A stretch of 64,000 bases of DNA. Origin: Eximiradius sp. GTDB lineage: Bacteria; Bacteroidota; Ignavibacteria; Kapaibacteriales; UBA2268. Where the stretch lies: assembly GCA_937127445.1 (NCBI GenBank), contig CAKZLY010000028.1, positions 1 through 64,000 on the forward strand, in the 5' to 3' direction. The notes below the pieces were generated by a model. It was not told where the DNA came from and did not search any database. It worked only from the letters and a program-made list of their open reading frames with translations. Numbering within the stretch: the first letter of the stretch is position 1; every line of letters starts with the position of its first letter. Below, one piece after another: positions 1 through 64,000 of the stretch. The position numbers and the translations under genes were made by a program.

Positions 1-699
1 TCGTACCATTATAGTGCAAACTTTTATTATAAAATAACAGGAAATACTAAGTTTGTTGTAAAAGCAGAAGACAATAATTTGACTTGTCAAGATGAATTCA
101 CTGTTTATGCTGAACCAGAAGAACAGTATTCCGATTATCAAATATTAGCATTATTTGATTATAGAAGTACTGAATTATTAGATAGTTATATTAACAATTT
201 AGATATGTTAGCTGAAATTGCAATAAATAACCCAAACTATACTCTGGAATTAATCGGATATGCAGAAATTGAGGGAAAAGAAACAGACACGAAAAATCTT
301 GCTCAATACAGAGCTCAAGCTGTTGCAGATCAATTAATTGGATTAGGTGTAAGCCCATCTCAAATTCGTGTGGTTTCCGAAGGGAGCAGTAAACCAATAT
401 ATTACTTGCCAACAAAAAATTGGCAAAAACTCTATAATAGACGAGTAGAAATTCGTTGGATTACTTCTGATGATTTGCCTTACGAAATAATTGAAAATAT
501 TTATCCTTCGGAGGAGATAGCCCAAAACAAAGTGAATATATGGAAAGAAAGAGGGTACAAATCTTATTATGAAAGATACTTAAAAAATAATATGCCTTAC
601 TACAAAGTTAAATTGTGGGGGTATGCAACTGCCGAAGAAGCAGAAAAAGTAAGAAAAATTCTCAGTAAAAAATTTAAAGGTAATTTTCAAGTAAGATGA
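1..699 (+). CDS. OmpA-family C-terminal domain plus SPOR-like domain protein (5' partial)
   Basis: The reading frame is open from the first base of the window, so the true start lies upstream and only the C-terminal part is visible. Roughly the middle third is an OmpA/MotB-type peptidoglycan-binding domain: an FDYRSTEL strand, a central helix, and the RAQAVADQLIGLGV and RRVEIRW elements typical of the family. The last ~65 residues look like a SPOR-type repeat (paired Tyr/Lys-rich strands and an AEEAEKVRKIL helix), which would bind denuded glycan. Both domains imply a periplasmic or outer-membrane protein anchored to the cell wall. The gene converges on the minus-strand cluster ending at 745, and its stop codon lies inside a hairpin (696-739). 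A Pal-like or T9SS-associated OmpA protein is possible; the missing N-terminus prevents a choice. Confidence 0.8.
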   Translation, partial: SYHYSANFYYKITGNTKFVVKAEDNNLTCQDEFTVYAEPEEQYSDYQILALFDYRSTELLDSYINNLDMLAEIAINNPNYTLELIGYAEIEGKETDTKNLAQYRAQAVADQLIGLGVSPSQIRVVSEGSSKPIYYLPTKNWQKLYNRRVEIRWITSDDLPYEIIENIYPSEEIAQNKVNIWKERGYKSYYERYLKNNMPYYKVKLWGYATAEEAEKVRKILSKKFKGNFQVR

Positions 700-739
700 G
701 AGATTTACCACCTGATTTTTCAGATGGGAAATCCCTCAT
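696..739. terminator. Imperfect hairpin between convergent genes
   Basis: An interrupted inverted repeat spans the end of the OmpA/SPOR gene. The arms pair as ATGAG/CTCAT, GATTT/AAATC, CCA/TGG and CTGA/TCAG, each block separated by a single mismatch, around a short T-rich loop. There is no clear T tract on either side. It probably acts as a two-way terminator or an mRNA 3' end stabiliser. Confidence 0.45.
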
Positions 740-744
740 AAACT

Positions 745-1845
745 CTACTTTTCAAAAAACATGTTTACTAACTTTTGAAATGTTTCATTATCAACTTGTT
801 CTAAAATTGATTTATCAAAATTGATTGATAAATTTGTGAGTTCGGCTTTCAGTTTTTCACATTCGCTCTTAATATATTCGTTAGCTTCTTTTCCAAACAT
901 TGCTAATGAAACAATTTCTTTTATCCTGTCTGTTTCAATTTTACAAATCCAATTTTTGTAGGGGTTTTGATACAAATCTTCAAAGTTCTGTCTGATTTTG
1001 ACATTTGCACCAACAACCTTTAAACCGTTTAAATTCATATTGAAATAAATATCAAACGTATTTTTTTTAACAACAAACAAAGGATTTTCCTTCGACAAAG
1101 TAATATTTAAATTAGCAAAGTCAACCGTATCAATTATCCCTAACAATCTCATCGCAAAAGTGTCTAAACCAAAACGAATAAAGCCATTTTCTTCAATATA
1201 TCCCCAAATATGATTTTTTAGCAGGAAGTAACCAGCTGGAATATTTTCAGTTATCGAAGAAGTTTTTATTGACTTTTCAAGTTCTGATTTTATTTTTTCC
1301 CTTCTTTTCGAAAGATGTTTTCTTACAAAGTCATTTAAACGATTATCAACATAAGGTTTCTGAATAAAGTCAATTGCTCCCTCCTTGATTAAATCATAAG
1401 GGGTTGCCGAACTAACACTTTCAGTTATTATAATCACGTCAATATCGGGTCGTTTTTGCTTAATTCGATTAGTAAGTTCTTCACCTGAAATATCTCTTGT
1501 TTTTTCGCCTGTAAAAACAAAGTCATAATGATTTAACAAACATAGTTGATGTGCTTCCATTCCGCTTATAACTGAATCAACAGAATATCCATCTAAAACA
1601 AGCAAACTACGTAGTTTGTCTAATAATTCTTCATCTTTTTCAACAATTAATATGCGCGCTAATGGATTTTGAAGCTCAACCCTTTTGAGTGAACTTGAAA
1701 TATTTGAGTAATCTTTGGTCAAACTTTCTTTCAATGCTTTCTGACGATGCTCTCTAAGCTTCTTTTCAGATGCTTTCTTAACAACGGTTCTTATTAGAAC
1801 TTCAATAATGATTACTAAGATTATTACTGAAATTGTATATATCAT
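745..1845 (-). CDS. Membrane-anchored pseudo-receiver fused to GcvH-like domain
   Basis: A 366-residue protein. Residues 1-22 form one N-terminal membrane helix. Residues ~63-175 form a response-regulator receiver fold with the acidic pair region (EKDEE, 70-73) and the conserved Lys-Pro (K163-P164). The phosphoacceptor Asp is missing: alignment on D108 and G121 places Gly113 there. Residues ~204-305 resemble glycine cleavage H protein (HIWGYIEENG, FGLDTFAMRLLG, then NPYKNWICKIE matching the 'PY..GWL' ending). Lys261 falls where H protein is lipoylated, four residues before DIY, but the usual flanking residues are absent. The gene is last in the minus-strand redox cluster, 11 bp after the multihaem cytochrome. 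Inference: a scaffold or sensor subunit of that complex. It is unlikely to be a true GcvH, since no gcv genes are nearby. Confidence 0.75.
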   Translation of the reverse strand: MIYTISVIILVIIIEVLIRTVVKKASEKKLREHRQKALKESLTKDYSNISSSLKRVELQNPLARILIVEKDEELLDKLRSLLVLDGYSVDSVISGMEAHQLCLLNHYDFVFTGEKTRDISGEELTNRIKQKRPDIDVIIITESVSSATPYDLIKEGAIDFIQKPYVDNRLNDFVRKHLSKRREKIKSELEKSIKTSSITENIPAGYFLLKNHIWGYIEENGFIRFGLDTFAMRLLGIIDTVDFANLNITLSKENPLFVVKKNTFDIYFNMNLNGLKVVGANVKIRQNFEDLYQNPYKNWICKIETDRIKEIVSLAMFGKEANEYIKSECEKLKAELTNLSINFDKSILEQVDNETFQKLVNMFFEK

Positions 1846-1856
1846 AATAGTTCCCC

Positions 1857-3047
1857 TTATTTAGTAACTGATTTTCCAGGTTTTTGTTTAGGATAAGAGT
1901 AATTATCGTGGCAATCACTACAAACAGTTTTCTGAGCGAAATTTCTTGATGGGTGGCAACTTTCGCAATCTAATTCCTTATGAGTATCGTCTAAAATCAG
2001 TCCCGTACGTTTATGATTAAATTTTCCTGTTACAAAATCAGTATGGCAGGAAATGCAACTTGGATTAAGTTTGTTTGGTAAATTCATTACTGTATGGCAC
2101 TTATCACAAGGCAATTTTGAGTGGTGTTTTCCTAAATCAAAGCCTGTTAATTTGTGGTCAAACTTATCTTTTACTTCGTTCATATGGCATTTGTTACAAG
2201 AATTGTCTTTATGGCAGGTGATACAATTTTGATGAACGACTTCAAATGGCTGTCCCTTTAAATCGTGCTTTCTTGGTTTGTCGTAAGTTCTATCAACATC
2301 GTGGCACTTTGTGCATCTATCATTCTGATGACAAGTTTTGCAAGTAAGTCCAAAAAGCTTCACGTGTTCATCGTGATTAAAAGTTACCAATCGTCCGTTT
2401 TCAAAATTAGTTTCATAGATGATTTTAGGCTGAGAAACATATTCTGGATGAGTTTTACCAATTAGATTATTCATTTTTTTCTGAATATTTTCTTTTGTTT
2501 CTTTAGCAATTGGCAAATGGCAATAGGAACAATCGTTGGAATGGCTCCAATCTCTGTGACAACTGTAGCATTGACGGTGAAATGAAGCAGTTAAATCAGG
2601 ACGAGAAATATCTTTGCGTTTCCTTTCTTGTTTGTGGCAATTCTCGCATTTTTCAATCGGTCCAGCAATATTATAATGATGGCATCCATCGCAACCAATT
2701 GAAATATCTGCCATTTGAGCGTGAATAAGGTGTGAGAAAACTACTTTTCCATAACGTTTCCCATTATTATTCAGAATAACATATTCAGGACCTTCCTCTG
2801 GTTTATGTTCAATTGTAATCAATTCATTTCTTGGACAAGCAATTAAGCAAGGATTTTTCTTCGTTGGGAAATCGCAGCTATGACATCTTTTACACTCAAT
2901 TGGCAATCGTTGATGACCATCATTCGGCTTAACAATTATTTCTTTGGATTTATTGCCGGCTTTAGATTTTGGGATTTGATTTTGTCCAATAATAAAACCA
3001 CTCACTGCTATAAAAATAACAACAAATATTAAAGTTTTATTTTTCAT
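1857..3047 (-). CDS. 13-haem c-type cytochrome
   Basis: A 396-residue exported protein with an N-terminal signal/anchor helix (KTLIFVVIFIAVSGFIIG) and thirteen CxxCH haem-attachment motifs, some in closely spaced pairs (CYSCH/CSYCH, CKTCH/CTKCH, CITCH/CNKCH). Many extra His residues can act as distal ligands. The ATG at 3047 is chosen because GGAGA lies about seven bases upstream; the frame extends to a TTG at 3062 with no support. It lies 11 bp after the NrfD-like gene. Multihaem cytochromes in this position (as in the Hmc, Tmc and Nrf/Nhc families) exchange electrons with the membrane NrfD subunit on the periplasmic side. It does not look like NrfA nitrite reductase (no CxxCK) or octahaem hydroxylamine oxidoreductase, so an electron-wire role is most likely. 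Confidence 0.9.
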   Translation of the reverse strand: MKNKTLIFVVIFIAVSGFIIGQNQIPKSKAGNKSKEIIVKPNDGHQRLPIECKRCHSCDFPTKKNPCLIACPRNELITIEHKPEEGPEYVILNNNGKRYGKVVFSHLIHAQMADISIGCDGCHHYNIAGPIEKCENCHKQERKRKDISRPDLTASFHRQCYSCHRDWSHSNDCSYCHLPIAKETKENIQKKMNNLIGKTHPEYVSQPKIIYETNFENGRLVTFNHDEHVKLFGLTCKTCHQNDRCTKCHDVDRTYDKPRKHDLKGQPFEVVHQNCITCHKDNSCNKCHMNEVKDKFDHKLTGFDLGKHHSKLPCDKCHTVMNLPNKLNPSCISCHTDFVTGKFNHKRTGLILDDTHKELDCESCHPSRNFAQKTVCSDCHDNYSYPKQKPGKSVTK

Positions 3048-3058
3048 CTTTTGTCTCC

Positions 3059-4291
3059 TCAATGAATTGGATTAGTAAGTGTTCCCGGACTACTGCTATT
3101 TTCGGGTATGCTAATAATAGGGAATATCATAACAAAAGCTCTATATAAAAGTACTAAAAGTGCAATTAATCCAACAGTAACTGATATTTCACCAAAAGAT
3201 GGGAAATATGGAGATACAGAATAGGGTGGATGGTATGCAATAACAAAATTATTCAATCTGTTAATAAATACGCCAAAAACTACCAAAGTTGATGCAATAA
3301 ATAACCATAAAGGTGAATTCAATACTGCTCTTGACATAAACATTCTCAACGGGATTACCACTCCTAAAATAATCTCAATCATAAACATTACACTGTGAAT
3401 ATTAATCTCTGCCAAATAAACGTATGTTCCTCTTATAACCATATCTCCAATTTTGAAAGATAAATAGATAAATAGCAAAAGTGGCACTAATGAGCCGAGT
3501 CTTCTCAAGACAGGCATTTCTGGTTCTAATTTGAACGATCTTGAAGCAATTAGTGACTCGAATATTACCATTGGAAATCCAACAGCAATAGCAGACAAAA
3601 GGAATAATAGTGGCAGAATCGGGGTCTGCCAGAGCGGATGCATTTTGCTTCCAGCGATAATCATCAATGTGCCTAATGAAGACTGATGTAAAGTAGAGAG
3701 AACAACTCCCGCAATAAAGAAGATAAACATTACTTTTGATAATGTCTTGTCAAGTAACCTGAGTAATTTGTCTAATACTTTATTGAAAATTGATAAAATA
3801 CCTGGCAGATTGACTCTTCCGATAAAACGTTCAGTAACGATTGGGATAAATTCTATATAAAGTACTGTTAGGTATATCATAACGCATATACCAACTTCAA
3901 ATAATGCTGAATTAGGATTCCACATAATTAGTGGATGCCAAATATAATACCAACGGCCGATATCTATAAATACGCCCAAAGCAACAAAAGTATATCCAAG
4001 CATTGCTGTAAGTAATGCAGGACGAACAACAACATGATAATACTCACGGTTCATAACGTGACTCAAAGCTGCAGTTGTAAATCCACCTGCTGCTAATGCT
4101 ACTCCTGTTGCAACATCAATAGCAATCCAAATCCCCCAAGGATATTGCTGATTAAGATTCGTAACCGAACCAATCCCAAAAATAAACCTCATTGCAAGAA
4201 ATATCAACCCATTTAGCGCGAGTAAACACAAAATAATTACACCAGGGGTAAAAAATTTTATCTTTAATGGTTTTGGTAATAAACCTTCCAT
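3059..4291 (-). CDS. NrfD/PsrC-family quinone-interacting membrane subunit
   Basis: A 410-residue polytopic protein with about ten hydrophobic helices. It carries the NrfD-type sequence features NQQYPWGIWIAIDVATGVAL and AGGFTTAALSHV in the first helices. NrfD proteins hold the quinone site of many complexes (Hmc, Dsr, Psr, Act) and pass electrons to a ferredoxin-like subunit. The start is secure: AGGAGG ends five bases before the ATG at 4291. The gene follows the ferredoxin-like gene directly (nine bases between) and precedes the 13-haem cytochrome, the usual order of such complexes. The direction of electron flow (quinol oxidation or quinone reduction) cannot be read from sequence. Confidence 0.92.
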   Translation of the reverse strand: MEGLLPKPLKIKFFTPGVIILCLLALNGLIFLAMRFIFGIGSVTNLNQQYPWGIWIAIDVATGVALAAGGFTTAALSHVMNREYYHVVVRPALLTAMLGYTFVALGVFIDIGRWYYIWHPLIMWNPNSALFEVGICVMIYLTVLYIEFIPIVTERFIGRVNLPGILSIFNKVLDKLLRLLDKTLSKVMFIFFIAGVVLSTLHQSSLGTLMIIAGSKMHPLWQTPILPLLFLLSAIAVGFPMVIFESLIASRSFKLEPEMPVLRRLGSLVPLLLFIYLSFKIGDMVIRGTYVYLAEINIHSVMFMIEIILGVVIPLRMFMSRAVLNSPLWLFIASTLVVFGVFINRLNNFVIAYHPPYSVSPYFPSFGEISVTVGLIALLVLLYRAFVMIFPIISIPENSSSPGTLTNPIH

Positions 4292-4300
4292 TTTATCCTC

Positions 4301-5197
4301 CTATTCTTCTTCTAAATCTGAACGTTTTTTAGTGAGCCACATTATTCCACCAAGCAGTGAATAAAGCGCAATTGGCGGAACAAAGTAAGCAAAAATACCA
4401 TGTTGGATACTCTCTGATACACCAGGAGCAGGCGATAGTTTAAGTTTAGGCATTCCAAATTCCCACATTTTTTTGTTACCAATGTAAACCCACGAGGTTC
4501 CACCAACTTCTTTTTCCCCATAAATATAGTTTTCATACCTGTTAGGATATAAAGATATTCTTTCTTTTGCAAGTTGGATAATCTCATTTCGAGGACCATA
4601 TGTCATTACTTCCATTGGACAAATCTCAACACAGGCTGGCAACATACCTTGTTTTGTTCTCTCGATACAGAAATCGCATTTCATTATTCGCGGCTCAATT
4701 GCTTTATTATATTCAAAGGTCGGCACCTGGAACGGACAAGCAACCATACAATAGCGGCATCCTATGCATTTGCTCCCATCCCAAACAACACTTCCATTTT
4801 CGAATTTGCTAAATGCTCCAACGATACAAGCAGAAACACAAGCAGGATGGTCGCAGTGGTTGCATTGTGCTTTAACGAAAATCGGGGATAATTTGTTTTT
4901 TTGGTTTTCAAATTCATTGACTACTGTTAAAGCCGTTTCATCAGGACGTCTAAATTTTTTAAAAACACTACGGTCATGATAGTCATCAAGCTGCCCAGCT
5001 GGGATATTGTGTGCTTCTTTACAAGCCCACTCGCAATGGCGGCATCCGATACATACTGTTGTATCAACGAGTACCCCCATTCTTTCATCTGAGAGAATAT
5101 TCGTGGATGCTGAATCAGCATTCTGAGTGCTAACAGCAGCAACCGATGCAATTGCAGCTGCCTTTTTAAAAAAATTTCTTCGGTTTATCTTGTTCAT
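4301..5197 (-). CDS. Tat-exported HybA/DsrO-like 4x[4Fe-4S] ferredoxin subunit
   Basis: A 298-residue iron-sulfur protein. The N-terminus has a twin-arginine signal (NRRNFF, Arg6-Arg7, then an Ala-rich helix), so it is exported folded with its clusters. Four cysteine groups follow: CIGCRHCEWAC, CNHCDHPACVSAC, CIGCRYCMVAC and CDFC...CVEIC, enough for four [4Fe-4S] clusters. A single C-terminal helix (FVPPIALYSLLGG) anchors it to the membrane. The architecture matches HybA/HmcB/DsrO electron-transfer subunits, which sit on the periplasmic face of an NrfD protein. It is the first gene of the minus-strand cluster and reads away from the TonB receptor gene across a long AT-rich gap. Confidence 0.93.
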   Translation of the reverse strand: MNKINRRNFFKKAAAIASVAAVSTQNADSASTNILSDERMGVLVDTTVCIGCRHCEWACKEAHNIPAGQLDDYHDRSVFKKFRRPDETALTVVNEFENQKNKLSPIFVKAQCNHCDHPACVSACIVGAFSKFENGSVVWDGSKCIGCRYCMVACPFQVPTFEYNKAIEPRIMKCDFCIERTKQGMLPACVEICPMEVMTYGPRNEIIQLAKERISLYPNRYENYIYGEKEVGGTSWVYIGNKKMWEFGMPKLKLSPAPGVSESIQHGIFAYFVPPIALYSLLGGIMWLTKKRSDLEEE

Positions 5198-5582
5198 AAC
5201 GATTTTAAAATAATTATTAATAATAATTCATTTGTAAATTAAGATTAAATGCTTAATGCTCTTTCATTAAAATATTAATAATGCTAACAAAATACAAAAG
5301 AAAAATAAAAAATAATAATTATTTGTTTGAAAATATTAGACTTATCTATTATTTATTTTTAGCGAAACTAAATTTAATTTAAATAAATTAATTTGTTTTA
5401 CTTCATTGAATAGAAGGTATATTCCTGCTTTTATTGAGATTTATAATTGCTTCTGTAAGTTAATTTTTTTTAATAAACTTTATTGAATTGATTTTTCACT
5501 ATAATGAACAGTTGAACTTACTATTTTTCGATATGTTTTTATTAATTTTGGATGTTATGTTTAATTGAATTTTGAATTTTTT
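5198..5582. other. AT-rich divergent intergenic region
   Basis: About 385 bases without a plausible gene separate the minus-strand redox cluster from the plus-strand TonB receptor, so it should hold both promoters. It is very A/T rich with short homopolymer runs. A TATAAT at 5501-5506 is a possible -10 for the receptor, but no convincing -35 accompanies it. I see no riboswitch-like conserved box and no strong hairpin. Confidence 0.5.
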
Positions 5583-7505
5583 ATGAAAAAAGTCATTTTA
5601 TTTTTAATCGTACTTAATGCATTTTTTTTAAAAGCAGAAGTAATAAAGGAAACAAAAACAAATCCAGTGGTAGTAACGGCAAGTAGTGAGCCAGTTCTAT
5701 ATTCTGAAACTGCTCGAATAGTTACAGTAATTGATTTAGAACAAATTCAATCATCGAATGCCAAAAATATAGAAGATTTGCTAAAATATATCTCCAATGT
5801 GGATGTTAGAAGAAGAGGTGGACCACAAGCACAGGCAGATTTTTCAGTTCGTGGTGGTTCATTCGAACAAACTCTGATAATGATAAACGGAATTCCGTTT
5901 AATTCTGCTCAAACTGGGCATCATAATGGTAATTTGCCAATCTCAATTTATGACATTGAAAAGATAGAAATTTTAGAAGGGTCCGGGAACAGAGTTCTTG
6001 GTACAAATGCTTTTTCTGGTGCTGTAAATATTATCACGAAAAAAGCAGCAAATGATCAACGGATAAATTTTGCCATTTCAGGCGGTGAATACGGATATTA
6101 CGATTTCAATATTTCGAGCAATTTCGTTTTATTTAATAATTTGAATTCTTTTTATTCTATTTATCGCCAAAAATCTGATGGATATATCCAAAACACCGAT
6201 ACTGATATTATTAACTTTTTTGGTTCTAATATTTTTTGTTCGGAATATGGTAATATTTCATTACAATACGGTGTTGGTAAAAGAAATTTTGGAGCAAATA
6301 GTTTTTATACTGCAAAATATCCAAATCAGTACGAGGCAATAAATTCTTCATTTATGAATATTTCTTATTCCAAGAATATAGATAATATAAAGATTTTTTT
6401 ACAATCATACTACAAAACTCTTTTCGATAGATTTGAGCTTTTTCGTTCTATGAAAAGCGCTCCTGCTTGGTATAAAGGGCACAATTACCATAATAATACT
6501 TCATTAGGAGGTCAAATTAAAGCAAGTATTACATCTGACATTGGAATTTCTTCGTTTGGTTTAGAAATCAGAGATGAAAGCATATTAAGTAATGTTTTAG
6601 GTAAAAAGTTAGACAGTCCTAAAAAAATATCTAGTGAAAAAAACAAATATTATTATTATTCAGACAACAGACAAAACGTAAGTGTATTTTTTGAACAGTT
6701 TATAAAATATGGTAGAATGTCTATTTTTATTGGAAGTATGTATAATTGGAATTCTCGGTTTAATTCAGATTTCTATGGTGGGCTTGATGTATGCTATCAA
6801 TTATCTGATAATGCAAGTGCTTTTGGGAGCATTAATCAATCAGGAAGGCTTCCAAGCTTCACAGATTTGTATTATAATGGACCCACTAATAAAGGTAACC
6901 CAAATTTGAAACCAGAATATTCAATTTCAATTGAAACAGGTGTTAAATATAGCAGCAAATTTACAAGTTCAAGTTTTTCGATTTTTAGAAATTTTGGAAA
7001 AGACTTAATTGATTGGATAAAGCATCCTGATTCAACTTTGTGGGAAACAAGAAATCTTACTAAATTAAATACAATTGGTTTTCAATTTTCTACTAATTTA
7101 TTTCCTAAATCCATCTATGATAACATAAATTGGTTCAAAATAATTAGTTTATCATATACATTTATTACCTCAACCAAAAGCTCACAGAATTATCAATCAC
7201 TTTATGCACTTGATTATCTCAAACATAAATTTAACGTAAATGCACTTTTCAACATAGGATATGATTTTACATTTAATGTGAATACTAATTATCAAAAACG
7301 CAATGGAACTTATTATAGTTATGAAAAAAATCAAGAAGTTAAATATAATGATATATTCCTTGCAAGCATTAAAATATCATATGCTATATACCGATATACT
7401 TTCTTTTTGGAAATAGATAATATTTTCGATAAAAAATATCAGGATATTGCCAATGTGATTCAGCCGGGAAGATGGGCGAGAGGTGGTTTGCAATTCAATT
7501 TTTAG
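5583..7505 (+). CDS. TonB-dependent outer-membrane receptor
   Basis: A 640-residue receptor. The signal peptide (MKKVILFLIVLNAFFLKA) supports the ATG at 5583 over an in-frame TTG at 5565. Residues ~25-150 form the plug: a TonB-box-like PVVVTAS segment, RRRGGPQAQADFSVRGG, and GSGNRVLGTNAFSGAVNIITKK. A 22-strand-type barrel with many aromatic strand ends follows, ending in the typical RWARGGLQFNF. It imports a scarce ligand (metal chelate, cobalamin or similar) with energy from TonB. The plug is closest in style to BtuB/vitamin-B12-like receptors, but no substrate gene or riboswitch is adjacent, so the ligand is unknown. It converges with a TonB-like gene that ends four bases away. Confidence 0.92.
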   Translation: MKKVILFLIVLNAFFLKAEVIKETKTNPVVVTASSEPVLYSETARIVTVIDLEQIQSSNAKNIEDLLKYISNVDVRRRGGPQAQADFSVRGGSFEQTLIMINGIPFNSAQTGHHNGNLPISIYDIEKIEILEGSGNRVLGTNAFSGAVNIITKKAANDQRINFAISGGEYGYYDFNISSNFVLFNNLNSFYSIYRQKSDGYIQNTDTDIINFFGSNIFCSEYGNISLQYGVGKRNFGANSFYTAKYPNQYEAINSSFMNISYSKNIDNIKIFLQSYYKTLFDRFELFRSMKSAPAWYKGHNYHNNTSLGGQIKASITSDIGISSFGLEIRDESILSNVLGKKLDSPKKISSEKNKYYYYSDNRQNVSVFFEQFIKYGRMSIFIGSMYNWNSRFNSDFYGGLDVCYQLSDNASAFGSINQSGRLPSFTDLYYNGPTNKGNPNLKPEYSISIETGVKYSSKFTSSSFSIFRNFGKDLIDWIKHPDSTLWETRNLTKLNTIGFQFSTNLFPKSIYDNINWFKIISLSYTFITSTKSSQNYQSLYALDYLKHKFNVNALFNIGYDFTFNVNTNYQKRNGTYYSYEKNQEVKYNDIFLASIKISYAIYRYTFFLEIDNIFDKKYQDIANVIQPGRWARGGLQFNF

Positions 7506-7509
7506 AATA

Positions 7510-8310
7510 TTACCTTAATCTGAATGTAAAAGGAATTACCCCAACCATTTCAATATCTTCTTTTATTGGGTTAAATCTCCATTGGCGAAGCGCTTCAATG
7601 GCGGCACGTTCAAGCCGTGGGTCCGCTTTTTGAAGCGGGACAATTGAACCAACAGTTCCGTCAGGTCTTACAGTAAAACGAATTTTAATTTGTGCTGATG
7701 TGTTGACACCTGGTGGGAAAGTCGGAATTTTCTTCACTAACACCACTCTGTTTCCGCCGCCGCCCCATTCAATATCGCCAAAACCTTCACCCTTGCCAGG
7801 CCCAGTGCCTCGTGTTCCGAGTCCAGTGCCCCAATCTTCGCCATCGGGGAAACCAATATTACGAGAACTTGTTCCCAAATCAGATGGAGTTTGCTTCTCG
7901 CTTGAACTAATCTCACGCTTTGCAACGATGTTTGATGATTCAGTTATATCAGTAGACGCAGATGTTTTTGATATTTGAGTTTTTGCGGCAATTTCAGCAT
8001 CGTGCAGTTCACTTCGTGGTAAATTGCCTTTATGAGCAACACCTTCTCGAGATAAATTCCCTTTGCTCATTCCTGTTCCGTCTCCATATCCAAAGCTCAA
8101 TAGTTCGAGAGGAACAGTGTTGGAAATTAATTGTCTGGATTCTGGTTGAGGATCTCTAATAAGGTTTAACAATAATAAAAGAACAAAAGTAGTTGGAATA
8201 GCAATAGCTAAACCTTTTGCTGTATTTGCGTGCCACGGTATCTTAAATTGAAAAGAATAATTCTCATCTTTATAAGATGGATTGTACAGATAATTGTCTT
8301 TTCCCCCCAT
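7510..8310 (-). CDS. TonB-like energy-transducing protein
   Basis: A 266-residue protein with a short cytoplasmic N-terminus, one membrane helix at about residues 31-50 (AIAIPTTFVLLLLL), a Ser/Thr- and Gly-rich periplasmic linker (GTGLGTRGTGPGKGEGFG) and a TonB C-terminal domain at about 180-266 (IRFTVRPDGTVGSI, then AAIEALRQWRFNP). The frame continues upstream, but the ATG at 8310 is preferred because it follows the SPOR gene's stop by one base (TAATATG). A longer form starting at 8349 would overlap that gene. It is the last gene of the TPR/barrel/SPOR cassette. No ExbB or ExbD is in view, so its energiser must be encoded elsewhere. Adjacent convergence with a TonB receptor suggests, but does not prove, a partnership. 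Confidence 0.85.
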   Translation of the reverse strand: MGGKDNYLYNPSYKDENYSFQFKIPWHANTAKGLAIAIPTTFVLLLLLNLIRDPQPESRQLISNTVPLELLSFGYGDGTGMSKGNLSREGVAHKGNLPRSELHDAEIAAKTQISKTSASTDITESSNIVAKREISSSEKQTPSDLGTSSRNIGFPDGEDWGTGLGTRGTGPGKGEGFGDIEWGGGGNRVVLVKKIPTFPPGVNTSAQIKIRFTVRPDGTVGSIVPLQKADPRLERAAIEALRQWRFNPIKEDIEMVGVIPFTFRLR

Positions 8311-8311
8311 A

Positions 8312-9862
8312 TTATTGAATCCTATCAATCCAAGATTGTGAAAAACCAAATTTCAATGCAGTTGCAGTAGCTTCCTCCATACTGCTGAAATACCCAAATC
8401 GTACTCGGTACCATTGACGATCGCGTACAATTTGTGGTGATATATATGCATCTATGTTATGTCTCATTTTTATTTCCCTAATCCAGTTTTTAGCATCTTC
8501 AAGGGAAGGAGTGGCATATACTTGGATTGTGTAAATTTCCTCCTTCGCAACTTTATTGTTATTTAACGCAATATCGTTAGCATTGGTTACATTTTTTTTA
8601 GCTACTGGAGAGATGTTTCTTTTTACCAGTAATGTTTTAGCTTCTTCTGAACGAACATTTGAAGCCATATTAAGTTTAGTTTCTTCAGGTTTATCTGGTT
8701 TTTGAGTTAGTTTTGTTTCTTTTTGGGTAATTTGACTGTCGATATTTTTGGGGACCGTTTGCTCATTATTTTCGGTTTTATCTGGTTCTTGAATTTCATG
8801 CTTTATTTGTTCTTTTGCTTTTGCCATTTCAGGAGTTTTTTGAGCCTCTACTGGTTTTGTGTCTTTAACTTGTTTAGGTATTTGTTTTTCCGAATGATCG
8901 CTAAACAATTTCGAACTAATAAGATTTATTCTTTGGTACCCAAAATTATCCCATATGTAATACAACGCGATTCCAGAAACAGCGAACAGCAAAAAAACAG
9001 CAGGATATTTTAATAAAGAGAAAAATGATATTTTTCTTATATGCTTATCTTTCTTTGTAGTTTGTTGTTCTTTCGACTTTTTACTTTTATTATCTATCTC
9101 ATTTAGGGGCTCGCTTAATGATTCATTGATTATTGTTCGAGAAGTATTATTAAAATTAATTGGAGGAACCCCAGTGTCTGGAATATTAGAAGGACTATCA
9201 GTATTGATATCGGATAGTATTAAAAATAAAGAAGGGTTATTTTCATCATCAAAAGACATATTATTTGTTTCTTCTTGATATTCTTCTTCAAAATTCTCGA
9301 TAGTTTCTTTTTTTTCTTTACTTTTCTTAATTTCTTTTTCTAATTCTTTGATAAATGCGCTATCAAGTTCTAAAGAAGATATACTTTCAGTATTTTCGCT
9401 TTCAGTTTCAAGATGTTCAGCTGCAGTAAATAATTGTTTGTATTCTTGTGGTTTTTCACTTGCTATTTCAACCTCGTCACCAAAAAGATACTCGCTCTCA
9501 GGTTGCTGTTCTTCAATTTCTTGCGTTTGATTTTGGCTTTCGGTATAAGCGGTTGAAAAAGCCTCTTCAATATTATCATTTTCTATATTTTCAGATACAA
9601 TCTGATCAGATGTTTGCTCTTGCTCGAATATATCCCAAATAGAACCTTTAGCAGGTGGTGCGAGTATTTCCTCTTGTGAAGGTAAACTTTCTTCTTGTAT
9701 CAGTTCAGTAGTTTCAGAATTTTCATTTTCATCATCGAAAGAAGGTACGGTTCCTGGATAATTCTGTTGCGTTGCGAGCAAAAAAGTATCATCATCGGGT
9801 TCACCAGGTGTAAATCCAGCATTTTCTTCGGATCTCAATATTTCAGAGAAAATTTGTTTCAT
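8312..9862 (-). CDS. SPOR-domain membrane protein with long acidic N-terminal region
   Basis: A 516-residue protein. About 270 N-terminal residues are very Glu/Asp/Ser-rich and low in complexity, probably disordered and cytoplasmic. One membrane helix follows (YPAVFLLFAVSGIALYYIW, near 285-305), then a Lys/Glu/Pro-rich linker, and finally a SPOR domain (EEIYTIQVYATPSLEDAKNWI to the end) that would bind peptidoglycan strands stripped of stem peptides. The layout recalls FtsN/DedD, but the large acidic cytoplasmic tail is unusual. Its ATG overlaps the stop of the upstream barrel gene (TAATG), so the two are translationally coupled. Confidence 0.82.
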   Translation of the reverse strand: MKQIFSEILRSEENAGFTPGEPDDDTFLLATQQNYPGTVPSFDDENENSETTELIQEESLPSQEEILAPPAKGSIWDIFEQEQTSDQIVSENIENDNIEEAFSTAYTESQNQTQEIEEQQPESEYLFGDEVEIASEKPQEYKQLFTAAEHLETESENTESISSLELDSAFIKELEKEIKKSKEKKETIENFEEEYQEETNNMSFDDENNPSLFLILSDINTDSPSNIPDTGVPPINFNNTSRTIINESLSEPLNEIDNKSKKSKEQQTTKKDKHIRKISFFSLLKYPAVFLLFAVSGIALYYIWDNFGYQRINLISSKLFSDHSEKQIPKQVKDTKPVEAQKTPEMAKAKEQIKHEIQEPDKTENNEQTVPKNIDSQITQKETKLTQKPDKPEETKLNMASNVRSEEAKTLLVKRNISPVAKKNVTNANDIALNNNKVAKEEIYTIQVYATPSLEDAKNWIREIKMRHNIDAYISPQIVRDRQWYRVRFGYFSSMEEATATALKFGFSQSWIDRIQ

Positions 9863-11505
9863 TAATATTGCCAGATTATTCCAATTTTGGCAAACAAACC
9901 TCTTTCTTTATATCCATTCCAATAGTAAATATTTGAACCTAACAAGTTATTAAAATTTGCAAAAAATACAAAATTATTATTGATAATATAATCGGTATTA
10001 AATGAAAAATCTAAATAGCTTTCTAACTTTTTGTCGTTTTTATTTGATATATCGTTTTCACTAAGATAACTTAAAGATATATCAAAACCTAATTTTTCAA
10101 AAAATACTTTCCTATAAGATATATTAGATTTGAAGAATGGATGATAGGGAATAGGACCATCGGAATTATTCAATTTACTTAGAGATAAAATAGTGCTTAA
10201 AACAATTTTATCGCTTTTAGTAATATACCATAATAATTCAGGAGAGATTTCAAGAATTGTTCCCTGATCATATCCTAAATTGAAAGTGTTATTGTTTGTT
10301 TCATCAAAAAAACATAATCTATCAGCAATTCTCCAACTAATATTTGCAGTTGCAAATATATTTTCGGTTGGATGATAGGTAAGAGAACCGTTAATCAAAG
10401 CAATATTGTATGAATAATCTAAATTAGCAGAAAAATCTAAATAAGGATTTTGATAAAACCTGTCACTAAAAGATTTATTTTCTAAGCCGCTTATGAATGA
10501 ACTTTTTACAGTAAATAACTCGTTTATTCTATATTCAATCTGGGATTCTAATAGTAAACCACCCCGAGATGTTTCATTTGAATTTGTCGCGCTCTGCAAC
10601 CCAATGTTACCAGATATGCTAAATTCGTCAGAGAAATAGGAAAAACCACCTGCTACTTCAATAAAACTAACGGAGTTTTTTCTGAGTGAGTGGAAATCAA
10701 CAAGAATTTCGCCATTAATTAAGAAGTCATTCCAATAATTTTTTACATTAAGAAATCCTTTTATTTCATTATCGACAGAGTTTCGAGATGGATGATAACT
10801 TAATGATTTGCTATTTGCAGACAATTGTAAAGAATTAATATCGAAACCAGTGTTAAATAAAACACCTTCGTAAGCGCCGTTTGTTTCTAATTTAATTCCA
10901 TAATTACTTGCATTTCTATCAAAATAATCATCATTATTTAAAGAAACTTGATTTGCATATAAATTATAATTTTTAGAATTAAAGAAAATAGATGAACGCG
11001 TCCTGCTCCCACCGAAAATCCAGAATTTATCAGGAGCAATGTAGTCAGAAAATAAATTCACGCCAAATTTATTATATTCTGAGCGTTTATATTCGCCAGA
11101 GCTGCTTTCGTAGTTGATATAGCCATATAAATCGTAACCTTCAACTTTTTGGCGAGCACCCAAAGTGATTTCAGGTGTGAAAAACATTCCGATGCTGCTT
11201 CTTACATTAATTTTAGGGAATGTTTTTGAGATAGTTTTTGTGGGCAAAGTGTCTGGTGCAAGCAGAAGAGAGGAGTGTTTTTCATATGAATTAATTGAAT
11301 CAAGTTCCTCTTTTATTAGCTTATTTACTCTTGTTGGTAATTGCTTCATTCCAGATTTAACATTGACTTGCTCAACACCTTCAATAATAAAATTAGGTAA
11401 TTCAAGCGGTTTTGGCGTTTCTTGCGGAGGATTAGTCTGAGCGAATGAGTAATTATTCAGACCAATCAAAATACACATTATAATAATATTTTTTTTCATT
11501 CTCAT
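9862..11505 (-). CDS. Predicted outer-membrane beta-barrel protein
   Basis: A 547-residue protein with a signal peptide (KKNIIIMCILIGLNNYSFAQ). A short periplasmic segment holds PNFIIEGVEQVNVKSG, which resembles the signalling or N-terminal segments of Bacteroidota barrel proteins. From about residue 100 to the end it consists of alternating aromatic/polar strands ending in GLFAKIGIIWQY, as expected of an outer-membrane barrel. It is not a recognised TonB receptor because no plug domain is visible. It sits between the TPR gene and the SPOR gene (TAATG overlap with the latter), so it is probably the outer-membrane member of that four-gene cassette. Function unknown. Confidence 0.75.
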   Translation of the reverse strand: MRMKKNIIIMCILIGLNNYSFAQTNPPQETPKPLELPNFIIEGVEQVNVKSGMKQLPTRVNKLIKEELDSINSYEKHSSLLLAPDTLPTKTISKTFPKINVRSSIGMFFTPEITLGARQKVEGYDLYGYINYESSSGEYKRSEYNKFGVNLFSDYIAPDKFWIFGGSRTRSSIFFNSKNYNLYANQVSLNNDDYFDRNASNYGIKLETNGAYEGVLFNTGFDINSLQLSANSKSLSYHPSRNSVDNEIKGFLNVKNYWNDFLINGEILVDFHSLRKNSVSFIEVAGGFSYFSDEFSISGNIGLQSATNSNETSRGGLLLESQIEYRINELFTVKSSFISGLENKSFSDRFYQNPYLDFSANLDYSYNIALINGSLTYHPTENIFATANISWRIADRLCFFDETNNNTFNLGYDQGTILEISPELLWYITKSDKIVLSTILSLSKLNNSDGPIPYHPFFKSNISYRKVFFEKLGFDISLSYLSENDISNKNDKKLESYLDFSFNTDYIINNNFVFFANFNNLLGSNIYYWNGYKERGLFAKIGIIWQY

Positions 11506-11527
11506 AGTAACTATAATTAATTGTTAA

Positions 11528-14500
11528 TTATTGTTTTATTCTTCTCAATCTTGATTTTGCAGTTTTACCAAAGTCATCATCGGGTCTGAGATTTTCAAGT
11601 ATTTGATACATCTCCCGAGCAAGTTCCATACGATTTAACTTTTCGTAACACTCACCAAGACTTAGTAGAGAAAGAGAGAACCAATCTTCGTATCCTGTAA
11701 AGTTTTCCTTAACAATGTTTAATTCTTCGATTGCTTTTTCACAATCATTTATTCGTATATAGATTTCACCCAATCTATATTGAGCTTCAGAAGCAAAAGA
11801 AGGATTTCCTTCTTCCTTTGATAATATCCTAAAATGAACTAAAGCAGAATCGAACATTAATTTTGTTCTATAATACATTGCAACACGATAGCGACTGAAA
11901 TCACCATATTCTGTGTGAGGGAAATTATCAGCAACTGATTTAAGTTTATTTACAGCCCCCAAAGTATCCAACAGGAGGAGTCTAATCAAAGCACGTTCAA
12001 ATCCAGCTTGTGCAGCTGTTTCGTGAGTATTGTAGCTTGTTTCAAGAAGAGAAAAAATAGTGTCGGCTTTAAGCGGGTTGTTAATTTGCTTTTGTAATAA
12101 TCCATATTCTAATAATCCAAGCGGCGCATAATCACTTTTAGGATATTGTTTTGCAAGTTTTTCAAATGTTTCAGAAGCTTTCTTATATTCATTCATACTA
12201 ATGTAACTTTTGCCCATCAAAAACATTGCTTCTGCATTTTTTTCATTATCTGGATATTTATTAATGAAATTTTCAAATTCAGAAACTGCATCATTAAATT
12301 TGCGTCCTGTATAAAACATTTCAGCTCTTTTATACTTAAATTCTTGAATATAAGGTGATTCAGGGTTTGATTCGATATATTTATCTGCAATTTTAATTGC
12401 TTCGTCTTCTCTTCCCATCGCCATAAGTGCAAATTGAACACTTCTCATAGCTTCGGCAGCAAGTTCATTACTCGGGAATGTTTGAATAATATATTGATAA
12501 CCTTTTATAGCTTCTTCATAATTACCCAAATTATAGTAACAATCTGCTATTGCGTAATATGCTCTTGGAACTAAATTGCTTTGCGGATATGCTTTAATCA
12601 TGAAATTAAAATTATCAATAGCTTCAGCATACTTCTTTTGTTGGAAACGTATCCATCCGATAAGATACAAAGCATTAGGCGAATATGGTGAATTGGTATA
12701 ACGATTAGCAAATTCTAATAAGGCAGTTATAGATTGTTCAAATTTCTGCATTCTATAATATGCATGAGCAAGCTGATATGCAGAATATTGTCCTTCTTCT
12801 GAATTTGGTGCTAATCTAAAAGCTTTCTGATATGCTTCTGCAGCTTTTGAATAATTTTTGTTTAAATAATAACCATCTCCCTGTCGAGTTAATACTTCGA
12901 CAGCATAATCTGATTTAGGAAATTCTTTGACTAATTGGTCAAATATTCTGGAAGATTGTTCAAAATTTTTAAGTCTAAAATGGGACCAACCTAATCCGTA
13001 TAGTGCTTCTTCACGTCTACGAGAAAGTGGATATTCATCAATTATTTTTCTGTAGATTTGTGCTGAATTGTTAAGCAAATCGGAACGGTAGTACGCTTCG
13101 GCTAACCAAAAATATGCCTCGTCTATATTTTTCGATTTTTCATTATCTGAAATATAGCTTAATAATGGCTTAATTGCTTCCGAACTTCTAAGAGATAAGA
13201 CTAAAGCTATTCCTTGTTTCAATCTTGCTTCATTTATATATAAATTCTTGTTTTGAACAAAAATTTCATCACTATTTATAGCAAGCTGTTCGGCTTGTTT
13301 GTATTCACTATATGCCTTATCATATAACTTTAATTCAAGGTAAGTCGCCCCCAGAAGTAGTGAAGCACGTATTGCTGTCCTGCCATCAAGAACCTCTCTA
13401 TTGGCACGTTCTAAATCTTTTTTTGCCTGCACAAAATTACCAGATTCGTAATTCATTTGCCCTAATTCTAATAAGACATTACCCGTAAATCTATAACTTG
13501 CCTTAAGAGAGAGTGTGTATAGTTCTTTGCGAGCATTTGAAGTATCGCCTTTTTCCTTCAAGGAAATAGCTCTGTATAATTGAGCAAGAGATTTGTTAAT
13601 GTCGTTATTATCTTCAACATTCTTAATTATTGCATCAAAATAGTTTATTGCAAGCTCGTAATTATTTTGATTTAATGAGGCCCAACCAGCCCCTAATTTA
13701 GCACTGTAAATCAAATATGAGTTGGGATAGTTTTCAATAAGTTGATTATATGAAGCAATTGCAGCATCATAATTTTTTGATAAGTTGAAAGCTTCTGCTT
13801 TGAGATAAATTATTTTCTCTTGATAAGCATCAATATTTGTTTGCTTTTCGAATTTTTTCGCATCTGACTGTGCTGCCAGAATGATTCTATTGATGGTTTC
13901 GGCTCTTTCAATTGCCAAAAGGGCAGAGCGGTTGTCTCTTAACATTAAGTGATTATTTGCTTCCCTGATGTATGAAGCTATAATAGTATTTCTATAAGGA
14001 TATTTGATCTGCAACAACTTATAAGCTTCTATTGCTTTTTTATAATCATTGTTCATTTCATAAATAGCACCGCTAGCGTAAATTGCATCGTCTGTAAATT
14101 CGCCATATTCATAACTTTTCACTAATTCTTCAAAAATTGAAGCTGCTTCGAAATGTTTGCCCTGGTTAGCTAAAGCAATACCATTCCAATATAGTGCTTG
14201 ATGTGCTATATATCGATACACACTATCACGTCTTAGCCTGAAATTCAAATCTGCAGCATTTTTTGCATATTCAAAGTTTTTTACGGCATCAGCATATTTT
14301 TTTCGTTCAAATTCAATAAAGCCAATTTTTAAGTATGAATGAGGAATTAGTGGTGAATTTGAATTTGTTATGATGTATTCATTTATCTGGGCTATTGCAA
14401 TTGAATGATTTCCTGAGTGTAAATCAATATCAGCTTGCAAAAGGATCGCTTTATCATATGCAGCTGTGAAAGGATATTCCTTAATAAGTTGCATAAGTTT

Positions 14501-14650
14501 TATTTCAGATTGACGGAGCAATCTAATATCATAAATTTTCTCAATTTCGATAAATTCTTTACTTCCATAATTATAATATGGAGAGTTAATTTGAGAATTT
14601 GCAGTATAACAAACAAATACAAGAGATAATAATAATGTGAGATTTTTCAT
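11528..14650 (-). CDS. Large periplasmic tetratricopeptide-repeat protein
   Basis: A 1040-residue protein with a signal peptide (KNLTLLLSLVFVCYTANSQ) followed almost entirely by TPR helices. Repeats such as YDAAIASYNQLIENYPNS, YAEAIDNFNFMIKAYPQS and YEEAIKGYQYIIQTFPSN show the W/Y..G..Y..A...Y consensus and the YP spacing typical of BamD/YbgF-like periplasmic TPRs. It would serve as a protein-binding scaffold in the periplasm. It is the first gene of a minus-strand cassette (TPR, barrel, SPOR, TonB) with a 22-base gap to the barrel gene. Its length, about four times that of YbgF/CpoB, sets it apart from the classical Tol-Pal partner. Confidence 0.88.
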   Translation of the reverse strand: MKNLTLLLSLVFVCYTANSQINSPYYNYGSKEFIEIEKIYDIRLLRQSEIKLMQLIKEYPFTAAYDKAILLQADIDLHSGNHSIAIAQINEYIITNSNSPLIPHSYLKIGFIEFERKKYADAVKNFEYAKNAADLNFRLRRDSVYRYIAHQALYWNGIALANQGKHFEAASIFEELVKSYEYGEFTDDAIYASGAIYEMNNDYKKAIEAYKLLQIKYPYRNTIIASYIREANNHLMLRDNRSALLAIERAETINRIILAAQSDAKKFEKQTNIDAYQEKIIYLKAEAFNLSKNYDAAIASYNQLIENYPNSYLIYSAKLGAGWASLNQNNYELAINYFDAIIKNVEDNNDINKSLAQLYRAISLKEKGDTSNARKELYTLSLKASYRFTGNVLLELGQMNYESGNFVQAKKDLERANREVLDGRTAIRASLLLGATYLELKLYDKAYSEYKQAEQLAINSDEIFVQNKNLYINEARLKQGIALVLSLRSSEAIKPLLSYISDNEKSKNIDEAYFWLAEAYYRSDLLNNSAQIYRKIIDEYPLSRRREEALYGLGWSHFRLKNFEQSSRIFDQLVKEFPKSDYAVEVLTRQGDGYYLNKNYSKAAEAYQKAFRLAPNSEEGQYSAYQLAHAYYRMQKFEQSITALLEFANRYTNSPYSPNALYLIGWIRFQQKKYAEAIDNFNFMIKAYPQSNLVPRAYYAIADCYYNLGNYEEAIKGYQYIIQTFPSNELAAEAMRSVQFALMAMGREDEAIKIADKYIESNPESPYIQEFKYKRAEMFYTGRKFNDAVSEFENFINKYPDNEKNAEAMFLMGKSYISMNEYKKASETFEKLAKQYPKSDYAPLGLLEYGLLQKQINNPLKADTIFSLLETSYNTHETAAQAGFERALIRLLLLDTLGAVNKLKSVADNFPHTEYGDFSRYRVAMYYRTKLMFDSALVHFRILSKEEGNPSFASEAQYRLGEIYIRINDCEKAIEELNIVKENFTGYEDWFSLSLLSLGECYEKLNRMELAREMYQILENLRPDDDFGKTAKSRLRRIKQ

Positions 14651-14814
14651 ATTAAATAATAATTATTCATTATAACAAACAGCAATAAATTAAATTTAAA
14701 TATTTTTTTGAGATGTTAATTTATGCTGCATTGTAAATATATAAAAATATATTCATTTAAAAAAGAGATGATTAATTTTAAAATTAGTGTCTTTGAAGAA
14801 GTCTAATAGACAAC

Positions 14815-14850
14815 AAAAAAGGCTGCGGCAAATAATTTGCACAGCCTTTT
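14815..14850 (-). terminator. Rho-independent terminator after the DUF6580 gene
   Basis: Read on the minus strand, an A-rich 5' side leads into a GGCTG...CAGCC stem extended by GCAAA/TTTGC, followed by TTTTTT. It lies 23 bases after the stop of the gene at 14873-15376. Confidence 0.85.
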
Positions 14851-14872
14851 CTTAAATAAACAAATGAAATAT

Positions 14873-15376
14873 TTATCTTGATACCGAAAGAGATGGTAGG
14901 TACTTTATTGATAATTCATAAGTTCCAAACATAGCAGCAGAGTATAATATAGCCGATGAGACGGTATTTCTGAAAAATGGAATTGCCATTTCATAGCAAT
15001 TAATCAAACCATTTAAATCGTGGCTATACATTTCTGAGGTAATCCATACAGAAAAATTGGTAACAATAAAAAAGAGAACTGCACCAACGATTGAATTTGT
15101 TAATACAGATTTTACATTTATTTTCTTTGTTTTTGAGCCCAAATAAATAATTAATGCAAATGAAGCATAAACAGCAAACATATCATAATGAAAGCCTAAA
15201 AAAGCATCGCTGATTAGCATAGCAGCAATAGGAACAACATAGGCAAGCTTTCTGTTTGATATACACGCACCACTGAAAAGGGCAAGCGAAATGATAGGGG
15301 AAAAATTAGGTGCAATCGAAATAAATCTCGATAATACTGCTAATACAATTAATGCGATTGGAAAGATGAAATTCAT
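14873..15376 (-). CDS. DUF6580-like integral membrane protein
   Basis: A 167-residue protein with four to five hydrophobic helices. The N-terminal PIALIVLAVLSRFISIAPNFSPI and central LAYVVPIAAMLISDAFLGFHYDM segments match the DUF6580 family, small membrane proteins related in fold to ECF-transporter S components. Such proteins probably bind or move a small solute, but no ECF energising genes are present here. It is preceded by the small charged gene (15444-15674) on the same strand after a 67-base gap and is followed by a strong terminator. Confidence 0.75.
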   Translation of the reverse strand: MNFIFPIALIVLAVLSRFISIAPNFSPIISLALFSGACISNRKLAYVVPIAAMLISDAFLGFHYDMFAVYASFALIIYLGSKTKKINVKSVLTNSIVGAVLFFIVTNFSVWITSEMYSHDLNGLINCYEMAIPFFRNTVSSAILYSAAMFGTYELSIKYLPSLSVSR

Positions 15377-15443
15377 TTTTACTAACCTACAAAATTAATT
15401 TGACATTCAATTTAGTTTACATAATATAGATTATATTGCATTT

Positions 15444-15674
15444 TTATTCTTTATCAGTTTCACTTTCTTTTTTTTCTTTAAGTATGTTTTTCAGCTTGTT
15501 CGTAATCTTTTGTTTTTTATCTTCTTGCTCATTGATCAAATTTTTTATTGATTTCAGAACATGAGAATCCTCCGATTCAACTCTCGATTGTATTTTCTTA
15601 ATCATTTCTTTTACAATCATATCCCGAAGCATTTTCTCTTGATGTGGATCCAGGTCAATGTTTTTCTTCGACAT
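15444..15674 (-). CDS. Small charged helical protein, unknown
   Basis: A 76-residue, highly charged and probably fully helical protein (MSKKNIDLDPHQ, then Lys/Glu-rich helices). No family is recognised. The ATG at 15674 is well supported by GGAGG with five bases spacing; an upstream in-frame TTG at 15686 lies before that site. It follows dihydroorotase by 21 bases on the same strand and may be its operon partner. The lack of hydrophobic segments indicates a cytoplasmic protein. Confidence 0.6.
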   Translation of the reverse strand: MSKKNIDLDPHQEKMLRDMIVKEMIKKIQSRVESEDSHVLKSIKNLINEQEDKKQKITNKLKNILKEKKESETDKE

Positions 15675-15695
15675 AATGACCTCCAATTTTCAAAT

Positions 15696-16979
15696 TTACA
15701 AGGTAGACGACCAAAGTTTCCCATTATTAATGGCAAATTTTGGACGACCTTTTAGTTTCATATTTTCGTAAGGCATATTTTTTGAAATAGACATAAACTT
15801 GTTACTACTTACTATCCATTCTTCATTAGGTGCAAATATAGTTAAGTTAGCTTTTTCATTTTTCTTTATTTCTATTTGCTTTAAATTCAATATCTTACGT
15901 GGATTAATCGACATCAGTTCAACAATTTTACTTAATTCTATATTAAATAAATGATATAAATTGTTTAATATCAACCCAATAGATGTTTCCAGGCCGGTAA
16001 TTCCACAAGGAGCTTTCTCAAATTCAACTTCTTTCTCGTGCAATGCATGCGGAGCATGATCCGTCGCGATACAATCAATAATGCCTTCTTTTATTCCTTC
16101 CAATAAAGCATTGATGTCTTCTTTTGAACGGAGTGGTGGGTTCATTTTTAAATTTGTATTGTAGCTATCTAATAATTCGTGAGATAAAAATAAATGATGA
16201 GGTGTTACTTCACAACTAACTCGCAAACCTTTCATTTTGGCACTTCTTATCAATTCTACACTGCCTTTTGTGCTAATGTGCTGCAAATGCAAACGACGAT
16301 TCCCAGAATATTCCGCAAGTAAAATATCGCGAGCTACAATAATTTCCTCGGCAATTCTTGGATATCCTTTTAACCCAAGTTTTATAGAAAGCTCGCATTC
16401 ATCCATCGCGAAATTTTTAGTCAAGGAGTGGTCCTCGCAATGTTCAGCAATAAGCAAATCCCTAGTTGTTGCATAATCAAAAGCACGTCGAAGCATTTCA
16501 GAAGATTCAATGCTTCTACCATCATCGGTAAACATTACAACGCCCGCATCGTCAAGTTCTAACATTGGTGATATTAATTTACCTTCTCTCTTCTGACTGA
16601 TTGAACCAGCAATATAAACGTCAACTAATAAATCTTTTGATTTGTTTTTAATATATTCGACAACAGTTACATCGTCGATTGACGGTTCAGTGTTTGGCAT
16701 ACACACAACAGCCGTAAATCCGCCGTTTGCTGCTGCATCTGTTCCCGTTTTAATTGTTTCTTTGTATTCAAAACCTGGTTCTCGTAAATGAGTGTGAATA
16801 TCAATAAATCCAGGAGCTGCAACCAATTGGCTGCCATCAATAATTTCAGTAGATGAATCAACAATGCATTCTTCATTTGAACAATGCTCGATAATACCAT
16901 CCTTGATATATAAGTTGACTATTTTATCAAAATTTTCAGTTGGATTGATTACTCTAATGTTTTTAAAAAGAATATTCAT
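15696..16979 (-). CDS. pyrC: Dihydroorotase
   Basis: A 427-residue class I dihydroorotase (amidohydrolase fold) that cyclises carbamoyl-aspartate to dihydroorotate in pyrimidine synthesis, in the cytoplasm. The zinc-binding HTHLREPGFEYKETIKTG motif (near residue 60), the C(E)VTPHHLFLSHE and QHIST segments, and the catalytic ATDHAPH motif are all present, so it should be active and is not a dihydropyrimidinase-like paralogue. AGGAGA lies just upstream of the ATG at 16979. No other pyr gene is adjacent; the neighbour upstream is a divergently read pyrophosphatase. Confidence 0.93.
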   Translation of the reverse strand: MNILFKNIRVINPTENFDKIVNLYIKDGIIEHCSNEECIVDSSTEIIDGSQLVAAPGFIDIHTHLREPGFEYKETIKTGTDAAANGGFTAVVCMPNTEPSIDDVTVVEYIKNKSKDLLVDVYIAGSISQKREGKLISPMLELDDAGVVMFTDDGRSIESSEMLRRAFDYATTRDLLIAEHCEDHSLTKNFAMDECELSIKLGLKGYPRIAEEIIVARDILLAEYSGNRRLHLQHISTKGSVELIRSAKMKGLRVSCEVTPHHLFLSHELLDSYNTNLKMNPPLRSKEDINALLEGIKEGIIDCIATDHAPHALHEKEVEFEKAPCGITGLETSIGLILNNLYHLFNIELSKIVELMSINPRKILNLKQIEIKKNEKANLTIFAPNEEWIVSSNKFMSISKNMPYENMKLKGRPKFAINNGKLWSSTL

Positions 16980-17172
16980 CAGCTCTCCTAAAAATTGTAA
17001 AATTACATTTTATAAAATTAATAAAATATCCAAATACATAAAAGTAATATTATTATCTTTCTCTGTTATTGTACATTGTATTAAATTGTCGATAAGTTTA
17101 GTTGAAAACGAAAATATTACTATTATTCAATCGTCTCTCGAATTTTATTAATTAACAATTTATACGTATACT

Positions 17173-17889
17173 ATGGCTAATGTAAGCGATATTTGGGATT
17201 TAGTTGGTCTTCGGTACAAATCTCATCCGTGGCATGGTGTGCACATCGGAGACAATGCGCCCGAAATTGTTACGGCATTTATCGAGGCAACTCCAAGCGA
17301 CACGGTAAAATACGAAGTTGATAAAAAAACTGGGTATTTGAAGGTAGATAGACCTCAAAAGTATTCTAATGTTTTGCCAGCATTGTATGGGTTTATTCCT
17401 CAAACTTATTGCGCAGAATCAGTAGCTGATTATTGTATGGAGAAATCTGGCAGAACTGGCATTATTGGAGATGGGGACCCTATTGATATTTGTGTATTCA
17501 CAGAAAAGAATATTACTCACGGTGATATTTTAGTTCAGGCGGTGCCTATAGGGGGATTTAGAATGATTGATGGTGGCGAAGCCGACGACAAACTAATAGC
17601 AGTGCTTAAAGGTGATGAAGTGTATAAAAATTGGCTTGATGTAAGTGATTGTCCTGTTACAATGATCGACAGATTAAAACACTATTTTCTAACTTATAAA
17701 GATATGCCAGGTAGTGAATCATCTCGGTGTGAAATTGTGCAAATTTATGACAGAGACGAAGCCTTAGAAGTTATCGAGCGAAGCAGGCGAGATTATATTG
17801 CAAAATTTGGCAAACTGGAGAACAAACTATCTATTGCTGCAATGGAAGCTTTTGCACTCGGATTTAACATGAAAAAGCTTCCACTTTAA
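17173..17889 (+). CDS. ppa: Family I inorganic pyrophosphatase
   Basis: A 238-residue soluble pyrophosphatase that hydrolyses PPi to drive biosynthesis in the cytoplasm. The family I signature is seen as GDGDPIDICVFTEKNI, with further metal ligands in GGEADDKLIAVLKGD and the YG(F)IPQTYC segment. It is longer than the 175-residue bacterial type, with ~45 extra N-terminal residues (WDLVGLRYKSHPWHGVHIG), a form also seen in other Bacteroidota. The ATG has no clear Shine-Dalgarno. It stands alone: divergent from pyrC and ending two bases before the stop of dusB on the other strand. Confidence 0.92.
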   Translation: MANVSDIWDLVGLRYKSHPWHGVHIGDNAPEIVTAFIEATPSDTVKYEVDKKTGYLKVDRPQKYSNVLPALYGFIPQTYCAESVADYCMEKSGRTGIIGDGDPIDICVFTEKNITHGDILVQAVPIGGFRMIDGGEADDKLIAVLKGDEVYKNWLDVSDCPVTMIDRLKHYFLTYKDMPGSESSRCEIVQIYDRDEALEVIERSRRDYIAKFGKLENKLSIAAMEAFALGFNMKKLPL

Positions 17890-17891
17890 TA

Positions 17892-18890
17892 TTATTCTTT
17901 GTAATAATTATTTAGATAATTACGATATTGCTCAAGAAGTTCAATAACTTCATTTAAGTTACTCATTTGGACTAATTTCTGTCTATAATGAGAAGTATTA
18001 TGCAATCCCTTTAAATAACCTGAGTAGTGCTTGCGAAATTCTACTAAACCTCTCGGAAGACCTTTGTCCTCGACATTCAATTTTAAGTGCTCAAGCAAAA
18101 CATCGAATCTTTCATTAATATTTGGTTTTTCTGGCAAATAACCTGTTTCGATATATTTTTTCGCATCTCTGAAAATAAAAGGATTGCCAAGCACAGCACG
18201 ACCTATCATAATAGCATCAGCACCATCTACTTCAAGAGCTAAACGAGCAGTTTCTGGTGAAGTAATATCACCATTCAATATCAATGGTATGCTAATATTT
18301 TTCTTTATTCCTGGGATATAACTCCAATCAGCCTTCCCTCCCATTCCCATTTCTCTTGTTCTGCAATGAACTGTAATTGCTTTTGCCCCACACTCCTCTT
18401 GCATTTTTGCAACTTCATTGATTATTATACTATTTTTGTCCCAACCCAAGCGAGTTTTAACTGTAACAGGAATTTTCACTGCTTTCACGACTGCTTCGGT
18501 AATAGCATTCATCAAAGGAATGTTTTTCAACAAGGCAGCACCTGCATTAAGGCTAACAACTTTTTTTACCCAACAGCCATAATTTAAGTCAACAATATCA
18601 GCACCAGCTTGCTCTACAATTTTTGCTGCCTCGGACATAACATATGGATCGCTCCCAAAAATCTGAACTGCTACTGGGCGTTCCTGGTCAATAACTCGAA
18701 TTTTTATTTTCGATTTTTCAACATCTCTTATTAATGCTTCTGAAGCTACAAATTCAGTATATACTATGTCTGCACCAAATCTACGACAAATTATTCTAAA
18801 TGGGAGGTCGGTTATTCCCTCCATTGGTGCCAAAAAAATTCCATTTTTTATTTCAAGATTATCTATTTTAAAAATTTTGCTTAGCATCAT
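17892..18890 (-). CDS. dusB: tRNA-dihydrouridine synthase B
   Basis: A 332-residue FMN enzyme that reduces uridine to dihydrouridine in the tRNA D-loop, using NADPH. The TIM-barrel landmarks are clear: FLAPMEGITDLPFR at the start, VAVQIFGSDP, the catalytic Cys in DLNYGCWVKKVV, VKTRLGWD, TVHCRTREMG, and GDITSPETA with DAIMIGRAVLGNPF for FMN phosphate. The residue after the catalytic Cys is Trp; most DusB proteins have Pro there. The start overlaps the upstream gene as ATGATGA, so translation is coupled. It is the last gene of the htrA-lptB cluster. Confidence 0.92.
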   Translation of the reverse strand: MMLSKIFKIDNLEIKNGIFLAPMEGITDLPFRIICRRFGADIVYTEFVASEALIRDVEKSKIKIRVIDQERPVAVQIFGSDPYVMSEAAKIVEQAGADIVDLNYGCWVKKVVSLNAGAALLKNIPLMNAITEAVVKAVKIPVTVKTRLGWDKNSIIINEVAKMQEECGAKAITVHCRTREMGMGGKADWSYIPGIKKNISIPLILNGDITSPETARLALEVDGADAIMIGRAVLGNPFIFRDAKKYIETGYLPEKPNINERFDVLLEHLKLNVEDKGLPRGLVEFRKHYSGYLKGLHNTSHYRQKLVQMSNLNEVIELLEQYRNYLNNYYKE

Positions 18891-20773
18891 TTCTTAATAA
18901 ACAAATTGTAATACTTTTCTAATTTTTTGTTTTGAGTAGTGTCACCAATAAACTGAGTGTATTTTATCATTGCTAATATGTTATTTGCAATTGTTAATCT
19001 CATTCCATCATAAAGATAATAGCTTTTGTTCTTGGTTAGCAAATCAAGTTTCTCATAATTGATTTTTATATCGTCAAAATTTAAGGTATCCAACTGATTA
19101 GATAGTTTTACCGCAAATCCATAAGGAATTTGTCTGTAAGCTCTGGCAATATGAGGTTCAATTAAGAGAATTTCAGGTGTTAGAAAAATGTCTCTTTTCC
19201 CTATATTTTTCTCGATTATTGAAACAAAAACATTGATATAATTTACTTGAATAGAAATAGGGTCATATTGTTTGCCAGATTCAAAAAGTTCTAAATCTTT
19301 CATATATGATTGGATTTCAGGACTTTGCATATTAACAATTTCTGGATACCATTTAGCTAATTGATAGGGATACCATGTTCGCCTCATAAGTTCTTTCTCA
19401 ATCATTACGATGTCTTTTCTATATCCTTCTATTTTTTGCAAATACCAAAAAGCAGAGCAAAAGTAATCCCATTGTGAAGAGATGATGATAGAATTTTGGG
19501 GCAAGTTATCTATTATTGAGCGAGTATATTCAAAAACTGTTGTATCTTTGCTTTTATCTATTTCTGAATAATTATTAACGATAAAAAATAAAGGGATTAG
19601 TATATATAAACTCAATAGTGGCTTTTTTATGTATGATGAATAGTGCATAGTTGGTAGTGCTAAGAATATAAACATAGAGAGATATGCCAAATAGAAATAT
19701 GGTTGGATATCATAAATAGCATAATTGAATGAGTATAGAACACACGATAAAAAAGCAATTGTTAAAAAAATGAAAATAAATCGACCATTTTTTTTGAAAG
19801 ATGAGAAGAACAATGTAAAAGGTGCAAAAATAAAATTAAATATTGCGTTTACTTTGTTTTTATCTACAAATATAAAATATAACCCGATTAGATAAACAAA
19901 AATGATTAATATACCTATATTTCCTGTTACTTCGTCTAGAAAAACGTTCAAATTCTTTTTCCAAGCGTCCAATCCGGAAAACATCCAAACCTGGTATTGT
20001 TTCCCAGAAATGTGATATATAAATTTGTCTATGCTTCTTGAAACATAACCCCAGTTGAAAACTGGTTGCATACTTGAACGAATTGGTAAATATAGATATA
20101 ATGTGAACGCCAAAAGCAATGGAATGAGTAAGAAAAAAAAGTGTTTAAAACGATTTACTGATAAATCAAAACCTTTTTCATTTTTCTTAAAGAAAGTATA
20201 TATAGCAACCGGAATAAGTAAAATTGAAGTCAGATGGTTTACTAATGATAAACCGAGAACAAAAGAAGAAAGCAGAAATAATTTGCAATTTTCAGTAAAA
20301 TATGCTCTCAATATAATGTACAAAAACAAATTAACCATCAAAAAGTGGAGGGAATAAACTTCATTAGTTGTAGCTTGTTCCCAAACAATTGATGTAAAAG
20401 CAAATCCAATAGATAGTATTCCTGATGATAACTGGAAAGAGAGGTTATTGTTGATTAATTCTGTCAAGCTGTTGAAAAATAAGGTTCTTAAAATTAAATA
20501 CATCAATACTGTTGATAACCCACAAAATACCGAAGACAACATATTTAACTGTGTAATGTTATCAAATGGGAAAGGTATTTGTAGCCAAAGGTATGAAATG
20601 ATTGTATATAGCGGATAACCTGTTGGATGCGCAATCCCTAAAGTTGAAGAAACAGCGGCAAGTTCACCACTATCTGTAAAATATAAGCTTCTCGAAAATG
20701 TAAGAAAGTAAATAGCAAAACTAATAATAAAGGTTAATGAAAGAATAATCCTATCAATTTTATCAATCTTCAT
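18887..20773 (-). CDS. DUF2723/GT117-family membrane protein
   Basis: A 628-residue polytopic protein with about eleven to twelve membrane helices in the first 430 residues and a soluble C-terminal part. The N-terminus SRSLYFTDSGELAAVSSTLGIAHPTGYPLY is diagnostic of DUF2723 (protein O-mannosyltransferase-like, GT117), with the Asp-Ser-Gly-Glu in the first periplasmic loop as the likely catalytic site. Such enzymes glycosylate exported proteins or lipids in Bacteroidota. The ATG at 20773 is chosen over an in-frame TTG at 20809 that would overlap the preceding gene. The stop overlaps the start of dusB. Its place after a T9SS-exported protease invites the idea that it modifies secreted proteins, which is inference. 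Confidence 0.85.
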   Translation of the reverse strand: MKIDKIDRIILSLTFIISFAIYFLTFSRSLYFTDSGELAAVSSTLGIAHPTGYPLYTIISYLWLQIPFPFDNITQLNMLSSVFCGLSTVLMYLILRTLFFNSLTELINNNLSFQLSSGILSIGFAFTSIVWEQATTNEVYSLHFLMVNLFLYIILRAYFTENCKLFLLSSFVLGLSLVNHLTSILLIPVAIYTFFKKNEKGFDLSVNRFKHFFFLLIPLLLAFTLYLYLPIRSSMQPVFNWGYVSRSIDKFIYHISGKQYQVWMFSGLDAWKKNLNVFLDEVTGNIGILIIFVYLIGLYFIFVDKNKVNAIFNFIFAPFTLFFSSFKKNGRFIFIFLTIAFLSCVLYSFNYAIYDIQPYFYLAYLSMFIFLALPTMHYSSYIKKPLLSLYILIPLFFIVNNYSEIDKSKDTTVFEYTRSIIDNLPQNSIIISSQWDYFCSAFWYLQKIEGYRKDIVMIEKELMRRTWYPYQLAKWYPEIVNMQSPEIQSYMKDLELFESGKQYDPISIQVNYINVFVSIIEKNIGKRDIFLTPEILLIEPHIARAYRQIPYGFAVKLSNQLDTLNFDDIKINYEKLDLLTKNKSYYLYDGMRLTIANNILAMIKYTQFIGDTTQNKKLEKYYNLFIKK

Positions 20774-20786
20774 TTTTAACCAAAAA

Positions 20787-22433
20787 TTATTTAACAACAA
20801 ACTTGCCAATTTTCAACGAATTATCATTCTTGACTTTATAAAAATATATTCCACTTGAAAATAAGTTTTTCTCTAAGTTTAATGCAACAACGCGATGAGA
20901 ATTATGAACCATAACTGTTGTCTCTTTTGCATATATTTGTTCCATTTCTGAATTAAATACTTGTAGAAAAACTTTTCCTCCGAACGGGATGTCAGTCGGA
21001 GTAGGAATATATATGGTAGAATGTAAATTAAAGTTGAATGGCATTGGATAAGCGTCAGAAACAGGTATTGTTTGATAGCCTTTTCTGCAAAAAGCAGTAT
21101 CCATATAACTTGACAAAGAACTTGTTTTGTATTGTTTTTCACAAATCTGTCTAGAGTTACCTTCAAAAGAAGGATAAATCAAATCAATTTCGGAATTTAT
21201 CATAAATTGGTTGAATACTTTATCCATATCAGTGTTTGTTACGAAAAAGTCAAGTGTATCAGGCGTATCAAAAACTATGTTAGTGCTTACTATTATTCTA
21301 ATTGGTCTGATTTCCAAAGGAAGAACTTGTGATTTTAGCTGAAAAACATCAGTGTGTGAAATTTCACCAGTATAAACAAAATTAATATCAGGGAAAAATC
21401 TTGCTTGGTAAAAAGAATAACCATCAATTGTTCTGCTACCAGTATGATATATCCAGGATATAAATTCAAGCCAGGAATCAATAATAGAAGTATTTTCTTC
21501 TTTTAATGCAGAATCAAGAGCTTGAAACTGAAATAAGCCGTTTTCAACCAATTCCCACATTCTTTTGACAGGTTTATTCCCGAAAAACTTATCAATAAAA
21601 TGAAAGTATATACCATAACTATATCCAATTGTAGCTTCGCCATTACCAAAAGGATATTTAGGAAAATTTTTAAATAATGAACGAACATATTGAAGATAAT
21701 CTCTTGATTCTGGGAATAGTTTGTTTTCCATATACACCGAAACTGATTCGTGCAAGGAAAACATATTAGAATTTGGATCGCCATACATAAATTGAATAGC
21801 ATGATGGAATTCATGAGCAATCGTGATTTTCATCCCAAGTACTCCATGAGTCGAGTATGTTGGATATTTTTTATTGCTTCCGTCATCGCTTATTGTCATA
21901 TCATTAGGTGAATAATTATTATCAATAATAATATAGGATGAATATTTTGGGAAAATTTTCCGAGGGAAGATTTCATATTCCGCTCTTGTTTCTCCATAAT
22001 AGGCTTCTCCCCTATATCCATTACCAATATCAAGAACGTAGATGTCATAATGTTCGCTTCCGCCACCGTATTGTTCAGGATATGGAGATTTCAGTCCCAT
22101 AATATTAATCATTTGCTTATAAACATAGTCGGCATAAAAAGCAACAGAGTCAATATAATCGGGAATCCCGTTTTTGTCTCGGTCAATTAATTCAACTGCA
22201 TTATTTCCAAGAGTGTCATAATGAATTTTAAAAACATTCTTAGGTGAAATATATGAGGCTTGTGTTTTTGGTCTAAAATCTGATAATTTTGAGAGCATTT
22301 TGCTGTCGAATTTTTTTCTTTCCAGTAGCCATCTATATGTGTTGCTTTTATTAATCACAAAGTCATCATTAGACAAAAGAAATGCCGGTTGAACCCAAAG
22401 TAAGAGGAGTATTATTGCAAAAAATCTATTCAT
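20787..22433 (-). CDS. Secreted zinc metalloprotease with T9SS sorting domain
   Basis: A 548-residue exported protein. After the signal peptide ([19 protein letters not shown]) comes a Ca-binding-like [12 protein letters not shown] motif and then a zincin site, [16 protein letters not shown], with a downstream [12 protein letters not shown] segment that could supply the third ligand. The arrangement resembles the MXAN_6640-type putative metalloproteases. The last ~80 residues form a T9SS type A sorting domain ([12 protein letters not shown], then [13 protein letters not shown] and KIGKFVVK), so it is probably carried across the outer membrane and attached or released there. Its start overlaps the end of lptB by eight bases. 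Confidence 0.85.
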
Positions 22434-23175
22434 ATCTCTCTAATTTAAATGTTTCACCTAAATATAAACGTCGGACTTCCTCATTTTGAGCAATATCCTC
22501 TGCTGTCCCCGAAATGTAAATATTACCATCAATTAGTATGTATGCTCTATCTGTAATAGATAAAGTTTCGTGAACGTTATGGTCCGTGATTAGAACACCA
22601 ATATTCTCATCTTTTAGTTTTCTAACAATTTTCATAATATCTTCGACTGCAATTGGATCAATTCCCGCAAACGGTTCATCCAATAAAATAAATTTTGGGT
22701 TTGAGGCTAAAGCACGAGCAATTTCGCATCTCCTTCTTTCGCCGCCTGAAAGCATATAACCCTTGCTTTTTCTAATGCGGGCAATACCAAAACTTTCAAG
22801 TAATTGCTCTAAACGATTTTGTCGCTGTTTATTAGTCATTTTTTGAAGTTGCAAAATAGACATTATGTTGTTCTCGACAGACATTTTTCTGAAAATAGAA
22901 GCTTCTTGGGGTAAATAAGATAGCCCTAATCGAGAACGTTGATACATTGCCCTGTTAGTTATGTCTTGTTCATTGAGAAAAACTCTACCCTCATTCGGCT
23001 TTATCATACCAACAATCATATAAAACGATGTCGTTTTTCCAGCACCATTTGGACCTAGAAGACCAACTACCTCGCCTTGAGCAATCTCTAAATCAACACC
23101 TTTAACAACGGTTCTTTGTTTATATTTTTTAACTAATTTTTCAGCTCTGAGAACCGATTTTTCTACTTCCGACAC
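22426..23175 (-). CDS. lptB: LPS-transport ABC ATPase LptB
   Basis: A 249-residue ATPase that powers lipopolysaccharide extraction from the inner membrane together with LptF/LptG. It shows Walker [14 protein letters not shown], a Q-loop in [15 protein letters not shown] (a marker of LptB over amino-acid ABC ATPases), signature [15 protein letters not shown], Walker [14 protein letters not shown] and the H-loop TDHNVHETL. The start is GTG at 23175 with AAGG upstream; no nearby ATG fits. It follows the HtrA gene by nine bases. The transmembrane Lpt genes are not in this window. Confidence 0.95.
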
Positions 23176-23184
23176 TTGGCTACC

Positions 23185-24387
23185 TTATTTTTTCTCCAAC
23201 TTGAATGTTTTTTTTATTTTTTCATCACCTCTTAACAATTCTAATATTATTTTATCACCGACCTTTGAATCACCAATTTCTATGTAATAATCTTCTGCTT
23301 TGTGAATATTTGTATCATTAACTTTGAGAATTACATCTCCTGGTTCAATGCCATTTTTGTCCGCAGGTGAGCGTCTTTCAACAGAAAATACGACTGCACC
23401 TTCTTTTACATTTGATTTTAAATATTGAGCAATTTGCTCATCAATATCTCTAACGTCCATCCCAATATAAAAATCTCTATCAATCGATTTGTTTTTCTTT
23501 ATTTCGTCAATAATTTTTTTAACTCTATTAATCGGAATAGCAAAACCAATCCCAATACTTCCTGCACCAGAACGCGATTGAGCCGTTGAGAAAATTACAG
23601 TATTTATACCAATGACCTCGCCTAAAGCATTGACGAGTGGTCCACCAGAATTGCCCGAGCTTATTGCAGCGTCGGTTTGTAACATATTTCTGTATACTCG
23701 GTTTTGAGGTCTATCCTCCTGAATAAAACTTACATTTGTATTAGAAATAACTCCTACGGTAACGGTTGGCTTCGCATTTTTATCAAATAATCCAAAAGGA
23801 TTACCAAATGCTATTGCCCACTCGCCAACAATTACATTATCCGAATTCCCTAATTCCAAATATGGGAGATTTTTACCATCAATTTTAAGTAATGCTACAT
23901 CGCTAACCATATCAGCCCCAATGATTTCCGCGTCGTATTTCTCTCCGTTTGTCATTGTAACAACAATTTTGGTTGCATTGCCTGCAACGTGATGATTGGT
24001 TAATATATAACCATCTGGCGAAATTATAAATCCAGAGCCTAATCCTTGGACTTTATATTCTCTTTTGCGTGGTCCACCACCGAAAAATTCTCTAAATCTT
24101 TGAAAAAATGGGTCATCAGAAAATGGAAAATCAAAGAATGGATCTTGATAAACTACCTGTCTTACTTCTGTAACATTAATGCCAACAATTGCAGGGCGAC
24201 ACTTCTCTACAGCTCTTGTAATGGCATTTTGGCGAGAATTTGCAACTTCCATTTGTGCTCTTTGAGCTTCCGCGGCCGAGATATTAGATTCTCTATACAG
24301 ATGACTAATGTTCGACTTTTTATCATCACACGATACAGTGACAGTTGATAAGAAAAGTAAAAGAATTAAGAAATTTGTCCTTTTCAT
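23185..24387 (-). CDS. HtrA/DegP-family serine protease, probable lipoprotein
   Basis: A 400-residue periplasmic quality-control protease. The N-terminus has a lipobox-like TVTVSC (Cys20), suggesting membrane anchoring. The trypsin-like domain carries His133 (ILTNHHVAGNA), Asp163 (VSDVALLKID) and Ser247 (SSGNSGGPLVN), a complete triad. A Phe/Asp-rich loop (QDPFFDFPFSDDPFF, ~81-95) is the LA loop. Only one PDZ domain follows (~305-395), so it is DegS/HhoA-like in size, without the second PDZ of DegP. It begins the five-gene minus-strand cluster with lptB, the secreted protease, GT117 and dusB. A role in envelope stress is likely. Confidence 0.92.
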   Translation of the reverse strand: MKRTNFLILLLFLSTVTVSCDDKKSNISHLYRESNISAAEAQRAQMEVANSRQNAITRAVEKCRPAIVGINVTEVRQVVYQDPFFDFPFSDDPFFQRFREFFGGGPRKREYKVQGLGSGFIISPDGYILTNHHVAGNATKIVVTMTNGEKYDAEIIGADMVSDVALLKIDGKNLPYLELGNSDNVIVGEWAIAFGNPFGLFDKNAKPTVTVGVISNTNVSFIQEDRPQNRVYRNMLQTDAAISSGNSGGPLVNALGEVIGINTVIFSTAQSRSGAGSIGIGFAIPINRVKKIIDEIKKNKSIDRDFYIGMDVRDIDEQIAQYLKSNVKEGAVVFSVERRSPADKNGIEPGDVILKVNDTNIHKAEDYYIEIGDSKVGDKIILELLRGDEKIKKTFKLEKK

Positions 24388-24484
24388 CAGTTATTACTCC
24401 ATTACTTTGCAAATTAACAATTAATAGCAAAAAAATGTTATTTTTAATGTTAAATTTACGTATAAATAATTATTTAATTTTAAT

Positions 24485-27007
24485 ATGAACGCTGAATTTT
24501 GCTTTATTGAAGTAGCTTTACCTATTGCAATCGATAATATTTTTACTTACAAACTACAATCTCCTAAAAGTAATTCTTTAATAGGTTGCAGAGTAATTGT
24601 ACCTTTTAAAAATAAAAAACTAACTGGTGTAATTGTTAATATTAGCAACAATAGTGATGTAAAATATGATATTAAGTTAGCTTATGAGCTTCTTGATGAA
24701 ACTCCAATAATTTCTGATAAATTACTTTCTTTGGCAAAATGGATTTCGGAGTATTATTTTTCTCCTTTGGGAGAAACTATTAAAGCAATGATTCCATTAT
24801 CACTAAATGTGAAATCCAATAAGAAAATTAAATTGAAACAATTTATCCATGAAGATGAAATAGAAAATATTTTAAAAAATGCACCAAATCAAAAAGTTGT
24901 GTATAATTTTTTAAAAAGTAGAAAAATAAACTCAGAAATCACACAAAGCTTTCTGATGAAAAAACTAAAAGTTGACCGTATCTCTACTATTATTGAGGCT
25001 TTAGCAAAAAAAAATATAGTTGAAATTCAAGATGATTTACGAAAGAATATCTCTCCAAAATTTGAAAAAATCATCAAATTAAATGAAGTTTTTTTTACAG
25101 ATGATAATAAAGTAATGCAATTAATTAGTAGTTTAGAAAAGAAGGCGCCCAAAAAATTAGCATTCCTTATAATGTTAATCGCGAAATTCGAAGAAAACGA
25201 GAAAAATTTGTATTATTCAGAGATAGTTAATCATTATGACAAAAGGATAATCGACTTTTTTATTAAAGAAGAAGTGATTGAGGTAACATTAAAAGAAAAA
25301 GACCAAATTTTCTTAGAAACAAATCAATTTTCATTAGCTAAAATCAATGAGCTGACTCTTCCTTTAACTGATGAACAAAGTATGACAAAAAATATCATTG
25401 AAGAATCAATAAATTTGAACGCTTTTAAAACTTTTTTACTCTATGGAGTTACAGGAAGTGGGAAAACATTAGTATACTTACATACAATAAAAAAAGCGAT
25501 AGAAAGTGGTAAGTCTGCTTTAATGTTAGTGCCTGAAATTGCATTAACACCTCAATTAATTGATCGTTTTTCCAAAGCCTTTCCAAATCAGATTGCCATT
25601 TTTCATAGTAAGATGTCTGAACAAGAACGTTTTTATGTATTCAATAATTCAATGAAAGGTAATGTGAAAATCGTAGTGGGTGCGAGATCTGCTGTATTTA
25701 TACCGTTGAGAAATCTTGGATTAATAATTGTTGATGAAGAGCACGAAACTACATATAAACAAGATTCGCCCAACCCACGATATAATGGACGAGATGTTGC
25801 AATAATGAGAGGTAAATTCGAAAATGCAACTGTTGTGTTAGGTTCAGCAACTCCATCTATCGAGAGCTATTATAATGCTTCAATTGGTAAATATCAATTA
25901 TTAGAAATTAAATCAAGAGCAGATGGAGCAAATCTTCCGGCGATTAAAATTATTGATACAGTGAATAATCGAAAAAAAGGTCTTATGAGAGGTGAATTTT
26001 CAAATGATCTACTTGAAAAAATTAAAGAAAAAATACAAAAAAAAGAAGGAGTTATTTTATTTCAAAATAGAAGAGGTTTTGCAAGTTACTTACAATGTCC
26101 TGATTGTGGGTACGTTCCTATGTGTGACCAATGCAGTGTTTCGCTTGTATTTCATAAAACAACACAAGATTTAAGATGCCATTATTGTAATTATATAAAA
26201 AAAAATATATACACTTGTCCTGAATGTGGTTGTAATAATATGAGAGAGATTGGAGCAGGTACGCAAAGAATTGAAGATGAACTTGCTGCATTGTTAGAAA
26301 TGGAAAACCAACCTTATACTATTGAAAGAATTGATTTGGATACAACTCGTCTCAAAGGTTCTCACAGGGGAATTCTGGAAAGATTTGCGAAAAGCAAGAC
26401 TGATATTCTGGTCGGGACACAAATGGTTGCAAAAGGAATTGATTTCGAAAGGGTCACGCTTGTTGGAGTGATGAATGCAGATTTACTTATGTACGTTCAT
26501 AATTTTAGAGCAAGTGAGCGAGCATTACAATTGCTAATTCAAGTTGCAGGTCGTTCTGGTAGAAAATCCAATACAAAAGGCGAAGTTATTATTCAAACCT
26601 CTCAACCAGATAATTTGGTTATTCAAAATGTTCTCAATAACGATTATTTTTCATTTTATAGTAGTGAAATATCAACTAGAAAAAAAGCTAAATATCCACC
26701 ATTTTATAGATTCTGTGTGGTTGAATTTAAAGATGAAAATGTTGAGAAAGTTGAAGCTGCTGCTGCTTTTTTTAGGAAATTTTTAAGTAACAACAATCAT
26801 ATTGATGTGTTGGGTCCAATCGTCCCTACTATTAACAAAATACAGAAGCAATTCAGGAGAATAATAATTATTAAAAATAATAAAATTAATGACCCTCAAG
26901 CAAAATTTCTTCGTTTATATTTAAAAAATGCAAAATCACATTATTTATCAAGCAAATACAAAAATACTAAATTTGTCATTGATATTGATAGCAACCAAAG
27001 TGTATAA
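24485..27007 (+). CDS. priA: Primosomal protein N' (replication restart helicase PriA)
   Basis: An 840-residue superfamily 2 helicase that reloads the replisome at stalled forks. It has the N-terminal DNA-binding domain (FCFIEVALPIAIDNIFTY), Walker A GVTGSGKTLVY, DEEH box IIVDEEHETTYKQD, a zinc-binding insert with eight Cys (CPDCGYVPMCDQC ... CHYC ... CPECGC), and helicase motifs V/VI (GTQMVAKGIDF, QVAGRSGR). It is about 100 residues longer than E. coli PriA, mostly in a Lys-rich region between residues 120 and 290. It is monocistronic and divergent from htrA. Confidence 0.95.
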   Translation: MNAEFCFIEVALPIAIDNIFTYKLQSPKSNSLIGCRVIVPFKNKKLTGVIVNISNNSDVKYDIKLAYELLDETPIISDKLLSLAKWISEYYFSPLGETIKAMIPLSLNVKSNKKIKLKQFIHEDEIENILKNAPNQKVVYNFLKSRKINSEITQSFLMKKLKVDRISTIIEALAKKNIVEIQDDLRKNISPKFEKIIKLNEVFFTDDNKVMQLISSLEKKAPKKLAFLIMLIAKFEENEKNLYYSEIVNHYDKRIIDFFIKEEVIEVTLKEKDQIFLETNQFSLAKINELTLPLTDEQSMTKNIIEESINLNAFKTFLLYGVTGSGKTLVYLHTIKKAIESGKSALMLVPEIALTPQLIDRFSKAFPNQIAIFHSKMSEQERFYVFNNSMKGNVKIVVGARSAVFIPLRNLGLIIVDEEHETTYKQDSPNPRYNGRDVAIMRGKFENATVVLGSATPSIESYYNASIGKYQLLEIKSRADGANLPAIKIIDTVNNRKKGLMRGEFSNDLLEKIKEKIQKKEGVILFQNRRGFASYLQCPDCGYVPMCDQCSVSLVFHKTTQDLRCHYCNYIKKNIYTCPECGCNNMREIGAGTQRIEDELAALLEMENQPYTIERIDLDTTRLKGSHRGILERFAKSKTDILVGTQMVAKGIDFERVTLVGVMNADLLMYVHNFRASERALQLLIQVAGRSGRKSNTKGEVIIQTSQPDNLVIQNVLNNDYFSFYSSEISTRKKAKYPPFYRFCVVEFKDENVEKVEAAAAFFRKFLSNNNHIDVLGPIVPTINKIQKQFRRIIIIKNNKINDPQAKFLRLYLKNAKSHYLSSKYKNTKFVIDIDSNQSV

Positions 27008-27108
27008 TTTTTATGTGAAAAAACAATATTATTACAAAATATAATAAATCTTTTTCGTTTTTAATAATCGATCTTAGTAGAAGTATTAATATAAATTTTA
27101 TTTGTATA

Positions 27109-28269
27109 ATGGATAAAATTAAGGTAATTGTTGTTGACGACTCAGTTTTTATGCGTAAAGCACTAACCAAAATCATCAACACCGATGACATAGAAGTCAT
27201 TGAAACGGCAGTAAATGGTAAGGATGCAATTGAGAAAATCAAGCAATATCAACCTGACCTTGTTACGCTTGATATAGAAATGCCAATAATGAATGGTATT
27301 GAGGCACTCAAAGTGATAATGAAAGAATGCCCTGTCCCTGTTATAATGATCAGCACGTTAACAAGCGAAGGTGCAGAAGCAACAATTGAAGCTTTGTCTA
27401 ACGGAGCAGTTGATTTTGTTACAAAAAAACCTGCTTTTACAGAAATGAACTTGCTCCAAGATGAAATTGTTGGGAAAATAAGGTCAGTCGCAAACAATAA
27501 AGCATTGCGAAATCAGCTTAAAAGACAAAGTTTAATTTTGCAAAAAAAGAATGAATTTATTCAAAATACTACTACTCAAACAGAGAGGAAAGTTTCTGCG
27601 AGTCATTTAGAGATTGCCAAACAATTAGCTGAAAGAGCTAGGCAAAGAAAATCACAGTATTTCCAAAATACAAATCGTAAAAGACCTGAACCTAATGAAA
27701 TTGAAATAATTGTAATTGGAATTTCCACAGGTGGTCCTGTTGCACTGCTTGAACTATTCAAACGTTTGCCTGGGAATATCCCAGTTCCAATATTAGTGGC
27801 ACAACATATGCCACCTTATTTTACAAAATCCTTAGCTGATAGGCTTAATGGCTTGTCAGAACTTAACATAAAAGAAGCAGAAGATGAAGAAGTTGTTAAA
27901 CCTGGATATGTATACTTTGCACCAGGTGGAAGACAAATGGCTATAAATAAAAAATTTAATTTATGTGTTTCGGATGAACCCCGAAATGAATTATATAAAC
28001 CCTCTGTCAATGTATTGATGAATTCGGCAATAGACGTTTATGGTAAATCAATGGTCGGTGTGATAATGACAGGAATGGGACACGATGGAAGAGATGCTCT
28101 GAAAAGACTTCATAGTATCGGTGGTTATGTTATTTCTCAGGATGTCGAAAGCTGTGTCGTTGCAGGTATGCCAAGGTCTGTTATTGATGCTGGTATTGCT
28201 GATGAAGTCCACTCACTTAACGACTTACCTGATGCTATTGCTTCGCTGTTTAAATTAACGGCTAAATAA
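27109..28269 (+). CDS. cheB: CheB: chemotaxis-type protein-glutamate methylesterase
   Basis: A 386-residue two-domain protein. Residues ~4-115 form an intact receiver (VVDDSVFMRKAL, phosphoacceptor Asp in LVTLDIEMPIMNG, Lys in VTKKP). A ~85-residue linker leads to the methylesterase domain with the catalytic Ser206 (GISTGGP), His233 (AQHMP) and Asp326 (GMGHDGRDAL). It removes methyl groups from, or deamidates, glutamates of chemoreceptors. No cheA, cheW, cheR or receptor is nearby, so it is an orphan here. An acidic protein follows after 32 bases. No Shine-Dalgarno is visible before the ATG. Confidence 0.93.
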   Translation: MDKIKVIVVDDSVFMRKALTKIINTDDIEVIETAVNGKDAIEKIKQYQPDLVTLDIEMPIMNGIEALKVIMKECPVPVIMISTLTSEGAEATIEALSNGAVDFVTKKPAFTEMNLLQDEIVGKIRSVANNKALRNQLKRQSLILQKKNEFIQNTTTQTERKVSASHLEIAKQLAERARQRKSQYFQNTNRKRPEPNEIEIIVIGISTGGPVALLELFKRLPGNIPVPILVAQHMPPYFTKSLADRLNGLSELNIKEAEDEEVVKPGYVYFAPGGRQMAINKKFNLCVSDEPRNELYKPSVNVLMNSAIDVYGKSMVGVIMTGMGHDGRDALKRLHSIGGYVISQDVESCVVAGMPRSVIDAGIADEVHSLNDLPDAIASLFKLTAK

Positions 28270-28301
28270 AAGGGCATATTTTTTGATAAGAATAACATTT
28301 T

Positions 28302-29153
28302 ATGTCAAAAGAAAAAAAATATATTGACCCTTTTTCAGAAGAATTTGACGAGAAAGATATTGTCAACAGGGCTAAACCATTTGAAGATTTTTCTGATGAG
28401 CCTGTTGATAGTGATCAAATAGGTCCAAAAATTGTGGCTGATATTGTAAGTGATGGCGAAAGTTTACATTTACATACTATCGAAGAAAACCAAGATGAAT
28501 TTTTTGGTTTGATTAAGAAAGAAGATATAGATAGCGGAAAACATTTACTAGAAGAAATATCTGATTATAATTCTCAGTCGAATGTAAGCGAAGAATTAAT
28601 ATCCCAGGACCCACATATAGTTGAATTTATTCGTCCAGAAGAAGAAATTCAAGCGTATTTACAGCAAAATTTTCGCGATTATATAAAAGTTCCTAAAATT
28701 TCAGGTAAATTGAATAAGTTTTCAGAAAGAAATTTGCTAAAAAAAGAAGAAATCAAGCCTACCGGTAAAAAACTTGAAATTGTAGATAATTTACCAAAAG
28801 GGTTAAATCCAAAATCTAATACCTCTATCCTGATTAATAGGGATATAAATGGTGAAATTGAGTCGATCGAAATACTTTGCAAATGTGGTGAAAAAACATT
28901 GATTTCTTTCGAATATTCTGATATTACTGATGAAGAAAGTGATTTAACTGAAATTATTGACGAACCAACAGGTGCTATTCCATTTGAAAATTTACATAAA
29001 GTAAAAGAAAACATACTAATAGTTAATCCTGATGTGTTAATAGAAGATTTAAAGAAAATTGAATTTATTGAAGATGACGAAGAAAATAAACAAGGAAGCA
29101 ACATAGATGAAGACAATGAAGATGATATTGATATAGACGAAGAAGAATTTTAA
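28302..29153 (+). CDS. Acidic protein with a CxCG motif, unknown
   Basis: A 283-residue, strongly acidic, soluble-looking protein. No family is recognised. A short ordered-looking segment near residue 185-205 (ESIEILCKCGEKTLISFEY) has a CxCG pair that could help bind a metal or bend a turn; the C-terminal 25 residues are almost all Asp/Glu/Asn. It starts 32 bases after cheB, with no terminator between, so the two are probably co-transcribed. It might be a cytoplasmic adaptor connected to CheB, but only position supports this. Confidence 0.65.
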   Translation: MSKEKKYIDPFSEEFDEKDIVNRAKPFEDFSDEPVDSDQIGPKIVADIVSDGESLHLHTIEENQDEFFGLIKKEDIDSGKHLLEEISDYNSQSNVSEELISQDPHIVEFIRPEEEIQAYLQQNFRDYIKVPKISGKLNKFSERNLLKKEEIKPTGKKLEIVDNLPKGLNPKSNTSILINRDINGEIESIEILCKCGEKTLISFEYSDITDEESDLTEIIDEPTGAIPFENLHKVKENILIVNPDVLIEDLKKIEFIEDDEENKQGSNIDEDNEDDIDIDEEEF

Positions 29154-29360
29154 AGTAAGTTTTCGATATATCTACTTAACTATTTGCCTTTCGCCGTTAT
29201 TATTTAGATATTGTCCAATAAACATAATTATATCAATAAAATAGTGTCGATTTGTGTTTTTCATAGGTAAATTGCATTTATTTTTGTATTTTTGTTTTTT
29301 ATTTTAATTTATAAAAATATATAAATGCTAATTTTTGTGGAATAAAAAAATATATTGAAT

Positions 29361-30296
29361 ATGGAGAAGATAAAATTTCATAAAGAACTAATATTAGAGT
29401 ATTTCTTTTTGTCGCTTGGAGCAGCGATTATGGCTGCGGGAATAGGGATCTTTTTAGTAGATGCTAAAGTAGTTCCGGGTGGTGTAAGTGGCTTATCTAT
29501 GGCAATACATTACCTTTCTGGGAGTAAAATACCTGTTGGTTTATTAATGTGGGTTCTTAACGTACCCTTGTTTTTTTGGGGCATTAAGGAATTAGGAAAA
29601 ACATTTGCGTTTAGAACTTTCTATTCTTTTACTCTAAATTCTTTTTTTATAGACCTATTTAGAGGTGATGTGCCTGGACTTCGTTTTATTAGATTTCAGG
29701 ATCATCAAGCTGTGCAAGAACTTTTGAAGCAAGATTTTCTCTTTCTGATTTTACTCGGTGCTGTTTTACTGGGAGTTGGTTTAGGTATTATCTTTAAGTT
29801 TAAGGGGACCACCGCTGGCTCTGATATTGTAGCATCTATTATGCAAAAGCATTTTGGAATTAAGCCGGGTCAAGCAATAATGATTATAGATTTCTTTGTG
29901 ATTACGTTTGCTGGGCTTGTAATTGGGTTGAAAGGTTTAAGCCCTGAAAAAAGTGCTGTTACTCTTACACTGTACGCTTTTTTCCTGTTATTTGTATCCA
30001 GCAAGCTAATTGACATTATAATTGATGGTTTTGATTATGCAAGAGCTGCTTTTATTGTTTCAAATAAGTCACAAGAAATTGGAAATGCAATCATTAACAA
30101 CTTGCGTAAAGGTGCAACAGCATTTAAAACAAGGGGATTGTACTACAATATTGATAGAGAAGTTATTTATACCGTGGTTTCTTTGAGAGATATGACTAAG
30201 TTGATCGAATTGGTCAAAAGCATTGACCCCGACGCTTTTGTAACAATTCATAACGTCCACGAAGTTTTGGGAGAAGGTTTTAGAAGAAGAATTTAG
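29361..30296 (+). CDS. YitT-family membrane protein (DUF161 + DUF2179)
   Basis: A 311-residue protein with five to six membrane helices and a cytoplasmic C-terminal DUF2179 domain. The family features are ALGAAIMAAGIGIFLVDAKVVPGGVSGLS at the start, the repeated GIIFKFKGTTAGSDIVAS, and the C-terminal RGATAFKTRGLYY... HEVLGEGFRR. Members are thought to be transporters or regulators; function is not established. The ATG at 29361 is chosen over a TTG at 29355. It is preceded by about 200 AT-rich bases and ends six bases before the stop of the convergent methyltransferase gene. Confidence 0.88.
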   Translation: MEKIKFHKELILEYFFLSLGAAIMAAGIGIFLVDAKVVPGGVSGLSMAIHYLSGSKIPVGLLMWVLNVPLFFWGIKELGKTFAFRTFYSFTLNSFFIDLFRGDVPGLRFIRFQDHQAVQELLKQDFLFLILLGAVLLGVGLGIIFKFKGTTAGSDIVASIMQKHFGIKPGQAIMIIDFFVITFAGLVIGLKGLSPEKSAVTLTLYAFFLLFVSSKLIDIIIDGFDYARAAFIVSNKSQEIGNAIINNLRKGATAFKTRGLYYNIDREVIYTVVSLRDMTKLIELVKSIDPDAFVTIHNVHEVLGEGFRRRI

Positions 30297-30302
30297 ATGT
30301 TG

Positions 30303-31256
30303 TTAAACAGGTTTTAAGAAAAAGGCGCAGGTATCTCCATATTTTGCTTTATTGAGTTTCTGTGCTTTTTTCTTATAAAAGCGCAGTAATTCTTTTCTAT
30401 TGAAAATTGAATCTTTTTTGTTCTTGTAATAAGAGCCTTCACTTACAAGTGGAATTCCTTTTAAATATTGCTCGCTTCCAATAAATTGAAATTCATTTGA
30501 AATAAATATATTATCCTTTATAAGGTACCCACATTTTTCTGATAGTATTCTCATACTATTGATTGAATGCAAGAAATAGTGCCTTGGAGCGTCTAATTGT
30601 ACCCAATGTTCTTTGTATTTTTCCCAAGCATAAGAGCTCACAGTTGGTACACAGAGCAGCAAAACTCCTTCAGGGTTTAACAATTCCTTAACTTTATTTA
30701 GAGTTTCAAACTGTTCTTTTATATGCTCGAAAGAATGATGAAACATGATTAAATCAAACTTTTCATATAAATCGAATATATTTTTTTTAAGAATATTCAA
30801 TCCGTTCTTATGTTGAAGATCTTTTTCAATATATGGATCTATTCCTAATAAGTTTACAAAACCAATTTCTTTTAAATCATAAAGTAAAGCACCGTCTCCA
30901 CAGCCAACATCTAATATTTTGGATGATTTATCAATTGGGAGATTTCTTAGTAATTGTAAAGAATTATTGGGTATTAAAATATTGAGTATCTTGCCAATAA
31001 TTCCTTTTCTAGTAATTGCATAATTATTTCTTTTATTTTTTAAAATTCTTTTAATAGAGCTAGCTTGTGTGTGAATTCCATAACTGTAATAATTTTTAGG
31101 ATAATATTTATCAATGTTTTTGGGGAATTCAAAAATTTGGAGACAACCACACGCACTGCATTGGAAGTATTTAAACTCGTCCTGTGTGCCGAACATCATT
31201 TCTTTAACTACAAGTTCTTTGTTATTTTCTACATTTTGACAAATTTTACACTGCAT
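30303..31256 (-). CDS. Class I SAM methyltransferase with N-terminal zinc ribbon
   Basis: A 317-residue protein. The N-terminal ~50 residues contain CKIC and CSACGC pairs, a likely zinc ribbon of the kind found on sugar or small-molecule methyltransferases. From about residue 95 there is a Rossmann methyltransferase fold with the SAM motif ILDVGCGDGALLYDL, an acidic residue after strand 2 (GIDPYIEKD), and FDLIMFHHSFEHI. The family (Methyltransf_23) often acts on polysaccharide or lipid precursors. There is no biosynthetic neighbour to tell its substrate. It is alone on the minus strand between two plus-strand genes. Confidence 0.85.
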   Translation of the reverse strand: MQCKICQNVENNKELVVKEMMFGTQDEFKYFQCSACGCLQIFEFPKNIDKYYPKNYYSYGIHTQASSIKRILKNKRNNYAITRKGIIGKILNILIPNNSLQLLRNLPIDKSSKILDVGCGDGALLYDLKEIGFVNLLGIDPYIEKDLQHKNGLNILKKNIFDLYEKFDLIMFHHSFEHIKEQFETLNKVKELLNPEGVLLLCVPTVSSYAWEKYKEHWVQLDAPRHYFLHSINSMRILSEKCGYLIKDNIFISNEFQFIGSEQYLKGIPLVSEGSYYKNKKDSIFNRKELLRFYKKKAQKLNKAKYGDTCAFFLKPV

Positions 31257-31422
31257 ATGATTATGAAATATTCATTTCAAAAATTAATTCTAAAATAATA
31301 ATTAAATAGGAAATAAATTGAAACAAATAAATATTACTTCAAATAAATGAAAAAAAAATAATCATATAAACATTGCAAATTAATAAATATTATATTAAAT
31401 TTTAGGGAAATAGGTGCTTACA

Positions 31423-31857
31423 ATGCTTCCCAAAGATACAATAGACAAAATTATTTCAGCAGTTGAAAAATCTATATTGATTGTTATTATTTTATTTTTA
31501 ATTATTAGCTCCATTTTGTTGATTATTGAAGAAATCAACTCAATAATTTCGTTTTATGGTGAGAAACAGTCAATAAAAATAATCATTGAAATAATCAGCA
31601 AGACTCTTTTGCTTCTAATGATTATTGAAATATTAATAACAGTTAAAATTTCATTAACTGAGCATATTCTGTCCTGTCAACCATTTTTGATAATTGGACT
31701 TATTGCCGCAGTACGTAGAATTTTAATAATAAGTGTTGAAATTGCTTATGTTCACGATATGTTTAATCACTATATTATTGAAATGGGATTGTTAATCTTA
31801 TTAATCCTGATTTTTGTTATTGCCCTTGCAATTTTAAGAAAATACTCTATAAAATAG
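31423..31857 (+). CDS. PsiE-like small membrane protein
   Basis: A 144-residue protein with four hydrophobic helices. The pattern VEKSILIVIILFLI ... LLMIIEILITVK ... FLIIGLIAAVRRILIIS matches the PsiE (phosphate-starvation-inducible E) family, whose function is unknown. The ATG at 31423 is preferred to an in-frame GTG at 31414, which overlaps its probable AGGTG ribosome site. It is the first of three membrane genes closely spaced on the plus strand (eight bases to the next gene), so it is probably an accessory of the cytochrome system encoded after it. Confidence 0.72.
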   Translation: MLPKDTIDKIISAVEKSILIVIILFLIISSILLIIEEINSIISFYGEKQSIKIIIEIISKTLLLLMIIEILITVKISLTEHILSCQPFLIIGLIAAVRRILIISVEIAYVHDMFNHYIIEMGLLILLILIFVIALAILRKYSIK

Positions 31858-31865
31858 GAGGTATT

Positions 31866-32939
31866 ATGGATCCTAATCAACTTATTCCAAAACCAGATGC
31901 AATACCTGCTCCACCTTGGTTAATGATTTTACTCGAACAATTATTGTTTTTACTCCATATTTTAATTGTTAATGCTCTTTTAGGAAGTGCTCTAATTATT
32001 TTTTATCGTTGGTTTAAAAATCATAATAATGAAGAATTTTTTGAACTAAACAAACCTATTGCATCAAAAATTCCGGTAATGTTTGCATTAGGTATTAATC
32101 TTGGGGTTGCACCTTTACTTTTTTTGCAAGTTACTTTCGGGCATTTGTTTTATTCAAGTTCAGTTCTTATGGCAACGTATTGGATATTGGTTATTCCTTT
32201 TCTAATTATTGCATATTACGGCGCATATATTCATTACAAAAAAATGTCTAATAATCCTGGATTTGCAAAATTTTCAATTATCGTGTTGATATTGATGGTT
32301 TTTTATATTGCTTTTATGCTTGTTAATAACAATTCTTTGATGGAGCAGCCTGAAAAATGGGTAAAATACTTTGACAATCGTGATGGAACCATTTTGCTGG
32401 TATCCGATATATCAATTTATCCAAGGTTTTTAAAATTTGTTTTTGCTTCTATCGCAATTGGTGGTTTGTTTACAGCATTGTTATTTTATTTCAAAAAAGA
32501 TGTCTCCAATAAACAAGAGAAAATTAAACAGGGACTAAAAATTTTCGGCATTGCTACTGCAATACAAATGACAATTGGTTTTATATATTTGTTTACTCTT
32601 CCCGAAGACATTATGCTAAAATTAATCGGTAGAGACTTACTAAGCTCAATAATATTATTAATCGGAATTATTGCTGCAATTGGAGCATTAACATTTGCTT
32701 TTCAGGGGAAATTATTTGCAACCTTATATCATCTTTTGCTTACAATGATTGCTATGGTAATTACACGCTATTTATTAAGAATGATGTATTTGAACGATAA
32801 TTTTTCTTTAAGCTCTTTACATATAGAATCCCAATGGATGATATTTGCATTATTTGTAGTTATTCTTCTAATCGGTTTATATTCAGTTTGGTATATGATT
32901 AGATTAGGTTTTGCAAATAATTCAGGGAGGACAGAATAA
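31866..32939 (+). CDS. Polytopic membrane protein paired with the bd-like multihaem cytochrome
   Basis: A 357-residue protein with about nine membrane helices. I do not recognise a named family. A His in the first helix (LLEQLLFLLHILIVNALLG) and its spacing echo the first helix of the next gene (AIISILHVYISHLAVGGG), so the two may be distant paralogues arranged as a pseudo-symmetric pair like CydA/CydB. Other conserved-looking elements are GINLGVAPLLFLQVTFGHLFYSS and FVFASIAIGGLFTALLFYF. GGAGG precedes the ATG with five bases spacing, and the stop overlaps the next start (TAATG). Probably an integral subunit that may bind haem b and quinol; this is inference. Confidence 0.7.
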   Translation: MDPNQLIPKPDAIPAPPWLMILLEQLLFLLHILIVNALLGSALIIFYRWFKNHNNEEFFELNKPIASKIPVMFALGINLGVAPLLFLQVTFGHLFYSSSVLMATYWILVIPFLIIAYYGAYIHYKKMSNNPGFAKFSIIVLILMVFYIAFMLVNNNSLMEQPEKWVKYFDNRDGTILLVSDISIYPRFLKFVFASIAIGGLFTALLFYFKKDVSNKQEKIKQGLKIFGIATAIQMTIGFIYLFTLPEDIMLKLIGRDLLSSIILLIGIIAAIGALTFAFQGKLFATLYHLLLTMIAMVITRYLLRMMYLNDNFSLSSLHIESQWMIFALFVVILLIGLYSVWYMIRLGFANNSGRTE

Positions 32940-35629
32940 TGAACTATCCAATATGGGAATTGTATTACCTGAATTCAGGTACATTAGTCGCGATTATTTC
33001 AATATTGCACGTCTATATTTCGCATCTGGCTGTGGGTGGGGGTTTCTTTTTATGGTACACCGACAGAAAAAGCATAAAAGAGAACAATTTGGAATTGAGA
33101 GAATACGTTAAAAAACACACCTGGTTCTTTCTCTTGTTAACAATGGTATTCGGTGGCGTTACAGGAGTTGGGATATGGTTTATTATAGCACTTGCAAATC
33201 CAGCAGCAACTTCATCATTAATACATACTTTTGTATTTGGGTGGGCTATTGAATGGGTATTTTTCGTTGGAGAAATCACTGCTCTCTTAATTTACCATTA
33301 CCGTTTTGATAAAATGACCGATAAGGATAGGCTTAAAATAGCATTTCTTTACTTTTTGTTTGCCTGGCTAAGTTTGTTCATCATCAATGGTATACTTACG
33401 TATATGCTAACTCCAGGCAGTTGGCTTGAAAATAAATCTTTCTGGTCTGGCTTTTTCAACCCTACTTATTTTCCTTCTTTACTTTTCAGAACATCTGTTA
33501 TGGCTCTTGTTGCTGGACTATTTGGGCTGATTACGGCTGTATTTATGAAATACAATGAATTCCGGATTTATCTTATAAAGTATTGTTCAAAATGGTTGCT
33601 TTACTCTTTTCCATTTATGATTATTTTTGGCTTATGGTATTTTTATTCTATTCCTGAAAATACACGTTTTACTAATTTCGTTCTTAATCAGCAAATGATG
33701 AGCGTTGTTTCTATATTGTTAGTATCTACTGCATTATTATTCTTTCTCGCCTTGTTTTTTATTATTCGTTCAAAGCCTGCACTACAAAAAATTATGGTAT
33801 TTCTTCTTCTTATTATTGGTCTTGGATGGTTTTCTGGATTTGAATATGTTCGCGAATATGCTCGAAAACCATATATAATCCACGGATATATGTACTCAAC
33901 TTCAATTTATGTTCAAGATGAAGAAAAATTAAATAATGAAGGAATTTTAGCACACGCCAAATGGTCTTCAATTAAAAAAATAACCGATGAAAATAAAATT
34001 GCCGCCGGAAGAGAAATATTTAATATTCAATGTCTATCTTGCCATACAATTAATGGAATAAAGAATGATGTTGTAAATAAGTTCAAGAGCTTAGCTTATG
34101 TCGGAATAATGTCTCAAATCTATGGTCAAGGAAAAGTTCTCAATTATATGCCTAAATTTATTGGGACACGAGATGAACTTGAAGCATTGGCTTTATTTAT
34201 TGCAAAAGATTTACTCGGCAAAGAAATAATTACTGAACTTTCCACCAAAAGACCTAATCCAGTTGAGCTGGATATTCCTGCTTTTGATCCACAAAAAGAT
34301 GAATACGTCCTCTTGGCTTGGAACGATATCGGTATGAAATGCATTACCGATAATTACAAAATGTTTATGTTTCTACCACCAGGTAATATTTTAGAAGCGT
34401 TACTTATTAAAAGAGATGCTTTTCCAATAATTGTTTCAAAAGGTGTAGAAATTCAATACGAAGTAGAACCAGGATTTGAAAATCCATCAAAATTTATTGA
34501 ATTTTGGAAATATTCTGAAGCCTATTATGGTAAGAAAATTTCAGACAATATTGGGACAACCGGGAATGGCTTAAAAGGCAAATTTATTTGGGATGAAAAA
34601 GAGAGAAAATTTGTAGCAAAAGGAATTCCTGTAGTACCATATAAAGATGATGGCAGTTATAATCCGTATCCAAGATTCAAGGTTAAAGCAGTAGATGTTG
34701 CCACTGGAAAAGTACTAAAAGAGACAAAAGTTGTTGCCCCTGTTTCTTCTGAAATGGGATGTCGCTTATGTCACGATGGTGGCTGGCGGGTAAATAACTT
34801 GTCAGGTCTTGCTGACGAAACTGCCGCGAATATTTTATCCACTCATGATAGGCTTAATAAAACCCAACTTCTCAAATCTGCGTTGGAAGGTAAGCCTGTT
34901 ATGTGTCAAAGTTGCCATCCTGATCCACTTGTTAAATCTGATGGTTTACCTGGTCATAACAGTTTTTCGGCTTCTATGCACGGTTGGCATGCAAATTATA
35001 TGGTTATCGATGGTCCGAAAGCCTGTGTCACTTGTCATCCAAGTAGTTCTACTGGTAATACACAATGTAGCCGAGATATTCATTCTCTTGTTGGTTTAAA
35101 TTGCACAAGTTGCCACGGAAATATTGATGATCACGCTGCTTCTCTTTTAAAATATGAATTTAAAAATAATACGAGTGCAAAACGTCTTGCTGCTAATCTA
35201 AAATTGAAACAAGTAAACTCAATTGATGAAATTAATGCAAGAAAATCGTGGCACCAATTGCCTGATTGTATGAATTGCCACGAAGGTTATGAACAACCCA
35301 AAGCTAATTTTAAAAGCTTCAACAAATGGGTAGCATCTGCTTCTGATTTATATAAAAATCGGCGAGATGATAGAGGACGTGTGCAGTGCGTCGCTTGCCA
35401 TAATTCACCTCATGCCATTTATCCCACAAAGAATATTGTTAATCCTAATCATGATAATATTCAGCCCTGGCAATATCAGAAAAACCCGTATCCAATAGGC
35501 ACAAATAACAATTGCGTTATTTGTCATAAAATTGATATGAAAATGTTAAAACATCATCCAAATATGGACAAACCATTTAGAAACGTTCAATTAGTTGAAA
35601 AGCACGGTTTATTACAAGTTAAGAAGTAA
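32939..35629 (+). CDS. Cytochrome bd-like membrane core fused to eight-haem cytochrome c
   Basis: An 896-residue fusion. Residues 1-~320 form about nine membrane helices. Parts recall cytochrome bd subunit I: GGVTGVGIWFIIA, the acidic GWAIEWVFFVGEITALL helix, and YVREYARKPYIIHGYMYS, like the quinol-site 'R..GRQPW..yG' of CydA. Residues ~350-430 form a single-haem cytochrome c domain (CLSCH at 365, Met in NYMPKF). The rest is periplasmic with seven more CxxCH motifs, from CRLCH (608) and CQSCH (656) to CVICH near the end. A direct path from membrane quinol to a chain of periplasmic haems is implied. It overlaps the previous gene by one base and is followed by a strong terminator. The bd relationship is by motif only, so homology is suggestive and not proven. 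Confidence 0.85.
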   Translation: MNYPIWELYYLNSGTLVAIISILHVYISHLAVGGGFFLWYTDRKSIKENNLELREYVKKHTWFFLLLTMVFGGVTGVGIWFIIALANPAATSSLIHTFVFGWAIEWVFFVGEITALLIYHYRFDKMTDKDRLKIAFLYFLFAWLSLFIINGILTYMLTPGSWLENKSFWSGFFNPTYFPSLLFRTSVMALVAGLFGLITAVFMKYNEFRIYLIKYCSKWLLYSFPFMIIFGLWYFYSIPENTRFTNFVLNQQMMSVVSILLVSTALLFFLALFFIIRSKPALQKIMVFLLLIIGLGWFSGFEYVREYARKPYIIHGYMYSTSIYVQDEEKLNNEGILAHAKWSSIKKITDENKIAAGREIFNIQCLSCHTINGIKNDVVNKFKSLAYVGIMSQIYGQGKVLNYMPKFIGTRDELEALALFIAKDLLGKEIITELSTKRPNPVELDIPAFDPQKDEYVLLAWNDIGMKCITDNYKMFMFLPPGNILEALLIKRDAFPIIVSKGVEIQYEVEPGFENPSKFIEFWKYSEAYYGKKISDNIGTTGNGLKGKFIWDEKERKFVAKGIPVVPYKDDGSYNPYPRFKVKAVDVATGKVLKETKVVAPVSSEMGCRLCHDGGWRVNNLSGLADETAANILSTHDRLNKTQLLKSALEGKPVMCQSCHPDPLVKSDGLPGHNSFSASMHGWHANYMVIDGPKACVTCHPSSSTGNTQCSRDIHSLVGLNCTSCHGNIDDHAASLLKYEFKNNTSAKRLAANLKLKQVNSIDEINARKSWHQLPDCMNCHEGYEQPKANFKSFNKWVASASDLYKNRRDDRGRVQCVACHNSPHAIYPTKNIVNPNHDNIQPWQYQKNPYPIGTNNNCVICHKIDMKMLKHHPNMDKPFRNVQLVEKHGLLQVKK

Positions 35630-35661
35630 TATGATTTAGATAATTTAGCAACAAATAAAAG

Positions 35662-35695
35662 GGCTGCTTTCGATCAGGCAGCCTTCATTTTTTCC
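35662..35695 (+). terminator. Rho-independent terminator of the PsiE/bd-like/octahaem operon
   Basis: A GGCTGC...GCAGCC stem with a ten-base loop is followed by TTCATTTTTT. It begins 33 bases after the stop of the fusion cytochrome gene and ends well before phoH. Confidence 0.85.
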
Positions 35696-35803
35696 TATTC
35701 TTCATTCTTTTGATTATTCAAGTTTTTTAGTTAATTTTGACTTTAATTTTAATTTACTTTTTATGATGTAAGTTCTTTATTTTAAATAAATTTTTTGCTA
35801 AAT

Positions 35804-36799
35804 ATGGAAATAATTGAAAAAAAATTAAGAATTGAAGATGCAGAGTTAATTTCTGCATTTGAATTAAATGACAATTTTTTGCAGCTTATTCAGAATAGGT
35901 TTAAAACAGCTGTTCTAATTCGAGGTGAAAATTTAATTCTTAAAGGATATACTGATGAAATAAAAGTAATCGAACGACTGTTTAGAGAATTTTCATATTT
36001 ACTAAAAAGAAATGGAGTCATTCTACAAAGCGATATATCAACAATTTTAGAACTGATAGATACAAGAGAATATGAAGAAATAAAACATAATGGGAATAAT
36101 AAGAATCCTGTAATATACAACGGTGTTAAGGAGATAATTCGTGTTAAATCACAAAAGCAACTTGAATATTACGAAAAAGTACTTAATAATGATTTAGTTT
36201 TTGCAATTGGTCCGGCAGGGACTGGCAAAACATTTCTTGCTGTAGCTATGGCGTTAGCTGCATTAAGACTTAACGAAGTATCGAAAATCATTATTACACG
36301 ACCAGCAGTTGAAGCTGGTGAATCACTTGGATTTTTGCCCGGCGATATGCGAGAGAAAATTGACCCCTATTTGCGTCCACTCACTGATGCAATGCACTAT
36401 CTGCTCTCTGGTGATAAACTAAAAGCATTGTTAGAAAAACAGACTATCGAAATTACTCCTCTTGCTTATATGCGTGGTAGAACTCTTAACAATGCTTTTA
36501 TTATTCTCGATGAAGCTCAAAATGCAACACGCACACAGATGAAGATGTTCCTAACACGTTTCGGACCAAATTCCAAAGTTATTATTACTGGCGATGTAAC
36601 TCAGATTGATTTGCAAAATAAGGAGGACTCAGGACTTATTCATGCAAGTAATATCTTAAAAGGAATAAAAGGAATTGAGTTTGTCTATTTCAGCAACAAA
36701 GATGTTGTTCGCCATAAGTTAGTTGCAGAAATAATTAAAGCATACGAGAAAGAAACCAAGTCAGAAGCTAAAAAATCCTCCGGGAAAGAAAAAGAATGA
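35804..36799 (+). CDS. phoH: PhoH-family ATPase
   Basis: A 331-residue protein of the PhoH/PhoL (YbeZ) type. The N-terminal ~110 residues are a KH-like part; the P-loop ATPase domain follows with Walker A GPAGTGKTFLA, RPAVEAGESLGFLPGD, Walker B FIILDEAQNAT, and TGDVTQIDL. It is probably an RNA-linked ATPase or helicase working near YbeY in rRNA maturation. The ATG at 35804 is chosen over a TTG at 35795. Its stop overlaps the start of the diadenylate cyclase gene (ATGA), so the two are translationally coupled. Confidence 0.93.
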   Translation: MEIIEKKLRIEDAELISAFELNDNFLQLIQNRFKTAVLIRGENLILKGYTDEIKVIERLFREFSYLLKRNGVILQSDISTILELIDTREYEEIKHNGNNKNPVIYNGVKEIIRVKSQKQLEYYEKVLNNDLVFAIGPAGTGKTFLAVAMALAALRLNEVSKIIITRPAVEAGESLGFLPGDMREKIDPYLRPLTDAMHYLLSGDKLKALLEKQTIEITPLAYMRGRTLNNAFIILDEAQNATRTQMKMFLTRFGPNSKVIITGDVTQIDLQNKEDSGLIHASNILKGIKGIEFVYFSNKDVVRHKLVAEIIKAYEKETKSEAKKSSGKEKE

Positions 36800-37563
36800 T
36801 TGACCTATTTAAAATAGGTTTTTTGACTGTTACTTTAATTGATTTGGTCGACATTGCAATCGTTACAACTTTTTTCTATTGGCTGTATAGTCGTTTGCGA
36901 GACACTATTGCAGTTAATGTGCTATTCGGATTAGTAATTGTTATTGCTTTGTCTTTTATAACAGAGGCCGTTAATCTAAAGTCGCTCAACTGGATATTAA
37001 AAACAATTTCTGATATTTGGTTAATAGCCTTTATTGTTCTATTTCAACCTGAAATAAGAAAATTACTGATGATAATAAGTAGAAGCAGAATATTCCGATC
37101 ATTTGTGCAGACAAAAATTTCTGATGTTATAGACGAAATTACTGATGCAGTAAAAGAACTTTCGGAAAAGCATATCGGAGCGTTAATCGTATTTCCTCGC
37201 TCTCAAAATGTCCAAATGACAATTGATACTGGTATCAGGATACAAGCTACTTTGACAAAAGAACTCGTTTTGTCTATTTTTAACGTAAAGTCCCCTTTGC
37301 ACGATGGTGCAATAATTGTTGAAAACAATATGATTGTAGCTGCAAGATGCATTTTGCCTCTTTCTCAGCAAACTAAATTTAAAGGGAAAAATTTAGGGAC
37401 ACGCCATCGTGCTGCACTCGGTCTATCAGAACAGGTTGACGCCATCATTCTTGTTGTATCAGAGGAAACTGGCGGTATTTCAGTTGCAGATAGTGGAGAA
37501 TTAAATTTTAATATTCACATTGATAATCTTGCAGCGGTATTAACATCTAAACTAGCTGACTAA
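36796..37563 (+). CDS. cdaA: Diadenylate cyclase CdaA
   Basis: A 255-residue membrane enzyme that makes c-di-AMP from two ATP. Three N-terminal helices (to about residue 80) precede a DisA_N domain with both catalytic motifs: SPLHDGAIIVENN and GTRHRAALGLSE. c-di-AMP controls potassium and osmotic balance and wall homeostasis. In Firmicutes cdaA sits with cdaR and glmM; here it is coupled to phoH, with a four-base overlap. No c-di-AMP phosphodiesterase is seen in the window. Confidence 0.94.
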   Translation: MIDLFKIGFLTVTLIDLVDIAIVTTFFYWLYSRLRDTIAVNVLFGLVIVIALSFITEAVNLKSLNWILKTISDIWLIAFIVLFQPEIRKLLMIISRSRIFRSFVQTKISDVIDEITDAVKELSEKHIGALIVFPRSQNVQMTIDTGIRIQATLTKELVLSIFNVKSPLHDGAIIVENNMIVAARCILPLSQQTKFKGKNLGTRHRAALGLSEQVDAIILVVSEETGGISVADSGELNFNIHIDNLAAVLTSKLAD

Positions 37564-37655
37564 GCAATTATTCATGATGACTTTGTTTTTATTTGTAATT
37601 ATTCATATTTATTCTTAATTTATAAAATTCATTTTCCAATAAGAGTGAGTAATAT

Positions 37656-38666
37656 ATGAAGCCTTCATTGTGGAGTGAAAATTCTAAATACAACTTAATT
37701 ATTGATGTCGCGACTTCATTTCAAAAAAGCAAAATCTTCTTTGCTGCAATTGAACTAAATATTTTTTCAATTATCGGCGAAGACAAATTATCAGCCAAAG
37801 AAATATCTAATAAAATTCAAACTGACTTAAAAAATACCGAAAGGCTACTCAATGCTCTATGTACACTGAACTTCTTAATTAAACACAATGATTTGTATGA
37901 AAATTCCCCAATTACAAAGCACTATCTTCTTGAAAATGGTGAAGAGTATATCGGTGAATTGCATCATATCAACGATCTTTGGAACTCTTGGACAGATCTA
38001 ACATATTGCATTAAAAAAGGAAAGCCAAAAGAGTTTAAAACTGTGAATGAAAAGGACCAAGAGTGGATTTTTAATTACCTTCTTTCGCTAAAATGGAAAT
38101 CAAAATATGAGGCTCCAATCGTTGTTAGAAATATGAATCTTAGAAATTGCAAAAGGGTTTTAGATGTCGGTTGTGGTTGTGGTTCTTATTTAATTGAAAT
38201 TGCTAAAAACTATCCTCATATAGAGTGCATTGGCCTCGATTATGCAAATGTTGTTGGTCAAATAGAAAAAGTAAGTCAAATAAGTAAATATGAAAATATT
38301 AATATTATACCTTGTGATGTTTATCTCCAAGACATTGGTAATAATTATGATGTTGTGCTTGTTTCATATTTGCTTCAAGAGTATTCATTATGGGATAATA
38401 TGGAATTATTAAAAAAGATTTATTACTCTTTAAATAAAAACGGTCAAGTGTTTATTCATCAACAAGTAATTAATGATGATAAAATTACCCCCAAAAGTGC
38501 TGTGATGAATTCGTTAAACATGATGGTCAATACACTTGAAGGAGATATTATGACTGAAACAGAACTGTGGGTTATATTAAAAGAAAATTGGTTTGATAAT
38601 GTTGCATTTGTTAGAACTGACTTTGATACCACAATTGTTTGCGGGCAGAAATTAACAAGTTTTTAG
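37656..38666 (+). CDS. SAM-dependent O-methyltransferase-like protein
   Basis: A 336-residue protein with the two-part build of caffeate/acetylserotonin-type O-methyltransferases. A winged-helix dimerisation domain (about 15-85; FFAAIELNIFSIIGEDKLSAKEIS) is followed by a methyltransferase fold (VLDVGCGCGSYLIEIAKNYPHIECIGLDYA). Substrate unknown. The usual catalytic His could lie near GQVFIHQQVINDD. It is on its own start after a 92-base gap from cdaA and is followed closely by ymdB (11 bases). Confidence 0.85.
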   Translation: MKPSLWSENSKYNLIIDVATSFQKSKIFFAAIELNIFSIIGEDKLSAKEISNKIQTDLKNTERLLNALCTLNFLIKHNDLYENSPITKHYLLENGEEYIGELHHINDLWNSWTDLTYCIKKGKPKEFKTVNEKDQEWIFNYLLSLKWKSKYEAPIVVRNMNLRNCKRVLDVGCGCGSYLIEIAKNYPHIECIGLDYANVVGQIEKVSQISKYENINIIPCDVYLQDIGNNYDVVLVSYLLQEYSLWDNMELLKKIYYSLNKNGQVFIHQQVINDDKITPKSAVMNSLNMMVNTLEGDIMTETELWVILKENWFDNVAFVRTDFDTTIVCGQKLTSF

Positions 38667-38677
38667 ATGGGGGTAAA

Positions 38678-39490
38678 TTGAAAAATAGTATTTTGTTTAT
38701 TGGAGATATTGTAGGAGAACCTGGATTAAACGCTGTTAGAGACCATATCAGTAATTTAATTGAAAAGTATGAAGCTGATTTTGTAATCGCAAATGGCGAA
38801 AATGTTACAAATGGTAAAGGTATTACGAAGGACGAAGCAGAAGAACTTTTTAAATTAGGGGTTGACGTTATTACTACGGGCAACCATATTTGGGATAATT
38901 GGCATTCACGTCCATTAATTGCGCAAGACGATAGAATTCTTCGTCCATATAACTACCCACAAGGGAATCCTGGTCGTGGTTACAAAATTTCACAATCGAA
39001 GAAAGGGAATCAGATTGCAGTCGTGCAACTTCAAGGTAGGTCTTTTATGTATCCTATTGATTGTCCTTTTAAATCGATTGATTATGTAATTAATAATGTA
39101 CAGAGTAAAGCGAAAGTCATTATTGTAGATTTTCATGCAGAAGCTACCGCTGAGAAAATCGCTATGGGATGGCACACTGACGGTCGTATATCAGCTCTTC
39201 TTGGAACACATACACACGTTCAAACTGCTGATGCTTGCTTGCTTCCAAATGGCACAGCATATATTACAGACGTTGGGATGACAGGTCCGTACGATTCTGT
39301 TCTCGGTCTCGACAAATCTGTTGCTTTGAAACGCTTTACTCTTCAAACTGCTCACAAATATAAACTTGCAGAAAATGACGTGCATTTGTGCGGTGTGCAT
39401 CTGTTAGTTGATTCAGATACAGGACAAGCTCTTAAAATTAGTTCTTTTATTATTCCAGAATTTGAGAAAAGTATATATGAAAAAAGTTAA
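38678..39490 (+). CDS. YmdB-family metallophosphoesterase
   Basis: A 270-residue protein of the TIGR00282/YmdB type, known in Bacillus as a 2',3'-cyclic-nucleotide phosphodiesterase affecting biofilm gene expression. It has the di-metal site motifs LFIGDIVGEPG, ANGENVTNGKG, TTGNHIWDN, VDFHAEATAEK and GTHTHVQTAD. The start is taken as TTG at 38678, directly before KNSILFIGD, with GGGGG seven bases upstream. The frame runs back to another TTG inside the previous gene, which is less likely. Its end overlaps the start of asd by 14 bases. Confidence 0.88.
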   Translation: MKNSILFIGDIVGEPGLNAVRDHISNLIEKYEADFVIANGENVTNGKGITKDEAEELFKLGVDVITTGNHIWDNWHSRPLIAQDDRILRPYNYPQGNPGRGYKISQSKKGNQIAVVQLQGRSFMYPIDCPFKSIDYVINNVQSKAKVIIVDFHAEATAEKIAMGWHTDGRISALLGTHTHVQTADACLLPNGTAYITDVGMTGPYDSVLGLDKSVALKRFTLQTAHKYKLAENDVHLCGVHLLVDSDTGQALKISSFIIPEFEKSIYEKS

Positions 39491-40466
39491 TTTAGCTATC
39501 GTTGGCGCAACCGGTTTAGTAGGTCGAACATTTTTAAAAGTATTGGAAGAAAGAAATTTACAAATTGACAACCTTCGATTATTTGCTTCTCAGAACTCTG
39601 CAGGCAAAGAAATAATATTTAAAGGTAGGAAATTTGTTATCGAAGCCTTAAATAAAGATTCATTTTATGGTACAGATATTGCCTTATTTTCCGCAGGGTC
39701 TTCTGTTAGCAAGGAATTTGCACCTATTGCTGCAAAAAGCGGCTGTGTGGTAATAGACAATAGTAGTGCTTGGCGTAGGGACGAAAACGTTCCGCTCGTT
39801 GTCCCGGAAGTTAATCCTGATGATATTTTCAAGCACAACGGTATTATTGCAAATCCAAACTGCAATGTTATTCCTCTTGCCGTTGTATTCGGACCATTGC
39901 ATCAGAAATACCATATTAGGAGAGTAGTAGTTTCAACTTATCAATCAATTTCCGGTGCTGGGCAAAAAGGTATAGATAAACTTGAAAAAGAAATTCAAGG
40001 AATACAAACTCACGACAAACATCGAATTTTCTCTAATATTATTTTTCACCCTGTTGAACCAGAACAACCAGAAATCACGAACGAAGAAGCTAAACTTCAT
40101 TTCGAACCTTGCAAAATATTACATTCATTCGATATTAAAATTACGTCAACTTGCGTTCGACTACCATTTTTCGCTTGTCATTGTGAAGCAGTTAACATTG
40201 AAACAATATTTCCTTTCGAGATTGAAGAAGTAAAATATCTGCTCGCTAATTCAAAAGGAATTAAAATCATTGATGATTTAAAAAATGAGTACTATCCTAC
40301 ACCCGATATCGTAAAAGGAAAAGATGAGGTTTATGTTGGTAGAATTCGAAGAGATACTACAATTGAAAACGGTTTGAATTTATGGGTAGTATCCGATAAT
40401 ATTAGAAAAGGTGCAGCAACAAATGCTATTCAAATTGCTGAAATACTAATCAATTCAGAAAAATAA
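39477..40466 (+). CDS. asd: Aspartate-semialdehyde dehydrogenase
   Basis: A 329-residue enzyme that reduces aspartyl phosphate to the semialdehyde for lysine, methionine and threonine synthesis. The N-terminal NAD(P) motif is AIVGATGLVGRTFL, the catalytic Cys is in IIANPNCNVIPL, and STYQSISGAGQKG and the later RLPFFACHCEAV motif agree with the bacterial family. The ATG at 39477 gives the normal family length; the frame extends 69 bases upstream inside ymdB without support. Its stop codon forms part of a near-perfect Shine-Dalgarno (40464-40475) for the short reading frame that follows. Confidence 0.95.
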   Translation: MKKVNLAIVGATGLVGRTFLKVLEERNLQIDNLRLFASQNSAGKEIIFKGRKFVIEALNKDSFYGTDIALFSAGSSVSKEFAPIAAKSGCVVIDNSSAWRRDENVPLVVPEVNPDDIFKHNGIIANPNCNVIPLAVVFGPLHQKYHIRRVVVSTYQSISGAGQKGIDKLEKEIQGIQTHDKHRIFSNIIFHPVEPEQPEITNEEAKLHFEPCKILHSFDIKITSTCVRLPFFACHCEAVNIETIFPFEIEEVKYLLANSKGIKIIDDLKNEYYPTPDIVKGKDEVYVGRIRRDTTIENGLNLWVVSDNIRKGAATNAIQIAEILINSEK

Positions 40467-40475
40467 GGAGGTGAT
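40464..40475 (+). promoter_or_regulatory. Twelve-base perfect ribosome-binding sequence
   Basis: TAAGGAGGTGAT is complementary over twelve bases to the usual bacterial 16S rRNA 3' end. It includes the asd stop codon and lies five bases before a TTG that opens only a 15-codon frame. No other gene in the window has so strong a site. Confidence 0.6.
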
Positions 40476-40480
40476 GTCCC

Positions 40481-40528
40481 TTGGGTAAAGAGAGGCCCAA
40501 ATATACACCAGAACAAATTTTGAAATAA
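40481..40528 (+). pseudogene. Possible remnant of an IS3-type transposase OrfA
   Basis: The short frame TTG...TAA encodes about 15 residues, LGKERPKYTPEQILK, close to the N-terminus of many IS3-family OrfA proteins ('KRYTPEQI..KLRE'). It stops at once, and I see no in-frame continuation in the 70 bases that follow, which include an unusually G-rich patch (GGTTGGGCGGGTGGG). With the strong ribosome site before it, this could be the decayed left end of an insertion sequence. It could also be a coincidental short peptide; the match is too short to be sure. Confidence 0.35.
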
Positions 40529-40605
40529 GGTTGGGCGGGTGGGAAGCTAATAAGAATTAAATATTTCATTTATTGCATCATTATAAAAATATGAAAAGGT
40601 ATTTT

Positions 40606-42696
40606 ATGAAAAAAATTGTATCAATATTTTTGCTTTTATTTATTTCTTTTAATGTGCTTCAATCCCAATATCCTCAATTTTTATTAGAAAATGGGGATTT
40701 TTTTGAATACAAAAGAAGTTTAATAAGCAATTATGAATTATCCAAATATCAAAAATTGTTTAATAGTAATACTCATCGCAATTACGATGTTTTGAGCTAT
40801 GATTTGTTACTTGATTGGACCGAAGCCTTATCATCTGAACCAATAAAATTTGAATTCTTAGGTAGAAATAAAATCACTATCCAAATAACAGAACCAAATA
40901 TTAACAAGATTGAATTTGATGCGATAAATTTGTTGATTAATTCAGTATCAATTAACAACATATCTGTTTCTTCATATAATTATAAACAAGGATTGCTTTC
41001 TATTTCATTGGAAAATACTCTAAATATCGGTGATACAATTGAAGTATTTGTCGATTACAAATTTGTGGGCCCGGATACACTTGGGTTTTATCTTTTTCCG
41101 AAAGATATGCCTGTTGGTTATGGTCCGAGTGGAGAAATGGTTTATACACAAGAACGCATTGCATATACTATGAGCGAACCAGAAGATGCAAGATATTGGA
41201 TGCCCTGTAATGACCGACCAAATGATAAAGCAAGAGCAAACATATCAATCAAAGTGCCCAAAGGCTTTCTTGCGGTTTCAAATGGATTACTAATTAACGT
41301 TGAAGAAAATGAGGAAAACGTAACTTATCACTGGGCAGACACTGCATTAATTCCTACATATTTGATGGCAGTTGCTGCATCAAAGTATGTTTCATACAAC
41401 GAGTGGTTTAAATATTCTGATAATCCTTCGGACTCAATCGAATTAGTTTATTACGTTTGGGAAAATGACTTAGAAAATGAGATAACAGATTGGACGGTTT
41501 ATAATGCAAAAAATGCATTTAAACCAACTGCCAAAATTATGCAAATTTATTCCGATGCCTTTATCCCATATCCATTCCGTAAATATGGTCAAGTAGCGAT
41601 ACAACCATTTTATTTTGGTGGTATGGAGCACCAAACAATTACTTTTGTCAATCGTTCGTGGCTCCGTGGCAGAAATGAATCAGGAATTGCTCACGAAATG
41701 GCTCATCAATGGATTGGCGATTTAGTTTCTTGTGAGGATTGGAGTAACATTTGGTTCAACGAAGGTGGGGCTACTTGGAGTGAAGCGATTTGGGCAGAAG
41801 ACTGGGGAGGATACGAAACATATCTAAATTATATGAACTCTGTTGGAAATCAATATCGAAGTAGAAAATTTCTTATGACTGTTCCAATTTATGGAATACC
41901 TAACCAATATTTGTTTGCATTTCCGTACAGTTTACTTGTTTATAACAAAGCTTCCTGGGTTTATCATCAATTGAGAATAATGCTCGGAGATAATGTCTTC
42001 TTCCCTATTTTTCGTAATTTGCTGAAAAAATTTGCATTTTCAAACATTAATATTGAGAAATTTCAGCAACATTTCGAAGATGAAGTAATAAGTTCACCTG
42101 TTCCGTTGGATATTTTCTTCGACCAATGGCTTAAAAAACCGGGTCATCCAATCTATCAATTATCTGCTGATGCAGGCTTTTTGCCTGAACAAAATAATTA
42201 TTCTATTAAAGTAAATTTAAAACAAACTCAAAGTAGTCAAAATGCTCATTCCCTGTTTGTTACTTATCTGCCTATTGTTTTCTTCAATAAAGATACAGTT
42301 GCTGAAATATTTGTTGTTAATGACCAAATTGAGCAAAGTTTCACATTCAATTTAGATTTTCTTCCTGATAGTGTCTATATTGATACAAGAAAAGTATTAG
42401 CTGAATCGAACAAGGCAAAGGTAAATTTAGTAACCTCGATCGATAATAATAATCGACTAAATGTCGGTGTTTATCCAACTATTGTAGAGAAAAATGGTTT
42501 TGTAACAATTATTTCAATTGATAATTCTCATTTACAACTTATCGAATTGTATAATTCTGTCGGTGAAAAAGTAATCAAGGACTGTCCAGAGAAAAACTTT
42601 TACCAACTTTCTTTGAGAAATTTATCTTCGGGTATTTATTACGCAGTTATTTATGTGGATAACAATTGCATAACACAAAAAATCATTGTTCAGTAA
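40606..42696 (+). CDS. M1-family aminopeptidase with T9SS sorting domain
   Basis: A 696-residue secreted peptidase. The ATG at 40606 starts a clear signal peptide (KKIVSIFLLLFISFNVLQS) with AAGG eight bases upstream. The zinc site is complete: His363-Glu364-x-x-His367 (HEMAHQWIGD) and Glu386 (NEGGATW). The exopeptidase motif is GGMEHQ in place of GAMEN. The last ~75 residues (VGVYPTIVEKNGFVTI ... LSSGIYYAVIY ... QKIIVQ) are a T9SS type A sorting domain, so it is surface-bound or extracellular. It should remove N-terminal residues from peptides outside the cell. It stands alone, with a strong terminator after it. Confidence 0.92.
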   Translation: MKKIVSIFLLLFISFNVLQSQYPQFLLENGDFFEYKRSLISNYELSKYQKLFNSNTHRNYDVLSYDLLLDWTEALSSEPIKFEFLGRNKITIQITEPNINKIEFDAINLLINSVSINNISVSSYNYKQGLLSISLENTLNIGDTIEVFVDYKFVGPDTLGFYLFPKDMPVGYGPSGEMVYTQERIAYTMSEPEDARYWMPCNDRPNDKARANISIKVPKGFLAVSNGLLINVEENEENVTYHWADTALIPTYLMAVAASKYVSYNEWFKYSDNPSDSIELVYYVWENDLENEITDWTVYNAKNAFKPTAKIMQIYSDAFIPYPFRKYGQVAIQPFYFGGMEHQTITFVNRSWLRGRNESGIAHEMAHQWIGDLVSCEDWSNIWFNEGGATWSEAIWAEDWGGYETYLNYMNSVGNQYRSRKFLMTVPIYGIPNQYLFAFPYSLLVYNKASWVYHQLRIMLGDNVFFPIFRNLLKKFAFSNINIEKFQQHFEDEVISSPVPLDIFFDQWLKKPGHPIYQLSADAGFLPEQNNYSIKVNLKQTQSSQNAHSLFVTYLPIVFFNKDTVAEIFVVNDQIEQSFTFNLDFLPDSVYIDTRKVLAESNKAKVNLVTSIDNNNRLNVGVYPTIVEKNGFVTIISIDNSHLQLIELYNSVGEKVIKDCPEKNFYQLSLRNLSSGIYYAVIYVDNNCITQKIIVQ

Positions 42697-42714
42697 ATTA
42701 TTGAATTTCTTAAT

Positions 42715-42760
42715 AAAAAATAATCCCCACCTTCATTCATTTAGGTTGGGGATTATTTTA
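42715..42760. terminator. Two-way rho-independent terminator
   Basis: A stem ATAATCCCCACC...GGTTGGGGATTAT (one bulged T) is flanked by an A run on the left and TTTT on the right, so it can act for both the M1 peptidase and the convergent thioredoxin gene. Confidence 0.88.
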
Positions 42761-42782
42761 AACTATAATTATAATAATATTA

Positions 42783-43166
42783 TTAGTTAATAATAATGTT
42801 ATTTTTGCCAGGATGTTGCAGATTGAAAATATCTTCGATAGCTTTAATAAATCCATCTTTTGGAAATGCTCCGACAGCCATTTGTGGACGGTCGTTTACT
42901 GGAATAAATAGGATCGATGGAATGCTGCGAATACCAAAAACCATTGCTAATTCTTGTTCTGTTTCTGTATCAATTTTGTAAATATCGATCAATCCTTCAT
43001 ACTCTTTTGCGATTTCTTCCAATATTGGCGATACCATCTTGCACGGACCGCACCAATCTGCATAAAAGTCAATAATAGCAGGTTTTGTGCCTTTGTAGTC
43101 CCATTCATTACTATTTTCGTAGTCAAAAATTTTTTCGATAAACGTTTGCTTAGTTAAATGTTCCAT
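42783..43166 (-). CDS. trxA: Thioredoxin
   Basis: A 127-residue thioredoxin with the redox motif FYADWCGPCKMVSPIL and the cis-Pro loop (RSIPSILF). It has about 15 extra residues before the core and no signal peptide, so it is cytoplasmic, reducing protein disulfides. GGAG precedes the ATG by a good distance. Upstream lies a perfect 20-base tandem duplication whose units each carry a TATAAT on this strand, at about 50 and 70 bases from the start, so expression may come from one or both. Confidence 0.93.
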   Translation of the reverse strand: MEHLTKQTFIEKIFDYENSNEWDYKGTKPAIIDFYADWCGPCKMVSPILEEIAKEYEGLIDIYKIDTETEQELAMVFGIRSIPSILFIPVNDRPQMAVGAFPKDGFIKAIEDIFNLQHPGKNNIIIN

Positions 43167-43205
43167 TTTGTTCTCCTTTAATAATAATTGATAATATATT
43201 ATATT

Positions 43206-43245
43206 TCAAAAGACGATTATACAGATCAAAAGACGATTATACAGA
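43206..43245 (-). repeat. Perfect 20-base tandem duplication in the trxA promoter region
   Basis: Bases 43206-43225 and 43226-43245 are identical (unit TCAAAAGACGATTATACAGA). On the minus strand each unit contains TGTATAAT, an extended -10-like box directed at trxA. It may be a doubled promoter, a doubled operator, or a replication-slippage product. Confidence 0.8.
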
Positions 43246-43299
43246 AACTATATTGCTGGAATTTCATATGATAATTTTATATTTTAAAAAAGTAAGTTA

Positions 43300-44721
43300 A
43301 TGAATTTTTTTTACAATTTCACGAAAAAAACAATTATTTTTAAAATTATTGAAAAATACTTGGAGAAAAAATTGAGTAGTGTTCAAGATTTATCTAAATT
43401 AACAAGATGGTTTGTTTTGCTTTTGGTTAGTATTAGTATTTCTGCTAATTACTATGTTTATGACGCAATGTCATCAATAAAATCAATAATGCAGAATGAC
43501 CTTGGTTTTAGTAATACTGCATACGGTTGGTTAGTTTCACTTTATTCATTCCCCAATACATTTTTAGCAATGTCCATTCTTGGTGGCATTATTTTGGACC
43601 GATGGGGAATTAGAAAAACAGGACTGCTATTTGTCTCATTGTGTGTTTTAGGTGCATTTTTTTCTTCTTATGGAGCAAGTCCATATTTTTCCAACGGTGG
43701 CTTTGGTTATGGCTTTGTATCAGCAATTATTCCATCAATTTCTCCTGAATTAAAAATGTTAATGTTAGGTCGATTACTATTTGGTTTAGGTGCTGAAACA
43801 AGTATTGTGGTTTCCAACAAAATAATGGTAAAATGGTTCAAAGGAAAAGAATTAGCATTAGCTTTCGGTGTTAATTTAGCAATTGCTCGTCTTGGAACAG
43901 CCGCAGCATTGATTTTATCCCCTGTATTTGTAAATTATATTCACTGGACAACAGCACTTTGGGCAGCAACAATTTTGATGACCATTGGTCTTGTATGCTT
44001 TGTTGTATACATTTATCTGGATAAAAAACATACTCCCAAAGAGGATAAATCAGCGAAATTGGCAGAAGATGAAATATTCCGCTTGAAAGATATTGTTGAC
44101 TTAGTAAAAAACAAATCGTTTATTTATGTATGTGTATTGTGCGTAACTTTTTACTCGGCTGTTTTCCCATTTCAAAGTTACTGTCCCGATTTACTTCATA
44201 ATAAATTCAACTTGTCAATAGAATGGAGCGGTATTTTATCAAGTTTAATTATCTGGGGAACAATTGTATTCACTCCATTATTTGGTTATTTTGTTGATAA
44301 AAGAGGAAAGCGAGCTTCTTTGATGTTTTTGGGTTCTGCTCTATTGATTTTATCTCATTTAATTCTATCGCTTACGTATTTAACTCCTTATATACCAATG
44401 TTCATTCTTGGGATTGCGTTCTCGCTTGTTCCTGCTGCAATGTGGCCCTCGGTTGCATTAATTGTTGAGGAGAAAAAACTTGGTACTGCTTATGGGACAA
44501 TGGCTTCTATTCAGAATTTAGGTTTGTGGGCATTCCCAATTATTGCAGGTTGGGTTTTAGATAAAACTAATGTAGGTGTTTCACCCGGTAATTTAGATTA
44601 TACTTATACAATATTAGTTTTTGCAGGACTTGGTATTATTGGTTTTATTTTTGCATTTCTTCTCAAACATAACGAAACAAAAGGAAAATCTCACGGTTTG
44701 GAATTACCATCCCATAGCTAA
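43300..44721 (+). CDS. MFS transporter, MFSD1-like
   Basis: A 473-residue major facilitator with twelve predicted helices. The first loop holds YVYDAMSSIKSIMQNDLGFSNTAYGWLVSLYSFPN and then GGIILDRWGIRKTG, the MFS motif A region; a second motif-A-like GYFVDKRGKRASL lies after helix 8. The N-terminus is close in style to the MFSD1/dipeptide-transporter-like branch common in Bacteroidota. The substrate is not determinable; peptides or organic acids are plausible. About 40 extra residues precede the first helix. It is transcribed away from trxA. Confidence 0.88.
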   Translation: MNFFYNFTKKTIIFKIIEKYLEKKLSSVQDLSKLTRWFVLLLVSISISANYYVYDAMSSIKSIMQNDLGFSNTAYGWLVSLYSFPNTFLAMSILGGIILDRWGIRKTGLLFVSLCVLGAFFSSYGASPYFSNGGFGYGFVSAIIPSISPELKMLMLGRLLFGLGAETSIVVSNKIMVKWFKGKELALAFGVNLAIARLGTAAALILSPVFVNYIHWTTALWAATILMTIGLVCFVVYIYLDKKHTPKEDKSAKLAEDEIFRLKDIVDLVKNKSFIYVCVLCVTFYSAVFPFQSYCPDLLHNKFNLSIEWSGILSSLIIWGTIVFTPLFGYFVDKRGKRASLMFLGSALLILSHLILSLTYLTPYIPMFILGIAFSLVPAAMWPSVALIVEEKKLGTAYGTMASIQNLGLWAFPIIAGWVLDKTNVGVSPGNLDYTYTILVFAGLGIIGFIFAFLLKHNETKGKSHGLELPSHS

Positions 44722-44747
44722 TTATATTAAAATAAAGAGTATTAATT

Positions 44748-44797
44748 AAGTTTACAGGCTTTTTGATTTCTAAACAATTCAATTTGCCTGTAAACTT
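44748..44797. terminator. Perfect 12-base inverted repeat between convergent genes
   Basis: AAGTTTACAGGC and GCCTGTAAACTT form perfect arms around a 26-base AT-rich loop, between the ends of the MFS gene and the MTH1187-family gene. There is no long T tract. It may end transcription in both directions, or be a small repeat element. Confidence 0.5.
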
Positions 44798-44818
44798 GAT
44801 ATTATCAATGACTAACAG

Positions 44819-45127
44819 TTATTGTTTGATAGATTTATTAAGCAATTTTTCTATCTTATTTATTTTTGAATACATTCGAGATTTTTCACCTTTTCGATAA
44901 TCAATCTTAATAGTTGAATATATTCTATTTGCTTGTGGTTCAAGGATTTTGAAGCAGTTTGAAATTACATCCATCACTTCCTCCCAGCTACCTTCTAATA
45001 TTGTTCCCATTGGTGTAAGCTTATACGTTATCCCGCTTTTATCGATATAATCAATAACTTGAGACACATAAGCACTGACACTTTCTCCTTTGTCAGTCGG
45101 AAACATTGAAAATTCAGCAAGTACCAT
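44819..45127 (-). CDS. MTH1187-family (DUF77) thiamine-binding-like protein
   Basis: A 102-residue ferredoxin-fold protein of the MTH1187/YkoF-like family (VLAEFSMFPTDKGESVSAYVSQVIDYI, LTPMGTILEGSWEEVM). Members form tetramers and some bind thiamine or related compounds; the role is not settled. The ATG lies two bases after the stop of the ygiQ-like gene, so both are probably expressed together. No thi gene or TPP riboswitch is nearby. Confidence 0.88.
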   Translation of the reverse strand: MVLAEFSMFPTDKGESVSAYVSQVIDYIDKSGITYKLTPMGTILEGSWEEVMDVISNCFKILEPQANRIYSTIKIDYRKGEKSRMYSKINKIEKLLNKSIKQ

Positions 45128-45129
45128 AA

Positions 45130-46830
45130 TTATTTCCTCCTTTTATTTGTACTTTGCAACAATATATCTTTTTGTTTTTGCTTGTTTTGATTTGATTTTT
45201 CAACAAATATCTTTTTATTAGTAAATGGATTAAATTCTGTATAATACATCAAAGTTGAATATGTTGAAGGAGTTGGGGTAAAAATTTGAATTTGTTTGGG
45301 ATAAATTTTAAGATTATTTCTCGAAAAATTTCTAAGTTCTATCATATCATTTTGACAACAATCAGGATGAGCAGCCATAAAGTAATATGTAAGATATTGA
45401 TTTTTTCTAGCCTTTTTTGAATATTCCATAAACTTATCTCTAAAAATTACAAGATCTTCTTTGTTTACGGTTTTGCCCATTGCTTCTAGAACATTTTTTG
45501 AAATATGCTCTGGTGCTATTTTTAACTGTCCTGAAACATATTTTTCTGAAAGCCTATAAATAAATTTTTCCCCATAATTATTATCATTCAATGCTAAATC
45601 AAATCTAATACCTGATGAAATAAATATTTTTTTTATCCTTGAGATTTTGGAAATTTCATCTAATAGTTTTAGATAATCATTATGATTATTGTTAAGATTT
45701 TTACATTTTTTCGGGTACAAGCATCTTCTTGCATGGCAGTGTTCATTAAACTTCTTGCAATCCATTCCATACATATTTGCACTTGGACCACCAACATCAT
45801 ATATTATCCCATTAAAGTTGGGTTTAGATGATATTTTTTGAACCTCTTTAATAATTGAATGAACACTTCTGCTAATCACTTTTCTCCCTTGATGAACAGC
45901 TATAGCACAAAAATTGCATTCTCCAAAGCAACCACGATGAGAAATAATCGACTGCTTAATAGTTTCGAGTGCCTTAACTTTACCTTTTTGCTTGTAAAAA
46001 GGATGTGCGTCATATTCAAAATCGAGGTCGAAGTAGTTATCTATTTCAGATTGAGTAGGATAAAATTGTGGTGGATTATGTATTAAATACCTATCCCCTG
46101 TTTTTTGGGATAATCCGTTTGATGATGTAGGTTCATTATTAGAGTAAAAAATTTCAAACATTTCAATCAATTTTGAATTTGAATTTAAAACTTCTTCATA
46201 AGAAGGTAATTGAATGTGGTCATCTATTTTAGTTTTAGAAATATAGCATAATCCTCGAATATTTGTCAAATCTTGATTATTTTTGATAGAATTAGCAAAT
46301 TCTAATATGCTTTTCTCAGCCATACCATATATCAAATAATCCGCCTTAGAATCGAACAAAATAGATCGTCTTATTTTATTATCCCAATAGTCATAATGAA
46401 CAATTCTTCTTAAACTTGCCTCTATCCCGCCAATAACAATTGGAACATTTTTCTTACAAAATTGGCGAATTAAATTCACATATTTTATTGTTGCTCTATC
46501 AGGTCGTAATATATTATATCCTCCTGGAGTTAAATCATCTAAACTTCTTCTTTTATTTGTAGCAGTATAATTTGCAACCATTGAATCGACACATCCAGCT
46601 GTAACTCCCCAAAATAGTTTAGGTATACCCAATCGCAATATATCTTCATCTGATTGAAGTGTTGGTTGAGAAATAATTCCAACTCTATATCCGTTTTTAA
46701 TAAGCCATTTACCAATAACGGCTGCACCATCGTACGGAGTATCTATATAAGCATCCCCCGTTACTATAATTACATCGAGTTCTTCCCAATCGAGTTCCTT
46801 TAATTCTATTTTTGTAGTTGGAATATACAT
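45130..46830 (-). CDS. YgiQ-family radical SAM protein
   Basis: A 566-residue protein of the YgiQ (UPF0313) family. The N-terminal part (DVIIVTGDAYIDTPYDGAAVIGKWL) is B12-binding-like, and the radical SAM cluster site is SHRGCFGECNFCAIAVHQG (Cys-x3-Cys-x2-Cys). Downstream GPSANMYGMDC, CLYPKKCKNL, IKIFISSGIRFDL-like, and PEHISKNVLEAMGK are typical of the family. The reaction it catalyses is unknown. The Lys-rich C-terminal tail is short here. It is followed directly by the MTH1187-family gene. Confidence 0.92.
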   Translation of the reverse strand: MYIPTTKIELKELDWEELDVIIVTGDAYIDTPYDGAAVIGKWLIKNGYRVGIISQPTLQSDEDILRLGIPKLFWGVTAGCVDSMVANYTATNKRRSLDDLTPGGYNILRPDRATIKYVNLIRQFCKKNVPIVIGGIEASLRRIVHYDYWDNKIRRSILFDSKADYLIYGMAEKSILEFANSIKNNQDLTNIRGLCYISKTKIDDHIQLPSYEEVLNSNSKLIEMFEIFYSNNEPTSSNGLSQKTGDRYLIHNPPQFYPTQSEIDNYFDLDFEYDAHPFYKQKGKVKALETIKQSIISHRGCFGECNFCAIAVHQGRKVISRSVHSIIKEVQKISSKPNFNGIIYDVGGPSANMYGMDCKKFNEHCHARRCLYPKKCKNLNNNHNDYLKLLDEISKISRIKKIFISSGIRFDLALNDNNYGEKFIYRLSEKYVSGQLKIAPEHISKNVLEAMGKTVNKEDLVIFRDKFMEYSKKARKNQYLTYYFMAAHPDCCQNDMIELRNFSRNNLKIYPKQIQIFTPTPSTYSTLMYYTEFNPFTNKKIFVEKSNQNKQKQKDILLQSTNKRRK

Positions 46831-46903
46831 TTTTTATGACTTTTAGTTAATATGTTATTATATTTGTTATTTAGATTGTGTAAATTAATAATTATCTATA
46901 AAA

Positions 46904-48103
46904 TTGAAAAATTATAGCATTATTTTGTTGTTTGTTTTGTGTGCTAATTCAAGCTTATTCTCTGAATTACTTAGAGTTTTACCTCAAAAAGGTGAATCAA
47001 TATATGCATTACTTACAAGATATAATTTGACCTACGAAAAAAACATTGATTTCTTCTTCAAACAAAATCAAAATAGATTATCTGAGCAAAAAGGTTTGTT
47101 TTTAGGAAAAGAATACGAGCTTCCAATAAAGATAGTGAAGTTTAATAATAAAAATATTCGTTCAACTCTAAATATTGATTACGAAACAGCAAAAAAAATT
47201 CAGGACTATAATACAACGATAGTAAAAAAAGGAGTAAAAAAGCATTCCTACAAAGATGATCAAATTCTTTGGGTGCCTTTTATCGAATTTGACATAGCAA
47301 ATGATATTATTAGTAAAGAAAATGAGAAAAATCCTGAAAAAGATAATTTTTTAAGAAATAATTTTAAGAAAAACAATGAACTTTTCGGCGAGAAAAACAG
47401 AATCAATACAGTATTAGACAATAAATTAGTTGGCCATTACTTCTACATAATCGCTGGACACGGAGGTCCAGACCCTGGTGCTATTGGATTTAGAAATGGT
47501 TTTGAATTACACGAGCATCAATATGCTTACGATGTATCATTAAGGTTAGCGAAAAAACTTATGGAAAGTGGTGCAGAAGTTTTTTTGATTGTTCAGGATG
47601 ATGAAGACGCAATATCTGACGACAAATTTCTTAAAAAATCTGGAACTGAAAAATTAATCAATGGTGATACAATTTCAAGCATACAGCCAACAAGATTAAA
47701 ACAACGTACAGATATAGTCAATGAAATCTATAGAACTTACAACAAAAAGGGCACAAATCATTTACTCATTGAAATACACGTTGATTCAAGAATAACTGAT
47801 AAACGCATTGATATTTTTTTCTATCATCAACCTGAAAGTGAAAAAGGGAAAGAATTTTGCGAAGTTCTGCTTAATACTATCAAGGAAAAATATGACAAAA
47901 ATCAACCAGGTCGCGGTTATCAAGGAAGAATTTATGGCAGAAATCTTTGGACGCTCCGTAACGCTATTCCTTTTGGGGTTTATGTTGAACTTGGAAATAT
48001 TCAAAATCCACAAGACCAAATTAGATTGATAGAACCATCAAATCGACAGGCAATTGCAAACTGGCTTTATCAAGGTATTTTGCGTGCATATAATATAAGA
48101 TAG
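46904..48103 (+). CDS. N-acetylmuramoyl-L-alanine amidase (Amidase_3)
   Basis: A 399-residue exported wall hydrolase. The only usable start is TTG at 46904, leading directly into a signal peptide (KNYSIILLFVLCANSSLFS). The N-terminal ~150 residues may include a LysM-like or linker region. The catalytic domain begins with IAGHGGPDPGAIGF (zinc His) and includes ELHEHQYAYDVSLRLA (zinc Glu), LIEIHVDSR (zinc His) and YVELGNIQNPQDQ (catalytic Glu). It cleaves the amide between MurNAc and the stem peptide, usually in cell separation. ispF starts nine bases downstream. Confidence 0.9.
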   Translation: MKNYSIILLFVLCANSSLFSELLRVLPQKGESIYALLTRYNLTYEKNIDFFFKQNQNRLSEQKGLFLGKEYELPIKIVKFNNKNIRSTLNIDYETAKKIQDYNTTIVKKGVKKHSYKDDQILWVPFIEFDIANDIISKENEKNPEKDNFLRNNFKKNNELFGEKNRINTVLDNKLVGHYFYIIAGHGGPDPGAIGFRNGFELHEHQYAYDVSLRLAKKLMESGAEVFLIVQDDEDAISDDKFLKKSGTEKLINGDTISSIQPTRLKQRTDIVNEIYRTYNKKGTNHLLIEIHVDSRITDKRIDIFFYHQPESEKGKEFCEVLLNTIKEKYDKNQPGRGYQGRIYGRNLWTLRNAIPFGVYVELGNIQNPQDQIRLIEPSNRQAIANWLYQGILRAYNIR

Positions 48104-48111
48104 AGGTGTTT

Positions 48112-48579
48112 ATGGTAGGTATTGGTTATGATATTCATCAGTTAAAGCAAGGTGAAACATTAATACTCGGTGGTGTTAATTTCGATACTGAATATGGCAC
48201 GGTTGCCCATAGTGACGGTGATGTTCTTGTTCACGCGATAATGGATGCTATTCTTGGTGCGGCTTCTCTTGGCGACATTGGCGAACATTTCCCTGACAAT
48301 AATGAACTTTTCAGAAATATCTCTTCTCTTGAATTATTGAAAAATGTGATTAATCTTATTGATGACAAATACACTATTGTCAATATTGATGCCACTCTTA
48401 TCTCCGAAAAACCTAAAATTAGAGATTTCAAACTCAAAATGCGCAAAAATATTGCCAATGCTTGCAACATATCTATTAATCAAATTAATATTAAAGCGAC
48501 GACTAATGAAAAATTAGGTGCAATTGGTCGTGGTGAAGGAATTGCTGCGATTGCTATATGCCAATTAGAGAAAAAATAA
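48112..48579 (+). CDS. ispF: 2-C-methyl-D-erythritol 2,4-cyclodiphosphate synthase
   Basis: A 155-residue enzyme of the non-mevalonate isoprenoid pathway. It shows the zinc and substrate motifs GIGYDIHQL, AHSDGDVLVHAIMDAILGAASLGDIG(E)HFPD and NIKATTNEKLGAIGRGEGIAAIA. The ATG at 48112 has AGAGG five bases before it; an in-frame GTG at 48106 overlaps this site and is less likely. The 3' end overlaps the histidine kinase gene by 22 bases. Homologues usually form trimers in the cytoplasm. Confidence 0.95.
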   Translation: MVGIGYDIHQLKQGETLILGGVNFDTEYGTVAHSDGDVLVHAIMDAILGAASLGDIGEHFPDNNELFRNISSLELLKNVINLIDDKYTIVNIDATLISEKPKIRDFKLKMRKNIANACNISINQINIKATTNEKLGAIGRGEGIAAIAICQLEKK

Positions 48580-50777
48580 TAAAACATACTTTCCTGCTAA
48601 TATTTTTTGCTTTATTAGCAATTCCAACATATGGGAATTATTATTATCCATATTATATCAATTTCACAAAATCAATCGAACAAGGTGAAGTTATTAATTT
48701 AGACAAAGATCTATATCTATTACACTTTGGCTTTTTAGGTGAAAATAGCTACATTTATAAAACAGAAAATTTAGAACCAAAGAATGGTATTACGTTGTCC
48801 AATACATCAGTCTTATATTCAAAGTCTGCTTTTGGTAATCTTATTCTTTTGACATTTGTTAATGACAGTTTGTTTCTTGTTATTTATTCAAAAGATAATA
48901 TCAGCAACAGAATATACATCTCAAATACATTCGAAAATTATTTTGAATATTTAGATATTCTTGTACAAAATAATCTTATTTTATTGCAGATAGATAAAAA
49001 TATATATTTATTCAATATACTTGACAATTTCCCAAAAGAGTTTTCTATTTTAAGTCAGAATGCATTAAGTGCCAATTTTTATCTGTTAAATGACAAAATT
49101 TATATTGCAATTGTCGAGGAAGAAAGTTCGCAAAATGTCATAAAATTCATAGATTCTGACGGAAATTTTTTTCATAGTTTAACAGTTCCTTCTTATAATA
49201 AAGTCAAAATTATAGATTTGTACAATTATTTATCGCTTACTTTTACTTCATCCAACAACAAATCTTTAATTTACTTAGTCAACAAAAGAGACTACACCAT
49301 CAATAACTCAATATGGATAAATGCTAATTCAAATTTTATTGCTTTTTCAGATAACTCGATATTTGCATTGCAAACAAATGAAAAAAATAATATATTAAGT
49401 AAATATTACACTGCTTCAAATGCTCTCAACTACATTGAATATCCAATCGAGTTTGTACAACCATTTTTTATCAAAATAATTAACAATCGTATTTATACCT
49501 TGTATCAAAATGGGATATGCGTTTTTGATACAAATTTAACTATTCAAGCAGTTCAATTTTTTAATATTTCTCAGCAAATAAGTGATGTTATTGATATTAT
49601 TGAGAATAATAATCAAATTATTATCACCTCTAAATCTAATTCATTGGTTTTTGAAATAAGAAAAAACAAGCTTTCTTTTGTTAAATTAATATTTCACAAA
49701 TACGCTAAATATGTTATTCCAATTATAATCATTCTAATTGCATTAATGTTAATTAATACAATTAGAACGAAAAATAAATTACTAAATATAATTGCCAATA
49801 TTCCAGCAACAAGTTTTTTATTTATTATAAACCAAAAAGGTAAACTAATTTTTGCTAATAATTACGCGTCATCATTGCTTTCTCTCAGTAGTAATATTCC
49901 ATTGAATAAAAACTTCAAAGATTATTTTAAAAATGATTTTATGAAGGAGATTTATAGGTTTTATGAAAATAATAAAAATGATAAACGAACAATTAGAGAA
50001 AAATTATCATTGTATATTGATGAGAATCTTACTGAATGGTTATGCTCTATAATACCCATCAGAGACTTTAGAGGTTTCGCAAAAGGTTATGTATTGTTCG
50101 GAATTGATATTACTGAACAACTTGAAAGAAAAAGACTGGCTAATTGGGCTCAACTCGCTCACGATATGCAAACAAACCTATCGACAATTAAACTAAATGC
50201 TGAACATATAAGCAGTTCAGACTTAGACCAAATTCGTTCACGTCAAAAAAAGATAATTCATCAGGTTAATATTTTGATGAATCGCATTCGTGATATTATT
50301 ACTGTTGGTCGAACAGATGTTCTGGACCTATATCAAGTAAATTCATATGAGATATGTAGTCAAGCTGTTGCAGAATTTGATGAAGAATTATTTCCAAATG
50401 TTAAATTTATTTTAAATGTAAAAAATTTTGAGCTGAAATGTGATAAAAATAAGCTCGTGCGTGCTATTAGAAATGCAATCGAAAATGCAATACGTGCACT
50501 TCCAGATAAAAAAGGAGAAATCGCTATCTCGTCAGATTTGGATATTAATTATGCATATTTTTCAGTAATTGATAATGGCAAAGGGATGGACGACGAAACT
50601 AAATCTAAGTTTCTAAAACCGTATTTTACAACTTCAAGCCAATATGGAGGTAGTGGAATTGGAACAACAATAATGCAAAAAGTAGTGGAACTTCACAAGG
50701 GGCGTATTGATGTTGAAAGTGAAGTAAATAAAGGTACTAAAATAACTTTTGTAATACCTTTAAAACTGCTTAATTAA
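48558..50777 (+). CDS. Sensor histidine kinase with large periplasmic domain and PAS
   Basis: A 739-residue kinase. A signal peptide or first helix (FLLIFFALLAIPTYG) is followed by about 350 residues of short beta-rich periplasmic repeats (a propeller-like sensor region), a membrane helix near 375-395 (YVIPIIIILIALMLINTI), a PAS domain (~405-525), the phospho-acceptor His535 (LAHDMQTNLSTIKLN) and an HATPase domain with N box (RNAIENAIRAL), G1 (DNGKGMDDETK) and G2 (GGSGIGTTIM). The H box resembles NtrB-type kinases but has Asp after His and lacks the usual Pro. No response regulator is adjacent. It overlaps ispF by 22 bases. Confidence 0.88.
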   Translation: MPIREKIIKHTFLLIFFALLAIPTYGNYYYPYYINFTKSIEQGEVINLDKDLYLLHFGFLGENSYIYKTENLEPKNGITLSNTSVLYSKSAFGNLILLTFVNDSLFLVIYSKDNISNRIYISNTFENYFEYLDILVQNNLILLQIDKNIYLFNILDNFPKEFSILSQNALSANFYLLNDKIYIAIVEEESSQNVIKFIDSDGNFFHSLTVPSYNKVKIIDLYNYLSLTFTSSNNKSLIYLVNKRDYTINNSIWINANSNFIAFSDNSIFALQTNEKNNILSKYYTASNALNYIEYPIEFVQPFFIKIINNRIYTLYQNGICVFDTNLTIQAVQFFNISQQISDVIDIIENNNQIIITSKSNSLVFEIRKNKLSFVKLIFHKYAKYVIPIIIILIALMLINTIRTKNKLLNIIANIPATSFLFIINQKGKLIFANNYASSLLSLSSNIPLNKNFKDYFKNDFMKEIYRFYENNKNDKRTIREKLSLYIDENLTEWLCSIIPIRDFRGFAKGYVLFGIDITEQLERKRLANWAQLAHDMQTNLSTIKLNAEHISSSDLDQIRSRQKKIIHQVNILMNRIRDIITVGRTDVLDLYQVNSYEICSQAVAEFDEELFPNVKFILNVKNFELKCDKNKLVRAIRNAIENAIRALPDKKGEIAISSDLDINYAYFSVIDNGKGMDDETKSKFLKPYFTTSSQYGGSGIGTTIMQKVVELHKGRIDVESEVNKGTKITFVIPLKLLN

Positions 50778-51549
50778 ACCATCTCATTAATCTTATTCCC
50801 GCATCTACCTGAATCGACTTCCATTTTTCATCTCGAATTTGATTAATCAGTAAATATGAAATTTGAACATATGGACTAATGTAATACTTTCCTCCTAAAT
50901 CAATATCTTTTCCAACAGACAAAAATGGAGCAAGATTGAAGACATTCGTTTTATTAATTTGACCTTCGCTAACTACCCTACTGTAAGAAGGAGGATTTGT
51001 TGGGAATGGATTAGCATAGCTTGGAGAAAGTATTTTTTCAATATGCTTTTGGCTATTAGAAACAGAAAAATAAAAAACGTTCCCAATTGAAATAAAATAA
51101 AAACTATTATAAATTCTTTTTTTGAACTGAAAATTGACAGCAACATTATCGAATGAATTTTTAAAAATATTCTCGTAGGTTATTATATCTTCTTGTCCAT
51201 TTGGTAATATTATCGGCAAATTTTGCTTTGTAGAAAATTTATTTTTACGATAATTATAACTTATTGCAATAGAGAGTGAACCATTCCCATCTAAAATCCA
51301 TTTTTCAAAACTAATTCCGAAAGTATTTGATAAGCCGTTTCCATCTGAAAAACTACCACAATTACAATCATTTTCATAGAAACCAAAATTTCCTAGTTCT
51401 TTCGAAAAACCTTGCTGAAAAATTATCCCCAAAAAGTTATAATTAATATTCTCTGGCAGTCTTGGGGAAAGTTCCCAATTAAAGCCTTGAGTTTCTGCAT
51501 TAACACAAATAAACAGAAAATTTAATAGTATTATCAAATATTTTTTCAT
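50770..51549 (-). CDS. Predicted small outer-membrane beta-barrel protein
   Basis: A 259-residue exported protein with signal peptide (KKYLIILLNFLFICVNA) and amphipathic strands (GSLSIAISYNYRKNKF, YISPYVQISYLLINQI) ending in VDAGIRLMRWFN, as in 8-10-stranded barrels. No named family is recognised. A Cys pair (NDCNCGSFSDGNG) lies in the first loops. The gene overlaps the end of the T9SS protein upstream by four bases and is probably co-expressed with it; it also overlaps the 3' end of the convergent kinase gene by eight bases. Confidence 0.72.
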   Translation of the reverse strand: MKKYLIILLNFLFICVNAETQGFNWELSPRLPENINYNFLGIIFQQGFSKELGNFGFYENDCNCGSFSDGNGLSNTFGISFEKWILDGNGSLSIAISYNYRKNKFSTKQNLPIILPNGQEDIITYENIFKNSFDNVAVNFQFKKRIYNSFYFISIGNVFYFSVSNSQKHIEKILSPSYANPFPTNPPSYSRVVSEGQINKTNVFNLAPFLSVGKDIDLGGKYYISPYVQISYLLINQIRDEKWKSIQVDAGIRLMRWFN

Positions 51550-53822
51550 CGTTTTACGATAAATAATTTTGTATCAAAAATTGTATACCCATCACTTATG
51601 GAAATCGCATAAACTCCAGCGTTCAATTGATTAACATCAATATCAATTATATCTATATTATCCGGCTTTAGTGAAGTTTCTTTTTCATATACCATTTGTC
51701 CATAAGAGTTAATGATTTTAACTTGTAATAGAGAAAAATTCTTGGAAGAATTGACTAAAACGTTAAGATTTGCAATTACCGGATTAGGAAATATTGATAT
51801 TATTGTAGGTTTATTAAAATTAATTGGATTAATTTTTAACGGCAATCCACAAATTGAGTCAAGTGAATATTTACCATTAAGTATTATTAAATCATATATC
51901 TTTTTACAATTATCAGAACCAAATACTACATTTTGCAAAGCCAACTCACTTACTTGATTATCGCCAAGGTATGTTTTAAATCTTAACAACAACAAGGTAT
52001 CCTTTGGAAGAAGAAAAATATCAGAATTAGCTTGAATAATAAGCTTCCCCCTAATATCATCATTAATTGTTACAGTCGCGCCTTCAGACGCGGTCCCTTG
52101 TGTTTTTTTCCCAAGATATTTTAGTATTGTAGGATTAAAAGCAAGTTCAAATTGATAATACTTCGCATAAATAGTTGGTTTATAATGTTCACATGAAAGC
52201 AATATAGGAATATCAATTATTCTTCCTGGCTTGCTTTTGATTTTATCATCTATGCTTAATTGAGCAAATATTGGAGGCACGCTTGCAGCCTTTAGAATAA
52301 TAATTAGTGTGTCTTTGGGAGGAACAGCATTATTAATTAATAATGCTCGTGAATAATATACGCCGGGTGGATAAGAAGCCTGAAATGTAAATGTTAAATT
52401 TTCATAGCTATTAGAGTCTATTATCATTTCATTTTTGGAAACAAAAAATTTATCATTATCTTCAATAATTATTTGGCTTACATAAAGTTTAGTATTGCCA
52501 ATATTCAGAACTCTAATAGTTGTATCTTTCGAAGAAGGGCAATTCCCTTCAATATCAGCACTATAAAACACATTCCCAAAATCAATAGTATCCATACTTG
52601 TAAAAATTTCAGGTTCAATTGCACGACCGATTATATAGATTTCTCTTTTAGTATCACTGCTTTTATATCCGAATAGGTTTCTTGTAGGAAAATCATTTTC
52701 AATAGTATATTTTAACGAGAAGAAGCCTCTTTGAGCAGGATTAATGTCTATCGACATCTCATATTCTTTTTCTGGCAGTAGATGAGCAATAGGGAATGGC
52801 TTTGATATAGTCGCAAAGCGTGAAATTTTATTATTAATATTATCCCATAAATATTGGTTTGCTGCACCATAGGGAATATTACCAGAATTTTTGAGCTTGA
52901 AAAAAACTCTGGTATTTTTTCTAGTCTGAATATCTTCTAAAAAAATAGTGTCTCTAACAAAATCATAATTTGAGTAAGTTAATTCCAAATTCTGTTTTAC
53001 TCCACACCCAATTACTCTTACAGAACAAAAATCGATCGAATCTGGTTTTAAATCTTCACGTGGGATAAAATATACTCTGAAAATTGCTGTATCAGGTCCC
53101 AAATCGATTGGATTATAACTAATTTCATAAACTAAATTTGATTTTTTGGGTAATAATGAAAACGGATAGTTCTTCTCTTCAAACATAAATTCTTTATCAG
53201 CAAATTTTTGCGTAATTAGAGAATCTTTTGAAGCAACAATTTTAATTGGGAAGTTTTGTGTGTTTCTTACAATATGTTTTTTCACTTGCACTAATGGTGA
53301 GTTTACAAAGACAGAATCAAAAAGAATTATATCATCAAATCCATCAATAAATTTAACTGTTTTTTTTGTAATTAATTTGAAAGTTTTCTGAACTATAATT
53401 TTTGTTGTATCTTTTGGGTCAACTAATCCAAGTTTCATCATTGCAGTTTTTCTTCCTATTGGCTCGGCAATTAAATCTGGCAGAGGAGTATACTTTATAA
53501 CAAGGTTTTCACTTCGTCTGTCGGAAGTGTTTAAGTTAAATGGTAAAGCTGGTGAATGAGGAGAAAATCGCAAATATTCAAATTCTGTAAGTGCATCTGG
53601 ACTAGCAAAGATTTCTATTGATGGAGAAACATTGAGCATCCGTAATTCTCCACTGCCGATGTTTTTCAAAACAAAAGTTTCATATACCTCGTCGTAAATA
53701 TAACAGGGGCCAAAGTGTATTGTGTATTTTGTTGAATCTTGTAGGTAGTATATATCACCAGCTAATTGTGAGAATAAATTATTCGAAAAAACAAAAAACA
53801 ATATAAACATTAAGATTATCAT
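51546..53822 (-). CDS. Secreted protein with cohesin-like domain and T9SS sorting domain
   Basis: A 758-residue exported protein (signal peptide MFILFFVFSNNLFSQ). The first ~480 residues look like repeated ASPM/choice-of-anchor-D type beta domains (IGSGELRMLNVSP, NIGNTKLYVSQIIIED). At about 525-650 a cohesin-like domain can be seen (GRIIDIPILL ... YYQFELAFNPTILKYLG ... LLLLRFKTYLGD). The C-terminus (ISIFPNPVIANLNVLV ... LNAGVYAISISDG ... TKLFIVKR) is a T9SS type A sorting domain. It is probably a cell-surface binding or structural protein; ligand unknown. It is paired with the small barrel gene after it by a four-base overlap. Confidence 0.85.
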   Translation of the reverse strand: MIILMFILFFVFSNNLFSQLAGDIYYLQDSTKYTIHFGPCYIYDEVYETFVLKNIGSGELRMLNVSPSIEIFASPDALTEFEYLRFSPHSPALPFNLNTSDRRSENLVIKYTPLPDLIAEPIGRKTAMMKLGLVDPKDTTKIIVQKTFKLITKKTVKFIDGFDDIILFDSVFVNSPLVQVKKHIVRNTQNFPIKIVASKDSLITQKFADKEFMFEEKNYPFSLLPKKSNLVYEISYNPIDLGPDTAIFRVYFIPREDLKPDSIDFCSVRVIGCGVKQNLELTYSNYDFVRDTIFLEDIQTRKNTRVFFKLKNSGNIPYGAANQYLWDNINNKISRFATISKPFPIAHLLPEKEYEMSIDINPAQRGFFSLKYTIENDFPTRNLFGYKSSDTKREIYIIGRAIEPEIFTSMDTIDFGNVFYSADIEGNCPSSKDTTIRVLNIGNTKLYVSQIIIEDNDKFFVSKNEMIIDSNSYENLTFTFQASYPPGVYYSRALLINNAVPPKDTLIIILKAASVPPIFAQLSIDDKIKSKPGRIIDIPILLSCEHYKPTIYAKYYQFELAFNPTILKYLGKKTQGTASEGATVTINDDIRGKLIIQANSDIFLLPKDTLLLLRFKTYLGDNQVSELALQNVVFGSDNCKKIYDLIILNGKYSLDSICGLPLKINPINFNKPTIISIFPNPVIANLNVLVNSSKNFSLLQVKIINSYGQMVYEKETSLKPDNIDIIDIDVNQLNAGVYAISISDGYTIFDTKLFIVKR

Positions 53823-53926
53823 TTTTCAACTAATTTTATTATTTTAGTCTTGCAAATGTAACTTTATTGTAAAATTATCATTATTAGTTATAAGAAACAA
53901 ATAATAAAAGAATAGGAGATGATAAA

Positions 53927-54634
53927 ATGAAACGTTTATGTGCATTGATTTTACTTTTTTTATCAGTTTTTCAATTGTATTCGCAACCCAAAATTGAATT
54001 CGTTGGTGGCGAAACAGTCGATTGGAAAGATGTGTCGCCAAAAGACAATCCACTTCATTCTGAAATAATAATCAAAAATATAGGTAATGAAAAATTGGTC
54101 ATCAAGGAAGTGAAACCTACTTGTGGGTGCACTACTGCTCCATTAGACAAATATGAACTGGCACCTGGCGACACAACAAGAATGAAAATTACTTTAAATT
54201 TAGGTTCTTCTTCCGGGAAAATCCATAAAACGATTCGGGTAATATCCAACGACCCAAATGCACAAACTAAAATTATCTCTCTAAAAGCAAATGTTATTCG
54301 TCCAATTGAGATCAAACCGGCAAATTACATTGTATTTGATAATCCAAAAGTTGGTGTTGAAAGCACAGCAAAATTCTTTATTAAGAACAACACTAATAAA
54401 CTAATAAAATTAAGTGATTACCAAACTGAACCGAAAATATTGAAAATCAATCTTGTAGGAGAAAAGCAATTACAACCAAATGAAGAAATTGAAATAATTG
54501 CACAGATTATTCCCGATAAAACTGGCTATTTAAATGCTTTTATTAAAATGAAAACGACAGAACCTGATACACCAGAAATTGAAATTCGTTGCTATGGAAA
54601 TGTAGCCGAATCGCCAATATTTAATTCAAAGTAG
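53927..54634 (+). CDS. DUF1573-domain exported protein
   Basis: A 235-residue protein with signal peptide (KRLCALILLFLSVFQLYS). An immunoglobulin-like DUF1573 domain follows (IIIKNIGNEKLVIKEVKPTC with CGCTTAP and LAPGDTTRMKI), then a second similar domain (FFIKNNTNKLIKLSDY) to the end. Such proteins are abundant in Bacteroidota envelopes; function unknown. GGAGATGATAAA precedes the ATG. It is transcribed alone and is followed by a strong terminator. Confidence 0.88.
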   Translation: MKRLCALILLFLSVFQLYSQPKIEFVGGETVDWKDVSPKDNPLHSEIIIKNIGNEKLVIKEVKPTCGCTTAPLDKYELAPGDTTRMKITLNLGSSSGKIHKTIRVISNDPNAQTKIISLKANVIRPIEIKPANYIVFDNPKVGVESTAKFFIKNNTNKLIKLSDYQTEPKILKINLVGEKQLQPNEEIEIIAQIIPDKTGYLNAFIKMKTTEPDTPEIEIRCYGNVAESPIFNSK

Positions 54635-54665
54635 AGCTAATAATTAATTTTAATGTATTATTGAA

Positions 54666-54702
54666 GGGGCTGTCCTCTCAAAGGGATAGCCCCCTGTTTT
54701 TT
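54666..54702 (+). terminator. Rho-independent terminator after the DUF1573 gene
   Basis: A GGGGCTGTCC...GGATAGCCCC stem (one G-U pair) is followed by a T run. It reaches the stop codon of the convergent sdhB gene and may also slow transcription from that side. Confidence 0.88.
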
Positions 54703-55450
54703 ACATAGATTTGGCAGTCGCAGCTGATAAAAATTCGATATTCATTCTACTGATAAATCTAACTGAAATATTTTTAGGACAGTTAGCTTCACATTCATAA
54801 TAATTCCGGCAAGCACCAAATCCCTCTTTATCCATTTGTTCAATCATAGCAATAGCGCGTTTTTTTCGTTCTGGTTGCCCCTGTGGAAGCAATGCCAACT
54901 GCATAATTTTTGCCGCTGTGAATAGCATAGCAGCACCATTAGGGCAAGAAGCAACGCAAGCTCCGCAGCCAATACATTGAGCTGCATCCATTGCTAAATC
55001 AGCACTCTCTTTTGGAACAGGGATAGAATTTGCATCCTGAGCTGCACCTGTATTCACAGTAACATATCCACCAGCAGCAATTATTCTATCTAAAGCAGAA
55101 CGGTCGACAACTAAATCTTTAATAACAGGGAAGGCTCGTGCTCTGAATGGTTCAATCCATAGTTCATCACCATCTTTGAACATACGCATATGAAGCTGAC
55201 AAGTAGTTGTTCCTTTCATATTCCCGTGAGGTCGCCCATTAATTGTCATAGAGCAAGCGCCACAAATTCCTTCGCGGCAGTCGTGGTCGAAAGCAATTGG
55301 CTCTTTTCCTTCGGAAATTAATTGCTCATTTAACACATCAATCATTTCCAGAAGCGACATATGCTCGGAGACATCCTCCATTTTATAAGTTTCGAAACTA
55401 CCTTTGGAGGTAGTATCTTTTTGACGCCAAATGTGAAGTGTAAATTTCAT
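54701..55450 (-). CDS. sdhB: Succinate dehydrogenase/fumarate reductase iron-sulfur subunit
   Basis: A 249-residue electron-transfer subunit. The [2Fe-2S] site is [16 protein letters not shown] with a later TTCQLH; the [4Fe-4S] and [3Fe-4S] sites are [16 protein letters not shown] and [16 protein letters not shown]. It links the flavoprotein to the cytochrome b subunit. Its ATG overlaps the stop of a polytopic glycosyltransferase-like gene (ATGA) that separates it from sdhA, which is abnormal for this operon. Whether the complex works as a succinate dehydrogenase or fumarate reductase cannot be told from sequence. Confidence 0.94.
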
Positions 55451-56991
55451 TTTTGCACCTTTATTATGTTTAAATTATTTAGCTTATAAATAATTGAATT
55501 GTTAATATTAATGCTAATAAGCTTGCTATCTCGTTTCAATTCATCTATTATTTTTTTGTATTCTTGCGATAATTCATTCTGAGAATAAAACAACCCTCCG
55601 ATAAAATATATCTCTTTTCCTTCATTAGAATTAAGTTGAGCAATTTCTCTTATGTTTTTAAAACCATTATATACCAGATAATTATAAAGCATATAGTTAT
55701 TATTATCAATTATTAACAAGCTTTCTTTTTCGGTTATCGGTTTGAGATAATTTATTTTATTCTGATAAAAATCATTATTTGAGCTTAATACAAATTGAGT
55801 AGTTGAAGTAAAGTTGTAAACAAAGAGTAGAAGACCAATAGTAAAGTATAGTTTGTAACTAACATTATCTTTGTTGAAAATTACCAAAAACAATGTTAGA
55901 AAGAAATATATTGAAATCCAGAATTCAAGATTATTTGAAGACCACAAACTGAAAAATCCCACAAAGAAAATCAAGTATGAAATAAGCCAAACCTTTTCAG
56001 ATTTTAAAGCTTTATTTTTTATAAAATTTCTAATAGAAACAGAGAAAAAGTAGATAAAAGCTACAAATAAAGCAGAAAGCACAACTACTACAATATATGC
56101 TTCATAAGACGTTGCATTTCGAATCAAATAAAGCTCTTCTTTGAAGGAATTGCCTGGGAAATAATTAAAAATGATATTCAGAACAAAATTCAAGCCTAAA
56201 AGCAAATGAATTGAGGTAATGACCCGGATAAATCCAACTAAATCATTAATAAAAATTGAAAACCCGAATTTTGACCAAAAATATGGTAATTTATGGGCAT
56301 AAAATGTAAGTTGGTAATATGCATCAGAAATGGATTTTACCTTGTAATCAAAAATTAGTACTAAAACGTATGGAATACCAACTATAATCAGGAATGCTGT
56401 CCCAAATTTTAGTATGATGTTAATTTTTTTCTTTGAATAGATAAAACTAATCAAATATACAAAAAGCAAAAATACGTAAGTTTGATGAAATAAAGTTGCC
56501 AGAGCAGCGAATAAGGCTATTTTAAAGTAATCATCTGGATTTTTTAAGAAATAATAAAGCGATAGCCCAGCAAAAAACAACGGAATTATATAGACTTCCA
56601 CACAAGTAGAATAATACCAAATCCCATAAGAAAAAGCAATGAGCAATGATGCAGAAATTGCTTGAATCTTCTTAAAATTGTATTGTTCAATTAAAATAAT
56701 ACAAAATAGAGTAACAAGAGCTGATCCAAAAACGCTATTAATTCCAGATAATATGAGATAAACTTCACACGATGGATAGAAAATTTGAATTCCTTTAACA
56801 ACAAGCAAAGTAAATGCGTGATAGAGAAGGTGATGGGGATGAAACACCCATACACCTTCTTTTGCACGAGCTGCATAAATTATCCCATCGTGGGCAATCG
56901 CTTGATTATTAGATAAAGTAAGCAAGTAGATAGCTACTAATACACTATATACAAGCAAATAGAACAAGCGATTATTTGATCTTTCGAACAT
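55447..56991 (-). CDS. Polytopic GT-C-like membrane protein inserted in the sdh operon
   Basis: A 514-residue protein with about eleven to twelve membrane helices. An Asp in the first periplasmic loop ([20 protein letters not shown]), a short [10 protein letters not shown] segment, and a soluble ~90-residue C-terminus agree with GT-C type glycosyltransferases (GT39/DUF2723-like), but the DUF2723 signature is absent. I give no named family. It begins two bases after the sdhA stop (TAA then AAATG) without a visible Shine-Dalgarno, and overlaps sdhB by four bases, so translation is coupled at both ends. Function is unknown, and its link to complex II is unexplained. Confidence 0.75.
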
Positions 56992-56993
56992 TT

Positions 56994-58907
56994 TTATTTG
57001 TAACTCCGCACCTGTAAAGGCACATTCTCAAATGTTAATTCTTCTTGGTGTCGAATTGGTTTATTGCCATCGCCGTTGTATTCCCATACAGCTACATGAC
57101 AGAATTTTTCGTCATTACGTTTTGCTTCACCATCTTCATATTGGTATTCAACTCTAAAATGAGCACCGCACGACTCTTCGCGTTCGAGAGCATCCCAAGC
57201 AAGCAACTCTGCAAATTCGAGGAAATCAGCAACACGGCAAGCACGTTCCAAAGCAATATTTAAAGAAGCATCTTCACCAGGGACGTTAAGATTATTCCAG
57301 AATTCTTCTCGTATTTTGGGAATTTCTTCCAGAGCATGTTTTAGGCTTTCTGCACTACGCGCCATACCAACATCTTCCCACATAAGTTTCCCAAATTGCT
57401 TGTGGAAAGAAGTCGGAGTTCTTTTACCTTTTATTGAAAGTAACTTATGAATTTTATTACGAACGTCTTCTTCTGCTTTGCGGAATTCAGGGTGCTTATC
57501 TGTAACTTTTTCAAGTTTTGCCTTAGCAAGATAATCCCCAATTGTATATGGAATGATAAAATATCCGTCGGCAAGACCTTGCATAAGAGCGCTTGCACCA
57601 AGCCGATTAGCACCGTGATCAGAAAAATTAGCTTCACCAAGGACATGTAAACCGGGAATAGTACTCATCAAATTATAGTCTACCCATAGTCCACCCATAG
57701 TATAGTGCGCTGCTGGATAAATCATCATAGGTGTTTTATATGGGTCATCACCGGTAATTCGCTCATACATTTCAAATAAATTACCATATCTTTCTTCTAT
57801 TTTTTGACGGCCTAATCTCTTAATTGCGTCTGCAAAGTCGAGATATACACCATATCCTGTTGCCGAAACTCCGCGCCCTTCGTCGCAAACTTCTTTTGCA
57901 GCACGTGAAGAAATATCACGAGGAGAAAGATTGCCAAAACTCGGATATTTACGTTCAAGATAGTAGTCGCGTTCATCTTCTGGGATTTCATTTGGTGGTC
58001 TGCGGTCATCTTTTTTCTTCGGTACCCAGATTCGCCCATCGTTTCGCAAAGATTCACTCATTAATGTTAGCTTAGATTGATGGTCGCCGCTAACTGGAAT
58101 ACAAGTTGGATGAATTTGCGTAAAACAAGGATTAGCAAAGCCTGCGCCCTTTTTATAAGCACGGAATGTTGCTGTAACATTGCAAGCTATCGCATTAGTT
58201 GAAAGGAAGAATATATTGGCATATCCTCCGGTTGCTAAACACACTGCATCGCCAACAAAAGATTCGATTTTCCCAGTAATTAAATCACGAGTAACAATTC
58301 CACGGCAAACTCCATCAATTACAACAATGTCCATCATTTCCTTGCGAGTGTGAATTTTTACATTGCCGTTTTGAACTTCTTTCATTAAAGCTTGATATGC
58401 ACCAAGCAGGAGTTGTTGCCCCGTTTGCCCTCGGGCGTAGAAGGTACGAGAAACTTGTGCACCACCGAAGGAACGATTATCGAGCAATCCTCCATATTCA
58501 CGAGCAAATGGAACACCTTGTGCAACACATTGGTCAATAATGTTATTAGAAACTTGTGCTAATCTGTAAACATTTGCTTCACGGGCACGGAAGTCCCCAC
58601 CTTTTACTGTATCATAGAAAAGTCGCCAAATGCTATCTCCATCATTGCGATAATTTTTTGCAGCGTTAATTCCACCTTGTGCAGCAATTGAGTGAGCTCG
58701 ACGTGGAGTATCGTGATAAGTAAATACTTCAACATTGTAGCCAAGCTCTGAAAACGATGCTGCAGCAGAACTACCTGCAAGCCCCGTTCCAACAACTATT
58801 ATTTTATATTTCCGTTTATTTGCTGCATTAATAAGTTTCATTTCAAAACGGTGCTTGTCCCATTTTTCTTGAATTGGACCACTTGGTATCTTTGAATCTA
58901 ATTTCAT
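56994..58907 (-). CDS. sdhA: Succinate dehydrogenase/fumarate reductase flavoprotein subunit
   Basis: A 637-residue FAD protein holding the dicarboxylate active site. It has the nucleotide motif [15 protein letters not shown], the likely FAD-linking His in [17 protein letters not shown], and active-site regions [28 protein letters not shown] and HGANRLGAS. Its length and type match the Bacteroidetes/epsilon-proteobacterial FrdA/SdhA. The ATG overlaps the end of sdhC by four bases. It feeds electrons to SdhB, in the cytoplasm at the membrane face. Confidence 0.95.
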
Positions 58908-59680
58908 ACTCCACCTCCTACCAATCCTAATAATACAGAAATTGGTATTGATACATATAATAATGTGATAATAATTGAAAAAATAGTGCTACATCTCTCC
59001 ATCCAAGGAGTGAATTTGGGACCAGTAACACCTAATGTGTGGAAACAACTTTTAATTGCATGGCTCAGATGGAAACCAAGTAGAACAACTGCAACAATAT
59101 ACGCAAGAGAAATGAATGGATTTCTGAACCCTAAAACAACCATTTTATAAACATCGTGCCTTTCAGTTAAAATGTTTTGCTCTACGAAGCAGTTCTTTGG
59201 CATAGATTTTAATTGCTCTTCTGAAACATTTCCGGGTAAAACATAGGCTTTCTTAACTGTAAGTTCGTGTTGCTCGTAATGCTCGGGATTAGTAATTCCG
59301 AAAGTGAAATGTAATAAATGATAAGTTATAAAAGCAAAAATCATAATTCCGGTTACAAGCATTGAACGTGAATTGATTTTAGCTTTAGCGTAATTTACCA
59401 CCTGATATTTCACAGGTTTAGCAGAATTGTTAATTGAGCTAAGATACAACGATGTAATGATATGAAGAACAAGAGAGACGAATAATACTATTCGCACAAT
59501 CCACAATATCTCCCCTATACTTTTCAAAAATTGGGCATAAGTATTAAGTGGTTCGGGACCGAGATAAATTTGAAGGTTCCCCACCAGATGCCCAATAATA
59601 AAAAGCAGCAGCAGAACACCTGTAATTGCCATTACAATTTTGCTCAATACAGTTGAGCGTAGAAAACTAAAAATCGCCAT
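58904..59680 (-). CDS. sdhC: Succinate dehydrogenase cytochrome b subunit (type B)
   Basis: A 258-residue membrane subunit with five helices, of the single-subunit di-haem b type found in Bacteroidetes and epsilon-proteobacteria. Helix segments with haem-ligand His candidates are [42 protein letters not shown] and [19 protein letters not shown]. It anchors SdhAB and exchanges electrons with menaquinone. It is the first gene of the operon and reads away from the metallophosphoesterase gene over about 200 AT-rich bases, where its promoter must lie. Confidence 0.93.
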
Positions 59681-59884
59681 AGAACTTTTTATTATTGTTA
59701 ATAATAGTGTTAATTATTTACATTTTTATTTACACAAACACACAAAATTATAAAATAAAATAAACAATTGTTAGAAAAAACACTTTTACAATACTTTTTT
59801 ATCGATAAATTTACACTCAAATAAAATTATTGGTATTTGCGTCTATTTCTATTAAGTATTTAAACTATAATTTAGAAATCGTAT

Positions 59885-61129
59885 ATGAATTTACATAGAT
59901 GGATACCTTTTATTTTGATAATCACTTCTTTTACCATCATCATTGAAGCATATGTTTTGTTTCACTGGACTAAATTCATAAAAAAGCGTAAATTCAACAA
60001 ATTAGCTTATCAAATTCCTATTGCCATTTCAATTTTGGCTATACTTTCATCACTTTTTTTTAATATTCAACGATTATATTCTATTTCACCGAATTTAAGT
60101 TATAATTTTTTCCTAATTTTTTCAAGTTTATGGTATTTACCTAAATTAGTTATAGCTCCTTTTCTGATAATTAAAGATTTAATAAATTTTCTCAAAAATA
60201 TATTATTTTCAATAAGAAACAAAAAAAATATTGCTAAACATTCAAATATTTCAGAAATAGATTATTCAAAAAGACGCACAATTGAAACAGTAGGTTGGAC
60301 ATTTGCTGCAATACCATTTATTTCGGCTGGTTTTGGATTAACTCGTGATACAACTTCTATCCAATTCCAGATAATTGAATTAGAACTTCCCAAATTTCCT
60401 ATAAAAGAGGGTGTCTTTACTATTGTTCAAATTAGTGATATACATAGTGGCTCCCTCCTATCTAAAAAATTAATCGAGAAAACTGTTAGAGCCATCAATG
60501 ATGCTAAACCTGATGTAGTTGTTGTCACTGGCGATTTTGTTAATTTTCGGATTGAAGAGTTGGACTTTATTCTGCCATCGCTAAATAATTTATATCCTAC
60601 TTATGGTACTTTTGGTTGTATGGGCAACCATGATTATTACGTTGGAAAAGAAAATATACGCAAATTCAATCAAAAATTAGAAAAAGTTGCCATAAAAATG
60701 CTTAATAACTTAAATTTTCAAATAAATACTGGTCAGGGAATTGTTCAAATCGCAGGTGTTGAAAATACTGGAATGAGTAATCAAAATTACGCGGATTTCA
60801 AAAAGGCAATAGAGGGATTGAACCCAAATAAATCGATTATTCTGCTTTGCCACGAACCCAATAATTGGGAAAAGAGTGTATTAAGAAAATTACCTGTTGA
60901 TTTAACCCTTTCGGGACACACTCACGGAGGACAATTTGGAATAAATATCGTTGGAAAAGAAATTTCACCGGCATCATTTGTTTATAAATATTGGGCTGGC
61001 CTCTACAAAGTTGAGGAGCAATATTTATACGTTAATCGAGGACTTGGAACAACTGGCCCACCTTTTAGAGTTGGTGTGAAGCCTGAAATAACCATTTTTA
61101 AGCTTCGAGCTCCTCAGAATATAGTTTAG
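59885..61129 (+). CDS. Membrane-anchored metallophosphoesterase (YaeI-like)
   Basis: A 414-residue protein with four N-terminal membrane segments in the first ~180 residues, including one next to KRRTIETVGWTFAAIPFIS. The calcineurin-like domain then shows all five metal motifs: VQISDIHSGSLL, VVVTGDFVNF, GCMGNHDYYVG, LLCHEPNNW and SGHTHGGQFG. This resembles YaeI/YkuE-type enzymes, of which some act on lipid or UDP-linked phosphate groups. The substrate is unknown. It stands alone and its end overlaps that of a convergent glycosyltransferase by four bases. Confidence 0.9.
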   Translation: MNLHRWIPFILIITSFTIIIEAYVLFHWTKFIKKRKFNKLAYQIPIAISILAILSSLFFNIQRLYSISPNLSYNFFLIFSSLWYLPKLVIAPFLIIKDLINFLKNILFSIRNKKNIAKHSNISEIDYSKRRTIETVGWTFAAIPFISAGFGLTRDTTSIQFQIIELELPKFPIKEGVFTIVQISDIHSGSLLSKKLIEKTVRAINDAKPDVVVVTGDFVNFRIEELDFILPSLNNLYPTYGTFGCMGNHDYYVGKENIRKFNQKLEKVAIKMLNNLNFQINTGQGIVQIAGVENTGMSNQNYADFKKAIEGLNPNKSIILLCHEPNNWEKSVLRKLPVDLTLSGHTHGGQFGINIVGKEISPASFVYKYWAGLYKVEEQYLYVNRGLGTTGPPFRVGVKPEITIFKLRAPQNIV

Positions 61130-62058
61130 TGTTGTAATTCATCTAATATTTCACTCCAGACTTTAGTATTATTCCGATGAAACTTTACAAGAGAACTATT
61201 ATTATTCGAATTGCGAATAAATAGTCTGAGAAAAAAAATAATAATTTGGGATTTAATAATTTGGCATTTAGCATAAAATTTCAATTTCTTTAATAAATTA
61301 TGTTTTTTGGCAAAAAATACCTTACTTAAAAGGAGTTTTTTTGTAGTCTCATATGAAAATTTATCACTATTTGAGCTTGCTCCTCGTAAATGAATAACAC
61401 GTGAAGAAGGACAGAAGATAATTCTTTTCCCATATGATTTAATTTTGTGAGAAAAATCCATATCTTCAGAATAGAAGAAGTAATCTTCGTCGAAACCACC
61501 TATTTTATCAAATATACTTTTTCTCACAGCTAAAACAGCACCATCCGCATAGCCAAAAAATCGCTTAGGAAAGTCAAGATTGAATTTATTGAAAAGTATT
61601 TTTCGTAGCGTATTTTCTACAGGGCCAATAAAAGTAAGTTCCTTTAATCCACTCAAAATTGTCGGGAAATCACCATAAGAATATTGAAAACTACCGTCTG
61701 GAAAGATTTGTCGTGGGAAAGCAACAGCATTATGTTTGTTTTGAGACAATTTTTGTAGTAATATTTCAATCGAGTTATCCAAAAAAACAACATCAGAATT
61801 AGAAATAATAACAAAATCACTGCTACTTTTTTCTACCCCACGATTTACTGCATATGAATAACCATAATTTGCTTCATTTTTCACTATAGTAATCTCTGGA
61901 AAAGCCTTTTTCAAGTACTCAACCGTTCCATCAGATGAACAATTATCAACTACAATAATATTTTTCACAAATCTATTCGCATAATTATAAATCGACAAAA
62001 TACAATTTTCCACTAATACCTTAGTGTTATAAGAAATTATTACTACATCACACTTCAT
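61126..62058 (-). CDS. Glycosyltransferase family 2 (rhamnosyltransferase-like)
   Basis: A 310-residue GT-A glycosyltransferase. The motifs are VVIISYNTKVLVENCI, VVDNCSSDGTVEYL, the metal-site segment ISNSDVVFL, DGAVLAVRKSIFDKIGGFDEDYFFYSEDMDFSHKI and the final basic helix RLFIRNSNN. This pattern is that of WbbL-like GT2 rhamnosyltransferases used for cell-surface polysaccharides. The C-terminal amphipathic helix may attach to the membrane. No other polysaccharide gene is next to it. Confidence 0.9.
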   Translation of the reverse strand: MKCDVVIISYNTKVLVENCILSIYNYANRFVKNIIVVDNCSSDGTVEYLKKAFPEITIVKNEANYGYSYAVNRGVEKSSSDFVIISNSDVVFLDNSIEILLQKLSQNKHNAVAFPRQIFPDGSFQYSYGDFPTILSGLKELTFIGPVENTLRKILFNKFNLDFPKRFFGYADGAVLAVRKSIFDKIGGFDEDYFFYSEDMDFSHKIKSYGKRIIFCPSSRVIHLRGASSNSDKFSYETTKKLLLSKVFFAKKHNLLKKLKFYAKCQIIKSQIIIFFLRLFIRNSNNNSSLVKFHRNNTKVWSEILDELQH

Positions 62059-62180
62059 ATAAGTAAAAACATTAATTTAACAATTTAATTGGTTATTATT
62101 GTAAATATAAATAAATTTGTAGTTTGATAAAACTTGTTTTCGATATAATTTACTATTATAAATTATTGGAGGTATGTTCA

Positions 62181-64000
62181 TTGAAAAAGTATTTCGGTAA
62201 GATTTTACTTGTTGTTGTTCCAGTGATTGCTGCAATAGTTTTGCTCTATCCAACTTACCAAGCATCGAAGTTGGAAGAAAAAGAAGCACAAGCGATAGCA
62301 AAAGCTAAAAAAGCGTCAAATAGCACTGACTCACTGGCGATAATAGAAGTATTTCAGAAACAATATGGCGAAGCATTAAAGACCGCTAAAGCTCGCCGTC
62401 TAAAGTTAGGTCTTGATCTACGGGGTGGTATGTATGTTACAATGGAAGTTGATGTTGTAAAACTAATTGAGGAAACAGCACAAAGTGAAACTATTGACGA
62501 AATTTTCAAAGATGTGATTGCTAAAACGCGTAAGGAAGCTGTTAAGTCTGACGAAGCAGCGCTAAATATTTTCCTTCGTAATTTTAATAATATAGCTCGC
62601 CCACAAGGTAAATCGTTATTGAATTATTTCGACGTTGGTGATTTACGCGATGCATCCGAAGAAAAAATCATTGCATCTTTAAACGAAAGTATTGACAAAG
62701 CTATTGATCAGGCACAAGAAGTAATTCGTCAGCGTATTGACCAATATGGTGTTAGCGAACCAAACATTCAAAAACAAGGTTCGCGCCGCATTATGCTCGA
62801 ACTTCCAGGTGTTACAAATCAAGATGAAATGCGTAGTCTCTTACAAACCACTGCTCGCCTTGAATTCAAATTAGTTAGAAATTATAAAGAAATCGTTCAG
62901 GCATTTTACAAAATTGATAAAATGCTTAGCAATAAAATTAAAGCAGGAAAAGGACTGATTGAGGAACCTATTGTTGAATTAGATACTCTTACTACTGATA
63001 CTTTGGTTGCTGAGCAGCCTAAAACAAAACAAGATACAACTAAACTTGCTAAATCAACAGATACAACTAAAACTGACACAACAAAAGCAAAAAATGATAC
63101 CGCTAATAATCCATATGCTGGACTTCCGCCAGAAGAAGCTCAACGCAGATATGCACTTGACCATCCATTTACAACTCTATTCTCTACTTTCTTTGTTCCT
63201 GGACAAAATCAAAATATAGTGCCTATCTATTATACATCAGATCAATTCCCTGATGGAGAATATATATTCAGAATACCAAAAGATTCGATTCCTAAATTGC
63301 AAGTCTTATTGTCTAGACCTGATGTTGCTGCTTTAATTCCTGCTGATTTAGAAATTTCTGTCGATGCAAAACCAGACACCAGATTAAAACAAAGACAAAA
63401 CATTGAAATTTTCGATTTCTATGCTTTGAAAAAAGAACCTGAATTAACAGGCGAGGTAATATCCAATGCTCGCGCGTCATTCGATCCTACTACTAACCAA
63501 CCTGTTGTTCTAATGAGTATGAACAGCGATGGTGCTGAAAGTTGGGCGCGCATTACTGGTGCAAATCTTAAAAAACGTATTGCAATCGTATTAGACGGAA
63601 GAGTGTATTCTGCACCAACAGTTCAAAGCAAAATAACCGGAGGAAATTCGCAAATTACAGGAATGGCAAATACAGAAGAAGCTCATTTACTCGAAATCGT
63701 TTTGAATGCAGGCGCGTTGAAAGCACCTGTTCAAATTATCGAAGAACGAGTTGTCGGTCCATCACTCGGAGAAGACTCGATTCGTAGTGGGCTGAATGCT
63801 TCGCTTATTGCTGTCATTCTCGTAGTTCTTTATATGATGATGTATTACGGTTTAAGCGGAGCACTTGCTGATTTTGCTGTAATACTTAATGTATCGCTTA
63901 TTCTTTCTGTTCTTGCTGCATTAGGTGGAACACTCACACTGCCTGGTATCGCTGGTATTATCTTAACTATTGGTATGGCGGTAGATGCTAATGTACTTAT
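62181..64000 (+). CDS. secD: Protein translocase subunit SecD (3' partial)
   Basis: The frame stays open from a TTG at 62181 to the window end (606 residues). GGAGG lies eight bases before the TTG. It shows the first helix (KILLVVVPVIAAIVLLY), the SecD signature KLGLDLRGGMYV, the P1 domain (QRIDQYGVSEPNIQKQG, LELPGV), the GRVYSAP and ANTEEAHLLEIVLNAGAL segments, and the conserved EERVVGPSLGEDSI followed by membrane helices. SecD with SecF uses the proton gradient to finish protein export. A Thr/Asp/Lys-rich insert lies at residues ~265-312. Whether it continues into a SecDF fusion lies outside the window. Confidence 0.93.
   Translation, partial: MKKYFGKILLVVVPVIAAIVLLYPTYQASKLEEKEAQAIAKAKKASNSTDSLAIIEVFQKQYGEALKTAKARRLKLGLDLRGGMYVTMEVDVVKLIEETAQSETIDEIFKDVIAKTRKEAVKSDEAALNIFLRNFNNIARPQGKSLLNYFDVGDLRDASEEKIIASLNESIDKAIDQAQEVIRQRIDQYGVSEPNIQKQGSRRIMLELPGVTNQDEMRSLLQTTARLEFKLVRNYKEIVQAFYKIDKMLSNKIKAGKGLIEEPIVELDTLTTDTLVAEQPKTKQDTTKLAKSTDTTKTDTTKAKNDTANNPYAGLPPEEAQRRYALDHPFTTLFSTFFVPGQNQNIVPIYYTSDQFPDGEYIFRIPKDSIPKLQVLLSRPDVAALIPADLEISVDAKPDTRLKQRQNIEIFDFYALKKEPELTGEVISNARASFDPTTNQPVVLMSMNSDGAESWARITGANLKKRIAIVLDGRVYSAPTVQSKITGGNSQITGMANTEEAHLLEIVLNAGALKAPVQIIEERVVGPSLGEDSIRSGLNASLIAVILVVLYMMMYYGLSGALADFAVILNVSLILSVLAALGGTLTLPGIAGIILTIGMAVDANVL

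Follow-up and report, generated by a model that had tools for sequence, protein, structure and literature searches.

The window, i.e., the whole 64,000-nucleotide stretch of DNA analysed here, carries three plus-strand genes followed by a terminator-like hairpin that they share, as the earlier note had described (Table 1). The first encodes a PsiE-family small membrane protein, starting at ATG 31423 or, alternatively, at GTG 31414. The second and third, which overlap at TAATG, encode P2 (357 aa) and P3 (896 aa). These features recur in tens of genomes and many phyla, so their occurrence is far beyond chance.

Table 1. Features of the three-gene locus, in positions of the window.
Feature	Position	Strand	Basis
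PsiE-family small membrane protein	31423..31857	+	PF06146, E=1.2e-7, above cutoff
P2, partner subunit with nine helices and the CydA fold (CydA′-like), without catalytic Glu residues	31866..32939	+	
P2 Lys190 codon, at the position of CydA b558 ligand His186	32433..32435	+	alignment
P3, CydA-like membrane domain + monohaem c domain + beta domain + heptahaem domain	32939..35629	+	
P3 residues 7–322, CydA-like, with eight helices that correspond to CydA TM1–8	32957..33904	+	fold and profile
P3 His24, corresponding to CydA haem d ligand His19	33008..33010	+	alignment of relatives
P3 Glu105 and Glu112, corresponding to CydA Glu99 and Glu107 (oxygen site, proton path)	33251..33274	+	
P3 Glu306 and Arg309, equivalents of Glu445 (haem b595 ligand) and Arg448	33854..33865	+	profile alignments
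P3 class I monohaem cytochrome c domain, C365xxC368H369, axial Met404	33995..34201	+	PF13442
P3 haem-free, mostly beta-strand domain between c and heptahaem domains	34256..34756	+	model secondary structure
P3 multihaem domain, seven CxxCH plus additional conserved His	34760..35557	+	PF14522, PF22113
Intrinsic-terminator-like hairpin, single, 3′ of P3	35660..35685	+	

The membrane part of P3 is a true homologue of cytochrome bd subunit I. Its profile matches that of CydA (hhalign 98.8%, E=8e-17; 99.4% in global mode) and its model superposes on CydA 7ose_A over 313 residues (VIA Z 29.5, rmsd 3.0). The P3 profile also finds 5doq_A in the PDB (E=2.8e-10), and PF01654 matches 28 of 45 P3 homologues (best E 2.6e-15). 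Single-sequence searches of Pfam, NCBIfam and PDB left the window's own P3 membrane part and P2 unrecognised; the identification as CydA came via homologues and profiles. The bd-like core proposed in the earlier note is borne out by profile and fold alike, but the predicted structure has one helix fewer than the roughly nine counted there. A quinol dehydrogenase of the NapC/NrfH or CbcL type was rejected, as a single weak NapC match was obtained with Pfam among 45 members; the many NCBIfam matches to NrfH are weak, far under the family cutoffs, and stem from haem motifs.

P2 is a second, non-catalytic protein of the CydA fold. Its predicted structure (AlphaFold pLDDT 93) contains nine membrane helices, in line with the earlier count, and fits 7ose_A with VIA Z 27.0 and rmsd 3.6 over 338 residues. 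The P2 profile matches CydA at hhalign 95.5% (E=1.6e-8) and CydB at 15.7%, which led us to reject CydB as its identity; since the CydA and CydB folds are alike, this assignment depends on sequence. A search of the PDB with the P2 profile returned no match. P2 and P3 are also related to each other (98.2%, E=3e-14, 282 columns): the echo between their first helices, noticed earlier, reflects real homology, and the bd-like core has a homologous polytopic partner. At the position of CydA His186, 44 of 45 partners of octahaem P3 proteins have His, and the P2 of this window has Lys190.

Residues with known roles in CydA (PMC8585947, PMC8324918) are kept in P3. Among c-haem-bearing relatives, His24 is found in all those aligned save one with a mis-framed start, the positions of Glu105 and Glu112 are always E, and Glu306 and Arg309 are invariant; the whole set of equivalents (haem d His, both Glu, Glu445/Arg448) is conserved across about 72 relatives. 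Ser145, equivalent to proton-path Ser139, is S or T in 40/40 relatives checked. The REYARKPYIIHGY stretch had been taken for a quinol-loop look-alike; profile alignment places it instead on the CydA GRQPW motif carrying haem b595 ligand Glu445. Nothing in P3 corresponds, in either alignment or model, to the Q-loop itself, which CydA has between TM6 and TM7, and a TM9 equivalent is absent from the membrane domain. The b558 ligand His186 is also absent, the aligned position being Phe183 with an invariant Arg184 beside it, and the seventh helix holds no conserved His or Met that could correspond to b558 ligand Met393. With the Q-loop and the b558 His missing, the classical quinol site is gone.

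A natural loss bears on how these residues work. All four relatives without CxxCH (loci L044, L045, L211 and L212) also lack His24, Glu105, Glu306 and Arg309, and this directly observed co-loss suggests that the c haem and the oxygen site act together. The same lineage keeps P2–P3 beside Rieske and cytochrome b, which indicates that the fold can also serve a purpose other than oxidase activity. It might be argued that P2–P3 is in general a non-catalytic membrane module, only anchoring or wiring periplasmic cytochromes to another complex. We regard this as highly improbable, since a mere anchor leaves unexplained why the catalytic residues are near-invariant across phyla in c-haem-bearing members.

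Past the membrane domain, P3 carries CxxCH motifs at residues 365, 608, 656, 696, 722, 777, 817 and 859, so that one single-haem c domain and seven further sites are indeed fused to the bd-like core in one chain, as previously noticed. M404 is conserved among P3 homologues; in the heptahaem domain H636, H681, H684, H715, H825, H872 and H873 are invariant and H732 is near-invariant. Stand-alone cytochromes in loci L047–L049 match P3 from about residue 447. We found no published description of the octahaem fusion.

P2 lies directly upstream of 44 of the 52 P3 genes with eight CxxCH, in at least six phyla, and PsiE is present in just six of these 52 loci. The three-gene complex that the earlier note envisaged as moving electrons from quinol to multihaem cytochromes is therefore retained in part: the bd-like core, its partner, the c haems and the gene pairing hold, while PsiE is accessory and ruled out as a core subunit, and the quinol-loop motif is withdrawn. 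Among 243 sampled Desulfobulbales genomes, at least 108 contain a member of the P3 family; the family also extends to Bacteroidota, Calditrichota, KSB1, Nitrospirota, Verrucomicrobiota and others, and carriers of P2–P3 are mostly anaerobes. In one locus (L125), an NnrU-like gene comes next after P3.

In a deep tree built on 223 columns, P2 and P3 form a group (support 99) that is sister to CydA-like pairs of Nitrospirota, and both groups together (93) stand apart from canonical CydA. Support is 100 for P2, 100 for the octahaem clade and low (32) for P3 monophyly. The octahaem fusion is thus one well-supported clade, which adds a new form to the already known bd-like relatives of CydA. In consisting of two CydA homologues and having no quinol site, P2–P3 resembles the CydAA′ or OR-N and OR-C type reductases. 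The bd-like CydAA′ oxidases (OR-N family) of Nitrospirota and Nitrospinota are proposed users of cytochrome c (PMC10839748, PMC12342949, PMC6606698), and the Nitrospirota CydA-like relatives have been proposed as c-type terminal oxidases (PMC6606698, PMC10839748).

It is reasonable to hypothesize that P2–P3 is a two-subunit relative of cytochrome bd, probably acting as a cytochrome-c-fed oxygen reductase. Electron flow from the c haem to O2 is favoured by oxygen-site ligands and Ser that are kept, by the disappearance of the ligands with the c haem in one lineage and by the missing quinol site; the sister grouping with the proposed c-type oxidases of Nitrospirota points the same way, as does a 2026 paper suggesting O2 reduction as a possible activity of a cable-bacterial CydA homologue that has a periplasmic c domain (PMC13047784). 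The electron donors would be multihaem cytochromes of the periplasm or perhaps the cell surface. Their electrons would be taken up by the seven haems of the P3 tail and handed on to its His/Met c haem at the membrane edge, to reach a bd-type active site with haem b595 and d equivalents on Glu306 and His24. There, O2 would be reduced to water, with protons arriving by way of Glu112, Ser145 and Glu105. P2 would be a non-catalytic CydA′-type partner, in the role of CydB or CydA′ in other bd enzymes. We infer the haem types, the direction of electrons, O2 as substrate and a role in oxygen removal or micro-oxic respiration from the sequences.

The opposite direction had been suggested before, with quinol oxidation in the bd-like core, c haems that lead the electrons out to acceptors in the periplasm or outside the cell, and no oxygen chemistry. 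The c haems do lie on the periplasmic side, the heptahaem domain resembles domains of MtrC/MtrF and of T9SS-tailed cytochromes, many carriers are anaerobes and His is usual at the b558 position of P2. Rieske and cytochrome b are also found in operons of relatives, an arrangement that would fit a quinol-to-c complex too, and papers on cable bacteria draw electrons flowing to the periplasm via Rieske, CytB and a CydA homologue (PMC12093952). However, the octahaem loci themselves contain neither Rieske nor cytochrome b, P3 is without Q-loop and b558 His, and this P2 has Lys190 at the b558 position. Moreover, the oxygen-site and proton-path residues are kept, for which a quinol dehydrogenase would have no need, and the ligands disappeared jointly with the c haem. 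Judging from these residues, we consider outward flow from quinol unlikely, and electron entry from the c haems with O2 reduction appears more likely.

A reductase with the same electron direction could instead detoxify NO or peroxide. In five Desulfobulbaceae loci, an Rrf2 regulator and canonical cydAB lie divergently to P2–P3. Regulators of the Rrf2 family commonly respond to NO or iron–sulfur damage, bd enzymes are known to handle both NO and peroxide, and the NnrU-like gene of L125 would agree with such a function. Yet the set of active-site residues matches bd oxidases, and the Rrf2 gene in those five loci adjoins cydAB as well; NO or peroxide as the substrate therefore seems quite unlikely to us. 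We counted the five loci for the cytochrome-c-fed oxygen reductase; the canonical CydAB already present in 26 of 28 sampled carriers counts against it, as do the operons with Rieske and cytochrome b and the lineage that keeps P2–P3 without the c haem or active site.

More tentatively, and less likely than not, P2–P3 may represent a distinct and widespread bd branch whose oxygen-reducing core is hard-wired to an octahaem conduit, through which anaerobes could remove or respire O2 with electrons straight from periplasmic or extracellular multihaem wires, without quinol. In Desulfobulbales, the octahaem form or a mono-haem relative could then be the terminal oxidase seemingly missing from cable bacteria. 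Were the cytochrome-c-fed reading correct, the known oxygen reductases would gain one that low-potential multihaem cytochromes supply without a quinol step. This would account for O2 disposal by anaerobes that have periplasmic electron wires, and would provide a specific candidate for the oxygen-reducing step that is under debate for relatives of cable bacteria. It would also join the c haem to the bd active site by way of the natural co-loss.

Compared with canonical CydAB (qOR), P2–P3 shares a two-subunit membrane core, the CydA fold, the haem d His and the equivalents of Glu99/Glu107, Glu445/Arg448 and the proton-path Ser. It differs in that P3 is without Q-loop, b558 His186 and TM9 and is fused to eight c haems, and in that its partner is CydA-like and, by sequence, no CydB. 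The MtrC/MtrF-type and class III/C7 multihaem cytochromes resemble the heptahaem part at the domain level (PF22113, PF14522), but they lack a bd membrane domain and are either soluble or located in the outer membrane. The cable-bacterial CydA homologue likewise combines a CydA-like protein with a periplasmic c domain and is reported with Rieske and CytB in Desulfobulbaceae; its published description has the c domain without an octahaem tail, and the text available names no P2 partner. CydAA′ (OR-N) has in common two CydA homologues, a conserved Arg near the His186 position, c cytochromes nearby and operons with Rieske and cytochrome b, and Nitrospirota CydA-like pairs form the sister clade in the tree. 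In contrast to it, P3 has the Glu99 equivalent where most Nitrospirota proteins have Tyr, and carries its c haems in the same chain, as an octahaem tail.

By profile comparison and predicted structure, the membrane part of the fusion protein P3 (896 aa) is a CydA. The window protein searched alone gave no match to PF01654; among its homologues, such matches reach 9e-21 in short-form relatives (those with one or two CxxCH) and occur in 28 of 45 octahaem homologues. Profile-profile comparison of P3 with canonical CydA gave 98.8% (E=8e-17) in local mode and 99.4% in global mode, a PDB profile search returned Geobacillus CydA (5doq, 2.8e-10), and the AlphaFold model (pLDDT 88) superposes on CydA chains with Z about 28-29.5 (308-315 residues at 2.7-3.6 A), with alternative complex III the next structural group at a far lower Z of about 18. 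The CydA likeness suspected in the earlier note thus holds, as does its haem arrangement, a class I c domain, whose CxxCH is at residue 365, followed by seven further CxxCH (608 to 859); the model has eight membrane helices rather than the nine or so proposed. The closest relative of P3, on a Candidatus Kapabacteria contig, is 74% identical over its full length and 79% over the first part; the genome carrying the window is 2.45 Mb and 99% complete.

Features of the window
Feature	Position	Strand	Remark
Three-gene unit	31423-35629	+	
PsiE		+	first of the three genes; Pfam match
P2	31866-32939	+	
P2 Lys190	32433-32435	+	CydA b558-ligand position
P3	32939-35629	+	
Terminator-like hairpin	35660-35685		
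NrfD-FeS-multihaem module	748-5197	-	Qrc/Cbc type
Cytochrome with 13 CxxCH	1860-3062	-	within the module
NrfD	3062-4291	-	within the module
FeS protein	4304-5197	-	within the module

The segment REYARKPYIIHGYMYS of P3, previously read as a quinol-loop look-alike, aligns instead in profile alignments with the haem b595 motif of CydA, GWxxAEVGRQPWIVYGIMRT, and is therefore evidence for an oxygen site, not for quinol binding. Glu306 and Arg309 of P3 fall on CydA Glu445 and Arg448. Moreover, His24 corresponds to His19 (haem d), Glu105 and Glu112 to Glu99 and Glu107, Ser145 to proton-path Ser139 and Arg131 to proton-path His125 (His in 31/40 sequences at this position). The Q-loop segment of CydA has no counterpart in the profile alignment of P3, and the CydA His186 position is occupied by Phe183, beside an invariant Arg184. 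In CydA, Glu445 is the haem b595 ligand (ligand roles according to PMC8585947, PMC8324918).

P2 (357 aa) gave no match in a Pfam search. Its AlphaFold model (pLDDT 93), with the nine helices anticipated, has CydA as best structural match (Z 27.0 over 338 residues), and its profile matches P3 (98.2%) and CydA (95.5%) vs 15.7%, no match, for CydB. Of the two kinships raised before, that to CydA stands, and P2 as a CydB is ruled out by profile; on profile and model evidence, P2 is the second protein here with a CydA fold. Because the catalytic Glu residues are missing from it, P2 is likely the partner subunit of P3. At the CydA b558-ligand position, where P2 has Lys190, His is found in 44/45 octahaem partners; this His is also gone in relatives with Rieske and cytochrome b in their operons.

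Scanning 84,980 species yielded 364 relatives, and among the best 80 loci, which were read, 52 P3 genes have exactly eight CxxCH. P2 lies directly upstream in 44 of these 52 (five of the other eight are at contig ends), with overlaps of 4 bases in 32 loci and 1 base in 10; PsiE is present in 6/52, so that of the proposed three-gene unit the P2-P3 pairing persists in relatives, with PsiE only an occasional neighbour. Octahaem P3 occurs in Bacteroidota, Thermodesulfovibrio, Calditrichota, KSB1, Verrucomicrobiota, Gemmatimonadota and Desulfobulbaceae, among others. Of the 243 Desulfobulbales genomes sampled, at least 108 have a close P3 relative (frames mostly 840-1000 aa), and P2 adjoins an eight-CxxCH P3 in most of the 30 loci read there. 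Octahaem P3s form one clade (support 100); therefore, the fusion arose once and then spread. Haem-copper oxidase is absent from 17/28 octahaem genomes and canonical CydB present in 26/28; one metagenome-assembled Thermodesulfovibrio genome (G436) gave no haem-copper oxidase, CydB or PF01654 match.

All oxygen-site ligands are kept in about 72 aligned contig sequences with the c haem and in c-haem-bearing relatives from the phylum, the one exception having a mis-framed start. In four Bacteroidota sequences (L044, L045, L211, L212) the CxxCH has disappeared; all four also lack His24, Glu105, Glu306 and Arg309, while Glu112, Arg184, Glu302 and Arg305 remain. This co-loss, possibly a single event as the four are one family, suggests a link between the c haem and the b595/d site. 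Most likely, electrons would enter P3 from periplasmic multihaem cytochromes, run via bis-His haems of the tail (a ligation inferred from invariant extra His residues) to a His/Met c haem (Met404) and pass to the bd site, where cytoplasmic protons would be used to reduce O2. For an oxidase it would make energetic sense to have the low-potential bis-His haems first, then the high-potential His/Met haem and last the oxygen site. The NrfD-FeS-multihaem module could supply a periplasmic multihaem pool.

Gene arrangements vary. In short-form relatives, P2 is downstream of P3; two Bacteroidota families have the order P2, Rieske, cytochrome b, P3, and in five Desulfobulbaceae loci P2-P3 diverges from an Rrf2 regulator and cydAB. 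In five Desulfobulbales P2-P3 loci (L219, L225, L234, L237, L242), P3 stops right after the monohaem domain, a natural tail loss; three have an in-frame stop inside the match. Split or shortened forms (L114, L217, L230, L241) include P3s of 585-671 aa with 3 or 4 CxxCH; in L114, P3 has 2 CxxCH and another frame, of 264 aa, holds six. Stand-alone cytochromes similar to the P3 tail (474-480 aa, five CxxCH) occur in L047, L048 and L049; that of L047, the one scanned, has a T9SS sorting domain. L146, L147, L152 and L034 each have one P2 with two tandem monohaem P3 genes, then a gene that in L034 was identified as a ZIP-like transporter; the L034 set adjoins cbb3 oxidase genes. An NnrU-like gene downstream of P3 in L125 (8852-9469) hints at NO metabolism.

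P2-P3 falls within the bd superfamily. In the tree, P2 and P3 are sister to Nitrospirota CydA-like pairs (99; joint node 93), apart from canonical CydA; these pairs flank Rieske, cytochrome b and monohaem c genes, matching the bd-like_1/bd-like_2/complex III cluster published for Nitrospira (PMC6606698). In cable bacteria, an orphan CydA homologue was reported (PMC10030654, PMC12093952, PMC11247825); a recent description gives it a periplasmic c domain and proposes a role in O2 reduction (PMC13047784). In the literature searched, which covered few subscription journals, we came across no account of the octahaem fusion or of P2. Unlike the quinol-oxidising CydAB class, P3 has neither Q-loop nor b558 His, and its partner is not CydB; P2-P3 appears to work like the proposed cytochrome-c-fed CydAA' enzymes.
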